From Liolophura sinensis (Eukaryota > Mollusca > Polyplacophora > Chitonida > Chitonidae): DNA of 64,000 bases. The stretch covers positions 17,985,501 to 18,049,500 of the forward strand of contig NC_088303.1 in the NCBI RefSeq assembly GCF_032854445.1, written 5' to 3'. Position numbers and translations under genes: made by a program. Positions 1-64,000 of this stretch are shown piece by piece. The notes beneath the pieces are model-generated. The model worked only from the letters and a program-made list of their open reading frames with translations. It made no database searches and had not been told where the DNA came from. How positions within the stretch are numbered: the stretch's first letter is position 1; each line of letters starts with the position of its first letter.

Positions 1-745
1 TCAAGTGAACAAGCTGATAATGATGCTTAGTTTAGAATTGGCTATCAAGTTCATGTTTTGATCAACCTTTGGTAGTGTTTGACAGTAATGATGGATGGTG
101 CAATTGAAAAGTGTCATTACTGTTGTCGAAACTTGCATTCCAATTTCTGTTCATGTTTGCTTAAATTGGAGTTCAGTATGTTCAGGATATAGCTGTAGTA
201 ATTAGGAAAAAAAATCAAATCTAAGGAAGAGTTGACCTGTAAAAACTGTGCATGCTGAACCATATCCTTGGGATATGATTCCCAATGTCAGAACCAGTTT
301 GTGATAATTAACCTGGTTAAGGTCCTGGAAATTTCATTGTATCTAGGAGTTTGATGTGAATGTTTTGAGTATGTGAGGTAGAATTAACTTTAATTTGAAA
401 GCATCCCTCCCATCGTGCTGACTACTGCACCTTGGTTCTCTGCCGGGAGATGACTTTGAAAAACATTATTGTTAATTACAGCAGGCATGTAAACAATGCT
501 CAGTATGACGGCCATATAAACCTTCTCGTCTTAGACCCCTGGTGTCTTTCCTTTAAATCTTGGAAGTTCTAATAAATCAAATATGTGGCTATCAAAGACT
601 TAGCTTTTGCACAACAAGTTTTTTTTTTTTGGTTTTTTTTTTTGTTGTTTTTTGTTCTTATATAACCTAATAGCTCACTGTGTCTTGCTCACATGTACTG
701 ATCTTGTTTTTGGCTTTTGTTTCTATGTGTGTGTGTGTGTAATAG
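1..745. other. AT-rich non-coding DNA
   Basis: I see no gene here. The stretch contains a poly-T tract interrupted by a few G residues (about 618-653) and a short GT repeat (about 727-740). The GT repeat lies directly in front of a possible splice acceptor at 745. Confidence 0.6.
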
Positions 746-787
746 AAATGGATGCCATTGCTTAAATCTTTTGAGGAAGTTCTGAGG
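746..787 (+). other. possible 42-nt microexon (weak)
   Basis: A T- and GT-rich tract ends in AATAG at 745. It is followed by 42 bases open in one frame (KWMPLLKSFEEVLR) and a strong donor, AGG|GTAAGA, at 788. Both borders would be phase 0. No neighbouring exon with a recognisable protein was found, and the GT microsatellite makes a chance acceptor likely. This is a flagged possibility and not a gene call. Confidence 0.15.
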
Positions 788-1129
788 GTAAGACCCCGTA
801 CCTCCACACCCACTTTACATGCCCGTGTACTGTCATCTGGAAGGATCCTCCTTTCACAGTTATGTTTTACATGCATCAGCTGGAGCAAATCATTCCACAT
901 GCTATCTGTAAAAACATTTGGGCCTTTCATTTCTCCTAGTTTTCTGAGGCACATATTGTGTAATTTGTTATTTTAATGTCATTGCCTTTTTTAAGTCACT
1001 GTTTGGGAATGTTTAATGTATTTGTACATTTGCCTTGCGGTGTGTCGGGAAGAGGTGTGTCAGATGTGGGCCTGAGAACAGTGGAACTATTTGTATGGAG
1101 ATCAGTCTACTTCAAACGCAGGGCATTGA

Positions 1130-1700
1130 TGCGAACAAAAGACGAGACTTTAATTCTGTGTTCATGTCGGTTATCCGCAGTCAATTAGCGAAGACTTTGA
1201 GCACTTGGTTAAGGCGGACCAGGGTTCCAGGCTAGAGGCTTTCTCTAAGGTAGCCTGGAGTTGACAAGCTCGCTCCGAAAGCCAACAAGATAATAGAAAA
1301 TATTTTCACATGCATTATAACTTGGAGAAAGCTGACCTAAGGCACTGATGACTGGCCACTGCTGGCTGTGCTAAGCTAATGAGCTTTAGACCACTTTACC
1401 AATTGTATTAATCCAACAAAGATAAAAGCTTGTGGCCTGCTTTGACTGGAGGTCACCAGTGGGTCCCCCGATGAGGGCTAAATAAGCCTTTATAGTCATC
1501 AAAGGGTCTTACCAGGCCACCAGCAACACTGACCCCAGTGCTACGAAAACGTTTTAATGACACAACCACGTCCTGTACAGACACATGAGGTTGCGGGCTG
1601 ACTTAATTAAGAAATTATCTGACAGCTTTTCTCTAGGGTTTAACCCTTTTTGTGCAGATTGACATTGACCTCCAGAGTTTATTTCAGGTGAGGACTTTGC
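1130..1700. promoter_or_regulatory. candidate cis-regulatory island
   Basis: This low-repeat, GC-balanced block stands out from AT-rich surroundings and has no convincing reading frame. Visible transcription-factor-like words are a SOX-type AACAAAG at 1415-1421 running into GATAA at 1421-1425, a TCF-like CATCAAAG at 1497-1504, and several TAAT cores. Such clustering is typical of developmental enhancers in animals. The call rests on composition and motif density only, because conservation cannot be checked here. Confidence 0.25.
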
Positions 1701-1799
1701 TCAGTTAGCATGTTGATTATATGAGCTGAAGGTGATCTGTATTGTGAATTGTCCTTGTTCTGTTTATAACTGAACAAATGTAGAAGTATAAACTGGTGC

Positions 1800-2380
1800 A
1801 ATGCACCGCGCAGCTCAGAGCTCCTTGAAGGCGCTCAGGCCAGGGGAGTTCAGAAGACTGCACAGAAGATGGTTGACCTGACGTCCTCACATGGAAGAAA
1901 ATATCATAGCTTCATTCTCACATACATCATTAATCCTGCATAGCCAGTTATTTCCCAACTTGGCATGGCCTGGCCAAGATTTTTTTTATATGCTTCATTG
2001 CATAAAGGAAGCAAATGTCTGATGACAACTCCATTTGCTCGTGTTTGACATTTACAGAAATGATTGGTGTCCCAATCGCCCGACGCCCCAGCACAGCGCC
2101 TCCTAGGACCAAAGCTCATAACACAGACGCGTGAACCTATCTGCTAATCTCTAATTTTGGCTGGCCGCGGTCACAGCCTCATTGTTAGATCATATCGGGG
2201 TGGGTGAACGCTGGCCCAAGGAGAGAAAGCATCTTTATCTTGGGCTGAATCCGCACACTTTTGATACCTACAGACAACTCATCAGCGACAGTCAGTACTG
2301 ATCACCTCTCAGTTGCCATTACACACTCTGTCACCACCAAAACTTTATAAGTCTGCATCTCTGGCTAAAGTTCAGACAGA
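1800..2380. promoter_or_regulatory. candidate cis-regulatory island
   Basis: A GC-richer block with no repeat signature and no plausible exon. It includes TTTATCTT (GATA-type) near 2234 and several TAAT/ATTA cores near 2140. A 71-codon minus-strand frame at 1904-2119 has no recognisable protein features. The call is by composition only. Confidence 0.2.
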
Positions 2381-2468
2381 AAAATGGCCAAATTTGTATG
2401 AATTTAGCCAGTTCCATCCTTTTAAATCCCTGACATAGAGAACATTTGTCAACTTTGGATTATTCAAG

Positions 2469-2595
2469 TATGCTTTTATATTATGGGAAATATGCTTTTT
2501 ACTGTATTGAGAAATATGCTTTTTACTGTATTGAGAAATATGCTTTTTACAGTATGAGAAATATGCTTTTTATTGTATTGAGAAATATGCTTTTA
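2469..2595 (+). repeat. 24-bp tandem repeat, about 5 copies
   Basis: The word GAAATATGCTTTT recurs at 2487, 2511, 2535, 2558 and 2582, giving spacings of 24, 24, 23 and 24 bp. The unit is AT-rich and the copies are nearly identical, so the expansion is probably recent. Confidence 0.85.
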
Positions 2596-2599
2596 GAGC

Positions 2600-4000
2600 A
2601 AAGGAATAAAGGATCAAAATAAATTGTAATGAAACTATTTATTATCTGTGCACAACAGCTCTTTTCATTTTATAATCTTCACCCTTGATCTGTGGTATCT
2701 TTTTGGCTTGTTTTGTTAGTTGACTCCATATGGAACTAAGCCGATCAGTTTGGTTCTTTATATTTCTTCTTGACTGGCAACACTCCAGTCGTCACATTTA
2801 TGAAATAATCTGCACGAAATTAAGGCTGTATATAAACAGCCATCATCTGGCTCAAGATGTCTTTGTGGATATTCTTAAGGGGTCAATCTTTATCAAAAAT
2901 TTTTGTATTGATTTTGCATTGTTATTCTTATACCATAACATGATTTTACTCTCTTAAAGACAAAGAACAAACTAACATGAAGTACATGTCAGATAGAAGA
3001 CCATTTCATATATACTGGAAAGTAAAGTGCATTTAAAACTTTGGAGTCTACTGTGGCCTTTTCTGACCCTGTTGGGACCATTAATGTCACTTCAACTTTT
3101 TGCCACTCATCACATATAGTTTGCTATATTTCATCGTTCAGAATGTATCTTTATTTAGAGCTATGAATGAATTTAACAAATTGACCGTGAAACAAACTAT
3201 TTCAAGCCAAAAATAATGCTGTGGTGTCACTGATATCCTCTGTGTTTCAACAGACCACCACAGGATCATATGTTTGAATACATTTTAGTAGGCTAGAAAA
3301 ATTCTACAAAAATAAAACTATTTTGCTGGACAGCGTTTAATGGTCTTTCATCTGATAATTACTTTATTTTAGTGTTTTCTTTTCCTTTAAGGACATAGTA
3401 GTTGATCCAGTTACCATTCTAAATAGAAATTGATATCTGATATCTGGAGCAAAAGGTGAATATTCTTATGCAGTCATTTTAAGCCTTTCCCCAAGTTAGT
3501 TTGCAACTTGTTATTGTTTTGTGTTCAGGAAGTGTTTAGAAATGTGAACTTTATCTTATAACTTAATATGAACTATGTATTAAAAGTTGAGCCAGCACTA
3601 GTTTCCCCAGCTGATTTAAAACACCAAAGTCTGCGACAAGTTATAATTATTTGGATGTTGTAAGTCTTCTCAGAAGTGATTGATAAATCTGTTTTCCGCG
3701 GCCATTTTTCGTAGTAGTTGGCGATGAATATAAGTTGCTCTGGACCAAAGTTTTTGTGTAGTTAGGGAATCATATGTTTGATTGCTCGCGACAAGCCTTG
3801 ATAAATGATGTCTGCGCTCATTTGGTCTGTACTTTCCAGTCTCCCCTGACTTATTGTCATCTGGTGCGGGCAAAAACTTCCATCTATATTCATAGGAATA
3901 TTTGTATTTATCCCTAAGCTAAATTTCAAATGAGTTGCATCAAATTTAAGCCTTTCTATCCAAGCTGATAGCTTGCAAAATGTTTGTAGGGAGGAATTAA
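2600..4000. other. AT-rich non-coding DNA
   Basis: Open frames are short (up to about 75 codons) and have no recognisable domain, biased codon use or paired splice sites. I see no repeat or RNA gene. Confidence 0.5.
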
Positions 4001-4480
4001 ACGGATTTTTCCAGAAGAATGGAGCAATTTTGGAGGAGATCTATTGGAGATCATCCAAGAACGGTAACATTTTGATATAAAGAGCATTTAATAACCCATG
4101 AGAATTGCAAAGTTATCAAGTTGGACTCCCATGTTAACAAAGACTGACAGTTTTAGTGTCCAGGGTTGGAATCTGCAGTCACACTTGGGAAAAGGGATCT
4201 ACACGGGAGAGGGAATTATGACCGGCACAGAATCACCCCTCCACGTGACATTACACCATCAGCCCATGCTCTGGCTGAGTAAGACCAAGCAGACGTGGCT
4301 TAACTCTAGGCCCCCCACCTTCCAAATCCCCTCCCTCATTCACTGGTGTAAGGTGTCTGACAATGTCCAGAACAGCAGCTCTGTCCGGTCACCGAATTAA
4401 TCCAGTCTTCAATTTACCCAATGCGTGTTTTATTACCTGAAATTTTGTCCCATGAATGAGGTCTGAATTACCTTTATTCA
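4000..4480. promoter_or_regulatory. candidate cis-regulatory island
   Basis: A GC-balanced block between AT-rich flanks. It contains a 100-codon plus-strand frame at 4098-4400 whose protein is low in charged residues, matches no family I know and lacks splice signals at sensible places. I read it as non-coding DNA, possibly regulatory. Confidence 0.18.
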
Positions 4481-6640
4481 TTCCTAACCGTGTGAGTAGT
4501 GTGCAGGTGATTGTGTCGTCTAAGCAAATACTGCCTGTACCTGTAATTACTAGCTGACATAGCCGTGTGTGTCAGTGTTGACAGGTATGCTCAGGTCTTG
4601 AACTTATTAAACTACATGTAGCAGGCATGTCTCCCATGGAATTATTTATTTATTACCAAACCTTTATGCGTGTTTAATCTCCATCAAAGGCTGTTTCAGG
4701 TGTTTTCTATATGTTAAAAGACTTAGAAAACAAAGCAAAAAATATATTAATGTTGTGCATGTCTATTAATCTTATCATTATTATTTTGTCCAATTATTTG
4801 AAAAATCTCTATAGATGTTTGCTAATTATGACATTCAGATGCATCACCAATTTAAAATCCCACTTTATTGCTCTAATTGTGTGTGAAAAAACATGCCACT
4901 AATTATCACTGATATCTCACTGTTTATAAATAGTGGAAATGTTACTATTTTAAAACTAGCGATTCACTGTGGAGAACTTTACTAATTTTCATCTGTGTCA
5001 TTCACTTTTGTTTTGGAGGATACATTTAATTAGAAAACCATTGATTCACTTACTGTCACATCTGTTACTAATAATTTCCACGTCTTATGGTTCGCTGTGA
5101 CTAGTACTAGTAGTAATTACTAAAACAGTGGTAGACTATAACCGTGGAGCCTTACTAATTATCACTGTGAAGCATGTCATTAATTATCACTGTTTTTTCT
5201 TTTTATTTAACCATTCAAATACTAAATATCTTCTTCACCTTAGATGTACCATTTTCTTGTCTTTTACCGAAGTGTACATGAATATTGTACAAGCATGTTA
5301 CTGTCAGCTTTACTTCTGCTAGTTGTTTTGTGTGAATTTCATTGTGGCTTTTGGCATTACAGCTCATACCTGTGAAAAGTAAAATATAAAGAACAAACCC
5401 TGTAAATTTTGCCTGCTCGAGCTTGCATGAGCCCCTGACCAATTAGGTTGCATGTTAGAATATACTGTACACCGCTTTAGCTGTGATGTTTGTTGTCTGA
5501 AAACTTGTCCATGTACCTGGTGAGGTGTGGTGGTTTTCTCTGGGTTTTGATTGGCTTCCTCCACCGATAGACCTGATCAATGAAGTAAATAATATAAAAT
5601 CTGAATATGTAGGTAATATTAACTGGATCGACTTAAAAGAAATGTCTTTTGATTACTTCATTTAAACTTGAACAGACAAATGTACTTTGTCTTTAAGTGA
5701 ACATGTTGTTACTCTTGATTATTCCAGAAAAAGTAAACAGTGGAATTTTTCAGATTTTGAAAATCAGCCCTTTTTTTCTGCAAATGTTGGTCTGATGAGA
5801 ATGACTGTCATCTGTGTTATGTTTACATTCGTGGCTATCATTTATTGGATGAGGAATGGAAAAAGAAAATGAAAATATTCCAATATTTGTGTGTGACAAT
5901 AGTTGTTTTTGATTATGTAGCTTTGGTGTGATCACATATGGTTTCACTTCATGAAACCAGTGATATTTAATGGTGTGGGTTTTTACCTGGCAGTATTGTT
6001 TTATTGCAGAATTTCAGCGGTACTGTGAAGCTAATCTTCAGTTGGCCATTTGATACAGGTATGCCGAAATAGAGAGTTCATTATCATTACATTGGAGACA
6101 TCACTAATGTGAAAATTTTAAATCTTTTTCAGATTTGTACGTAGTCCTAGATATGCTAATTTTAATACATCATTGATTTGGTATTGATTAGTGTTCCATT
6201 AGAAAACCAAGCTGTCCATAACGTGGCATCGCCATGGTCACCGAAACTGACAAATTAGTTACTTTATTACGAAAAATTTGGATTAGATTGTCATAGCATA
6301 ATGATAGGGGGCAAAAAAGTTAACTTTCCGTGTTATGGTTGAGATTTCCCAATTTGTCCAACACGCTTCTCATTTATCATTCATGCTAAATATTCAGGTG
6401 GAATGAACGCGAAATAAAAAAGAAGTATGTTTTAATGGCTCCTGGAATTTGCAGTTAAATCGGATGGGAATATGGAAAAATGACATTGGAAATGACCAGT
6501 ATTAAAAGGGATATCTGGGAAAAATGACATTTTTATCCACTTTATTGAAAGTTTAAGTTTGATGAGTCAAAAGAACCGGACTGTAACAGAATGAATGGGA
6601 TGTAGTCGAGAACAATTAATCTTAATATATGTAAATAATG
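4480..6640. other. AT-rich non-coding DNA with degenerate short repeats
   Basis: The phrase CTAATTATCACTG or close variants recurs at about 4900, 5155 and 5180. This suggests an old, decayed tandem array at 4870-5200. No gene was found. Confidence 0.4.
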
Positions 6641-7320
6641 ATGTATGGAAGAGATTAGCGCAATGCCAGTACAATGTTAGATTGTTATTAATTTGTTACA
6701 TTTTTGCCTCGGCAATTACTTGTTAAAGTACGATGGTGAAAAATGTGAGGGGTTATTTTTTCCTGTTAGGGAATTATAATAAGCCATCCATTACGGGGCC
6801 GTTATTGGCATCGCGGGCTCAAGTGTGGCAAAGTTCGTCATCTCTAGTCAGGAATTAGTCCATACTGAATGTCTGAATGTTAAAGAGGCATCGCCCGCAA
6901 AGCACTGGGTTAGAAAAAGTAGAATTTTGTCAATTTCGTTGTTAACAAGGCCAGGGAAGAGTGTTAAGAAGGGGTGGGTGTCAGAGGAGAAGTCGTGATC
7001 CGTATAATTAGACTCTCATTCGCCTGCACTCTGACCACCAGCTGGCACTTATTAATCTTCAGAGATGGCAAAAACTCTGTCATACCCCATGATAAATGAC
7101 CTTCTATGGGCTGATAATTTGGACCAGGGGTCGTAACAAGGTTCTTAGGTGGGATTTTAATTGTATAAATTCAGCACATTTGGCAGAGACCGAATGTGGT
7201 ATACATGTGTAATTTGAGCTGGGGACAATCCTTATTTGTCTCAGCTCTATGCGAAATAATAACAGGGTAAATCCCTCATCAGCAACTTCACCCCATCAAA
7301 CCTCCGCAGGAACTTGCCTC
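6640..7320. promoter_or_regulatory. candidate cis-regulatory island
   Basis: A GC-balanced block starting with several TTAGA/TTATTAAT homeodomain-like cores and continuing with a GC-rich section around 6795-6900. It has no open frame of note and no SINE similarity. The proposal rests on composition and motif density. Confidence 0.22.
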
Positions 7321-8307
7321 CTTACCCTCTACAATTACACAAACACATATTATCTGCCCGGCACAAGATTTGCATCACTTCTTTGTTGATGAATGGCCTA
7401 GGTGATGCCAGTGTTTTCTGGGGTGAATGCAGTTATGGATTCGGCCTCTCGAGAACATTGCCCCTCTCTATGTCTCCCTTAGGAAGATCAGCCAAGTTCT
7501 GTTTTCATTAGTTACTGATGCGTCCTGCTGCACACGTTATCATATTTTTACTTCAGCGTCGTCCACGCAGTATCCTATCATTATAGGTACGCCCCATAGC
7601 ATCCCTGTTTTTTCCTGAACCACACAGGCCTGTGCAAGACAAATTTGTTATCAAGGGGAAGTAACTCAGGACTCATTTGAAAATATTCCCGCTTCTCTTT
7701 GAACCTTATAATATACAGCCAACGTATATGTGTGTGCTTAAGCTTGACTCGGCATCTTGATTGCTAACAGTTATGTAACCAGAGAATTGGCCTGATGTAA
7801 TGCATGATATGTTAAGCAATATAACTGATTTCTTCAGTGTGGTTTTGGTATTTCCCAGCGCACATGTATATGTGTATACACATGCAGACGGTATACCAAC
7901 ACCTAATTTTTATATACTGTAAATCTGCAACCTTTTCAACCACTTTCAAGCACTTTTTTCAGTGGAAATTATGTATACAATTATTATGAAAATGATTTGC
8001 TCATGTCATTAAAGTTGGATCTTCATAAAACTAAAAATTATTTCTCAGCACCTACTAGTTCTCTCAAAATGTTTGAAAATATTGGTGACAGAAATGGTTG
8101 AAAAGGTTAAAAGTATTGGGGAAGTCTCTAACAACACACTGTAACAGTCTCCTGGACCAAAGTCTACAAAACTGGTGGTTTTAAATGCACATGAATGTCA
8201 AAATATCAGTCATAAAAACAATTATTACTTTTGATGTCAAGATACTCAACAAATACATCACTAGCCAGGCTGTAAGTTCTGTAAAATCATTTTCCTCGCT
8301 TGGCTTT

Positions 8308-8493
8308 CAGCATGAAGGGGATAGCGCAACGACTTCGGTAAGGCGTCTCAGTGAAGCAGCACTAGATAAAAGAGTGGTGGAAATCCGTCCTGCAACAAGG
8401 AGGCATATTACATGCACTCTAAGGATTCCTTCGTCGTTGTATGACTGAAAAATTGTTAAGTACGACGTTAAACCCCAAGCACTCACTCACTCT
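8308..8493 (+). mobile_element. SINE copy with (ACTC)n tail
   Basis: The element ends with a conserved 3' part, AGTACGACGTTAAACCCCAA-like at about 8459-8477, followed by CACTCACTCACTC. I recognise this 3' end as a common SINE/LINE tail in molluscan genomes. The 5' part (8308-8400) is diverged, and I cannot place its A and B boxes with certainty. Confidence 0.6.
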
Positions 8494-9565
8494 AAAATCA
8501 TTATTACAATCATGCCATTTGTATACATCAAAAGTTGGAATGCGTAAAGCCTGCTCAGTGTGTGCTAGTGGCTAGTTATTGGCTGGCAAATGGTTTGGTT
8601 GGTACTGAACTTTCTGTTGACTTACAGTAAATTTTTTGGGAGCAATTCCCTGTTGCTAACATTGTAGTTTGAGTAGAGAGCAATTTGATCAGTTCAGAAC
8701 TATTGAACACCAGTTTTTTGGTTAGCAACTGAGTGTTTGTTAATTATTGCAGGTTGAATTACTAATTTCCAAGAAGTTTTAGATATCTAAGAATGCCCAT
8801 CTGCCCTATTTCGACTGAAACCATTAAACAAAAAAGATATAAGATCTGATTGATTTATTAGGCCATATATGAAATAAATGCAAAGATAATTGAACACATT
8901 TATGAGTATCTGTCTATATAAGAATTTTTACAAATATTTACTGTTATGTTGAGTAGTCTTTCTGAAAGGTTGATATGCATATCTATGTTATTATGTTGAT
9001 TGTCGGCATGTCTGTCAGATTGCGCATATGTCTGCTACCATGGCATCTAAAAACACATAGATGTAGAATCATCAAGTTTGGATATGTAATGCATCTGAAT
9101 TATCTGATGAGAGCTGTGGGAAGCATATCGAAACACCTTTTCAGAACTTAATTTGAATGATAACCATTCTTAAAGTATTAACTTGAAGAAATTGATGTTG
9201 AATAGTAAATGGGATTTAACCTGTAGTTTTGCAAAATTTTAGTCAAATTTAGAGAAATAACAGAACTTGGTGTGGTTTTCCATGTTCACACAATAATTTT
9301 GGATTTGTAAAGATGAATGTAAAAATTTGCACCAAACTGAACATTTGTTTTAAGTTTTGTACTTAAAGATATTTTATGATCTTTTTATGACTAGTAAAGG
9401 TGTAAGGTACAAATGATTTGAATTTGATGGGAAGCAAAAAAATGGTGTTGAATAATTGTTCAATAATGTGGGATTAGAAGCTTGGTTTGGTGAGTGAAAA
9501 TTCCAGTGTAAATATTAGGCTCAATTTCCATTATTAGAAATATTATTTAATTTTTCAGTTTATTA

Positions 9566-9828
9566 GCCATGGCTTAGTTGGTTAGCTTTGCTAGCGCAGC
9601 ATAATGACCCAGGAGCCTTTCACCAATGTGGTTGCTGTGAGTTCAAGTCTAGTCCAGCTCATGCTGGCTTCCTCTCCATGGGAAGGTCTGCCAGGAACCT
9701 GCGGATGGTCGTGTGTTTCCCCCGGGCTCTGCCCGGTTTTCTCCCACCATAATGCTGGCCGCTGTCATATAAGTGAAATATTCTTGAGTATGGCCTAAAA
9801 CACCAATCAAATGAATAAATAAATCAAT
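9566..9828 (+). mobile_element. full-length tRNA-derived SINE
   Basis: The tRNA-like head has a perfect polymerase III A box, TGGCTTAGTTGG, at 9570-9581 and a B-box-like GAGTTCAAGTC at 9639-9649. A conserved central body follows (9650-9800), and the 3' end is CACCAATCAAATGAATAAATAAATCAA. The same body appears at 22.11, 31.30, 57.09 and 57.37 kb in this window. The family is widespread in marine lophotrochozoans and resembles the Deu/core-type SINE superfamilies (family knowledge; the exact family is not assigned). The 64-codon frame inside it is not a gene. Confidence 0.85.
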
Positions 9829-10129
9829 TTATTTGATTTGATGATGATGTACAGTACAGATGAACTGAATTTAATGTCTAGGAAGATAATTCATTCCTAA
9901 ATTTAAAATAAAATAAATTAAAAAACACACGTTTCTAAAGGTTATTTTTGTGAACTGAATTCATCGTTTAGTGTAAAAATGTAATTGTGTTCAAAGTATA
10001 TGACAACTTTTAAAGTTGAACTCCACTTCACTAAATTAAAGCCCCATATTATAATGGTGATAATAGATTTGAGCAGGATTTCAGGATGTGGGTGGCCAGT
10101 ACATATCTTACTGTGACATCATACAGTTA

Positions 10130-10600
10130 AGTCTGAATGACGGTGCCAGGGAAGGAGAGCGTAGAGATTGACCTCACTTTAGAGGTCAAGCCCAAAGAGT
10201 TTGTGGCCTAGTTGTGGCAGGACCTTATCTCTTGGATCAGTTCGGTGAAAAATATGCGCGCTAAAGCATTAATGGCAATTTCATATGATGAGATGTGGCA
10301 GAAAGGCCCGTTACATCAGGCAAAGAGGTGTTGAAATTGAAAGTTACTGCTTAATGAAGTCTCGTCTTTGAACTGGTCGCTGGGCGATTATGATGAGGGA
10401 GATGTCTGCGATGACCCGGGGCTAGCCTCCGTCCAGCAACGGTCACCTCTACCAAAATGAAATCTTCTGATAAACGAGGGCCCCTAATGAAATTGTCATA
10501 ACGGTGATGGGGTAAGGCCTGCTGATGTCAGATATAACCTGACATGCGGTAAGCTGCTGGAGTTAGGCTCTACCCACAAGATCCCTGGCCCTGCCACCAA
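10130..10600. promoter_or_regulatory. candidate cis-regulatory island
   Basis: A GC-balanced, low-repeat block with many short TAAT, GATAA and CATTAA cores and no long open frame. It lies just upstream of an exon-like segment at 10645, so it could be the last part of an intron of a plus-strand gene or a stand-alone element. Confidence 0.25.
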
Positions 10601-10644
10601 ACCATATTTCTGTTCTAATATCGCTGTGTTTTATTGTCTTGCAG

Positions 10645-10779
10645 GTCTGCCGTGTCAGAGTTTCCAGCAGAGGGTGCTGGGGAAAATTGACGCCTATCTT
10701 TCCAAGTTTAACCCTTTCCTTCATCATCTGCTGGTTGCCAACAAAGTTCTTGTGGCCACGCCTCCAAGCTACAGCTGAT
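10645..10779 (+). other. possible terminal exon (weak)
   Basis: A good acceptor, TTTTATTGTCTTGCAG, ends at 10644. The 135 bases after it are open in the frame that starts two bases in. They give 43 residues beginning LPCQSFQQRVLGKIDAYL and ending PPSYS before TGA at 10777-10779. A second frame is also open to a TAA a few bases further on, which weakens the case. No matching upstream exon, known family or nearby AATAAA was found. It could be the 3' end of a gene lying to the left, or chance. Confidence 0.2.
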
Positions 10780-12650
10780 GTTTTGTAATAATGTCAGTAG
10801 TGTAATACTAATCAAATCTGCATGATTGTGTATGGTTAATATTTTACTCATTGAAAATAACCATGGTACATTGTTTTGTCAAGTGATCTTGTGAATTTAT
10901 GATAACTCATAAGAGAGATCCTCTGTATATATCAAGTCTTTGTAGAGGAAACTTTGCCTACATTAGTATGCATATCCAAAATTATTGATTTCATGAATTT
11001 TTTCATATATTTTTTTTTTTAAATATTTACAAAAAGTTTTGCATTTTTGCTTTATGCATCTCAGTAAAAATTCCAAAAAGGAAACCATCTGTTAAAATTA
11101 TCAGTCAGTTGATATTCTTATCATAGATATTTATAGGAATAAAATAATGATATAGTAGGTTTAATAACTCCTTCTCAGTTGAGTATGAAAATGAGCAATA
11201 TAATCAAATAAATAACAACTGGTTAGCTAAGAAAAGGATTTTGAAATCAAAATATTATCTAGTGATCATGCATGTATGATCAAAAAATAAATAATTATTT
11301 GGATGTTGATTCCACATTAGTGAGCAGATAGAGCTGTAGCAATTTGTGGCTTATAAATAGATACACCTAGGAGTAATCAAAGCTTAGTATATGTACACTG
11401 TTTATATATTATGTTTGGATAGTTTCTTTCACTCTGGTTTTAAACATTGATATGACAAAGTTTAAATGTATTTTGTATTACACCATATTAGATGGCATTA
11501 AGATCAAAGAAAGCTGCTTGCATGTGCATTTGTGGCTAGTGTTATTAATTACTCCACAAAACAAAAATTTATTGTCATTTTTTTTTCATGCTATGTATTT
11601 AATTAGTGTTGCTCTCAAAGGTCAAACAGTTGTGTTTAAGGGTATGAAGGTTAATATGTGTTCCAGTCTGTTCAAGTGATGTCTATATTTTACCTTACAA
11701 GTGATCTGTTTATTAAAGAATAAATAGTTTTTACTGATGTTTTCTTTAAAGTTTTAAAAGTATGGAAAGAATTTAAACATATTGTTAGAGCGATATTTAA
11801 GATATTGACCCACATTATTTAAATGATAGTGTTTAGATACTCATGTTTGGATTATTTAATGTTTATTAAATGGTTTAAATTTTTTTCATTTGACCTCTAC
11901 TTGACTGTGTTGAAGTAGCCTGTTGTAAAGGGTTGACGTTTGGTGGTAAATGTATGTACAATCACTATAGATCTGACCTCATGGAAATAACCTTCCTGGT
12001 AGTAATTTTGCTGTTATTGAATTTTTTATGTGAATATTGGTCTTTTCCTTCCAAATTAGCTTTACATGACAGAACTTATATTTTTGTAACTTTCTATTAA
12101 GTGATACAGCTTTCTTGACTTTTTTCACTGAAGTTTTTCTTTGTCACCGAGAGTTTTTCACTTTGCTTAACTGTTACTTGTTTGTGTATGCTGCTGTTCA
12201 TGCTGATGTTTAAATAATAAAACAGTGCTTGTAAAAATGAAAATAGGGCCTGGTTAATTTTCATCAACGTTTAAGCTTCTTTATGGCAAAGAGCATGATA
12301 CAGGTAAGAGAGGACAATGAGAACATCTCTGTGCCAAGACGTGTATTTTATCATCTCTTAGATATTACCTGTGTTCTTGGATTTTGCTATCCACCAACAG
12401 GTTTTCATCTGGATGTCAATCTGGCTAACCTGCACCTTGGATCAAAAAGTCAATTGCTCAGGGAGTCAGAGTAGAGGAGGGGTCTGCTCAATCCTGTCTA
12501 CATCACTTAACACCATCACCCTATGGGGATTTATTGATGTGCATTTGGGTCCAGTTCCTTTTTCTGTACAGCAAACCTCTAAAAGATCTATACATATACA
12601 TCCAATAATTTTTAATGGAAACTTTTACATTTGGGTGACCCTAGTATGAA
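10780..12650. other. AT-rich non-coding DNA
   Basis: Low-complexity AT-rich sequence with frequent poly-T runs (for example near 11010-11025). Frames are short and carry no recognisable protein. Confidence 0.5.
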
Positions 12651-12659
12651 ATGTGTCGT

Positions 12660-12870
12660 GGTCACCAGAGTTAAGTGGTGAGCTCTTTACGGCTAAAGCG
12701 TTCTTCTCGATCACTAATCAAGGAGATCATGGTTCAGTTCCCCGTCCTCCTGCCCGTCCACCTGCTTTTAGGTGCCTCGCAATGTGTGGGTTTTATTTTC
12801 CACCCTGTCCAGTTTTCTCCACCTGGACCTGACTCCTAGAGTAAAGCATCAGAAATCTTAAACCCAGAAT
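12660..12870 (+). mobile_element. diverged tRNA-derived SINE
   Basis: A tRNA-like head (about 12675-12745) contains GGCTAAAGCG and a B-box-like GGTTCAGTTCC at 12731-12741. It is followed by a T-rich body containing GTGTGGGTTTTATTTTCCACC and CAGTTTTCTCCACCTGG. The sequence is not the family found at 9.57 kb. The 3' end is not sharply defined. Confidence 0.5.
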
Positions 12871-13229
12871 ACATACATCAAAGGAATTTTTTCACTAAAA
12901 CATTCTCAACAAGATTTTACATTTCAACTCTCTTTTCACTGAAATTTTATACCTTCACATTTTCTGGGGCCTGTGGGTACAAAATCAGTATGTACAAATC
13001 TTTTTTTCTTTGGCCATCCTACTTACTTAATACTATCGTGACAAACAGAAATGGTTAAGGTTTAAATGCTATGTGGGAATAAATCTGGAAATATTGAGGA
13101 AAAGTTAATTGTGGGGGATGAAGGTGGTAAATTAAACAGTGTTCAGGAGGCTAAAAAGATCTAGTTTCATGTACCTTGTGTGTTTCTCAAACTCGTGGCA
13201 CATGAAGAAACAACTTATTTAATTAACGC

Positions 13230-13540
13230 AAAAACCACTGACGGTGCTGGGTACGTGACAAGGCAAATTTGAGGTGATCTGGTTCTTGGAGAAAACCACT
13301 GCGCCATGCTTGGCACTTGACTAGGTACCTGGCAAATTTCAGGTGATATGGTGCTTGGAGAAAGCCACTGCACGATTCTAAAAACTTGACAAGGTATCAC
13401 ACAAATCTGTGGAGATCAGGGCGCTTGGAGAAAAACCACTGCACGATTGTAGAAACTTGACAAGGTACCTGATAAATCTCGGGTAATCAGGTGCTTTGAG
13501 AAAACCACAGCATTTTGCTAGATAAGTACCTGACAAACGA
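13230..13540 (+). repeat. about 70-bp degenerate tandem repeat, 4-5 copies
   Basis: The word AAACCACTG or close variants recurs at about 13235, 13296, 13365, 13436 and 13505 (spacings 61, 69, 71 and 69). Around it are conserved words such as GCTTGGAGAAA and TTGACAAGGTA. Copies are roughly 75-85% alike by eye. The overlapping minus-strand frames are a product of the repeat. Confidence 0.8.
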
Positions 13541-13867
13541 CGAGCGGCACCTGGATTCGATCCCTTGGCATCATTGGCCAAGAACGATTTTCTTGATCTT
13601 AGGGATCAGGGCACAGGGAATTTGTATTTCGTAAATTGCACAATGTTTTATAGTTAATGTGGATGCGGTGTTTTTCTCACATTAAAATGTACAATGTGAA
13701 ACGTGAAAAAAATTGGAGGAAAACATGTATTAAAGGACTCCAATACCTTCATATACTCCAATTGCCTTCCACAATTTATATTACTTATTTAACTCTGGTT
13801 TTACTCTCCATGTCTTTTGACTCATTGCATCCTTTTACCTAATTCCCCTTAAGTCATGCTAGGGGTG

Positions 13868-14450
13868 TACAGTCAGACCTGATCTACGACCACCTCTAAT
13901 CAATGGTCACCTGTCAACGCCCGCCAACGTCCCCGAGCGATATATCGTAGCAAAGTTCAATATCAACCTCTCCCACGGCAGAAATTTTTAGCCGTAACGA
14001 TAATCGACGTTTGAAAATTTCAAAATGTCGCCCACAAAATTCGGCTGCTTTACAACAGTGATTGGAAATTTGCAATGAGTAACCGCCCACTTTGTTTTGA
14101 CCAATGAAGATTGCGATTTACTAATCAGTGGCAGTAAAGTCTTGTTTTAATGCCCATGCAGGTGATTATTGTCAGGACACCCATGCAGGCAGATGGATTA
14201 GCCCCTTAAAAGTCGTCTAAGGTGTTAAAACCTGTAAGTTTTTAGGTTGCTTATTCGGTGTATCTTCTAAATGTACGCAAGGATAAACATTATTACTTTA
14301 AGACATAAACATATCTTTAATTAATATATATAGTTTACAAAGTTATATATGTTGTCTTAGTGTTTCACCCAACCTGTATTATGTGGCCACCTGTACTAAA
14401 TGGCCATATTTTGCGCCCTTTCACTGGCCACATACGACAGTTTTAACCCC
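13868..14450. mobile_element. possible non-autonomous DNA transposon remnant
   Basis: The left end (CAGACCTGATCTACGACCAC at about 13873) and the right end (GGCCACATACGACAGTTTT near 14425-14443) are loosely inverted relative to each other. The block repeatedly contains GGCCACCTGT-like words. Elements with this ACGGCCACCTGT style are familiar from invertebrate genomes, but no clear target-site duplication or precise terminal repeat can be read. Low confidence. Confidence 0.3.
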
Positions 14451-14995
14451 TTAAGTTGCTATTTTTAAGCATTACAAGAGCACCTAGAACAAAACCCTAC
14501 TTGCGGAAAACAGACAAGATGTGGGATTTCACCTGTTCCATGTGACCATTTACCAACAATCACATTGCCGTTGCTGCTGTAGTTTTAGTCTCCATTGTGT
14601 ACTCTTTTTGTATTGTTATACCAGCATGCTGTGAGTGCTCGAGGCTTGGTCCCTTTGCATTGTTTTGAAGTAAATTAACAACAAAACATTATTAAATATG
14701 CTGACAACACAGCATATTGAGTAATTCTAAATTAAACGTCCTAATATATTGTAATTAACATCATTGCACTTACCTAATTTGGCTTAAGGGGGCGAATAAG
14801 GTGTTACTTTGTAAACATGTCCATAAACAGTTGCAGCAAAAAGCTGTGCCAAGCTTACAAGATGCCGTATTTCACCGATTTATCGGGATAATCAAAGCCG
14901 CCGTCGCTGCTCTAGTTTAATTTCCATGTTGCAATCTTCTCTGTTACGTATTGTACGTATTGTGCCTTCATCAGTCATGTCATTTCACGTCTGAC
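14451..14995 (+). repeat. diverged tandem duplication, about 335-360 bp offset
   Basis: Two segments share an ordered set of words: 14505-14640 and 14845-14990. Both have ACAAGATG followed by ATTTCACC, then a CCGTYGCTGCT core, TAGTTT and TCCATG/TCCATT. The copies are heavily diverged and have no open frame in common. Confidence 0.5.
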
Positions 14996-15036
14996 TTACT
15001 AAGTGCTAGAGAACGGCCACATGTGACCACTGCGCG

Positions 15037-15104
15037 TATAAAGGCCTGGTTATCTGTTTTTAGGGTGCAGAATGGCGGAGGCAGAGTTTGCGGCTGATGA
15101 GTGA
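15037..15104 (+). promoter_or_regulatory. TATA-like box followed by a start-codon-like segment (weak)
   Basis: TATAAAG at 15037-15043 is followed about 30 bp later by GCAGAATGGCGGAGGCAG. Its ATG (15072) has a favourable context and encodes MAEAEFAADE before a TGA at 15102-15104. A pyrimidine-rich tract ending in TTTTAG (15056-15062) could also be an acceptor. A weak donor (GTGATG) overlaps the stop. It might be a first exon of an undetected plus-strand gene, but no second exon could be found. Confidence 0.15.
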
Positions 15105-15109
15105 TGGGC

Positions 15110-16160
15110 AAACAGACTTGTATTGATGTTACCTTAATTGCCACGTTATATGGCACTCTATTGATGAAACGACTATTTCTGTATTTTTCTCAAGGTTTGA
15201 GCGTGGGGGAGTTATTTAAAGATTATGGTGCGCAGACCGACAATTGAACGCGGTGATATTTAATTAGTATAAAGGCTATATGTGTGTCTCAGGTAGACGA
15301 AAGAAAGGCTGTTTCGTCTGCCAAGAGCAGTACTAATTGTTTACCTGACGGTAGTCGGATTTTTTCCCGACCACCGTTCCCATAATTTCGCCAAGTCGCC
15401 GCACACCGTGGACATCACACACACCGTTTTTCAAGCAATCAGGGTATGGTCTTGTATAACCAACTGACGAATTATACGTAGCGATTTATTAGGAACATAT
15501 ACTAGGTATATATAGGATTAATAATCGGGAACAGTTGTAATAACTCCCAGTTTAACCCCATAACCAAGCTAGCGTGTTGATATGGTCAACAGGAGACGGT
15601 TCTAATATTGATACATGTACCGTATTCTGGTCAAAGCACTTATATGACGCTGGAGGGCTTACTATGATGGAGGCAGCCCAAACGTGCGTAGAAGTAACTC
15701 GGGAAATGGAGACCCGTCCTTGTCCTTTCACTTGTAACATTTCACAATTCCTCATTCACCATTTCCGCCATTAATACACTATTTAATATTAAATCGAGAA
15801 AAATATAGCTTTTATTTTGGCGTATAGGCACCACGTGTCAAAATGGTTCCCTACGACGTACATTTTATACGCTGCATATATTAACACTATGTTTTAAAGC
15901 CTATGCATATTTGAATTAAGTAAATCTTTCAGTACCCGTCTTGTCAGATCACAAATCTTCTTATTCAGTGACACCGCCGTCGTGCGAACAGAAAAAAAAT
16001 CAGGCGTTGTTAGTACAATTATAGTTATTCTAAAATTCCTGCCTCCCTGAAAATTAAAATCGAGAATGCCAAATATCGTTTGTAGGAGTTCTTAGGTCAA
16101 AAGTATCTATCGGGTTTACCTTGCGATCGTATAGCTCATCTAAAACATTCCATTCTAGCA
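15110..16160. other. non-coding DNA
   Basis: Frames up to 67 codons overlap on both strands at about 15552-15774 with no recognisable product. I see no repeat. Confidence 0.4.
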
Positions 16161-16990
16161 AAGATGATATCCTGGTCATACTGGAATTTTTTTTTATTAT
16201 TTTCCTGTTTTCACAAATTTCCATTTGCTGGAACTGGTCCCTGGGGAGCGCCTCGATGTAATGGGTGCGCTCCTGAGGAAGAGATCTGCCCGCCAGAGCG
16301 TGCGAGTTGCGTGAAAACTTTTAATTACATTAGCTTGGAATGTTCAAGGAAACTATTAATAAATAGGAGCACCGAAAAAGCTTAAAGATCACAAATAAGA
16401 ATATCAGAGAATATCGCAAAAATGGGCTCGCGAAAATGTAAAAGAAAAAAAGGAAGGAAAAAAAATGGGAATCTTGGAGAAATTCGACGGTATAATAGAA
16501 TTGACGCAATTGTGGCGATGAAGGTTTGGCTATAGCTGTTTCTACCAGAGAGTGGCTGACGTTGTCGCTAGATTAGGTGGCCATATGCTCGGGGTTATTA
16601 GATTTGTTCTCGACGTGGAAAAGATCACTTGATCAAGTAGAAGAATGCGTATATTTGAAGATGTTCATATCGGAGAGGTCAAAATCAACAAGAAAATTTC
16701 CTTGTCGTTATTGACACGTTTCATTCCATCTGGAGAGAAAGCAGAGAGAGAGGGAGAGAAAAAAAGGCCAGCAGGCAGATTGTTATGAAAATTTTGTCAC
16801 CTTATTGCCAAGCTAATTTGGCAAGGTTGGACGCGTCGGGTTAAAACATAAGGGAATGCTCTCAAACGGGTCGCGGAAAAAAATACGAAGATATTAATGC
16901 ATTTGGCGCGTTCTCTACTTCTCATTACTTAACCAGGCTAGGTGAACTATGCCAAATTACATTATCTTCCACGGCGACTTGACAGTTAGC
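16160..16990. promoter_or_regulatory. candidate cis-regulatory island
   Basis: A block of mixed composition with purine-rich patches (16437-16470 and 16733-16770) and homeodomain/GATA-like words such as CAAATTACATTATC near 16952. It has no plausible exon. Proposed by composition only. Confidence 0.18.
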
Positions 16991-17939
16991 AAACAAATGA
17001 TAGGGAAGGCTCCTGTATGTATCTCTTTATTGCATTGGGTTTGTGGGAGCCTGTATCCAGTGAACTGTAATAGCTTTAGGTAATTACTATAGTGTCCCTA
17101 GCTTCTTCCGCCTGTCGGTTTGATCAATACTCACTGCAATATAACCCATCTTTTTCTCCCTTCCCTTAATGAAGTTTTTCTATAAACGAGGAACCTGGTA
17201 TCATAATGCAGTCTTCTATAACAAACCCATAAATTATATCTAAGGAGAAACTGTTTTTCGTCCATCCACGGAAGACTGATGACAAAAGCCCCTCTAACTT
17301 ACATATGGGCCTATACAGGACCATGCAGGATCCGCTTGAAGATGTAGACAGCCTTAATGTCGTCGAACCAACAACTTTTTCCTCGGTTGCAAAATAAGGG
17401 GGTGCTACATTTCTAATTAAGCTTTGATTTAAAGTGTATCCGGTAGGCAAAGATAAGCCCCCCACACGAACGCTTCCGTGGAGATCGCCTTTCCGATTGG
17501 ATAGATCGATTACACAGTGTTATCTCTATTTCCAACTCAACTTCCTAAATTAGAATAAGTTTTACAGTTTCGCTAGTAAAACTTTTGCACAAGCATGGTC
17601 AAATGCATATCTGCGTAACTGTGAAATATTGATCTAGTCCTTAACGCGATGTGCACACAGGCCTATACATAACGATATATAGTACATACACTGGAACCTC
17701 GGTGACTCCTCTAAAACGTTTGTCGCGACGCGTCCTACCGGCTACCCCTCGGTTCAAAGCTCGAATCTAGCTCTTGAATTTTCAAGTTAAGTCATGAAGC
17801 TTTGCCAAGTACCTCGCCAATGGCAGTTTGCTCTGGGCATACCAACTTCCTAAGCCTATCGCCGTCGTGTAAGTTCTAAGGGTAGCTTGCAAGGATATGC
17901 GTGTGAAATATAGTTCCATTTGAATGAATCATCGGATGT
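16990..17939. other. non-coding DNA
   Basis: A 99-codon minus-strand frame (17166-17465) lacks family features, and I do not regard it as a gene. Nothing else is recognisable. Confidence 0.4.
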
Positions 17940-17989
17940 GGGGGGGGGGGGGTCTTGTTTGTTTGTTGTGTTTTTTTTGGGGGGGGGGG
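17940..17989 (+). repeat. paired long G runs, possible G-quadruplex
   Basis: There are 13 consecutive G at 17940-17952 and 11 consecutive G at 17979-17989. They are separated by 26 bases rich in T with isolated G. Two runs of this length could fold as an intramolecular G-quadruplex. They are also error-prone in sequencing. Confidence 0.7.
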
Positions 17990-18304
17990 AGCATTTATAT
18001 AGAAGCTGTTACATTGTGTAAGGTTGTAAGGTATCAATAATGACGTATTTCCTTCTATTGAACGTCGAGCCAGGAAGAACTAAGACAATTTTTAAAGACT
18101 TGTGCAGGACACTGATTCTGACGATTGATTCTGGATTGATTTGAGCGTAACTGTGACAATGACCCATGACCATACATCGCCTGCTTGTACGATGTCATAA
18201 CAGGACAGTGTAAAGTGACTGGAAAGTTTATTGTGCTAAGACATTTGACGTCCAGTGAGACGAGTGTGTATGCACTAACAAACTAAACATTAACTGACAA
18301 CAGT

Positions 18305-18427
18305 CTGGGCCCTAATTCACAAAAGCGCTCGTAGCGCTACGTTCAGGTAACTACCATGGCGACGTAAATAATAATGGAAGTTATACGTGCACGTAACGTT
18401 ACGTGAGCTTTATGAAACGGGCCACGG
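18305..18427. mobile_element. short terminal-inverted-repeat (MITE-like) element
   Basis: The left end GGGCCCTAATTCACAAAAGC is an imperfect inverse of the right end, whose reverse complement reads GGCCCGTTTCATAAAGCTC. Internal palindromic words include GTAACGTTAC and AGCGCTCGTAGCGCT, and the centre is CCATGG. The element at 22.82 kb has the same plan. Such GGGCCC-TTTCAC palindromic elements are common in marine invertebrate genomes (from memory). Confidence 0.6.
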
Positions 18428-18429
18428 GA

Positions 18430-19860
18430 GATACCTACAGTACCATGTATACTTGCTTATACGTTAGCAGAAGAAATCCAGTTTCACCTCGTGTAAAATC
18501 ACACCTCGTGTGAATTGACGTGATTTGCTCCAGAGCCAAGAGTATTGTATGCGAAGACGGATACAACGGAGGGTGGATTAACTGAGAAAGACAACAAATA
18601 CTAGTATATATTGAATGGCCTCCCGATACACCAGCAAATAAAAAAAATTAATAACCATAAAGAAATTTAAAGAAAACTAGGGAGAAATGACTTGATATTT
18701 TAAGAACTTAAGACCAAAAGGCCAAGGACGTACATATTCAGGATGATCGCAACCTTTACTCATCCTTTAAGGCTCTGTCCAGTCGAATTCATAAGACTTC
18801 AAAATCTCTAATTTGGTACTTCCTTGGCTAGTCCTTAACCAGAGCCATTGGTCTGCCTTCCTGGTGATGTCAGTAAACTGTTGCGTGTTGGGTCTGACGT
18901 CATCTGCATGGCGTTTTAGTGTGCCAGCATTATACGGTGTGTTGTCATGGGGACTGGGCCATGCCGCTTGGTAATAATATCGTGTTATGACGAAAAAGAA
19001 TGATGAAAGCAATATTAAACCCAAGCAAACATACAAAGATACAAGGCAAAGTTCTGACCGTCTGAGGTTTCGTGTGACTTTTGTCAATTTGTTCAGGCGG
19101 CAATTACTGACAGAGTGATATTCGTTTTTGACGCTTGAGAAGTGACCACACTCTTACCGAACATCCATATTACATTGTCCTTTACCTTCTGTTGCCATAA
19201 CAGTATTTCTTTGAACTATATGCATAACGCATCCATCAGGGTATGAGATGTGTTAGTAGATATGCCATACAGTCAAGTTTATAACTTTGCCTTGTTATAT
19301 TTTAGTTTGTATTTTAGTTATATATCTCATGACATGAATATTGACTAATGGATACAAAGTTTTAAGTACTGTAAATATGTCGGCACTGGGTCGGATACAA
19401 CGCCGTCGTGATGTGGTCAAAATAATGTTGAAAGTAACGTGAACTCAAACAAACAAAGTTTTCACTAAGTCAATGAAAACTTTCTCTTTAGATATTTGTA
19501 TAATTTATCTCGTCTCGAGGCAAATCAGGTGATACGTGCTAATCTGTATCGTCAGCAGTATGTGAACAAGTAGGTCATAAGCCCTCATCGCTACAATCAG
19601 GATTGGGAAAAAGTTGAGTAATATTAAATTTGTGAATGTTAGAGTAGGCGATCAGTAATGTGATTTATGCTCTGTAATTTATTCCGGAATGAGATTTGAA
19701 TATCTAACTTGAAAATCTGACTTAATTGGCATACGAAGCCAGATTTACACAACTGTTTGATTCCATGCCATATAGCCTGTAGTGTGTGTGTATAACTTAT
19801 GAACTGTACACACATAACAATAAGGTCACTTTTTTGTCAAAGAAATGGTTTATTCAAAAT
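18430..19860. other. non-coding DNA
   Basis: A 106-codon minus-strand frame (18767-19087) contains a hydrophobic stretch (roughly residues 14-36), but it has no splice partners or recognisable family. It is most likely spurious. Confidence 0.35.
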
Positions 19861-20480
19861 ATCTGAAAAATACATTAGGTCTCCATGGTAACGCGGCGCC
19901 TTTTTTCACAGCGTTTCCGATTGCTCAGTGAGTGGGACGGTCTCCCGCTGGAAGAGAAATCCCCCATAATTCATAAATCTTATCTAATTGTGGCCTAGCT
20001 GATAGATGACCTAGATTGGGACTTGTCAATTCCGCTGACACATAGCCAGTCAAATGCTCGCCTCGTTCCCAGCGAAGACAAATCTCCGCACAACCCGCCA
20101 GATTCCCAATTAACCCATCTGACAACGCTTCTTTATAGCAAGGCACTGTTTTCTAACTTGTTTCCTTTTTTATCATTTCTTCCCTCGGATGACCCAAGAG
20201 GATTTCAGACTTTGCATGTCAAGTTCATCTTCATGGGTTAATTAAATACATTGTCTATTTAAATGCATCGCTATCTTGTCAACTCTCGGTACCGTTTGTT
20301 TATATTTTTTTTTGAGTTTCTTGTCTTTTCATTCCTCGGTCGATGTCATACTTTGTTGGGCCTAAAAAGACGATCCATGCAGTGATCGGATGAGTACACG
20401 TAGCTGCCTGAGATACTTCCGAATCCTTCCTCACTCTGCTCGTTAATTACCTTCCTGTCTAATCCGATTAAAGAATTCAA
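19860..20480. promoter_or_regulatory. candidate cis-regulatory island with an RFX-type X-box
   Basis: GTCTCCATGGTAAC at 19879-19892 matches the X-box consensus GTTNCCATGGNAAC at every fixed position but one. It is followed by a GC-rich patch and a GC-balanced block rich in ATTA cores. RFX factors bind such sites in ciliary gene promoters and some enhancers. No first exon is visible within several hundred bases on either strand. Confidence 0.35.
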
Positions 20481-20939
20481 AACAAAACGTTAACCAAATC
20501 ATCTTTCTTGTATCAGTACTAAATATTATTGTGGATAGTTGTATTTATTCCCCTAAATTCTAAAACGCTTGAGAAACTGGTGAGACTGCATGTATGGTAG
20601 CTTTAATGTCAGTCAGCCGCCTTGAGTTTGTATCTTTATATAGGCCTGTATTTTAATAACCATAGATATGTGTTTTTAGGATTCAGTCTTTCATGTTTTT
20701 TCTCATAATGGGAAAAATGAGTTCAGGTCCATAGCATTAATCTATAGATAATTTCCATGATAGATGACTTTCCCGCCAAACTGATTAATTTTTTGTAAAG
20801 TCTCGAAAATGAATTTTTACAGAGCTGCGCGGATAGTATAAAGAGCATTTTAAGATCTCATAAGTATGACTTACATGTCTTATCCTTTCTCAAGCGTATT
20901 AAATGGGATTAAAATTATCAAATCAATATCAGAATATTT

Positions 20940-21660
20940 CTGACCTAAGTCACGTGATGAGCTGATGACTCGTATCTTGCATTGCGGCTGGGGTGGGCCT
21001 TCAGAGAGTAATTACCGCGGAGTCAGAGGCGCCTATAGATAATACAGTAACGTATGTTAGGCGACCTTTACACTCGACGTACTCAAACCTTCAAATCATT
21101 TTCTCACAAATGGACTGAGGACTTTTACCCAGCAAAATTGCACCGACCCTTAATTTCTTTGGACTTTGGCCATCAGACAAAGCGGTGATCAAATTTGAAC
21201 AATTCTCGGGGAAAAAATCACATTAGATCTCAGTATATTAGAGCGAAGTTTGTGGGCGATCAATTGATCAAATATTAGTGACTATTTCAAAAAGATAATA
21301 CGACTTGCCAGGCCAGAGCCTCGAAGAGGGAAGACGTCAGTGGCAGAAGGGCCAACTGTAATTAACTTTTCATGTCTGACGATGCAGGGGAGCGGGCCCC
21401 AAATTATGCCCTCTTGCCGATAGACTAAGGCTGTTGCAAATTACATCTGTTTAGAGCACAGCGACGGGAGCCTTGATTCCCTGCTAACTACATATCGAAC
21501 AATGCACAAATCTACGAATAAAGCTATATGTAATACATAGCTCCGAGACAACATCCACAGGCACTCTGATTGGCTGGAAACACTGCGATTTTCTCCACGC
21601 GAAAATTGATATATGAGGATTGTCCTGGAAGAAAAGAGTCGATCAGAAAGAGGGGAAAAA
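20940..21660. promoter_or_regulatory. candidate cis-regulatory island
   Basis: A GC-balanced, low-repeat block with CAATTGATCAAAT near 21260, TTGGC/CCAAT words near 21570, and GATC-rich palindromic words. It has no exon-like segment. Proposed from composition. Confidence 0.22.
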
Positions 21661-22070
21661 ACTACAACACATCATTAATTACGACAGAATTGGAATGAAA
21701 TGGAAAATTTGACCTTAGTCACATCTTTCATCTTTATTTTTTTTTTTTTTTTGAATTTTGGCAACGCAGCCGAAGAATCTTTCGTTGACTTATAGAATCA
21801 CAGAATTATGGTTTCTTAGATGTGTCGATTTATGGATGAACAGATTTAGGTATTGATTTGTGTCTATGTCAGCGGGATTTTTTAAAGGATTCTGGATCAA
21901 CAACAAAATAGATGCGCAAAATAAGCAGACTGTAAGCTCTGTTGAAATTGTATCCTCAAACTTAATAGTGATTATATCGTTGATATGCACGAGACCACGT
22001 GCACTTACACCGAAAGTATAGGATGTCTTATAGAAGAATGTTTTAATTTTACCGTTATATACGGTATACA

Positions 22071-22073
<3 letters not shown>

Positions 22074-22106
<33 letters not shown>
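22074..22106 (+). repeat. (TA)n microsatellite, about 16 units
   Basis: An uninterrupted TA repeat directly upstream of a truncated SINE. Frames reading IYIYIY through it on either strand are artefacts. Confidence 0.95.
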
Positions 22107-22109
<3 letters not shown>

Positions 22110-22111
22110 TG

Positions 22112-22290
22112 CAGGCTCGCATCCAGATTCGCGGGGGGCTTCCGTCAAGGTTGTTATAGCGTGCCAGCGCGGCGCAATGACCCAGGAGCATATCGCCAGT
22201 ACGGTCGCTGTGAGTCCAGCCTCTCCGGCCGTACGTGGGAAGGTCTGCCAGTAACGTACCGATGGTCGATGGTTCCCTCCGGGCTTAGGG
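22112..22290 (+). mobile_element. truncated SINE, same family as the copy at 9.57 kb
   Basis: The segment CGCAATGACCCAGGAGCAT at 22172 is followed by GGTCGCTGTGAGTCCAGCC, CCGTACGTGGGAAGGTCTGC and CGATGGT...CCTCCGGGCT. All match the body of the 9.57-kb copy in order. The copy stops near 22290, before the conserved ATAATGCTGGCC part and the tail. The TA repeat borders its 5' side. Confidence 0.8.
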
Positions 22291-22649
22291 AAGTCATTTT
22301 TATGCATGTATACAAAATATTCTTCAGCTCTTCCAAACCTGCATGTATTTGAAATTTGAACACGGCAAAAGTAAAACTTAATACAAAGACACATCCAGAT
22401 CAACCTCTTAGACTAGTGCAGCGTTTATTTCTGACAGATGTTTGAGCAGTGGTTGAAGCAGGTACTGAAAGAGGAATGGTATGATATCTTTGTCATCGAC
22501 TATCGTGAATACTGACATTAATGTAAATATTTTTGTGGTCGGCGATACTATTTATTTGTTGCTTTTTTGTGATATTTTGGTTATTAGATTGGAGATTAAA
22601 GCTTTACTGACCAGTTTTTCACTTTTGACGACGTCGGCCAGGTTTATAT

Positions 22650-22750
22650 GGGTGAAGAAAACCGAAGTGCCAGGAATACGTCATGCCTGTACCGTCCTTA
22701 CTTGGGGCAGCAACGGACCAACGAGAGGTGGATGCCAGTAAGCGACCTTA
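22650..22750 (+). mobile_element. SINE fragment (GGAGGAAACCGAA-type)
   Basis: Contains GTGAAGAAAACCGAAGTGCC (22651-22670) and AATACG. It resembles the segment at 23.06 kb and the copy at 62.08 kb (GGAAGAAACCTGAGTGTCC). In related genomes this phrase belongs to a tRNA-derived SINE body. Heavily diverged. Confidence 0.4.
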
Positions 22751-22814
22751 GTGGTCAGAGACTGATCGGTTGTGACAAGGGTGACGCTTTAGACTCATAA
22801 GCCAACGAATGGTA

Positions 22815-22905
22815 CTGGGCCCAGTTTCACGAAGCTCGCAACTTCCATGACGACGTAATGTCTACGGTACTGGTTGCCATGGCAGTTTAGTGAACCTGGG
22901 CCCAG
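22815..22905. mobile_element. 91-bp terminal-inverted-repeat (MITE-like) element
   Basis: It begins CTGGGCCCAGTTTCAC and ends GTGAACCTGGGCCCAG, forming a clear inverted repeat. The centre holds GTTGCCATGGCAGT (22873-22886), which is close to an RFX X-box. It has the same layout as the element at 18.31 kb. Confidence 0.7.
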
Positions 22906-23054
22906 AGCAACATCTGCTTATTTCAACATCCTAAATATGCACCGTTATATACATCTTTATTGGTAATGAACCGTAATATATATATGCTTGTTATGAAATA
23001 TTGGCCTGGGAAGTCTTCTTACTATTGGGACGGTATATTCTGATTTGTTATATA

Positions 23055-23175
23055 CGTGGAGGAAACCGAACTGCCAAGAATAAGCAACCACCCTGTGGTA
23101 TTAGTTCCTAACAAACCTTCTGACTTTAAGCCGCAGTGGAATTGTAGCGACAACTGGATTCCAGTCGAACCTAAT
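23055..23175 (+). mobile_element. SINE fragment (GGAGGAAACCGAA-type)
   Basis: GTGGAGGAAACCGAACTGCC at 23056-23075 parallels the fragment at 22.65 kb. The rest is diverged, and no tail is recognisable. Confidence 0.4.
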
Positions 23176-24089
23176 TTTAATCACTATGTATACCGCATTT
23201 GGTCTATCCACTGATCTTATGAGAGGCGTAGACATCTTTACCTCTTGTATATATGGACAATGAGCAAGTTGCTTATCCTGTATATGAAGCTATAAACATA
23301 TTTCCCGCTATATACGCAGTTGTCTGAAACAACATGGCTTGTCAAAATAATACACATGTAGAAGGCCACTGATTATTCTGAGATCACACGCAGGCAACCA
23401 TAACAATTAACGTGATGTACTTGTATGTTACGTTTATGAAGAAACTGCCTGTTCCTAATAAACGCTGTGACATATATCATTTCTCATGTTACCCATGTGT
23501 TGGCGTATATGGCATTTATTGTCATGCAAGATAGCGATCGAGTTTTATACGAATGTCACAGTAAAGATATAGGTTCACCAATGGGACAAATATCATAACA
23601 GATTTCAGCCATTTACAATGATCAATTTAATTAAGTGTATATTTCACTTGACTATACCTCAGAATATTTTGCTTTACATCACGGCGGCTTTGTTTACTGA
23701 AGAAGGAAAACAGGACAGTAACAAGTTTAGAGAAATCCTAGATTTTATCAAAGAAATGTTGACATCATGAACATTTATGTCATTTGATTTATACAGAAAG
23801 TTGTGGGCTATAATAAGATAACATACACCCAAAGAACTGAACCAAAATGGAGAAATAAATATTTAGAAAATCAAATGAATAAATAATATGAGAACTTAAC
23901 GTTGGCGAATTTCTGGACAATCTGGTGTTTTATGAAAGTCGATTATTAAGAATCACGATCATTTGCTGCGTAAAAAAACATTATCGGTAAACAATGTGAT
24001 CAACAGAAATCGAAGAATAATACAGCGACCTGAAGCATAAAAATTCACGAATTTGTTAACAGTCTAATTTACTGTTTTAAAGAAAAAGA

Positions 24090-26460
24090 AAAGAAATCAT
24101 TTTACATCATGACCAACAGGGTGAACTGGGCTATAAATGGTGAATTACCATTCACGAATTTGTGCACTTTCATTCCTTGCATATAACACAGACAACAAAC
24201 AATTCTGATAGTACATCTAATTTGGATCTATATACTCGTACAAATGTTAACAAGTTCTGCTCTCACACCATCTTTGTGAAAAACGTATAGTTTCAGTGTT
24301 AGATTTGTTAATTATCTGTGGTTAGAAAGTGATATACCAAGGGGTCCTAGATATAAGATGTATTATATTACATGTATAAAAAAGACGGTATTCATTCAAC
24401 TAGAAGGAAAAGCATTCTAAGCCTTGGTGAGTTCAGGGGTTACCAGTCTAAGGCAATCTCGGTCAGCCGGGTTAAAGCAAGGCTTCACACAGAGATCCTT
24501 TCCTATCACAACTTGTAATCAGTTAATAATCAACTAATGACACAATTTTAATAACACAATATAAAAGTTACTACAAAACAAACGTGTACATCTTACGACA
24601 CATGTATTATAATATATGTACTAACGTGTCTCGCGTGGTAGCATTTTGTTAGATCATGTTTAAAGTATGATGATTTCAATTTTCTATGTCACAAACTTTT
24701 AATGTAAAAAAATAGTGTGTCATGGTATTCCATCATACGTCTGTTATGTTTTCAAATTCTGTTATGAGTATAACACTCTGGTTGGCAAATATGGACAGAG
24801 CGTTCAGGACCTCTGATGATCTGTGAATGAATTAGTCATAGCTGTATCTAATTTCGGTTAACACTGGGCTATGGGGGTTGTAGAACTAGTCCTGCTTGGT
24901 TTATCAACATGATGCGTGTACAAAAAGTTGCAATCAAAGCATGACTATTTGTATTCGATCCGGGAAATATGTACAGCCCACGAGTTTGAAATTTGAATTA
25001 GATCCATTCCAAGAATATAGACTTCCATGCATCATTGAAAAATGACGACGGCTTCTCTCTTATATACATGTTACCAGTTTCACTACTAATATTTTATTTC
25101 TTTTTATCTTTCATTGGTGTTTTAGGTTGTTTTGGATATGAATCTTGCAATCGTCGAATTGGAACACCTCTGAATGGTTTACGAGTGGTATACGAATGTT
25201 GGACGTGACACTTAGATTCCCGATAGATCACTGTTTTGCAAAAGGTTATTTTACATCATGTCAACCACACAAGCTGGGACACTAATCGGTCAGTAAGTTT
25301 CACGATCTCAACTTTGTAGCTGTTCTCTTTTGCAGTTGTATATACTAATGAAAATGACATCCTGTCCGGCTTGAATTTGGTAAGACAAAACACAACCCTG
25401 TAGAAGTAACCTTATTAAGGTTTGAAACATGACGATTTCCTGACGTCTCTGATATATTATCGTAGTTTGGAATAATTCCCAAACTACGATAATATGTCAG
25501 AGATTATATTATATGCATATATGCAGATTATAATATCTTTACTGATATAGTAAGCTAGACGTGTTCCATAACACACACGCATAATTATAGTTTCCGCTCA
25601 CTTATACGGTACATTAGAGAATGCAGCTGTGCCTGTGTCTAAAGTGTTTGCCTTACAATTGAATATGAAATTTATCAGTTATAAAGAAAAAGTATTTATC
25701 AAAATTGGCCAACGGTCGTTTGGGCGTCATTACCCCAACCGATGGACGGCTCTGATTTTTTTTTTTTTTTGGAAAAAAAGGAGAAGCTATTTTACACGAA
25801 GATCAGACAAATAATAAGCATGATGGTGTGGTAGGTGGATGGTTGTTGTGGGGAAGGGGGTGTGTCGTATAGTGAGTGAGCGTTGACGAACTTGTGGACG
25901 GTCTTATGTAAGATTGCTTACTGTGTATAAAAGAGTTATTTTACACCATTACAAATGGGACAACCTGGCAAATAGTAAATGGTTTGTGAAGTGAAGAGAT
26001 TAAAAAATAATGTATTTTTACATCATGGCAAGGGAGGCAAGCAAGTGCAATATAAATGATTTTTAAACTTGACATTGGCGAATTTATATGTGACTTATAT
26101 GGTTGGAAGGGGCCATTTGACACAATGACCAAGCGAAAAAACTGGCGACAGTAAAAGGTTTCGTGATCATTGCCAAGTTGGTGGCCGCATTAACCTATGA
26201 TAAGACACAAAACGACACCACATCAGACGACCTGAGACTAAAGAGATAAGTCGCATATTTTAGGGCGTTACATCGATATTAATGCAGATTAAGGACTTAA
26301 CTGATGTCACATGTCTACTTCAGCAGCACAGTACAACACACATAGGCTATATATAATAATTGTATCCGGTACATTAGTGAATGCAGTCCCTTTATCTCTT
26401 TGTATCTAAAGTATTTCCTCTGTATGACATATTAACTATAGAAATCAAGCTTTGTCTGAT
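24090..26460 (+). repeat. diverged tandem duplication, unit about 760 bp
   Basis: Ordered words repeat at a near-constant offset. TTTTACATCATG occurs near 25250 and 26016 (also 24100). GGTACATTAG followed by GAATGCAG occurs at about 25610 and 26369. GACAAAACAC/GACACAAAAC occurs near 25382 and 26203. The copies are strongly diverged, so the duplication is old. No gene is visible inside. Confidence 0.5.
25446..25503. repeat. 25-bp near-perfect inverted repeat (hairpin)
   Basis: The left arm 25446-25470 and right arm 25479-25503 are complementary at 24 of 25 positions. The exception is an A/G change that pairs as a wobble in one RNA strand. The loop is 8 nt. Pairing does not extend beyond the arms, which are AT-rich outside. 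It could be a foldback remnant, a small-RNA precursor or a cruciform-prone site. Confidence 0.9.
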
Positions 26461-27000
26461 GTGGAGAAAATTGTATCAAAACATTTAGCCGATGCCTAAT
26501 GGAAATCAGTGACAACTTGCATGCAGATAAGTTTTAAATACTTTTGCATTTTAAACATATAATCCATTTTGCTTTATTCCTTACAGCTTTGCTTTAGTAG
26601 CCTTGTCAGTATCATGTTATATCTTCATTTATATTTTCGTTTACACGTGTATTCATGCCCTTTTGCCTTTTGGAACTTTCAAATGTTATCTGGGGACCAT
26701 CCGGGGACCATCCGTTGATCATCCGCCTCCTCTGACCCTACGCATATATGATTATTACTAATTTGTTCCGTTACGCCAACTTTTTAAAAATAATTCTTAA
26801 ACTGAAAAAGTATGGTGGGAGTATAGGCTAATGATGTAGAAATTCGTGACAGACTTCTGTTTTAACGTTTCTTTCTTTTTTTTTTTCTTTTTTCTTTCTT
26901 ATATATAAGAGTCTTCGCTGTAAATAACACGAAGTGTTAATGAAGGATAATGACGATGGACGATAGTTCTCTCGGATGTAATTTAGAGTTTACAGGCATT
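26460..27000. other. AT-rich non-coding DNA
   Basis: A T/C-rich tract lies at about 26868-26900. A small direct repeat, GGGGACCATCCG, lies near 26694-26712. No gene. Confidence 0.5.
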
Positions 27001-27960
27001 CCCTAAATGAGAAGTATTAATCTGCGTCACCCCTACATTAAGGAACGTCAGTGAGTTTGGCGGTACAGGTAGCGTTGCTAGTATTAAAAAGACAGGCCAC
27101 TTCAGCTTAATTGGCTCACCTATACCCCCGACCCCAACCCCCACCACCTCTCACTACTAATGGCGGTAGCTATGTTAAGTACGTACTCAGGGCTAATCGT
27201 CTTTTCTCGCCAACTCACCACCGGTTAATGATTGGTATTGACTGACCCTGGCTTCTGTCTCAGCACACCACATCAAGGTCGATCTCAGAAAGAAATTCTC
27301 CAAATTGTATGCTTGTAATAGAGCAATTTCCCAACCGTGGATTAGCAAAAATTTCATTTTGTTAATGACGGATTTGAGGGCGTACGTACATGCAGTCTGT
27401 CCCCACCATATACGACATGACTGCGTCTTTGGTTGGGTTTCTGTTAATGAAGAAAACGGACTTCTGACCACTCCCAACTCTCCCGCCTCCTCTTAGCCAA
27501 ATACCATGTTCCTATCGGTATCGCTCACTCCTCAACAAAAGTTAACGGACGCCTCGATAATAATTTGTCCTAGTGACTAATTTTTTTTAATGTTTCATTA
27601 GCCACGGACCTTTATTGGACTGGAAAGAGTTAGCAGCAAGTTTCGAGGCACGTATAAGTCTATAACTGATGAGGGACCGGCGACAATGGAAAAACTCTCC
27701 ATGTTCGATCCCAACGGACCCAACAAACGGCCCGACAAGCTAACATCAAAATGGTTTTAATAAATACCGCCAAGAACTTATATTAACCGTCATTTGTAAA
27801 AGCAGCACCACGGAGAGCGACGATATACAGACCTCCATGTAATGTCATTCATTATACTCTGCACCCAGCTTTAACTTAGAAAAACCGAGTTAGTGAGGGG
27901 AAAAAATGAGTAACGTGGTTTGCAGACTAATGAGCTAGCTTAGTTGACCGATATATCATC
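27000..27960. promoter_or_regulatory. candidate cis-regulatory island
   Basis: A long GC-balanced block without repeat identity. A 94-codon minus-strand frame (27193-27477) overlaps it but has no recognisable domain or splice partner. Regulatory nature is inferred from composition only. Confidence 0.2.
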
Positions 27961-28139
27961 GTGAGAGCGAGTCTTAACGATATAACTGGATTAAGGCGAC
28001 GCGGAGGGTGATGTGATTAGAGCTTGAGGCGGGAGGGGTTAGTGTTAGGGTACGGCTGACACCCTGCAGGGTTGTACTGAGGGGAGGGGGAGGTGGGCAC
28101 GCTTGGCCAGGCGTTATGGTCAACGCTGCAGCACCCTGA

Positions 28140-28360
28140 GTCAAAAACAATGTGATTATTACATATGTTTTGTAAAAAGAATACAATATACATTAGGGCA
28201 GCAGTGTGACTATGGGATTACTGCAGTGGGATTATTACGTTCATTCTATAAAAGCAGTGGGATACATATTAGAGAAACACTACAATGACAAAAGGATGTG
28301 ATAATTACATACGTTTTTGTAAAAACCATACGATGCACATTCCAGAAGCAGTGTTAATGC
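28140..28360 (+). repeat. about 75-bp AT-rich degenerate tandem repeat, 3 copies
   Basis: GTGATTATTACATATG-like words recur at about 28150, 28228 and 28299. Each is followed by GTAAAAA-like and ACATTAG/ACATTCC words and an AGCAGTG word. Copies are partly decayed. The repeat is unrelated in sequence to the 75-bp array at 35.4 kb. Confidence 0.6.
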
Positions 28361-28741
28361 TCGATCTGAGCCCCCTGTATATATCTGAATGTTGAATGCA
28401 ATGTTTATATGCGGGAAGGACAGACAGAGGCAAGAATGCAGACTTCGATGCATGTATGTCGCTCCATGTTTAAGTCATTAAGGATATATCGATATGTGCT
28501 GAGAATGGATCGCACAGGAAAAAAACGTCCAGTTACTTGTCACGATTTAACCAAATCTGTCAACTGACACCGCGGCTGGAAAGGTCCGTGTGTGTGTGTG
28601 TGGGAAGGGTGGGTGGGGGTTGGGGTTAAAGGTGTGGGTTACATTTTACTGGGAAACCTATGCAATCGACACGACACGCCTGCATGCCTGACGCAACAGT
28701 TAATACACCGCATTAATCACATATATACACATAAATACAGG

Positions 28742-28942
28742 CCACATGAACTTCCGTCTACAGGAGCCCGGCTGGCTCATTCGCACAAAGCGTTGCCCTC
28801 GATTGTCCTGACCGATGAGGTCGCAGGTTCAAATCCAACTCTCGCAAGTTCGGCTTGAGTTTTAAGTTAGATCGAACTGGTGAAAGTTTTTAGTTTTACT
28901 CTGAATTAAGTTAAACGATAATGGGATGAATAAATAAACTGA
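28742..28942 (+). mobile_element. tRNA-derived SINE
   Basis: The tRNA-like head contains GGCTGGCTCATTCG (28769-28782) and a B box, GGTTCAAATCC (28824-28834), 42 bases downstream. The 3' end has GATGAATAAATAAA at about 28925. The body differs from the 9.57-kb family. A GT/GGGT-rich patch at 28587-28640 lies upstream and is separate. Confidence 0.6.
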
Positions 28943-30180
28943 AGTCTGCTTAAAAAAAGCTCAGTAGATGGAGAAGACATAGATTTGTATTAGCGTAATA
29001 CGTAAGGTATATCAGGTTAATCCGTACTATATACCACTGAAAAATAACACAAATTAACTCCGAAATCGTCTGCAAAGAAAGAAGAAAACAAAAATAATAA
29101 TAATAAATACATGAAACACGTGTGTGTATGCAAATTAACACTTATAAACGAAAGTAAAGATTGGTCCGCAAATTATGATAAATTGTATATAATACCTTCC
29201 ATTCTAAATGGATCCATTTATCTTTAATGGACAGTTGCAGACACTTACATGTATGTAAGGACTATACTTTAATACCTTCATAGTTTGTTTTATTCGAATA
29301 AATTGTTCACTAGTAATTGTTTATTGACGGAATGGGATAATCAGTTTTCCGGTTTTGACAACTGATCGAAAGATTCAAGCTAGATAGATTGGCTTGCCAC
29401 GTGTGTGGACATAACACGTGCTTCCTTGGGTTTAATATTTATAAGTAATGTCTATAGTTTACAGTTAGCTAGAAGCACCATGCATGGAGACAGGTCATTT
29501 CTCAACGTGTCAGTAACACGTGTTATTCAAGTAGGTAGATTATACAGTTATATAAAAGTGACCAGTTAAATAGGCTAGTATAGCTTTCACAACGTATATA
29601 CACAATTAACATTCATGAAGGATTAAGAGGATTTGATTTTTTTTCCTTGTTTTATTTCGGATTTTACGTCGTATTGAAGAGAATATTTCCATTACACAAC
29701 AGTACGATTAAGGCTGAAGGAGAACGTGTTGGTCGTTGATAAACCCCCTGGCGAACCAACAAGCAGTGAATTCGAACCCGCGACCTCTTTAGTCATAGGC
29801 CTGTCGTGTAAGACGAATCGATTACTAAAACCCATATGTTGGTATGATTGACAATTAGATAAAATGAAGGTTTTATAGGAGAAATATAACACATTGGTAA
29901 AAGGCATAGATGACAGATCCTCACAGTTCGAATCCTCTGATCATTGCTTTTTTCACTAGGTTGAATGTGTATGTATAAGTGAGCAAAGTTTTATCAAGGA
30001 CTCACAGACAACAACATTAACAAAGGACACATTAAATACTTGGGAATTGCGCGCCCTTTCGGTCTCAAATCAGCCATCTGAACGAATTGTTTCGTCTATG
30101 GTGTATATGTCATTCAAGGATTAAGAATTGCTTCTGACGGCCGATTTAGAAATTCACACATATAACTTATTTATTTTCCG
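28943..30180. other. AT-rich non-coding DNA with one tRNA-like relic
   Basis: On the minus strand near 29772-29785 there is GCGGGTTCGAATTC, a B-box-like word. It suggests a decayed tRNA or SINE head at about 29710-29800. The rest shows no gene. Confidence 0.35.
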
Positions 30181-31250
30181 CTCTTGCAAATGTCATCAGG
30201 CATATCTTGACAAATCTGGCTGGCGGCGGAGAGGGATATGTATAAATACAGCGTCGAGAGAATCTTCCGATATGCTGGTGATTTGCATTAAGGCCTTCAA
30301 TAAAACAGCTCTAAATTACGAATCAAGAGTTAGTCGCCGTGAAGCATATTGCTGACGGAGACTGGGTGAGAAATCTCAGCGGAATATGCGCGGGATACCG
30401 GAGATAAATCCGTCATAACTACGCTATCTGGACCCGGCTAATCAATCGAATACAATACCCACGTTTTATGGAAAGTGGTAAAATTTGTAGCCGGGACTCA
30501 AAGACAGAGGGGACGTCAGATGGCCTGACAAATGAATACTGTCAAATGAATTGCCCCATCGTCCCCAAGTCAGGCCTAATTGGACGGCTGGACGAGGACA
30601 AGTTCGCGCCACCAGTACTTGGCGGTAGAGGGCGCTGTGAACCAAGGAAGATAGGATTTCACACCTTGTGTCATTTCTGCATTACTTATTTGGCGGAGTC
30701 GGAGAGAACATGTTGTTTAGGAACAGACGGTGAGAGCCTTGCTCTTGATAGATCATCTCTCAAAATTGATCACTGACCTCACACAGAATATTATTGGCTC
30801 TCTGATATTGATATGGTTTAATATCTGTTGAGTGGAAGAGCGGTCGTCGCTGATTACAGAGCCAATAAAGTTTCGAAGTGCTCCGTCAAGCCAGCTGTGA
30901 AATTCTGACTTATTGGCGGAAAATATCAGGCTAAACAAGCCTCTTATCTTTCTCTCTCGCACAAACAGGCTCCACACTTTTTCTCCCCTCTAAGTTCACA
31001 AACTTGACACGGGAGGCAGAAAACTTTGTGGCCCCCGGCACACTTACAATTTGTTGCCCGTGTATCCGCCACATTAATTTTTAGTTTCATATCAGCTTTT
31101 AATGACTCTTGCAGAAACCATGCTGTCGGTAGTATCATCACCAATAAAATTCCACTCGCACAAACCTCTTTGGCATGCGATACAGCCATACTGTATTCTA
31201 CTCATCCCAAAAGCATATAAACAGGAACTGATACGTACATAAGTTACCAT
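30180..31250. promoter_or_regulatory. candidate cis-regulatory island with POU octamer
   Basis: A GC-balanced, low-repeat block over 1 kb long. It contains a perfect octamer, ATTTGCAT, at 30281-30288, and many TAATTA/CAATAAA-type cores. Frames of up to 102 codons (30468-30776) show no protein family. Octamer sites are bound by POU factors; the role here is inference. Confidence 0.28.
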
Positions 31251-31297
31251 CTCAAGATACTGCAGTTGGGGGCATGAGTACATGCCTCTTGAGTTTG

Positions 31298-31520
31298 TTT
31301 ATTTAATTATTTGGTTGGTGGTTTAAGCCGTATTCAGGAATATTTCACTTATACGACGGCGGCTAGCATTTTGGTAGGAGGAAAGTAGGCAGAGCTGCGG
31401 GGGAAACCCATGACCATCCGCAGGTTGTTGCCAGATCGTCCCATTTACAGCCGGAGAGGAAGTCAGCATGAGCTGGATTTAAACTTCCTCCTAAACGAGT
31501 TAGCAAATTCTAGGCAACAG
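31298..31520 (-). mobile_element. SINE, minus strand, same family as 9.57 kb
   Basis: Read on the minus strand it matches the 9.57-kb copy in body order: GCTGGCTTCCTCTCC-like, GGATGGTC, CCACC/CTACCAAAATGCTAGCC, and TATAAGTGAAATATTC. The tRNA-like head (31480-31520) is badly decayed. A separate tRNA-like B box on the minus strand, GGTTCGAATCC, lies at about 31597-31607. Confidence 0.8.
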
Positions 31521-32870
31521 CTAACAGCAAAGTAACAAATCTCTTGCACTGACAACACACTAAACTGACACTTATGTATACACAGTTACACTGGAACTGG
31601 ATTCGAACCTGTAAACTCATAGGTCAATGCTTATTTGATTTAAACATTTTTTTTAATAGATATCAGTGATTCATATTCCACATACATATGGTAACATTTG
31701 TCCAGAATCGGATGAATGAACCTGCTCACAAATGAAAGCGAACAGATGATATGGCGCCAAAAAAACGCAAGGAATCTAGATGTAGCTAAATGTATCTATA
31801 TAAGACGACTTATATTGTAACATATACATAAGATTCTATTGAGAATAGTTCTTATGACTCCATTATATATTTTTATTTGTTTGAAATATAACATCGCTTT
31901 CAATATTATTTCGGTCATCTCATATATTTGGTGTTGTATTTGATCGACAAACCATCTGTACACAGTGTATATACTGGTGCATAGTCCACCCCATTATATT
32001 GTGAACGGAGAGGGCAATGAGTAGAAATTTAAAGTCTTAGTTATATCTGGAACTGAACTCCTATCAGTGAGAATCGCCAACAACTCATTTGAAATAAAAC
32101 TGTACAGAATGGAATGATATATGTATACACATATCCCCGTTACACAGTATCGTCAAATCTTTGTCAAATCGCTGGTTTGATGGTTTCAAAGACAGTCAGT
32201 GCAACTATATTGTCTGAAAAGAAGACAACTGCATAGAAGGGTGGGTAGTTCAGTTCAAGGAATTTAAGCGTCGAGACTGGAAAGGGAATAAGAACGGAGT
32301 TTTGACGGTAGGGTTGCGATTGCTGCACCTGGGGCATCTGCCCTTACCAATTACAGACCATACTGGAGTGAGCAGCGGAACCGGAACCAGCCATGGTCTG
32401 TAAACAAAGGTCATGCACCATCGGGGTGAGGGTTGTGCTTTGGTCATGATTTTGAAGGGTATCTGATATAGGCATTCTTGAATATGCAATACGCCTACAT
32501 CACTTAACCTTACCTTTATGGATACACAAATACGAAATTACGAATACATCAGTCTGCAGACCGTGGACAAAATCAAGAAACAAATGTTGGAATTTAATGT
32601 ATGATAATGGCACAAGTGCTTGAAGGATGTGTATCGCAGAGCATATTATGCCATATACATGGAACAGATTTGGATATTTTATAGATTCTTGACAGCATTT
32701 CATAATGCATATTGGGGCAATACAAAATATGGTGGAGTCAATACGGAAGGGAAATGGACGAGCTTTGGTATATACAAGTATATATCACGCCTGTACATGA
32801 ATGTACCGTTCCTAATTTATTCAGAAAAAAACCCTTGTGGAATCCTGGAAGTCGGCTAAAAACGGTAGCC
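31520..32870. other. non-coding DNA
   Basis: AT-rich with short frames only. I see no recognisable gene or repeat apart from the tRNA-like B box near 31600. Confidence 0.45.
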
Positions 32871-33650
32871 CTATAGGCACAGCAGAGAGCTGCGTGTCAC
32901 AGGGATGGAGCGGAGAGGGCCAGAGAAGCCATGTAGGCACATTTATTTACAATTAAGGCTTTCATTGGGAGTCTCGTTTAGTGTTTTCCCTTGTCATTAC
33001 TGGCCAACCCTTGCAAAAGCGAATTAACATAGCCCCAGACCTCTTCTTTTGAAGGCACAGCTTTCTGTGGCTGACAGGTCAGGAATAAACGTTAGCCGAT
33101 GAAAAAGATTCATTAGTCGGTTTTAATAAAATCCCAGTCAGTGGCGGGCCTCTCAATATGCCGTTGCATTGTAGTCGAGAGGCTAGGGCAAATTATATCA
33201 GGTGGCCTACTTTGCATGGCCGGTAAACAAACCTCGTCTGACAGTTTAATTTTGCCCATTTTCCCCGACTCTCACCCTCAGCTGTGCTTCAACGGCACAC
33301 GCAATTAATGATACATTTATTTTGCTCAGAGCTTTAATTCCTCCACAGCATTGGAGTTACTAACAATACTGCCGACTTGGCAACTGGCTATTATTTCTAG
33401 GGAATTGATTCACGCTGTTGGTGTCTGTCGCCTGTCAAATTCCTCTCTATGGCAAGCTGATCGCCTTCCTTCTCTCTTCCTTCCTCAAGCTTCCCTGTCT
33501 CTTCGCCTACAGATTAATCCCCTAATGCAATCTTCACACGACGATTAAGGCATCCTTTTTATCTTTTTTTATCAAAGGAGGTATCTTGTCAACCTCGGAG
33601 GCCTTCACCTAATCCAATCAACTCTACTAAATAATCTATAACAACGAGCT
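32870..33650. promoter_or_regulatory. candidate cis-regulatory island
   Basis: A GC-balanced, low-repeat block with dense homeodomain-type words, for example CAATTAATG at 33302-33310, ACAATTAAGG near 32950 and TTTGCATGG near 33212. No convincing exon. Of the islands left of the arrays this one looks most like a conserved non-coding element, but conservation is untested. Confidence 0.3.
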
Positions 33651-35400
33651 ATCTAAGACACGCTATGATATATAGGAGTCTGGGAGACTTTCTGGTTATC
33701 ATTTTGCTCCCCCATAATCCAGTAATAAACGATAATAGTATCTGCGCATGTATGCAATGATGGCTGGGGAAAACACGTTTGTTTTACGTAACAAGTGGCT
33801 AGGTGACGTCGATTGTATTCGTTGCGAATGTCATATTGAGGTGATTGAACAATAAATCCGTTCCCCTGCGTACAATGACATACACGCTTAAGATCATCAT
33901 CTTTGACAAGGGAAAACGAGGTCAAGAATCCGAAGGAGGAAACCAAAGAGATATCCAGGCACACGGATCCATATGAGATGAACATCGCCATCTTTGAAGC
34001 ACGTAGAGGGCAGTGGCCTGTGGTCAAAGGGTGGACAACCTAGGGCCTCAACCCAGGACAAAAGAGAATGATGGATCTGATGCTATCTCATAAAGCACTG
34101 GTCTCGGGGCTAGTTGCGCTCTATAAGCCTAAAACGTAGTAGCTGGTTGCCCTGAAGAGATTACAAGAACGGTACCGGTACTGACTAAATGATTATACGG
34201 ATGTGTTGAATGGCCGATTATTAACATGCATCTAAAATTGCTGCCGGCTTCATGGTTCTTCAACAGTACGAGACACCTGTCTGTATAAACACTAGATTGG
34301 CAATAACCAAGCAATATGGAGCTCAAGTCACGCACGTTGGCTGTAACAGGAGATTAGGGATGACATTGCCCTACTGATGGTTGCCACCTCGAGCCATTGA
34401 GATTCATGCATGTTTGCTTGTTAGAAGATCAACGTTTCATTTAACATCATTTCTATCAGCAGACCTGTACCGCAACCAATCAGCGTGTACTTCATTACAT
34501 ATTTTCACTTAACCATCATGCTGGAAATCAAGACGAAGCTACGGTATTATGCCTGATTCCTTCAGATACAGTTGTAATAGCACTCAGTCGAATTATAAAT
34601 CATCCCAAACTGCATGTTATAAAAATAGTCTAACTTAAAATGCACACTCCAAATTGGTCACCAAGAACATGAAATACTGATAGTATTCACGATGGCCGAC
34701 AAAGCATTATCTGTGACCAGTTTTACTGACTGACTCACAATTAGTTTCACTGCTCGTTATCTTAGAGTGGTCGAATGTCTATTGATGTGCTATCTCGTAA
34801 ATCTGACAACCATATGTCAACAAGTTTGGTCAAAGCTAAAAAGTATCAAGCTTATATAACGGCAAGATCCCCTCACGTAACAGTTTATTCGACGTGGTTA
34901 ATAGGAAATTGTTAATAATTACTAAGGAACTTCTCTGGTCCACTGATTATTTGAGAAAAAGTCAAGGGCTGAAAATTATTGAACAGGTGCCTGACCATAA
35001 CAATAACCTTGATCCAACATAAAACACGAGATGTGTTGAACGCATTAAACTCCAAGGAGGAGTGAGATGACGTATATACATTGCCGTAGATTGGCAAATA
35101 ATAGTCCCGGACAGAAAGTTGTAGAGTTATTTAAGTGTAAAGAATGGTGTTTTATTATTTTATTACTCAGCATGATTCTTCAAGCATTCGATCGTGTCCA
35201 GGGTTACAATGCAGAAGTCAGAGAAAACTCATCACCTTACCAAACGCCAAGCAAACTTGTTGCAAAACTGAATACAGTACTTGTCTCACCAATACACCAG
35301 CTATATATAAATCCACCCCTTCAATCATCCAGGATCTGTAATATACAGATCCAACACATTCGCTCACCGACTCATGTAGAAGAATCTTGCCATCTCCTGC
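33650..35400. other. non-coding DNA
   Basis: Frames up to 124 codons (minus, 33653-34027) show no recognisable features. There is a possible decayed array-like lead-in at 35310-35400, just before the large minisatellite. Confidence 0.4.
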
Positions 35401-38400
35401 CTCTCGTATAAGCGTCAGGATAATCCACATCAAGCATCTAGGAACTCTCTCATACACATTCCTCCCACCTTCTGACACTCATATCAGTGTCCGCATAATC
35501 CGCATCAAGCATCTAGAACTCTCGTACACATTCCTCCCACCTTCCGACACTCATATAAGCTTCAGGATAATCCACATTAAGCATCTAGAACTCTCTCATA
35601 CACATTCCTCCCACCTTCCGACACTCATATAAGCGTCCGTATACTCCACATCAAGCATCTTGGAACTCTCTCATACACATTCCTCCCACCTTCCGACACT
35701 CATATAAGCTTCAGGATAATCCACATCAAGCATCTAGGCACTCTCTCATACCGATTCCTCCCACCTTTCGACACTCATATCAGCGTCCGCATAATCCACA
35801 TCAAGCATATAGGAACTCTCTCGTACAGTTCCTCCCACCTTCCGACACTCATATAAGCTTCAAGAAAATCTACATCAAGCATCTAGGAACTCTCTCGTGC
35901 AGATTCCTCCCGCCTTCCAACACTCATATAAGCTTCAGGAAAATCCACATCAAGCATCTAGGAACTCTCTCATACACATTCCTCCCACCTTACGACACTC
36001 ATATCAGCGTACGCATAATCCACAATAAGCATCTAGGAACTCTCTCGTACACATTCCTCCCACCTTACGACACTCATATCAGCGTACGCATAATCCACAT
36101 CAAGCATCTAGGAACTCTCTCGTACAGATTCCTCCCACCTTTCGACACTCATACAAGCGTCAGGAAAATCCACATCAAGCATCTAGGAACTCTCTCGTAC
36201 AGATCCCTCCCACCTTCCGATACTCATATAAGCTTCAGGAAAATCCACATCAAGCATCTAGGAACTCTCTCGTACAGATTCCTCCCACCCTCCAACACTC
36301 ATATAAGCGTCAGGATAATCCACATCAAGCATCTAGGAACTCTATCATACACATTCCTCCCACCGTTCGACACTTATATCAGTGTCCGCATAATCCACAT
36401 CAAGCATCCAGGAACTCTCTCGTGCAGATTCCTCCCACCTTCCGACACTCATGTAAGCTTCAAGATAATCCACATCAGGCATCAAGGAACTCTCTCATAC
36501 AGATTCCTCTTACCTTCCAACACTCATATAAGCTTCAGGATAATCCACATCAAGCATCTAGGAACTCTCTCGTACAGATCCCTCCCACCTTCCCATACTC
36601 ATATAAGCTTCAGGATAATCCACATCAGGCATCTAGGAACTCTCTCGTACAGATTCTTCCCACCTTCCGACATTCATATAAGCGTCAGGATAATCCACAT
36701 CAGGCATCTAGGAACTCTCTCGTACAGATTCCTCCCACCTTCCGACATTCATATAAGGGTCAGGATAATCCACATCAGGCATCTAGGAACTCTCTCGTAC
36801 AGATCCCTCCCACCTTCCGACACTCATATAAGCGTCAGGATAATCCACATCAAGCATCTAGGAACTCTATCATACACATTCCTCCCACCGTTCGACACTC
36901 ATATCAGTGTCCGCATAATCCACATCAAGCATCTAGGAACTCTCGTACACATTCCTCCCACCTTCCGACACTCATATAAGCTTCAGGATAATCCACATTA
37001 AGCATCTAGAACTCTCTCATACACATTCCTCCCACCTTCCGACACTCATATCAGCGTCCGTATACTCCACATCAAGCATCTAGGAACTCTCTCATACCGA
37101 TTCCTCCCACCTTCCGACACTCATATCAGCGTCCGCATAATCCACATCAAGCATATAGGAACTCTCTCGTACAGTTCCTCCCACCTTCCGACACTCATAT
37201 AAGCTTCAAGAAAATCTACATCAAGCATCTAGGAACTCTCTCCTACAGATTCCTCCCACCTTCCGACACTCATATAAGCGTCAGGATAATCCACATCAAG
37301 CATCTAGGAACTCTCTCATACGCATTCCTCCCACCTTCTGACACTCATATAAGCTTCAGGAAAATCTACACCAAGCATCTAGGAACTCTCTCATACACAT
37401 TCCTCCCACCTTCCGACACTCATATCAGCATCCACATAATCCACATTAAACATGTAAGAACTCTCTCATACAGATCCCTCCCACCTCGTTCCGGCTCTAA
37501 TATAAGCGTCCGAATAATCCAAATCAAGCACCAAGGAACTCTTTCGTACAGATCCCTCTCACCTTCTGACACTCATATAAGCGTCAGGATAATTCACATC
37601 AAGCATCTAGGAACTCTCTCATACACATTCCTCCCACCTTCTGACACTCATATAAGCTTCAGGAAAATCTACACCAAGCATCTAGGAACTTTCTCGTACA
37701 GATTCCTCCCACCTTCCAACACTCATATAAGCTTCAGGATAATCCACATCAAGCATCTAGGCACTCTCTCATACCGATTCTTCCCACCTTCCGACACTTA
37801 CATCAGTGTCCGCATAATCCACATCAAGCATCCAGGAACTCTCTCGAGCAGATTCCTCCCACCTTCCGACACTCATGTAAGCTTCAAGATAATCCACATC
37901 AGGCATCAAGGAACTCTCTCATACAGATTCCTCTTACCTTCCAACACTCATATAAGCTTCAGGATAATCCACATCAAGCATCTAGGAACTCTCTCGTACA
38001 GATCCCTCCCACCTTCCCATACTCATATAAGCTTCAGGATAATCCACATCAGGCATCTAGGAACTCTCTCGTACAGATTCTTCCCACCTTCCGACATTCA
38101 TATAAGCGTCAGGATAATCCACATCAGGCATCTAGGAACTCTCTCGTACAGATTCCTCCCACCTTCCGACATTCATATAAGCGTCAGGATAATCCACATC
38201 AGGCATCTTGGAACTCTCTCGTACAGATCCCTCCCACCTTCCGACACTCATATAAGCGTCAGGATAATCCACATCAAGCATCTAGGAACTCTCGTACACA
38301 TTCCTCCCACCTTCCGACACTCATATAAGCTTCAGGATAATCCACATTAAGCATCTAGAACTCTCTCATACACATTCCTCCCACCTTCCGACACTCATAT

Positions 38401-41400
38401 CAGCGTCCGTATACTCCACATCAAGCATCTAGGAACTCTCTCATACCGATTCCTCCCACCTTCCGACACTCATATCAGCGTCCGCATAATCCACATCAAG
38501 CATATAGGAACTCTCTCGTACAGTTCCTCCCACCTTCCGACACTCATATAAGCTTCAAGAAAATCTACATCAAGCATCTAGGAACTCTCTCCTACAGATT
38601 CCTCCCACCTTCCGACACTCATATAAGCGTCAGGATAATCCACATCAAGCATCTAGGAACTCTCTCATACACATTCCTCCCACCTTCTGACACTCATATA
38701 AGCTTCAGGAAAATCTACACCAAGCATCTAGGAACTTTCTCGTACGGATTCCTCCCACCTTCCAACACTCATATAAGCTTCAGGATAATCCACATCAAGC
38801 ATCTAGGCACTCTCTCATACCGATTCTTCCCACCTTCCGACACTTACATCAGTGTCCGCATAATCCACATCAAGCATCCAGGAACTCTCTCGTGCAGATT
38901 CCTCCCACCTTCCGACACTCATGTAAGCTTCAAGATAATCCACATCAGGCATCAAGGAACTCTCTCATACAGATTCCTCTTACCTTCCAACACTCATATA
39001 AGCTTCAGGATAATCCACATCAAGCATCTGGGAACTCTCTCGTACAGATCCCTCCCACCTTCCCATACTCATATAAGCTTCAGGATAATCCACATCAGGC
39101 ATCTAGGAACTCTCTCGTACAGATTCTTCCCACCTTCCGACATTCATATAAGCGTCAGGATAATCCACATCAGGCATCTAGGAACTCTCTCGTACAGATT
39201 CCTCCCACCTTCCGACATTCATATAAGCGTCAGGATAATCCACATCAGGCATCTTGGAACTCTCTCGTACAGATCCCTCCCACCTTCCGACACTCATATA
39301 AGCGTCAGGATATTCCACATCAAGCATCTAGGAACTCTCGTACACATTCCTCCCACCTTCCGACACTCATATAAGCTTCAGGATAATCCACATTAAGCAT
39401 CTAGAACTCTCTCATACACATTCCTCCCACCTTCCGACACTCATATCAGCGTCCGTATACTCCACATCAAGCATCTAGGAACTCTCTCATACCGATTCCT
39501 CCCACCTTCCGACACTCATATCAGCGTCCGCATAATCCACATCAAGCATATAGGAACTCTCTCGTACAGTTCCTCCCACCTTCCGACACTCATATAAGCT
39601 TCAAGAAAATCTACATCAAGCATCTAGGAACTCTCTCCTACAGATTCCTCCCACCTTCTGACACTCATATAAGCGTCAGGATAATCCACATCAAGCATCT
39701 AGGAACTCTATCATACACATTCCTCCCACCGTTCGACACTCATATCAGTGTCCGCATAATCCACATCAAGCATCTAGGAACTCTCGTACACATTCCTCCC
39801 ACCTTCCGACACTCATATAAGCTTCAGGATAATCCACATTAAGCATCTAGAACTCTCTCATACACATTCCTCCCACCTTCCGACACTCATATCAGCGTCC
39901 GTATACTCCACATCAAGCATCTAGGAACTCTCTCATACCGATTCCTCCCACCTTCCGACACTCATATCAGCGTCCGCATAATCCACATCAAGCATATAGG
40001 AACTCTCTCGTACAGTTCCTCCCACCTTCCGACACTCATATAAGCTTCAAGAAAATCTACATCAAGCATCTAGGAACTCTCTCCTACAGATTCCTCCCAC
40101 CTTCCGACACTCATATAAGCGTCAGGATAATCCACATCAAGCATCTAGGAACTCTCTCATACGCATTCCTCCCACCTTCTGACACTCATATAAGCTTCAG
40201 GAAAATCTACACCAAGCATCTAGGAACTCTCTCATACACATTCCTCCCACCTTCCGACACTCATATCAGCATCCACATAATCCACATTAAACATGTAAGA
40301 ACTCTCTCATACAGATCCCTCCCACCTCGTTCCGGCTCTAATATAAGCGTCCGAATAATCCAAATCAAGCACCAAGGAACTCTTTCGTACAGATCCCTCT
40401 CACCTTCTGACACTCATATAAGCGTCAGGATAATTCACATCAAGCATCTAGGAACTCTCTCATACACATTCCTCCCACCTTCTGACACTCATATAAGCTT
40501 CAGGAAAATCTACACCAAGCATCTAGGAACTTTCTCGTACAGATTCCTCCCACCTTCCAACACTCATATAAGCTTCAGGATAATCCACATCAAGCATCTA
40601 GGCACTCTCTCATACCGATTCTTCCCACCTTCCGACACTTACATCAGTGTCCGCATAATCCACATCAAGCATCCAGGAACTCTCTCGAGCAGATTCCTCC
40701 CACCTTCCGACACTCATGTAAGCTTCAAGATAATCCACATCAGGCATCAAGGAACTCTCTCATACAGATTCCTCTTACCTTCCAACACTCATATAAGCTT
40801 CAGGATAATCCACATCAAGCATCTAGGAACTCTCTCGTACAGATCCCTCCCACCTTCCCATACTCATATAAGCTTCAGGATAATCCACATCAGGCATCTA
40901 GGAACTCTCTCGTACAGATTCTTCCCACCTTCCGACATTCATATAAGCGTCAGGATAATCCACATCAGGCATCTAGGAACTCTCTCGTACAGATTCCTCC
41001 CACCTTCCGACATTCATATAAGCGTCAGGATAATCCACATCAGGCATCTTGGAACTCTCTCGTACAGATCCCTCCCACCTTCCGACACTCATATAAGCGT
41101 CAGGATAATCCACATCAAGCATCTAGGAACTCTCGTACACATTCCTCCCACCTTCCGACACTCATATAAGCTTCAGGATAATCCACATTAAGCATCTAGA
41201 ACTCTCTCATACACATTCCTCCCACCTTCCGACACTCATATCAGCGTCCGTATACTCCACATCAAGCATCTAGGAACTCTCTCATACCGATTCCTCCCAC
41301 CTTCCGACACTCATATCAGCGTCCGCATAATCCACATCAAGCATATAGGAACTCTCTCGTACAGTTCCTCCCACCTTCCGACACTCATATAAGCTTCAAG

Positions 41401-44400
41401 AAAATCTACATCAAGCATCTAGGAACTCTCTCCTACAGATTCCTCCCACCTTCCGACACTCATATAAGCGTCAGGATAATCCACATCAAGCATCTAGGAA
41501 CTCTCTCATACACATTCCTCCCACCTTCTGACACTCATATAAGCTTCAGGAAAATCTACACCAAGCATCTAGGAACTTTCTCGTACGGATTCCTCCCACC
41601 TTCCAACACTCATATAAGCTTCAGGATAATCCACATCAAGCATCTAGGCACTCTCTCATACCGATTCTTCCCACCTTCCGACACTTACATCAGTGTCCGC
41701 ATAATCCACATCAAGCATCCAGGAACTCTCTCGTGCAGATTCCTCCCACCTTCCGACACTCATGTAAGCTTCAAGATAATCCACATCAGGCATCAAGGAA
41801 CTCTCTCATACAGATTCCTCTTACCTTCCAACACTCATATAAGCTTCAGGATAATCCACATCAAGCATCTGGGAACTCTCTCGTACAGATCCCTCCCACC
41901 TTCCCATACTCATATAAGCTTCAGGATAATCCACATCAGGCATCTAGGAACTCTCTCGTACAGATTCTTCCCACCTTCCGACATTCATATAAGCGTCAGG
42001 ATAATCCACATCAGGCATCTAGGAACTCTCTCGTACAGATTCCTCCCACCTTCCGACATTCATATAAGCGTCAGGATAATCCACATCAGGCATCTTGGAA
42101 CTCTCTCGTACAGATCCCTCCCACCTTCCGACACTCATATAAGCGTCAGGATATTCCACATCAAGCATCTAGGAACTCTCGTACACATTCCTCCCACCTT
42201 CCGACACTCATATAAGCTTCAGGATAATCCACATTAAGCATCTAGAACTCTCTCATACACATTCCTCCCACCTTCCGACACTCATATCAGCGTCCGTATA
42301 CTCCACATCAAGCATCTAGGAACTCTCTCATACCGATTCCTCCCACCTTCCGACACTCATATCAGCGTCCGCATAATCCACATCAAGCATATAGGAACTC
42401 TCTCGTACAGTTCCTCCCACCTTCCGACACTCATATAAGCTTCAAGAAAATCTACATCAAGCATCTAGGAACTCTCTCCTACAGATTCCTCCCACCTTCT
42501 GACACTCATATAAGCGTCAGGATAATCCACATCAAGCATCTAGGAACTCTATCATACACATTCCTCCCACCTTCTGACACTCATATAAGCTTCAGGATAA
42601 TCCACATCAAGCATCTAGGAACTCTCTCATACACATTCCTCCCACCTTCTGACACTCATATAAGCTTCAGGAAAATCTACACCAAGCATCTAGGAACTTT
42701 CTCATACACATTCCTCCCACCTTCCGACACTCATATCAGCATCCACATAATCCACATTAAGCATGTAAGAACTCTCTCATACAGATCCCTCCCACCTCGT
42801 TCCGGCTCTAATATAAGCGTCCGAATAATCCAAATCAAGCACCAAGGAACTCTTTCGTACAGATCCCTCTCACCTTCTGACACTCATATAAGCGTCAGGA
42901 TAATTCACATCAAGCATCTAGGAACTCTCTCATACACATTCCTCCCACCTTCTGACACTCATATAAGCTTCAGGAAAATCTACACCAAGCATCTAGGAAC
43001 TTTCTCGTACGGATTCCTCCCACCTTCCAACACTCATATAAGCTTCAGGATAATCCACATCAAGCATCTAGGCACTCTCTCATACCGATTCTTCCCACCT
43101 TCCGACACTTACATCAGTGTCCGCATAATCCACATCAAGCATCCAGGAACTCTCTCGTGCAGATTCCTCCCACCTTCCGACACTCATGTAAGCTTCAAGA
43201 TAATCCACATCAGGCATCAAGGAACTCTCTCATACAGATTCCTCTTACCTTCCAACACTCATATAAGCTTCAGGATAATCCACATCAAGCATCTGGGAAC
43301 TCTCTCGTACAGATCCCTCCCACCTTCCCATACTCATATAAGCTTCAGGATAATCCACATCAGGCATCTAGGAACTCTCTTGTACAGATTCTTCCCACCT
43401 TCCGACATTCATATAAGCGTCAGGATAATCCACATCAGGCATCTAGGAACTCTCTCGTACAGATTCCTCCCACCTTCCGACATTCATATAAGCGTCAGGA
43501 TAATCCACATCAGGCATCTTGGAACTCTCTCGTACAGATCCCTCCCACCTTCCGACACTCATATAAGCGTCAGGATAATCCACATCAAGCATCTAGGAAC
43601 TCTATCATACACATTCCTCCCACCGTTCGACACTCATATCAGTGTCCGCATAATCCACATCAAGCATCTAGGAACTCTCGTACACATTCCTCCCACCTTC
43701 CGACACTCATATAAGCTTCAGGATAATCCACATTAAGCATTTAGAACTCTCTCATACACATTCCTCCCACCTTCCGACACTCATATCAGCGTCCGTATAC
43801 TCCACATCAAGCATCTAGGAACTCTCTCATACCGATTCCTCCCACCTTCCGACACTCATATCAGCGTCCGCATAATCCACATCAAGCATATAGGAACTCT
43901 CTCGTACAGTTCCTCCCACCTTCCGACACTCATATAAGCTTCAAGAAAATCTACATCAAGCATCTAGGAACTCTCTCCTACAGATTCCTCCCACCTTCCG
44001 ACACTCATATAAGCGTCAGGATAATCCACATCAAGCATCTAGGAACTTTCTCATACACATTCCTCCCACCTTCCGACACTCATATCAGCATCCACATAAT
44101 CCACATTAAGCATGTAACAACTCTCTCATACAGATCCCTCCCACCTCGTTCCGGCTCTAATATAAGCGTCCGAATAATCCAAATCAAGCACCAAGGGACT
44201 CTTTCGTACAGATCCCTCTCACCTTCTGACACTCATATAAGCGTCAGGATAATTCACATCAAGCATCTAGGAACGCTCTCATACACATTCCTCCCACCTT
44301 CTGACACTCATATAAGCTTCAGGAAAATCTACACCAAGCATCTAGGCACTCTCTCATACCGATTCTTCCCACCTTCCGACACTCATATCAGCGTCCGCAT

Positions 44401-45540
44401 AATCCACATTAAGCATCTAGGAACTCTCTCGTACAGATCCCTCCCACCTCGTTCCGGCTCTAATAGAAGCGTCCGGATAATCCAAATCAAGCATCTAGGA
44501 GCTCTCTTGTACAGTTCCTCCCACCTTCCGACACTCATGTAAGCTTCAAGATAATCCACATCAGGCATCAAGGAACTCTCTCATACAGATTCCTCTTACC
44601 TTCCAACACTCATATAAGCTTCAGGAAAATCCACATCAAGCATCTAGGAACTCTCTCATACACATTCCTTCCACCTTCCGACACTCATATAAGCTTCAGG
44701 ATAATCCACATCAGGCATCTAGGAACTTTCTCGTACAGATTCCTCCCACTTTCCGACATTCATATAAGCATCAGGATAATCCACATCAGGCATCTAGGAA
44801 CTCTCTCGTACAGATTCCTCCCACCTTCCGACATTCATATAAGCGTCAGGATAATCCACATCAGGCATCTAGGAACTCTTTCGTACAGTTCCTCCCACCT
44901 TCCGACACTCATATAAGCTTCAGGATAATCAACATCAGGCATCTAGGAACTCTCTCGTACACATTCCTCACACCTTCCGACATTCATATAAGCGTCAGGA
45001 TAATCCACATCAAGCATCTAGGAACTCTCTCATACAGATCCCTCCCACCTTCCGACACTCGTATAAGCTTCAGGATAATCCACATCAGGCATCAAGGAAC
45101 TCTCTCGTACACATCCCTCCCACCTTCCGACACTAATGTAAGCTTCAGGATAATCCACATCAAGCATCTAGGCACTCTCTCATACCGATTCCTCCCACCT
45201 TCCGACACTCATATTAGCGTCCGCATAATCCACATGAAGCATCTAGGAACTCTCTCGTACAGATCCCTCCCACCCTCCGACACTCATGTAAGCTTCAAGA
45301 TAATCCACATCAGGCATCAAGGAACTCTCTCATACAGATTCCTCTTACCTTCCAACACTCATATAAGCTTCAGGATAATCCACATCAAGCATCTAGGAAC
45401 TCTCTCATACAGATTCCTCTTACCTTCCAACACTCATATAAGCTTCAGGATAATCCACATGAAGCATCTAGGAACTCTCTCGTACAGATCCCTCCCACCT
45501 TCCGATACTCATATAAGCTTCAGGATAATCCACATCAAAC
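35401..45540 (+). repeat. 75-bp minisatellite, about 135 copies, higher-order structure
   Basis: The unit is CTCATATAAGCGTCAGGATA, then ATCCACATCAAGCATCTAGG, then AACTCTCTCGTACAGATTCC, then TCCCACCTTCCGACA (75 bp). Variants alternate, for example AAGCTTCAGG, CAGCGTCCGC and CATACACATT. Some units are 71-74 bp, such as those with AACTCTCGTACAC in place of the longer form. Because 75 is divisible by three and stops are rare in two plus frames, frames up to 185 codons arise with a 25-residue repeat ending QASRNSL. No signal peptide, splice site or stable frame supports a real protein. Variant order is duplicated in blocks (see the 2,841-bp entry). Confidence 0.97.
36820..42501 (+). repeat. 2,841-bp higher-order unit, two tandem near-identical copies
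   Basis: Rare variant monomers recur exactly 2,841 bp apart. CTCGTTCCGGCTCTAATATA occurs at about 37488 and 40329. CTCGAGCAGATTCC occurs near 37852 and 40693. The ATGTAAGCTTCAAG variant occurs at 37875/40716 and 38921/41762. The unit spans about 38 monomers. Similarity starts near 36820, continues to about 39660, and repeats to about 42501. A third, internally shortened version follows to about 44 kb. Near-identity means a recent duplication or an assembly artefact. Confidence 0.85.
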
Positions 45541-47592
45541 TCCACTAGCCAGCATAATAGTGTGATCCAGTCCCAATGACGCCCCTTCAGCCAACATAAC
45601 TGTGTGATCCAGACCCCAAGATATTCCTTTAACCAACATAATTGTCTGATCCAGACCCTTAGACACTTCTCTAGCCAGCATAATAGTCTGACCCAGACCC
45701 AAAGACACTCATCCAGCCAAAATAAGTCTGATCCAGGCCCCAAGACATTCCTCTAGCCAACATAATTGTCTGACCTAGACCCCAAAACACTCCTTCAGTC
45801 AACATAAATGTCTGATTCATATCCAAAATACTCCACTGGCCAGCATAAGTCTGATCCAGTCCCAATGACGGCCTTCCAGCCAACATGATAGTTTCATCCA
45901 GACCCACGTTGGCCCTTCAGCCGATGTAACTGTCTGACTCAGACCCCAAGACATTCCTTTAGCAAATATAATTGTCTGATCCAGACCCCAAGACACTTCT
46001 CTAGCCAAGATAATAGTCTGATCCAGACCCCAAGACACTTCTCTAGCCAAGATAATAGTCTGATCCAGACCTCAAGACACTTCTCTAGCCAAGATAATAG
46101 TCTGATCCAGACCTCAAGACACTTCTCTAGCCAAGATAATAGTCTGATCCAGACCCCAAGACACTTCTCTAGCCACAATAATAGTATGATCCAGACCTCA
46201 AGACACTTCTCTAGCCAAGATAATAGTCTAATCCACACTTCTCTAGCCAAGATAATACTCTGATTCAGACCCTAAGACACTTCTCTAGCCAACATAATAC
46301 TCTGATCCAGACCCCTACACTCCTCCAGCCAATATACAAGTCTGATCCATACCTCCAGACACTCCTCTAGCCAACATAACTGGCTGATCCAGACCCTAAG
46401 ACATTCCTACAGCCAGAATAATTGTCTGATTCAGACCACAAGACACTCCTTCAGTCAACATGATTGCCTGATCCTGACCCAAAATACTCCACTAGCCAAC
46501 ATATTAGTCTGATTCAGACCCAAGGACACTCCTCCATCCAATATGATTGTCTCATACCGACACAAAGACTCACCTCCAACTAACACATTTGTCTGATCGA
46601 GACACCAACAGCCAACATAACTATGTGATCCAAACCACAAGACACTCCTCCAACCAACATAACTGGCTGGTCCAGACCTGAGACATTCCTCTAGCCAACA
46701 TAAATATCTGATTCAGGCTCCAAGACACTCTTCCAGCCAACATAACTATCTGATCCAGACCCAAAATACTCATTCAGCCAACATAACTGTCTGATCCAGA
46801 CCCCAAGACACTCTTCCAGCCAACATAACTGGCTGATACAGACCCCAAGACACTAATCCAGCCAACATAATTGGCTGATCCAGACCCCAAGATGCTCTTC
46901 CAGCCAACATAACTCTCTGATCTCAACACCAAGACACTCCTTAAACCAACATAACTGTCTGATCCAGACCCCAAGACACTCTTCCAGCCAACATAACTCT
47001 CTGATCTCAACACCAAGACACTTCTTAAACCAACATAACTGTCTGATCCAGAGCCAAAGACACTCCTCCAGCCAACATAACTGGCTGATCCAGGCCCCAA
47101 GACACTCCTCCAGCCAACATAACTGGCTGATCCAGACCCCAAGACACTCCTCCAGCCAACATAACTGGCTGATCCAGACCACAAGACACTCCTTCAGCCA
47201 ACATAACTGTGTGATCCAGACCCCACGATATTCCTTTACCCAACATAATTGTCTGATTCAGACCCCCAAGACCCTTGTCTAGCCATCATAATAGTCTGAC
47301 CCAGACCCAACGACACTTATCCAGCCAAAATAAGTCTGATTCAGACCCCAAGACATTCCTCTAGCCAGCATAATAGTCTGACCTAGACCCCAAGCCTGAT
47401 CCAGACCCAATGTTGACCCTTCAGCTGATGTAACTGTCTGACCCAGACCCAGACCTCTGGCCAACAAAAATGTCTGATCCAGGCCCCAACACACTCTTCC
47501 AGCCAACATAATTGTCTGATCCAGACACTGAGACACTCATCCAGCCAACATAATTGTCTGACCCTAACCCAAAGACACTACTCCAGTACCCC
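45541..47592 (-). repeat. 42-bp minisatellite, about 48 copies
   Basis: The unit, plus strand, is GATAATAGTCTGATCCAGAC followed by CTCAAGACACTTCTCTAGCC and AA (42 bp). The cleanest copies are at 45990-46220 and 47060-47190; others vary. All three minus frames are largely stop-free and give 14-residue repeats such as LLSWLEKCLEVWIR. I regard these as by-products of a 42-bp unit. The array begins directly where the 75-bp array ends. Confidence 0.95.
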
Positions 47593-48640
47593 AGTATCTT
47601 AAAAGCACCCATAAACTGAGAAAAGCAGTAACAAGAAAATACCACGTTCTAAGTGCCTATGCCATGAATTGGAAAGACTGGCAAATAATCTGTTCTTCGC
47701 CAGTAATCTGACACTTTTCTGTGATGTGTACACTAATGCCAACCAAAACCGCAACAGACACAAAACAAGAGAAGGTTTCTTCAAATGTAATACATCAGCA
47801 TAATATTCACTGCTCTTTGTGATTTAATACATCAGTACATAATCATGGCTAGCAGGCACATCAAACTGCCAGAAAGACATCACATGAATGATAAGAGAAT
47901 AAAAGCACTTATGATGCTTGATGGTTTTACTCTGGTTACAAATACATTGGGAGTCATTCGATGGAAACACATCTATCTACACCAATGAACAATGCAGGTG
48001 CGATCAAAGTTCAGGCTTACATGTGCAACGAAACCCACCAAAACAATGCAGGCCATCAACATTACAAACAGCTGATATATATACATCATTAAGTAATGAT
48101 GATTTCAAACTAACTACTACGGTCTTTAAGACGCAAAGTGGTTTTACTTGACAACCAAAATAATATAACAAGGTACTGGGAAGCAGGTTGGATTTAAAAG
48201 TGAAATTCAGTGGACTGAGGGGTTATATAATCAACACACGTATTTTATAATCAATGAATAATCAATGCTCATGCATGGTCACAGCCACCTTATGGTATGT
48301 GAAGACGTTTGAATGTTTGAACACACTCATTGATAGTAAACAGGTATTTACATACATCCTGATGTGGTAAACCATTTAACATCCCTGAGACCAATTTCAC
48401 AAAAAAAGATTTCAGTCATTTTCCTTTCTGGGAGTTGAAACTGTGATCACAGAACAAGTGGGTTGTGAAGATAATTCTTTCATGACTGTAATTTCTGGTA
48501 CAATTAACTTGAAGGATACATGAAATGCTTTGGTTTATTTCTTAATGTGCAGATTATGATGTGTATATGTGTACATATAATAGTACAAACAAATTTTTCA
48601 ACTTTCACTTTGGGGAGTAAAAAAGGCTTCAAAGTACAGT
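47593..48640. other. non-coding DNA
   Basis: Unique AT-rich sequence with short frames only. It includes AATAAA on the minus strand at 48534-48539, a distal candidate poly(A) signal for the gene to the right. Confidence 0.45.
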
Positions 48641-48920
48641 TTTCTTCAGGCCCCAGCGGTCAGCCTGGAAATTAAGTAGTTTGCAGCAATGATGACAATG
48701 ATGACCCCTGTGTTAAAAAAAGCTCAGCAGGGAATGGACCAAATAGGATGCAGAGCAGAACGAATGGGGGTCAGTGTAAGGGCGTGGCAGGGGCGCTAAG
48801 CTTGGCTAGAAGAAGCCATGCAGTAAATATGTGCATGTCACCTTGCCCACACTGTAGCCACACGACTCACCTGGCTCTGGCACTTCAGGGGTGTTCACTG
48901 AGTGCTGAGCAAGATCAACA
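48640..48920. promoter_or_regulatory. GC-balanced island in 3' flank of the coiled-coil gene
   Basis: This block is richer in GC than its flanks, with no frame and no repeat signature. It lies within about 600 bp downstream of the coiled-coil gene's stop codon, so it could be 3' UTR or a regulatory element. Confidence 0.2.
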
Positions 48921-49100
48921 ATGACATAATTTCCCAAAAAATTTAAACCTTGACGGAAAATATGCATAATAGAGAGGGGTAATTAACAGATACAAAAATA
49001 TCCCTAAAATGAAATTTTTTTAACGAAAATTCTGGGGCATTATTTTCTTCATTTGGCATAGAAACATAATCTTTGTTTTAGAGTTCCTTATCATGTATCC

Positions 49101-49106
49101 TTTAAT
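49101..49106 (-). terminator. candidate poly(A) signal ATTAAA
   Basis: On the minus strand ATTAAA lies about 112 bp beyond the stop codon of the coiled-coil gene. ATTAAA is the commonest variant of the canonical signal. A canonical AATAAA lies further on at 48534-48539. The choice between them cannot be made from sequence alone. Confidence 0.4.
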
Positions 49107-49218
49107 GATTACACTTTAGCCAAAGATCTCTTGGTGGAATGGACCTGTTATGTGGTCATATACATGTATTACCATCTAAGGTCTATCTCTTTGGAGCATG
49201 AATACCCAAGCACTCATT

Positions 49219-49929
49219 TTAATCACAAAGTGAAGGTATACTTGTTAACTTTGAAGGAGATTTTTGTGACCTTTGTTTCTTTTCTTTCTTTAAAACTGTC
49301 GTATCCACACTTGGTGTAAGTGGTACACAGGCTTTCAGCATTGGCAATGAAGTTCTCTTCTCACAATGTTTTTGTTTTAGCTGGGTGTTCTCTTCTTTCA
49401 ACAAACTTATTTCTCGTTTCAATGCCACATATTCCTTGAAATTTTGATTTTCCTGGTATAGCCGTAGTTTCTTTTTCAAGTTGACAATCTCTGCTACCAA
49501 GTTACCATACTCCATTTTCAGTTTTCTGCGCTCCTCTTCAGATTCTTTTAATGACTGAGTTAAGTTCTGAACATCGGCATATAGTTTGTTCACTAAAGAG
49601 TTGTACTCTGATTCTCTTTGGCTTAATTCTTGGTTTTCCTTATGTACTTTTGTCAGCCTCTTTGTCAGTGAATCCACTAATTCATGATCAGTCTTGTCAC
49701 ACTTAGCATCTTCCAACTGACTCTCAAGTTTAGATATTCTAAAATTCAGTTCTCTGTTCTTTTGATTGGCTTCTTTTAGTTCCTTCGTCAAAACTAAGGT
49801 TGCCTCCCTTTCCGCTTGAATTTTTTCAAGGTCTGTAACAGTCCTATCCTTCATGGTCCTGGAGTCCTCATTTTCTATTTGGAGTCTGTCAATTTGTGAT
49901 CTGGCATCTTCTAGCTGTTTCTTAAGTTC
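49219..49929 (-). CDS. coiled-coil gene, terminal coding exon (residues 146-381)
   Basis: The acceptor TTTGTTTTTAAG precedes GAACTTAAGAAACAGC. The exon encodes 236 residues to the stop at 49219-49221. Heptads run continuously over about 200 residues, including ELKKQLEDARSQIDRLQIEN near the start and LKREISLLKEENTQLKQ near residue 330. The last 40 residues are Lys/Ser/Pro-rich and end SIPSLCD. It is the longest unequivocal coding stretch in the window. Confidence 0.9.
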   Translation of the reverse strand, partial: ELKKQLEDARSQIDRLQIENEDSRTMKDRTVTDLEKIQAEREATLVLTKELKEANQKNRELNFRISKLESQLEDAKCDKTDHELVDSLTKRLTKVHKENQELSQRESEYNSLVNKLYADVQNLTQSLKESEEERRKLKMEYGNLVAEIVNLKKKLRLYQENQNFKEYVALKREISLLKEENTQLKQKHCEKRTSLPMLKACVPLTPSVDTTVLKKEKKQRSQKSPSKLTSIPSLCD

Positions 49930-52900
49930 CTTAAAAACAAACACAGATACATTATCACAAAAACCTTGAACCATTCTGCGATCTATAATACAAAACTACA
50001 TCAATTTTCTTTGAAAAGGAGCAGGCTTATGATTTTAAAAACTGTTTCATTGAAAACTATTGTGTGAATATGAGGGGAATTATAATTTTCATAAATTTTT
50101 AAAAGAACCCTAAGAAATGAACAATAAAATTACTACTCACTAATTAACTTGTAAGTAGAAATGATATAAATGTTATTTTACTGTCTTTATTTATGAAAGG
50201 CACCTGTTTCTTAGTTGGGGTATATTTTGCACATAAGTAAATCTACAATTCCATATTTGAGATGAGGAGATATGTATTCGTCTTGCAGAAATAAAACCCC
50301 GCCTGGAGTATTGTGGTAGCATTTTTTTTTCACAATGAAAACATAGTGAGCAGCAGGAAAACTGTGGAGATATTGAGGGAGGGAGTCTGTATCAGCATGC
50401 CAAATGACTAAGTCATGGCTGTCTATTTTCAAACCATGCACTTAACCATGATGTCTGTCCTAATGTGTACAAAGGTTGGTATTCATTAACACAAAACCCA
50501 ATCACAGAAAAGTGTGAAAAAAAAAATGTTAACACAAGTTTGCTTTTACATCATCACAAAAATGGTAAATACTTGTGCATTAAGATCTACAAAGCTCAAA
50601 AACTTCACAGCTTGTCATGCAAAGTGTAAAAACCAGCTGTAGATAACACAATTGTATGTAAATGAATCTCTGATCAGAGGGAGAATCTGAAATTATTCCT
50701 GCACCATGAATGAACGATCAAACTATCTACCAATCACGCGAAAGTCCTGCGCACAAAAGCGTTATTACATTTCTTCATTTATGATCTCAAATTGGAAAGG
50801 TTATGGAAGACTGAAAGTGTTAGAAAATAATCAGATTTTCCCCAATTATTTTTTCTGGGAGCAATCATTTGACGGAAGCCCTTGTGAGGAAAATATTAAA
50901 TCTTGGCAACAAAGCAAAGACCCTGGTTCAATTCGGAATCATCAGTAGTCGCTGGCTTCCATAATCAGAAGTCGAGGGGAAAAAAAGAAATGATGAATAG
51001 AGGTGAAAAGTTAATTCTGCACAAATAGTGTTTAAGAAGAGTGGAGGTCATATGAAAGGCTTGGAGTCTGCTTAAAAATAAGGAGAGGCCCGGATCATTA
51101 TAGGACGGTGTTCGGAGATCAGATTTAGAGGGAAGGAGAGCATACAACATTTACTTCTCTTATAGCTCAGTAATCTACTCTGTCAGCCATGCCTAATTAA
51201 TCTGAGGCTGTCACGGAATGGCCGAATATTGAATTTCTTAAAGAGTGACCTATAATGACTAAGAGCGAGCATGAGACATCAGCAGACTAACGAGCCGGGA
51301 TTGTTCAGTCGCAGGAATCTCCTCTCATTGGCAGGAATTCCTATGCATTGATTCCTGCCTGCTTCATTTACATCCATCCCCAAGACATGACAGACTTTTC
51401 CAAATTATCTCATATTTCTTCCTTCAATTTCCAGTTCTAGTTATGTTTTTGTCCCCGTGGAATAATAATACCCACTAAAAACAATGATATAAAACATTGG
51501 GAGTTGGTCAATTAGCCGTTGGTGTGTAGGGTAAGGTTCATCCCCTGTGTCCCGATCCCCTCCCCTCCCCTCCCCCAGTCCACAGCCCAGGCTTGCCCTG
51601 CCTAAATTGACTCCTCATCCCTAGTCTACTTGACATGGTCGCCAGTCACTCACCTACTCAAGCCAGCTAAAGGGGGCAGCAATTTTCTCTCACAAAATGG
51701 CTATGTGGGCAAAAAAATGATGTGGACCTCATTTGTAAGAAATAATCCAATGACAAAGACACAGGCCAGGCACTTAATAAGAGATGTCTTGGGGCAGCAG
51801 AGCTGGCTTCCTGGACGGACTAAAAAAGAGAGTGTTACAAAATAGGCAAGCTTCAAGAGGCTCTCCTCTCGCTAAAAATCCCATCTATGCTAAGGATGAT
51901 TTCACCCACCAAGTCTTTAAGAATTCTCCCCAATTAGATGCTATTTCGCCAGAGGCACAGGCATTTTCCTTAAAATTAGGGTCTGCCAATATATGGGCTC
52001 ATAAAACCCCCTGATTGAAGCCTAATTGCAGGCTAGACTCCAACACTGCCTCAAACGCTTCTCCTTTGCTTTCTGACGCTCAAAATGGGATCCAAAGTAC
52101 CATGTGAAACATTAGATTAGGAATTTCGTGTCAATAATGAGAAACAATGATGGACAATGGCAGCGTATCTATGGCAACTGTGTTTTAATTGTTGCTGAAC
52201 TGTCTGACAAACTGATTTTTATGAAGGTGGGGTAGTGAGAAAACACAGCACAATGTGGCAGTCTTAAGCACACCAGAAATCTCTTCACCATTGTGAACAG
52301 GCTTAAGCTCACATTAAAACCTCTCCCTTTCACCATCCACAGATTTTTTATACTTCTGTTGTCAGAACTGGGTGAAAATCCAGTCAAAATGATGGGCCAT
52401 AAAACAGTGGTAGTGCGGTGTCATTATACTAGGGGTCATCAACCACAGAACAGCTAATATGAAACTAAAAGGCATTTTGTAATTTATCTTTTCTGTATGA
52501 TATTGGTGCATGTGGTAAAACCATGAAAATGCCTTCAACAATAGTTACATGACTCTATGACATTCATCACGAATAAATGAGAAAAAATATTCTGGTAGTA
52601 ATGCAACAGGCCTACCTTAAATATATATGTACATATGATATTTTAAAATTATGTACAACCTTGCCAGCTATTAAATGCCAATCGATGAAAGTTGCAAAAT
52701 TAGAATATCGTAATATGCAGTTCCTAAAATGAGTGAACAAAGAAATTTAGATGTGGAAATTAACATGCAAATGAAGTGAAGTTTATAATGAAGTAAAATT
52801 TATAATGATGTTCATGTTGTCCCAATGCTTTCCTTGAAAAAAAAAACACACAATCCACACAGGTTAAAGATTGTTTCTATTGTTTTTGTGGGTTATTGAA

Positions 52901-55900
52901 AATTTTGGTCTACACTTAACTGACCTTGAGTGCAATGGAAAATACAGTACGCTTAAGTGATCTCTAGTGTAAATAACCTGCCTTTTAATACTGCATAGTA
53001 CTTCGACTCTCCTATACACGGAAGAAGACAATATTGCTTTGTAACTTCTGACCCTGATGCCTGCATATTTCTAGTGCTGACTAACTGGAATGTCATGCAG
53101 AAGACACCAGACAGGACAACCCACCAACACGCAGTATTCTGATTGTCCCTCCTTGCAGTAAGCTGATCCTAAAGCCCACATATTTATAGTGCTGACTCAC
53201 TGGAATATCGTGTAGAAGACACCAGATGGCACACCTCACCCAGACACAGTATTCTGATGTCTCTTTGTAATAGGCTGATCTTATTGCCCACAAGTTTATA
53301 GTACTGACTCACTGGATTGTCATGATGGATGTTCCCATCAAATCGGAGTGAACTAAGATTATTAGCCTACCCCCTTATGCTGAGTGAAGGGTGTCTCCCT
53401 AGGAAGGTATATATATGTACAAAGATTGACAATTCTGAGGACTATTGTAAGACCAGAGTCAGTATTGAACTCAGGATCTCCTGTTAACAGTAATGCAAGA
53501 TTTCTGCCCAGTAATATTACGACAATACAGCAAGTGCCTCAACATTTGTTCTTTTCAATCATGATATCATACAACAGACAAATTAAGGTAACTTTTTCCA
53601 TTACTTACTTTCACTGTGATATTTGCAATCATAAGTTACACCCCCATAAATGTATGCATAAAATAAAGTGAATTTATCATGGTGTATTATAGTTCAAGTA
53701 TAAAAAGCATTTGGTTACTCTCTTAATATGAACATGTCAATATTTGTTTTCAACATATTTTACTGTTTTAAAGGTTTGGGGTTCCACAAAGCCGCGTGAA
53801 CCTTCTACACTATAGCAAGTTTGGTATTCTTCACACGAACTGGTTCCACAAAGCCACATGAAACTTTACACTACAGCAAGTTAATCCACAAAGCCATATG
53901 AACCTTTAAACTACAGCAAGTTTGGTATTCTTTACAGGGGCTGAATCCACAAAGCCACATGAAACTTTACACTACAGCAAGTTAATCCACAAAGCCATAT
54001 GAACCTTTAAACTACAGCAAGTTTGGTATTCTTTAAAGGGGCTGAATCCACAAAGCCACATGAAACTTTACGCTATAGCAAGTTTGGTATTCTTAACACA
54101 AACTGGTTCCACAAAGCCATATGAACCTTTAAACTACAGCAAGTTTGGTATTATGGTTCCACAAAGCTGCATGAACCTTTACACTACATCCAGTTTGTAT
54201 GCTTAGCAGGGGCTGAATCCACAAAGCCAAAAGAATCTTTACAGCAAGTCTGGTATTCTTAACATGAACAGGTTCCACAAAGCCGCATGAACCTTCACAC
54301 TACAGCAAATTTGGTATTCTTTACAGGGGCTGAATCCACAAAGCCACATGAAACTTTACACTACAGCAAGTTAATCCACAAAGCCATATGAACCTTTAAA
54401 CTACAGCAAGTTTGGTATTCTTTACAGGGGCTGAATCCACAAAGCCACATGAAACTTTACGCTATAGCAAGTTTGGTATTCTTAACACAAACTGGTTCCA
54501 CAAAGCCATATGAACCTTTAAACTACAGCAAGTTTGGTATTATGGTTCCACAAAGCTGCATGAACCTTTACACTACATCCAGTTTGTATGCTTAGCAGGG
54601 GCTGAATCCACAAAGCCAAAAGAATCTTTACAGCAAGTCTGGTATTCTTAACATGAACAGGTTCCACAAAGCCGCATGAACCTTCACACTACAGCAAATT
54701 TGGTATTCTTAACAGGGGTTGAATCCACAAAGCCATATGGACCTTTACATTTTAGTAAGTTTGGTATTCTTAACACGCACTGGTTCCACAAAGCCGCATG
54801 AACATCTACACTACATCAAGTTTGGTATTCTTAACAGGGGCTGATTCCACAAAGCCATAGGAACCTTTTACACTACAGCAAGTTTGGTATTTTTAACACG
54901 AACTGGTTCCACAAAGCTGCATGAACCTTCACACTAAAGTAAGTTTGGTATTCTTAACAGGGGCTGAATCCACAAAACCACATGAACCTTTACCACAAGT
55001 TTAGTATTTTTAACATGAACTGGTTCTTAACAGGGGCTGAATCCACAAAGCCACATGAAACTTTACACTACAGCAAGTTTGGTATTCTTAACAGGGGCTG
55101 AATCCACAAAGCCACATGAAACTTTACACTACAGCAAGTTTGGCATTCTTAACAGGGGCTGAATCCACAAAGCCATATGAACCTTCACACTACAGCAAGT
55201 TTGGTATTCTTAACATGAACTGGTTCCACAAAGCCGCGTGAACCTTTCCACTAGAGCAACTTTTGGTATTCTTAGCAAAAACTGCTTTCATAGTCACATG
55301 GTTTTACCAATATGTACAGCAAGTTTGATATTCTTAACAGTAAATTACTCTACAAAGCCTTTAGAACCTAATACACTACAGTAAGTTAGGTATTCTTAGC
55401 AAGGGCTAAGCATTTAAACCCCAATGAAATAAAATTAATCATATTTTTAGTCCAAATCTAAAACATCATAATAGATTCCTGTCTACCATTTACAATTTGG
55501 TCAAAATTATCTCCTTAGCATTATAAATAGTACAGCAGCACTATGATAACGAAGTCAAAACTGGGTTTGTAGATGCAATCCCTGGAAATTACAATGTTAA
55601 ATATTGGCAATCATTATCCCATAAATCTGTTTGATTTTCTCTTACCAAAATGCAAAATGTTGCAACAGAGTGTCCACCATGGCAGCCAGTTATGCTCTGC
55701 TGCCTTTAAGTAAATCTGCTTCTTTTTAGTGCACATGCTTTGTTTTAGTGTAAACTACTTATTTGTCTGATACTTGTTTAACATTTTCAAAAGTTTCAAA
55801 AAAATTCAACTTATCACAATTCAGACAATTCAAATAGACTATGACATATCGCTAAAAACTATTTATAACTATTTGTGGTTATAAAGATATTTTAAAGATT

Positions 55901-58523
55901 TATCTTTATTACCGATACTAACATACATGTAGGTAAAATATCCATAAACAAAATGTAACAGGCAATATAAAACTATCATATTGTATACATTAAGTTAAAG
56001 GTTTCTTTCTTACTTACAGTATTTGTACTTATTTTCATAACAATAATTAATCTAACCAAATAAGTTGATTGCAACCACCATCAGAGAATACATAGGAAAC
56101 CTACAGCTCTACAACAGAAGCCAAACCAAGTACACAATACCCAGCCGTCTGATAGCTCAGTCTTACAAAAATGGTCAAGGGGAAATAACCCATGTCTCAA
56201 GCTAGGTTTAAATATCTCTGCAGAAATAGGCTACCAGATCAATATTTCTGGAAGGTTACTCCATCATCAATATATACACATAGTGAATAAACTCAATTCT
56301 GTGACATATTGTCAGTAAATGATTTATACCTACATACAATTTGAAAAAAGGTTGTTTCACCTCTAGTTCACTGTTGTGACTTCTCTGTGAGATTTCCTGG
56401 GAGAGCTGAGCATTTTCACTCTCTAACTTTGACAACTCTTCCTTGAGTGTGTCAATTTCATGCTGCATTCTCTGTTCCATTTCTATTTTCTCTGTGGCTT
56501 GTTTCAGCATCTGGAAAGACACAGCTGTCCACATTAATGACAATAGCTAACAATACTACCGTATGTTTAACAGTAATCAAATCATCATAACAACTGATAC
56601 AAGTACGTACCAGCACACGCTGTACACTTTACATATTTCACATCAGGTTTCTCTATACATGTACATATATGTATGAAAAAATACCAATTTGTTTATCTGA
56701 TCAATGTATTATGCTGTAGGCCTACTCAGTACTATTTAATTTTAATGCGAACCAGTTTATACATGTAGATGGAGGAAACTTGGCGCAGGTATTCAGTCTG
56801 TCCAGCTTGAGGAGAAATGTAAACAAAGCAAAGGTATTGCAGAATAAAACACTGTAAGTGATGGGCAAAGGCATGCAAAATGTTACAATCAATCAGTTTG
56901 ACGAACAAGGCACTACCAGTATCAAATTATACTTAAGAAATCATCTGAAGGGCAGTTTAAACAAAAACAAAGTAAGTGTTATACAGTCTTTAGCCTGTGT
57001 AGTCTTTCAAACCTAACTTCTGAAAGGCTAAAGCTACACATTTACAGATTACATATATATTAAAATATTTTAAAGATTTAATTTCAATATTTATTTGATT
57101 GCTGTTTTATGCCATACTCAAGAATATCTCACTTATATGATAGCAACCAACATTATGGTGGGAGAAAATCGGGCAGAGCCTGGGGGAAACCAACAACCAT
57201 TCATAGGTTGCTGGTGGACCTTCCCACGTGTGGCCGGAGAGGAAGCCAGTATGAGGTGGACTTGAACTCACAGCGACCGCATTGGTGAGAGGCTCCTGGG
57301 TCAATGTGCCACGCTGGCTCGCTAACAACCTCGGCCATGCAGGTTTAATGTACAGCTTTTCTTGAATGGGCTTGAAGTCCAGCTCATGATCGCTTCCTCT
57401 CCGGTCATATGTGGGAAGGCCTGCCAACAACCTGCAGGTAGCTGTGGGTTTCCCAGGGCTCTGCTCATTTTCCTCCCACCATAATGCTGGCCATTGTCAC
57501 ATAAGTGAAGTATTCTTGAGTATGGCTTAACCTCTAATCAAATAAATAAATCAATGGAATGGGATGTGGCTTCAACATATGAATCCTAATTCAAACAGTG
57601 GGCATTCATAGCATCATAAATACAATGATTACACAGCATTGAAGACCACAAACAATAAGGTTGTAAGTTCAAATCTAGGTGGATTAACCTGTCTGCCAGG
57701 ATGTACATCCAAATTAAGTACTTGAATATGGCATACAACCCTCATAAAAAATAAATAAATGAAATGGTACAAAAAGAACACTACCAACCTCTGCCCTGTG
57801 TTTTTCTGTCATCATTGCTGTTATATCATCTGTCCGTTTCAAAAACTGTTCCTGTAGTTTAGTCAGTCTTTCCTTACTCTCCTGAGCAAATGCATGAATC
57901 TCTTTGCATTTTAACATCTCTGCCTGAAAAAGATAACAGATATTAACTCTTTTTTAAACTATACCATTATTTGCACAAAAAACATTCATGCAATTCAGCA
58001 CATGCAAGACACATGAATACCTGCATGATATCTTCATATCTGAACAGTCAAAATACCACACCAAATTTTGTACAGGCATAGTAGGCCTACTTGTCTTCAG
58101 ATTTTTGATAATTAAATTAAGTTTACACTTCAAGCTTCAACACTGAACCGATATAAGCCTAGAGGCTTAATACTTAACATGTGCCAACAACTTCTGCATC
58201 GCACGATACTGTATTGCTACTTTTTTCCCAAACTGTAGTAAAATAATACACTAATATCTTAAAGGGAAGTAAGACAAAGAATGAACAGATGCAAGTACAT
58301 AGTATGGTATCGGCATGGTATTTAGTAAGCTAGGAATTCAGTTTGCAAATAATGCATTCATTATAATTATTACCTCCAGTAGCTCAATTTTTGCTTTCAT
58401 CTGTTTGTTTTCCAGTCCCAGTTCTTGGACAAACGAGAGTGTTTCAATGTGCCTCTTGGTGAGTCGCTCATCATCCTTAGACTGCTGCTCCTCCCTCGTT
58501 CCTCGATTATAGCAGTTCTGCAT
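49219..58523 (-). CDS. coiled-coil protein, 4 coding exons, 381 residues
   Basis: I do not recognise the family. Coding exons in transcript order are 58374-58523, 57789-57923, 56361-56510 and 49219-49929. They give 150, 135, 150 and 711 nt, every junction in phase 0. Introns are 450, 1,278 and 6,431 bp with GT-AG borders. The product is Glu/Lys/Gln/Leu-rich and almost wholly heptad-like from about residue 18 to 345. It ends in a short Lys/Ser-rich basic tail. There is no signal peptide or membrane segment. The start ATG at 58523 has A at -3, and no in-frame ATG continues upstream. An RFX-type X-box at 59062-59075 suggests a ciliary or centrosomal protein (inference). A small exon could be missing in the 6.4-kb intron. 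The family could be settled by a profile search. Confidence 0.8.
49930..51150. other. intron 3, AT-rich part next to the last exon
   Basis: Intronic DNA without a recognisable repeat or exon. Plus- and minus-strand frames of 76-80 codons here are not supported. Confidence 0.5.
51150..52110. promoter_or_regulatory. intronic candidate enhancer block
   Basis: A long, GC-balanced, repeat-free block inside intron 3. Words include TAATTAA at 51194-51200 followed by GGCTGTCA (MEIS/TALE-like), TGCATTGATTCC near 51353, and several CAAAATGG/AATTAG cores. It contrasts with the AT-rich, repeat-laden rest of the intron. Frames of 71-76 codons show no family. I infer an enhancer, possibly serving a neighbouring gene rather than its host. 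Confidence 0.32.
52110..53040. other. intron 3, AT-rich unique sequence
   Basis: No exon-like segment, repeat or RNA gene recognised. Confidence 0.5.
53041..53330 (+). repeat. about 115-bp degenerate tandem repeat, 2-3 copies
   Basis: GAAGACACCAGA recurs at 53100 and 53215. Shared flanking words are TAGTGCTGACT, ACTGGAAT and CAGTATTCTGAT. A third partial copy at 53290 has ACTGACTCACTGGATTGTC. The core GACACCAGA...CACAGTAT also occurs in the 66-bp array at 59.56 kb, upstream of the same gene. Confidence 0.75.
53330..53780. other. intron 3, AT-rich unique sequence
   Basis: A 95-codon plus-strand frame (53384-53671) without features. Nothing else recognised. Confidence 0.4.
53781..55410 (+). 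repeat. 61-bp minisatellite, about 27 copies, intronic
   Basis: The unit is CTGAATCCACAAAGCCACAT, GAAACTTTACACTACAGCAA, GTTTGGTATTCTTAACAGGG, G (61 bp). Two variants tend to alternate: TGAATCC units following AACAGGGGC, and GGTTCCAC units following AACACGAAC. This gives a loose 122-bp dimer. A block starting near 53937 is repeated from 54326 (offset 389 bp, about 6.4 units) with almost the same variant order. The array lies wholly inside intron 3. Confidence 0.93.
55410..56360. other. intron 3, AT-rich part next to exon 3
   Basis: Unique AT-rich sequence. No additional coiled-coil exon could be found by eye. Confidence 0.45.
56361..56510 (-). CDS. coiled-coil gene, coding exon 3 (residues 96-145)
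   Basis: The acceptor TCTTTCCAG precedes ATGCTGAAACAAGCC and the donor GAG|GTGAAA follows. It encodes MLKQATEKIEMEQRM through SQRSHNSELE, a regular heptad pattern with Leu at core positions. Phase 0 at both ends. Confidence 0.8.
57086..57342 (-). mobile_element. SINE, minus strand, in intron 2
   Basis: A full-length copy of the 9.57-kb family on the minus strand. The tail TTATTTGATT lies at 57091. The body reads ACTTATATGATAGCAACCAACATTATGG, and GACTTGAACTCACAGCGACC (57259-57278) is the complement of the B-box area. The head complement is CCACGCTGGCTCGCTAAC. A second copy faces it 25-30 bp away. Confidence 0.88.
57369..57555 (+). mobile_element. SINE, plus strand, head-truncated, in intron 2
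   Basis: A plus-strand copy beginning near the B-box region (TTGAAGTCCAGCTCATGATC) and running through GGCCTGCCAACAACCTGCAG, ACCATAATGCTGGCC and ATAAGTGAAGTATTCTTGAG to the tail TCTAATCAAATAAATAAATCAA. It is inverted relative to the copy at 57086-57342. Confidence 0.88.
57640..57763 (+). mobile_element. SINE fragment, second family, 3' end
   Basis: GTAAGTTCAAATCTAGG (B-box-like) is followed by GGATGTACATCC, AAGTACTTGAATATGGC, ACAACC and a tail of AAAAAATAAATAAATG. The phrases GGATGTACATCTAGGCACTTG and ATATTGGCGACAACC recur at 62.16 kb. The insertion ends about 25 bp from the exon 2 donor. Confidence 0.65.
57789..57923 (-). CDS. coiled-coil gene, coding exon 2 (residues 51-95)
   Basis: Preceded by the acceptor TATCTTTTTCAG and followed by the donor GAG|GTTGGT. 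It encodes 45 residues, starting AEMLKCKEIHAFAQESKERL and ending EKHRAE. It includes Cys56 and a Met-Met pair near residue 87. Both borders are phase 0. A SINE 3' tail ends only about 25 bp from its donor, within intron 2. Confidence 0.8.
58374..58523 (-). CDS. coiled-coil gene, coding exon 1 (residues 1-50)
   Basis: Starts with ATG at 58523 (MQNCYNRGTREEQQ) and ends with ELLE before the donor GAG|GTAATA. The charged N-terminus passes into heptad-like sequence from about residue 18. The open frame runs a further 14 codons upstream without ATG, so transcription begins upstream. An acceptor-like TTTACTACAG just before 58550 leaves room for a non-coding 5' exon, for example one ending at the donor-like CACG|GTAAAG at 58972. 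Confidence 0.75.
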
Positions 58524-58565
58524 GTTTGATGTTATTTGTGTGATGAGAACAGCTGTAGTAAACAA

Positions 58566-59310
58566 TCCAAACTGTTAAAGCTAACCAATTATGTTCACCT
58601 CAAAGTTTCACGTCACTGTAAAATGCATCACCCGGGAGGTCTACAAAGCACAAACCGGATAATGAAAACTAATCTCACACCACTTTCTTAGTTTATAAGG
58701 TTTTAGGTCGTGAGAAATCAGTAAATCACACTCATTGTGAAGCTGTTCTTATCGGTAATCGAATGGATTGTCCTTTTGCGGATTTTCTAAAATTGTCAGT
58801 TGTCTGATGGGACAAGTCGGGTCAAGTCAGATCAGATCACCACATTGCAGTGGTGCTGTTGTTGTTGTTGCGTTTCGCACACTTTGCCCTTGAACAGGCG
58901 CCTTTTGTGTGACTTTGACGCTTATTGAAACTTTTAACTTTATTACTAAACACTTCAAAAACTTGCTTTACCGTGAGGAACCACCAAAAAATGAACCCGT
59001 AGGAGTTGTTAAAGTTCAAAGCACGGTTTCACGCTCACATCCAGCTTCGGAAACGCGTTAGGTTTCCCTGGAAACGTCACAGCAAGAGTTGTCTCCCTTA
59101 CGCTGGGCACCCATACACCTGCATTCATACGGTAGCTGTACAAAGCAAAACTAGGGCCTGGGGAGTGAAACCAGAGCAGTGAGGATAGTGTGATTGTAAA
59201 ATCAGGGTTCTTGTTACTTTTGCCTTCATTGTGGATTTTATTCCAACGACTTATGTAAATCCTTAAAGAGTAACAACTAATATCCCCTTTCAACGCCATG
59301 GCTTAAGCAG
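58566..59310 (-). promoter_or_regulatory. promoter region of the coiled-coil gene, with RFX X-box
   Basis: GTTTCCCTGGAAAC at 59062-59075 matches the X-box GTTNCCATGGNAAC at all fixed positions but one. A CRE-like half site, CGTCA, overlaps at 59075-59079. The region is richer in CpG than its surroundings. A 96-codon minus frame opening at 59299 (ATG in the context AAGCCATGG, starting MALKGDISCYS) covers the X-box and has no clear link to exon 1, so I treat it as spurious. RFX factors control ciliary genes across animals (established). The link to this gene is inferred from position, about 540 bp above the ATG. Confidence 0.55.
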
Positions 59311-59559
59311 TATCGGGCAAAAGAAAGAAAAAATGCAGCTCTGCTATTAATGGAAAGCCTAGAATGACATCACATTTAATAAACAATCACATCAAAAACA
59401 ATGGTGATCAAAATAAAGCGAACGTGACAGATTTGAATTGGATTGTTCGGTCAGGCTATAATTAGTTTCATGTTTTATTTGATACCTGACAAAGTGCCAC
59501 TTCCAAGGATTATGTTACAAGTATGTGTAATGCAAACTGACCTTTCTCCACAAGCATCA

Positions 59560-61550
59560 TATGCCAAAAGACACGTAACCATTACGCCTTTCACCTAGTC
59601 ACAGTATGCCAGCACCTGGCTGACTAGAACGTGCTGACGACACCAGATATGACAACTCACCCAGTCACACAGTATGCCAGCCCCTGGCTGAGGAGCACTT
59701 GCTGACAACACCATGTAAGACAACTCACCCAGTCACATCATGCCAGCACCTGGCTGCCAAGTACATGTTGATGACACCTGGTATGACAAATCACCCAGTC
59801 ACAGTATGCCAGCTCCTGCCTGCCAAGTACATGTTGATGACACCAGATATGACAAATCACCCAGTCACAGTATGCCAGCACCTGGCTGATGAGTACTTGC
59901 TGATGACACCAGATATGACAAATCACCCAGTCACTGTATACCAGCACCTGGCTGCCAAGTACATGTTGATGACACCAGATATGACAAATCACCCAGTCAC
60001 AGTATGCCAGCCCCTGGCTGATGAGTACTTGCTGATGACACCAGATATGACAAATCACCCAGTCACTGTATGCCAGCACCTGGCTGCCAAGTACATGTTG
60101 ATGGCACCAGGTATGACAGCTCACCTAGTCACAGTATGCCAGCACCTGGCTGCCAAGTACATGTTGATGACACCAGATATGACAAATCACTTAGTCACAG
60201 CATGCCAGCACCTGGCTGCCAAGTGCATGATGATGACAAGATATGACAAATCACCCAGTCACTGTATGCCAGCCCCTGGCTGCCAAGTACATGTTGATGG
60301 CACCAGATATGACAAATTACCTAGTCACAGCATGCCAGCAACTGCCTGCCAAGTGCATGATGATGACAAGACATGACAAATCACCCAGTCACTGTATTCC
60401 AGCACCTGGCTGCCAAGTACATGTTGATGACACCAGATATGACAACTCACCTAGTCACAGTATGCCAGCCCCTGGCTGATAAGTACATGATGATGACACC
60501 AGATATGACAAATCACCCAGTCACAGTATGCCAGCCCCTGGCTGATGAGTACTTGCTGATGACACCAGATATGACAAATCACCCAGTCACTGTATGCCAG
60601 CCCCTGGGTGCCAAGTACATGTTGATGGCACCAGATAGGACAAATTACCTAGTCACAGTATGCCAGCACCTGACTGCCAAGTGCATGATGATGACAAGAT
60701 ATGACAAATCACCCAGTCACAGTATGCCAGCCCCTGCCTGCCAAGTACATGTTGATGACACCAGATATGACAAATCACTTAGTCACAGCATGCCAGCCCC
60801 TGGCTGATGAGTACTTGCTGATGACACCAGATATGACAAATCACCCAGTCACTGTATGCCGGCCCCTGGCTGCCAAGTACATGTTGATGGCACCAGATAT
60901 GACAAATCACTTAGTCACAGCATGCCAGCCCCTGGCTGATGAGTACTTGCTGATGACACCAGATATGACAAATCACTGTCACAGTATGCCAGCCCCTGCC
61001 TGCCAAGTACATGTTGATGACACCAGATATGACAAATCACTTAGTCACAGCATGCCAGCACCTGGCTGATGAGTACTTGCTGATGACACCAGATATGACA
61101 AATCACTCAGTCACTGTATGCCAGCCCCTGGATGCCAAGTACATGTTGATGACACCAGGTATGACAACTCACCCAGTCACAGTGTGTCAGTCCCTGGCTG
61201 CCAAGTACATGTTGATGACACCAGTTATGACAACTCACCAACTCACTGTATACACACACCAGACATCACATCTCACCCAGTCATAGTATGTCAGCACCTG
61301 GCTGATTAGAATGTGCTGAAGACACCAGATATGACACCTCACCCATTCACTGTATACCCATGCCAGACATGACAACTCACCCAGTCACTGTATGCCAGTG
61401 CCTGGTTGATCAGTACTTGCTGACTAGACAAGACAACCCACCCAGACACAGAATGCCAGCACCTGGTTGACTAGTACATGCTGAAGACACCAGCTATGAC
61501 AACCCACTCAGTCACAGTATGCCAGTACCTGGCTGACCAGTACTTGCTCA
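59560..61550 (+). repeat. 66-bp minisatellite, about 30 copies
   Basis: The unit is TGATGACACCAGATATGACA, AATCACCCAGTCACAGTATG, CCAGCACCTGGCTGCCAAGT, ACATGT (66 bp). A variant with GATGAGTACTTGC in place of CCAAGTACATGT often alternates with it. The unit divides by three, so frames run 225 codons on plus and 128 on minus with 22-residue periods such as TNHPVTVCQHLAAKYMLM. Open frames on both strands, with none preferred, argue against coding. The array lies between the coiled-coil promoter and the next gene. Confidence 0.95.
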
Positions 61551-62080
61551 GGTGGAAAAGTACCAATGTTAAAACTGCTGTTGGCTTGACATGACCTGAA
61601 AATGAACCAATGACTCCAGTCTTATTAACGAGAGGGATGTTCTTGACACGGATATTCCATTACAGTGAAAGCAGATTTCCAAGGAACTATTTTTCAGTTC
61701 ATACCTGGTGGACCAAGTGACAGTATATTTCACAGGGCAGTACAATGTAGTACATTAACAGCCACACCAATCAATCAGTCCACAACCAGTCCACCACATC
61801 CAATGTCCCACCCCTTCCTGTGACGTTACTTTTGATTCCATTCCCTGCCAGTTGTGACGACAGGGCATCACAGAACAATTGGACATTTGTAACCAATGCG
61901 TGGGACATCCAGCTGACCTACTTGCAACAATGCTTGTTCTTCATTGACAGTTTGGAAATGTCTGTTGCACTGATTCTTTGTTGTAAATTCACCCAATTCA
62001 ACCGCTTATCGTTCAGTTTCATATACTCTACATGTACAATTTACTTGGTTGCTGTTTGCCATTTGTTAGAGACTTTAGTC
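61551..62080. other. intergenic unique sequence
   Basis: A 106-codon plus-strand frame (61820-62140) overlaps a SINE fragment and is not supported as a gene. Confidence 0.4.
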
Positions 62081-62215
62081 CGGGTTATGGATGGAAGAAA
62101 CCTGAGTGTCCGGGTTAACCATTACACCATCATCATTTGACTACAACCATTCCCATGTGGGATGTACATCTAGGCACTTGATATTGGCGACAACCGTTGG
62201 GCCTTCTTGGTAGCT
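62080..62215 (+). mobile_element. SINE fragment, GGAAGAAACC family
   Basis: GGATGGAAGAAACCTGAGTG is followed by CCGGGTTAACC, TTCCCATGTGGGATGTACAT and GATATTGGCGACAACC. The 3' phrases match the fragment at 57.64-57.76 kb. The 5' phrase matches those at 22.65 and 23.06 kb, tying the four together as one family. Confidence 0.6.
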
Positions 62216-63595
62216 AGAATAGGACCCCAAGCTCGATGTGAAAGGCAACCTAGAGCTCTCCCGTGTGAACAGAATTGGTCCACATCAAATTTGCTCTTCA
62301 CAGTGTTGCCGGCGATACTGTAGACAGATATTTACATATATATTTTAAAGTTTATTGTATAAGAACTATATTTTATGATATTAACGGCATCTTATAGGAA
62401 CTATATTCAATTAAATTTTTGTTGTTGACCACAGTTGTCTTAAAACTTGTCTTTCGTGTTCGTTCTATTTCAAAAATATCTATTTTTGTTTAACTTTCGA
62501 TGTTCTCACTGCAATGCAAACCATTTATGGTTTAGGGTTTTAACCATGTTTTCACCACATTATGGCGACTAGTTTGCTGAAATGGAGTTAATCATTCATT
62601 CCATATTGGCGAAAGACTGATAGTCAACAAATGTCAAACAGCCATACAAGCATTGTCTATGCTTAACTGTCGTCAAGGCCCCAAGAACAGTTAAAGCACA
62701 GGAATCAACAAATTCCCTGTCCAAGGATGGGATTGAACCCGTACTTCATGTGTCCTGGTGATTGAAACAAGCATTTTGACGACCCAGACAAAACCTGCTC
62801 ATCGATATGCAAGTATGAGTTAATTTCTGAAACCTGTATTGCTGATTTGCGAGGCCATTTTTATTTGTCCATTTTCTCCTGAGAGCATTTCATTTTATAC
62901 CAATTCAGAGAAAATAATATGCTTCTCACTGAAGATTCGCTTTGGCAAACTACCTCTTTTGCTCAACAGGCAATGAACACAGCCTTGATTGTGGGATATT
63001 TTTTCTGTATATCCATGGATTTATGTGCTGGTTGATTGAAACTCTTGTCAACAATGTACTAATCAACAACTTTTTTTGCCTTCATTTTCAAGAGTTTGTA
63101 CGATTCAGCAGCTGGCATGTGGAAAAAGTTCTGGAAACCTCTTTTTTTCAGTCGAAAATGAATGACTAGATGTCCACCCAAGGCAAGTATTTTGTATTTG
63201 CCCAACCAAGGTCCCACTGTAAGCCACGTGCTCTTCTTTTCATTTTGTGATTTGAGACATCCGTTTCAGCTGCACAGCTTCCATGAAGACACAGTAGTAG
63301 CAGAGGGTGGCTCAAGAGAAGTGGTCTGTAGTGCTCTTCACTGTGATCAATTTGTATTACCAAAGTGGGTATATGGTCCGAGATGAAAATTTCCTTTCAG
63401 CTCGTGAAAATACCTATCATCTCAATGAAATATCAGGCTTGAATAGCATACTGATATCACTTATAGGACCCAGTAAAATACAACATTAAAATCCTCAAAT
63501 TCTTTCAAACAGCCCTTTCAGCAACTACTAGTATCTGGCTGTGTAGCAAAAGAGAAATGATAAATAAAAAAACAGAGAGATGGTATACAAGCAAG
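62215..63595. other. intergenic sequence with one tRNA-like relic
   Basis: On the minus strand at about 62735-62752 there is ACGGGTTCAATCCCATCC, a near-perfect B box. Surrounding sequence (62680-62790) looks like a decayed tRNA-derived element. Short frames of 60-75 codons at 62942-63489 are unsupported. Confidence 0.4.
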
Positions 63596-63600
63596 AAACC

Positions 63601-63606
63601 TTTAAT
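63601..63606 (-). terminator. candidate poly(A) signal ATTAAA
   Basis: On the minus strand ATTAAA lies 53 bp after the stop codon of the right-hand gene and is followed by T-rich sequence. This is a reasonable cleavage signal for a short 3' UTR. Confidence 0.5.
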
Positions 63607-63659
63607 ATTTTCACATGGTTACATGTTCCAAAATCTGAATCCATACTTGATGAATAACT

Positions 63660-63776
63660 CTAGTTCTTCTTGCTCTTCCTCTTGCGCACTCGTTTAGGTT
63701 TGGCTGGCTCGTCCTTTGCCTTCTTCCTAGCCTCCTTCCTAAGTTTACCAAACTCTATGTTGATGATTCGATTTCG
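63660..63776 (-). CDS. terminal coding exon of a gene extending right; basic C-terminus
   Basis: The acceptor TATATTCGTTGCAG is followed by 38 sense codons and a TAG stop (63660-63662). The peptide begins RNRIINIEFGKLRKEARKKA and ends RVRKRKSKKN. About half the residues are Lys or Arg, so this is a likely nuclear/nucleolar or RNA-binding tail. The frame was chosen because it starts at the acceptor, is dense in Lys/Arg codons and stops just before a poly(A) signal. The acceptor consumes no partial codon if the preceding intron is phase 0. The rest of the gene lies beyond the window on the same strand as the coiled-coil gene. Family not recognised. Confidence 0.7.
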   Translation of the reverse strand, partial: RNRIINIEFGKLRKEARKKAKDEPAKPKRVRKRKSKKN

Positions 63777-64000
63777 CTGCAACGAATATACAGAAATTAA
63801 CTAGCAGTAAGGTTAAGATCAGAAATCAATTTTGAACTCTTTAAAAAGAATATTTCATTAATATGATGGCAGCAATAACTCAAATACCGCCATATCCTCA
63901 ATTTAGCAGAAGCGTGTGCAAGTGACCACAACCTTGAGGCCACACTACTGTACCGTATGTGTGTATATAGCCTATCTTGGCAATTTTTCCTATTTGGAAA
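63777..64000 (-). other. intron of the right-hand gene
   Basis: Lies upstream (in transcript order) of the terminal exon. AT-rich, with no further exon seen before the window edge. Confidence 0.55.

Follow-up and report, generated by a model that had tools for sequence, protein, structure and literature searches.

Minisatellites of the VNTR type are tandem arrays with a unit of roughly 10–100 bp and a total length of about 0.5–30 kb. MS32 and CEB1 belong to the minisatellite kind that carries blocks of variant repeats and changes by misaligned exchange or strand-annealing repair, and Smith's model of unequal exchange predicts that such arrays should have diverged edges around a homogenised core. 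Centromeric alpha-satellite higher-order repeats consist of blocks of diverged monomers, and the blocks recur with an identity of about 99% or more. MS32 and CEB1 have also been named beside the human MSY1 locus as comparable minisatellites (PMC2599865).

Here, we examine a 75-bp tandem array in a 64,000-nucleotide stretch of the chiton Liolophura sinensis (hereafter the window; NC_088303.1, positions 17,985,501 to 18,049,500), determine the order of its monomers, and compare it with other arrays of the same genome. This genome was first published as Liolophura japonica, the species having since been corrected to L. sinensis (PMC12441733), and the published text gives an assembly of 632 scaffolds with a longest scaffold of 96,433,062, an N50 of 37,343,639 and a total of 609,495,693 (PMC11068029). 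We conclude that the array is very probably a non-coding minisatellite confined to a single locus, lengthened and shortened by homologous exchange in which misaligned copies stay in register, and that it most likely has no selected function.

A 10-kb array found at a single locus

Tandem Repeats Finder (TRF) reports one array at window positions 35403–45538, free of N throughout, with a period of 75, 135.4 copies and a score of 14817. Wrap-around alignment resolved it into 135 full monomers and two partial ends, and so the 10-kb, 75-bp minisatellite proposed by an earlier, sequence-only reading of this DNA was borne out. Most monomers are 75 bp long (104 copies), the others being 74 (18), 73 (7), 78 (5) or 72 bp (1); 62 of the 135 full monomers are distinct, and the mean pairwise identity is 88%. 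With a 75-bp unit and 10.1 kb in total, the array has the size of a minisatellite, and its interspersed variant repeats, like those of minisatellites, stand in non-random order. It lies near the middle of the 37,343,639-base scaffold NC_088303.1. Just upstream of its left edge, at 35302–35311, is a TATA-box-like stretch, TATATATAAA, which is probably a chance occurrence in AT-rich DNA.

The sequence-only reading had also proposed a genome search for the monomer, which we carried out over 609,464,459 bases in 632 contigs, gaps and masked stretches included. All 16 exact matches to a 30-mer of the monomer fell inside the array. A 28-mer from the monomer core, allowing up to three mismatches, matched 121 times in the genome and 121 times in the window, the latter all within the array; since the two counts agree, there are no copies elsewhere at this stringency. 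The array is thus single-locus at the stringency tested, with a locus-specific unit as in minisatellites, and more diverged relatives would escape such a search. A genome-wide satellite is ruled out at the same stringency.

Variant monomers recur in a common block order

The sequence-only reading had rested its case for block-wise duplication on a marker variant, ATGTAAGCTTCAAG, which we confirmed in exactly eight copies on the window's + strand, located as that reading gives them and separated by gaps of 1424, 1046, 1795, 1046, 1424, 1351 and 749 bp. That these gaps are whole numbers of units is correct, but it is trivial in any tandem array and so a weak reason for inferring blocks. Block duplication is shown instead because variant monomers recur in the same order. 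Clustering monomers at two differences or fewer and writing the array as a string of types revealed six consecutive blocks of 19, 14, 24, 14, 19 and 17 monomers on the + strand, which share a common variant order and each start with HIJKLL. These are block X (36373–37796, 1424 bp, 19 monomers, HIJKLLGBCMENAOPQARD), Y1 (37797–38842, 1046 bp, 14 monomers, HIJKLLSCMENARD), Z (38843–40637, 1795 bp, 24 monomers, HIJKLLSCMENGBCMENAOPQARD), Y2 (40638–41683, 14 monomers, identical to Y1 across all 1046 bp), W (41684–43107, 1424 bp, 19 monomers, HIJKLLSCMENAAOPQARD) and V (43108–44381, 1274 bp, 17 monomers, HIJKLLGBCMENAPQA*). The lengths of the first five blocks equal the first five marker gaps.

Superimposed on these blocks, a segment of 2,841 bp, or 38 whole monomers, is duplicated in tandem. 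Positions 36819–39730 match 39660–42571 (both +) letter for letter over 2,912 bp at a shift of 2,841, and the two copies overlap by 71 bp at a junction that lies within block Z. Accordingly, the longest diagonal along which monomers are near-identical (one difference or fewer each) spans 38 monomers at lag 38 with no differences in total, compared with a longest run of 4, seen in 7 shuffles, when monomer order was shuffled 1,000 times. Random variant order, which the sequence-only reading had named as the finding that would count against it, is therefore not what the array contains, and its claim of duplication at several scales holds at the level of the monomer, the 14–24-monomer block and the 38-monomer duplication. 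The 2,841-bp duplication is probably the latest event in the array; judging from the monomer string, the array without one of the copies would retain four older blocks, namely X, Y, W and V. Likeness among the older parts is also high, at 98.9–99.8% for HIJKLL copies whose resemblance is independent of the 2,841-bp duplication and 99.3–100% for CMEN copies.

The exactness of this duplication raises the question of whether it is an assembly error, in which reads were reused or haplotypes joined in tandem and the true array is shorter, with four blocks. According to the genome paper the HiFi reads average 8,347 bp at 14x, and heterozygosity is about 1.2% (PMC11068029); because the average read is shorter than the array, the number of copies in the assembly may be in error, and the zero differences across 2,912 bp speak for such an error. 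However, haplotypes joined at such heterozygosity should differ at about 35 sites where none is present, the two copies and their junction (5.75 kb) fit within an average read, and the HIJKLL copies unrelated to the duplication show the block order anyway. We therefore consider an assembly error unlikely.

Features that fit in-register exchange

Every one of the 93 exact repeat pairs of at least 100 bp within the array keeps the register of the 75-bp unit. Monomer S (m40), a marker of the shorter blocks, joins the first part of G (m21) exactly to the last part of B (m22), the two types that adjoin in block X; this hybrid fits with 0 mismatches, compared with 6 differences to G and 4 to B as single parents. 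A systematic search for exact one-crossover mosaics of two parent types, each at least 3 different, identified 9 of the 62 distinct monomers. In 200 column shuffles the mean was 1.42 and the maximum 6; because this null preserves column make-up and not monomer relatedness, the comparison may overstate the excess. Hybrid parents that we had named by hand failed for m122 (6 mismatches), m117, m128 and m59 (2 each), and m98 and m54 (1 each); for m117 and m98 the systematic search yielded other parents that fit exactly. Exact fits were also obtained for the A hybrids (m45 and m83), yet each is only one base from each parent, which makes them weak evidence.

Divergence is concentrated at the ends of the array. 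The mean difference to the nearest other monomer is 2.6 in the left 12 monomers (m2–m13; left edge 35403–36297, +), 0.09 in the middle 103, most of which have an identical partner elsewhere in the array, and 2.75 in the right 20 (m117–m136, including the right edge, m122–m136, at 44382–45507, +). Taken together, in-register repeats, hybrid monomers and diverged edges fit unequal exchange.

We compared these features with a toy model, run 15 times per setting and unfitted, in which no setting matched every measure together. Exchange of blocks of 1–40 monomers produced longest runs of 9–42 at long lags, and under single-monomer exchange the median lag of the longest runs was 1. Of three mutation rates, the two higher gave block-exchange arrays whose edges diverged beyond the core, the effect being almost gone at the lowest; at the rate that came nearest to the array in mean difference, the model edges diverged less than those observed.

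On the mechanism that we propose from one assembled haplotype, misaligned copies would exchange in register through unequal sister-chromatid or interallelic exchange, or through strand-annealing break repair, with each event duplicating or deleting a block that ranges from a single monomer to about 40. Four blocks, X, Y, W and V, may descend from copies of a founder block of about 19 diverged monomers; recombination of G with B, and between two A monomers, would have shortened some of them; and duplication of 38 monomers would be the newest step. Either crossing-over or strand-annealing repair may account for the array.

Sequence neighbourhood and possible function

The array is directly followed by a 42-bp minisatellite at 45547–47394, with 8 bases between the TRF limits and further copies to 47586, which likewise has one locus at this stringency, as 27 of 27 genome matches with up to three mismatches fall there. 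Two further arrays, with units of 61 bp (about 53783–55274) and 66 bp (59591–61251 or, with wider limits, to 61548), were also assigned longer periods by TRF, 389 and 262 bp. We detected no kinship among the 75-, 42-, 61- and 66-bp units (12 comparisons, lowest p 0.116). Strand asymmetry is strong across 35403–47394, with GC skews of −0.49 in the 75-bp array and −0.44 in the 42-bp array; skews of 0.53, 0.96 and −0.83 occur in arrays of sampled stretches L008, L009 and L025 (see below), and the median absolute skew is 0.195 in 18 arrays versus 0.07 in 35 1-kb pieces of the window.

On the minus strand, a 258-aa open frame of coiled-coil-like composition ends with a stop codon at 49219–49221, and similar short frames lie at 56259–56546, 57717–57953 and 58341–58574. 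These may be exons of one putative gene, in which case the 61-bp array would be intronic; the 61- and 66-bp minisatellites apparently lie in or beside introns of this gene. The 258-aa frame has no Pfam or PDB match, and four other open frames outside the arrays have no Pfam match. This putative gene would end 3.7 kb from the 75-bp array.

This proximity, 3.7 kb past the stop codon of the putative coiled-coil gene, and the directly adjoining second array might suggest a selected non-coding element, such as an insulator or a regulatory sequence acting on the adjacent gene, that is kept long. Against it, the array edges are diverged, and tandem arrays of at least five copies occur in more than half of arbitrarily sampled stretches (see below), so that we give this reading little credence. 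Most likely the array itself lacks any selected function, a view that is argued from absence. A hairpin-driven repeat was rejected: about 1.5 consensus monomers do not fold clearly better than shuffles (z −0.15 and −1.29), with 91 of 200 and 23 of 200 shuffles folding at least as well. Searches for known RNA families (gathering score) and for tRNAs (bacterial settings) found none.

Higher-order structure of an array near the middle of a 37.3-Mb scaffold also invites comparison with a small or chromosome-specific centromere, whose blocks would likewise be nested. However, the array is only 10 kb long and single-locus at the stringency tested, and so lacks the large array or family shared within or between centromeres; its block lengths are irregular, and in place of a uniform higher-order unit it has a 38-monomer unit that is exactly tandem in two copies; a putative gene lies close by; and arrays on other scaffolds have non-random monomer order too. 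A centromere is accordingly highly improbable.

A coding tandem repeat (of a mucin-like or secreted protein) can be dismissed with similar firmness: although 75 is divisible by 3, forward frames stay open for up to 496 codons and one open frame exceeds curated Pfam cut-offs (G8, 33.1 versus 22.9 bits; OB_RRP5_4th, 31.6 versus 31.5), every block contains frame-shifting 73- and 74-bp monomers so that no frame is kept across units, 496 codons is the limit in 10.1 kb, changes by codon position (111/120/113) show no bias, and no single stretch passes either Pfam cut-off alone, as expected when weak repeat matches are summed.

Tandem repeats elsewhere in the genome

To place the array in its genome, we sampled 26 hand-placed 6-kb stretches, two from each of 13 large scaffolds. 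TRF calls with a period of at least 10 cover 23,133 of 156,000 sampled bases (14.8%, bootstrap 8.9–22.1%), and arrays with 5 or more copies and a length of 150 bp or more cover 12.0% and are present in 14 of the 26 stretches; a shuffled control with N removed gave 0 of 155,800 bases. The sample includes an array of about 4.5 kb with a 98-bp unit at the end of stretch L033 (1514–6000, scaffold C13), a stretch that contains 200 N.

Non-random monomer order was detected in 8 of 20 arrays (4 from the window and 16 sampled, the 75-bp array among them), with p no higher than 0.01 on one or both of two measures and no correction for multiple testing. Among the positives, the longest run is only 1 to 6 monomers in the arrays of L010, L018 and L008, the 70-bp array of L030 and the 42-bp array of the window. 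The 61- and 66-bp window arrays did not pass, despite the multiples of their periods that TRF lists. As 7 of the 19 other arrays have non-random order, the 75-bp array is not special in kind here; the longest run in those 19 is 10, and none comes near 38.

The genome paper assigns 0.08% to 'Other (simple repeat, microsatellite, RNA)' and leaves 14.04% unclassified, and a term search of its main text returned no word beginning 'tandem' or 'satellite' (PMC11068029). For another chiton, Acanthochiton rubrolineatus, Table 4 of PMC11545220 gives 9.21% by Tandem Repeats Finder. In the searched text of PMC12005716 the term 'satellite' occurs 0 times. Among the matches listed in a search of open-licence literature by title, we found nothing on the 75-bp array or on the minisatellite load of Liolophura. 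The broader point of this work is that apparent load. We raise, tentatively and with more doubt than confidence, the idea that chiton genomes are unusually rich in single-locus minisatellites (about 12–15% of sampled bases), many of them evolving by kilobase-scale in-register block exchange, and that centromere-like higher-order structure would thus be routine in euchromatin where no centromere is present.

Discussion

The array is a well-resolved case of a known kind, a minisatellite shaped by in-register recombination. Its value lies in how cleanly it records block duplications one after another, in that a hybrid monomer remains at a putative deletion point and the latest duplication is perfect, and it suggests that higher-order repeat structure is possible without a centromere.

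Like the human MSY1-type hypervariable minisatellites or VNTRs described in PMC2599865, the chiton array has a unit of tens of base pairs, a single locus and blocks of variant repeats, and in both cases misaligned in-register exchange or repair by strand annealing is the explanation offered for the changes. The scale differs: length mutants at MSY1 involve 1–3 repeats in a 77-repeat allele (PMC2599865), whereas blocks in the chiton array reach 38 monomers.

Like centromeric alpha-satellite, the array has diverged monomers in blocks that are repeated at about 99% identity or more. The likeness to centromeric higher-order repeats drawn by the sequence-only reading therefore stands for the evolutionary process and fails for size, genomic distribution and uniformity of the unit: unlike alpha-satellite, the chiton array is a single 10-kb locus with irregular blocks, and it has two adjacent long copies rather than hundreds.
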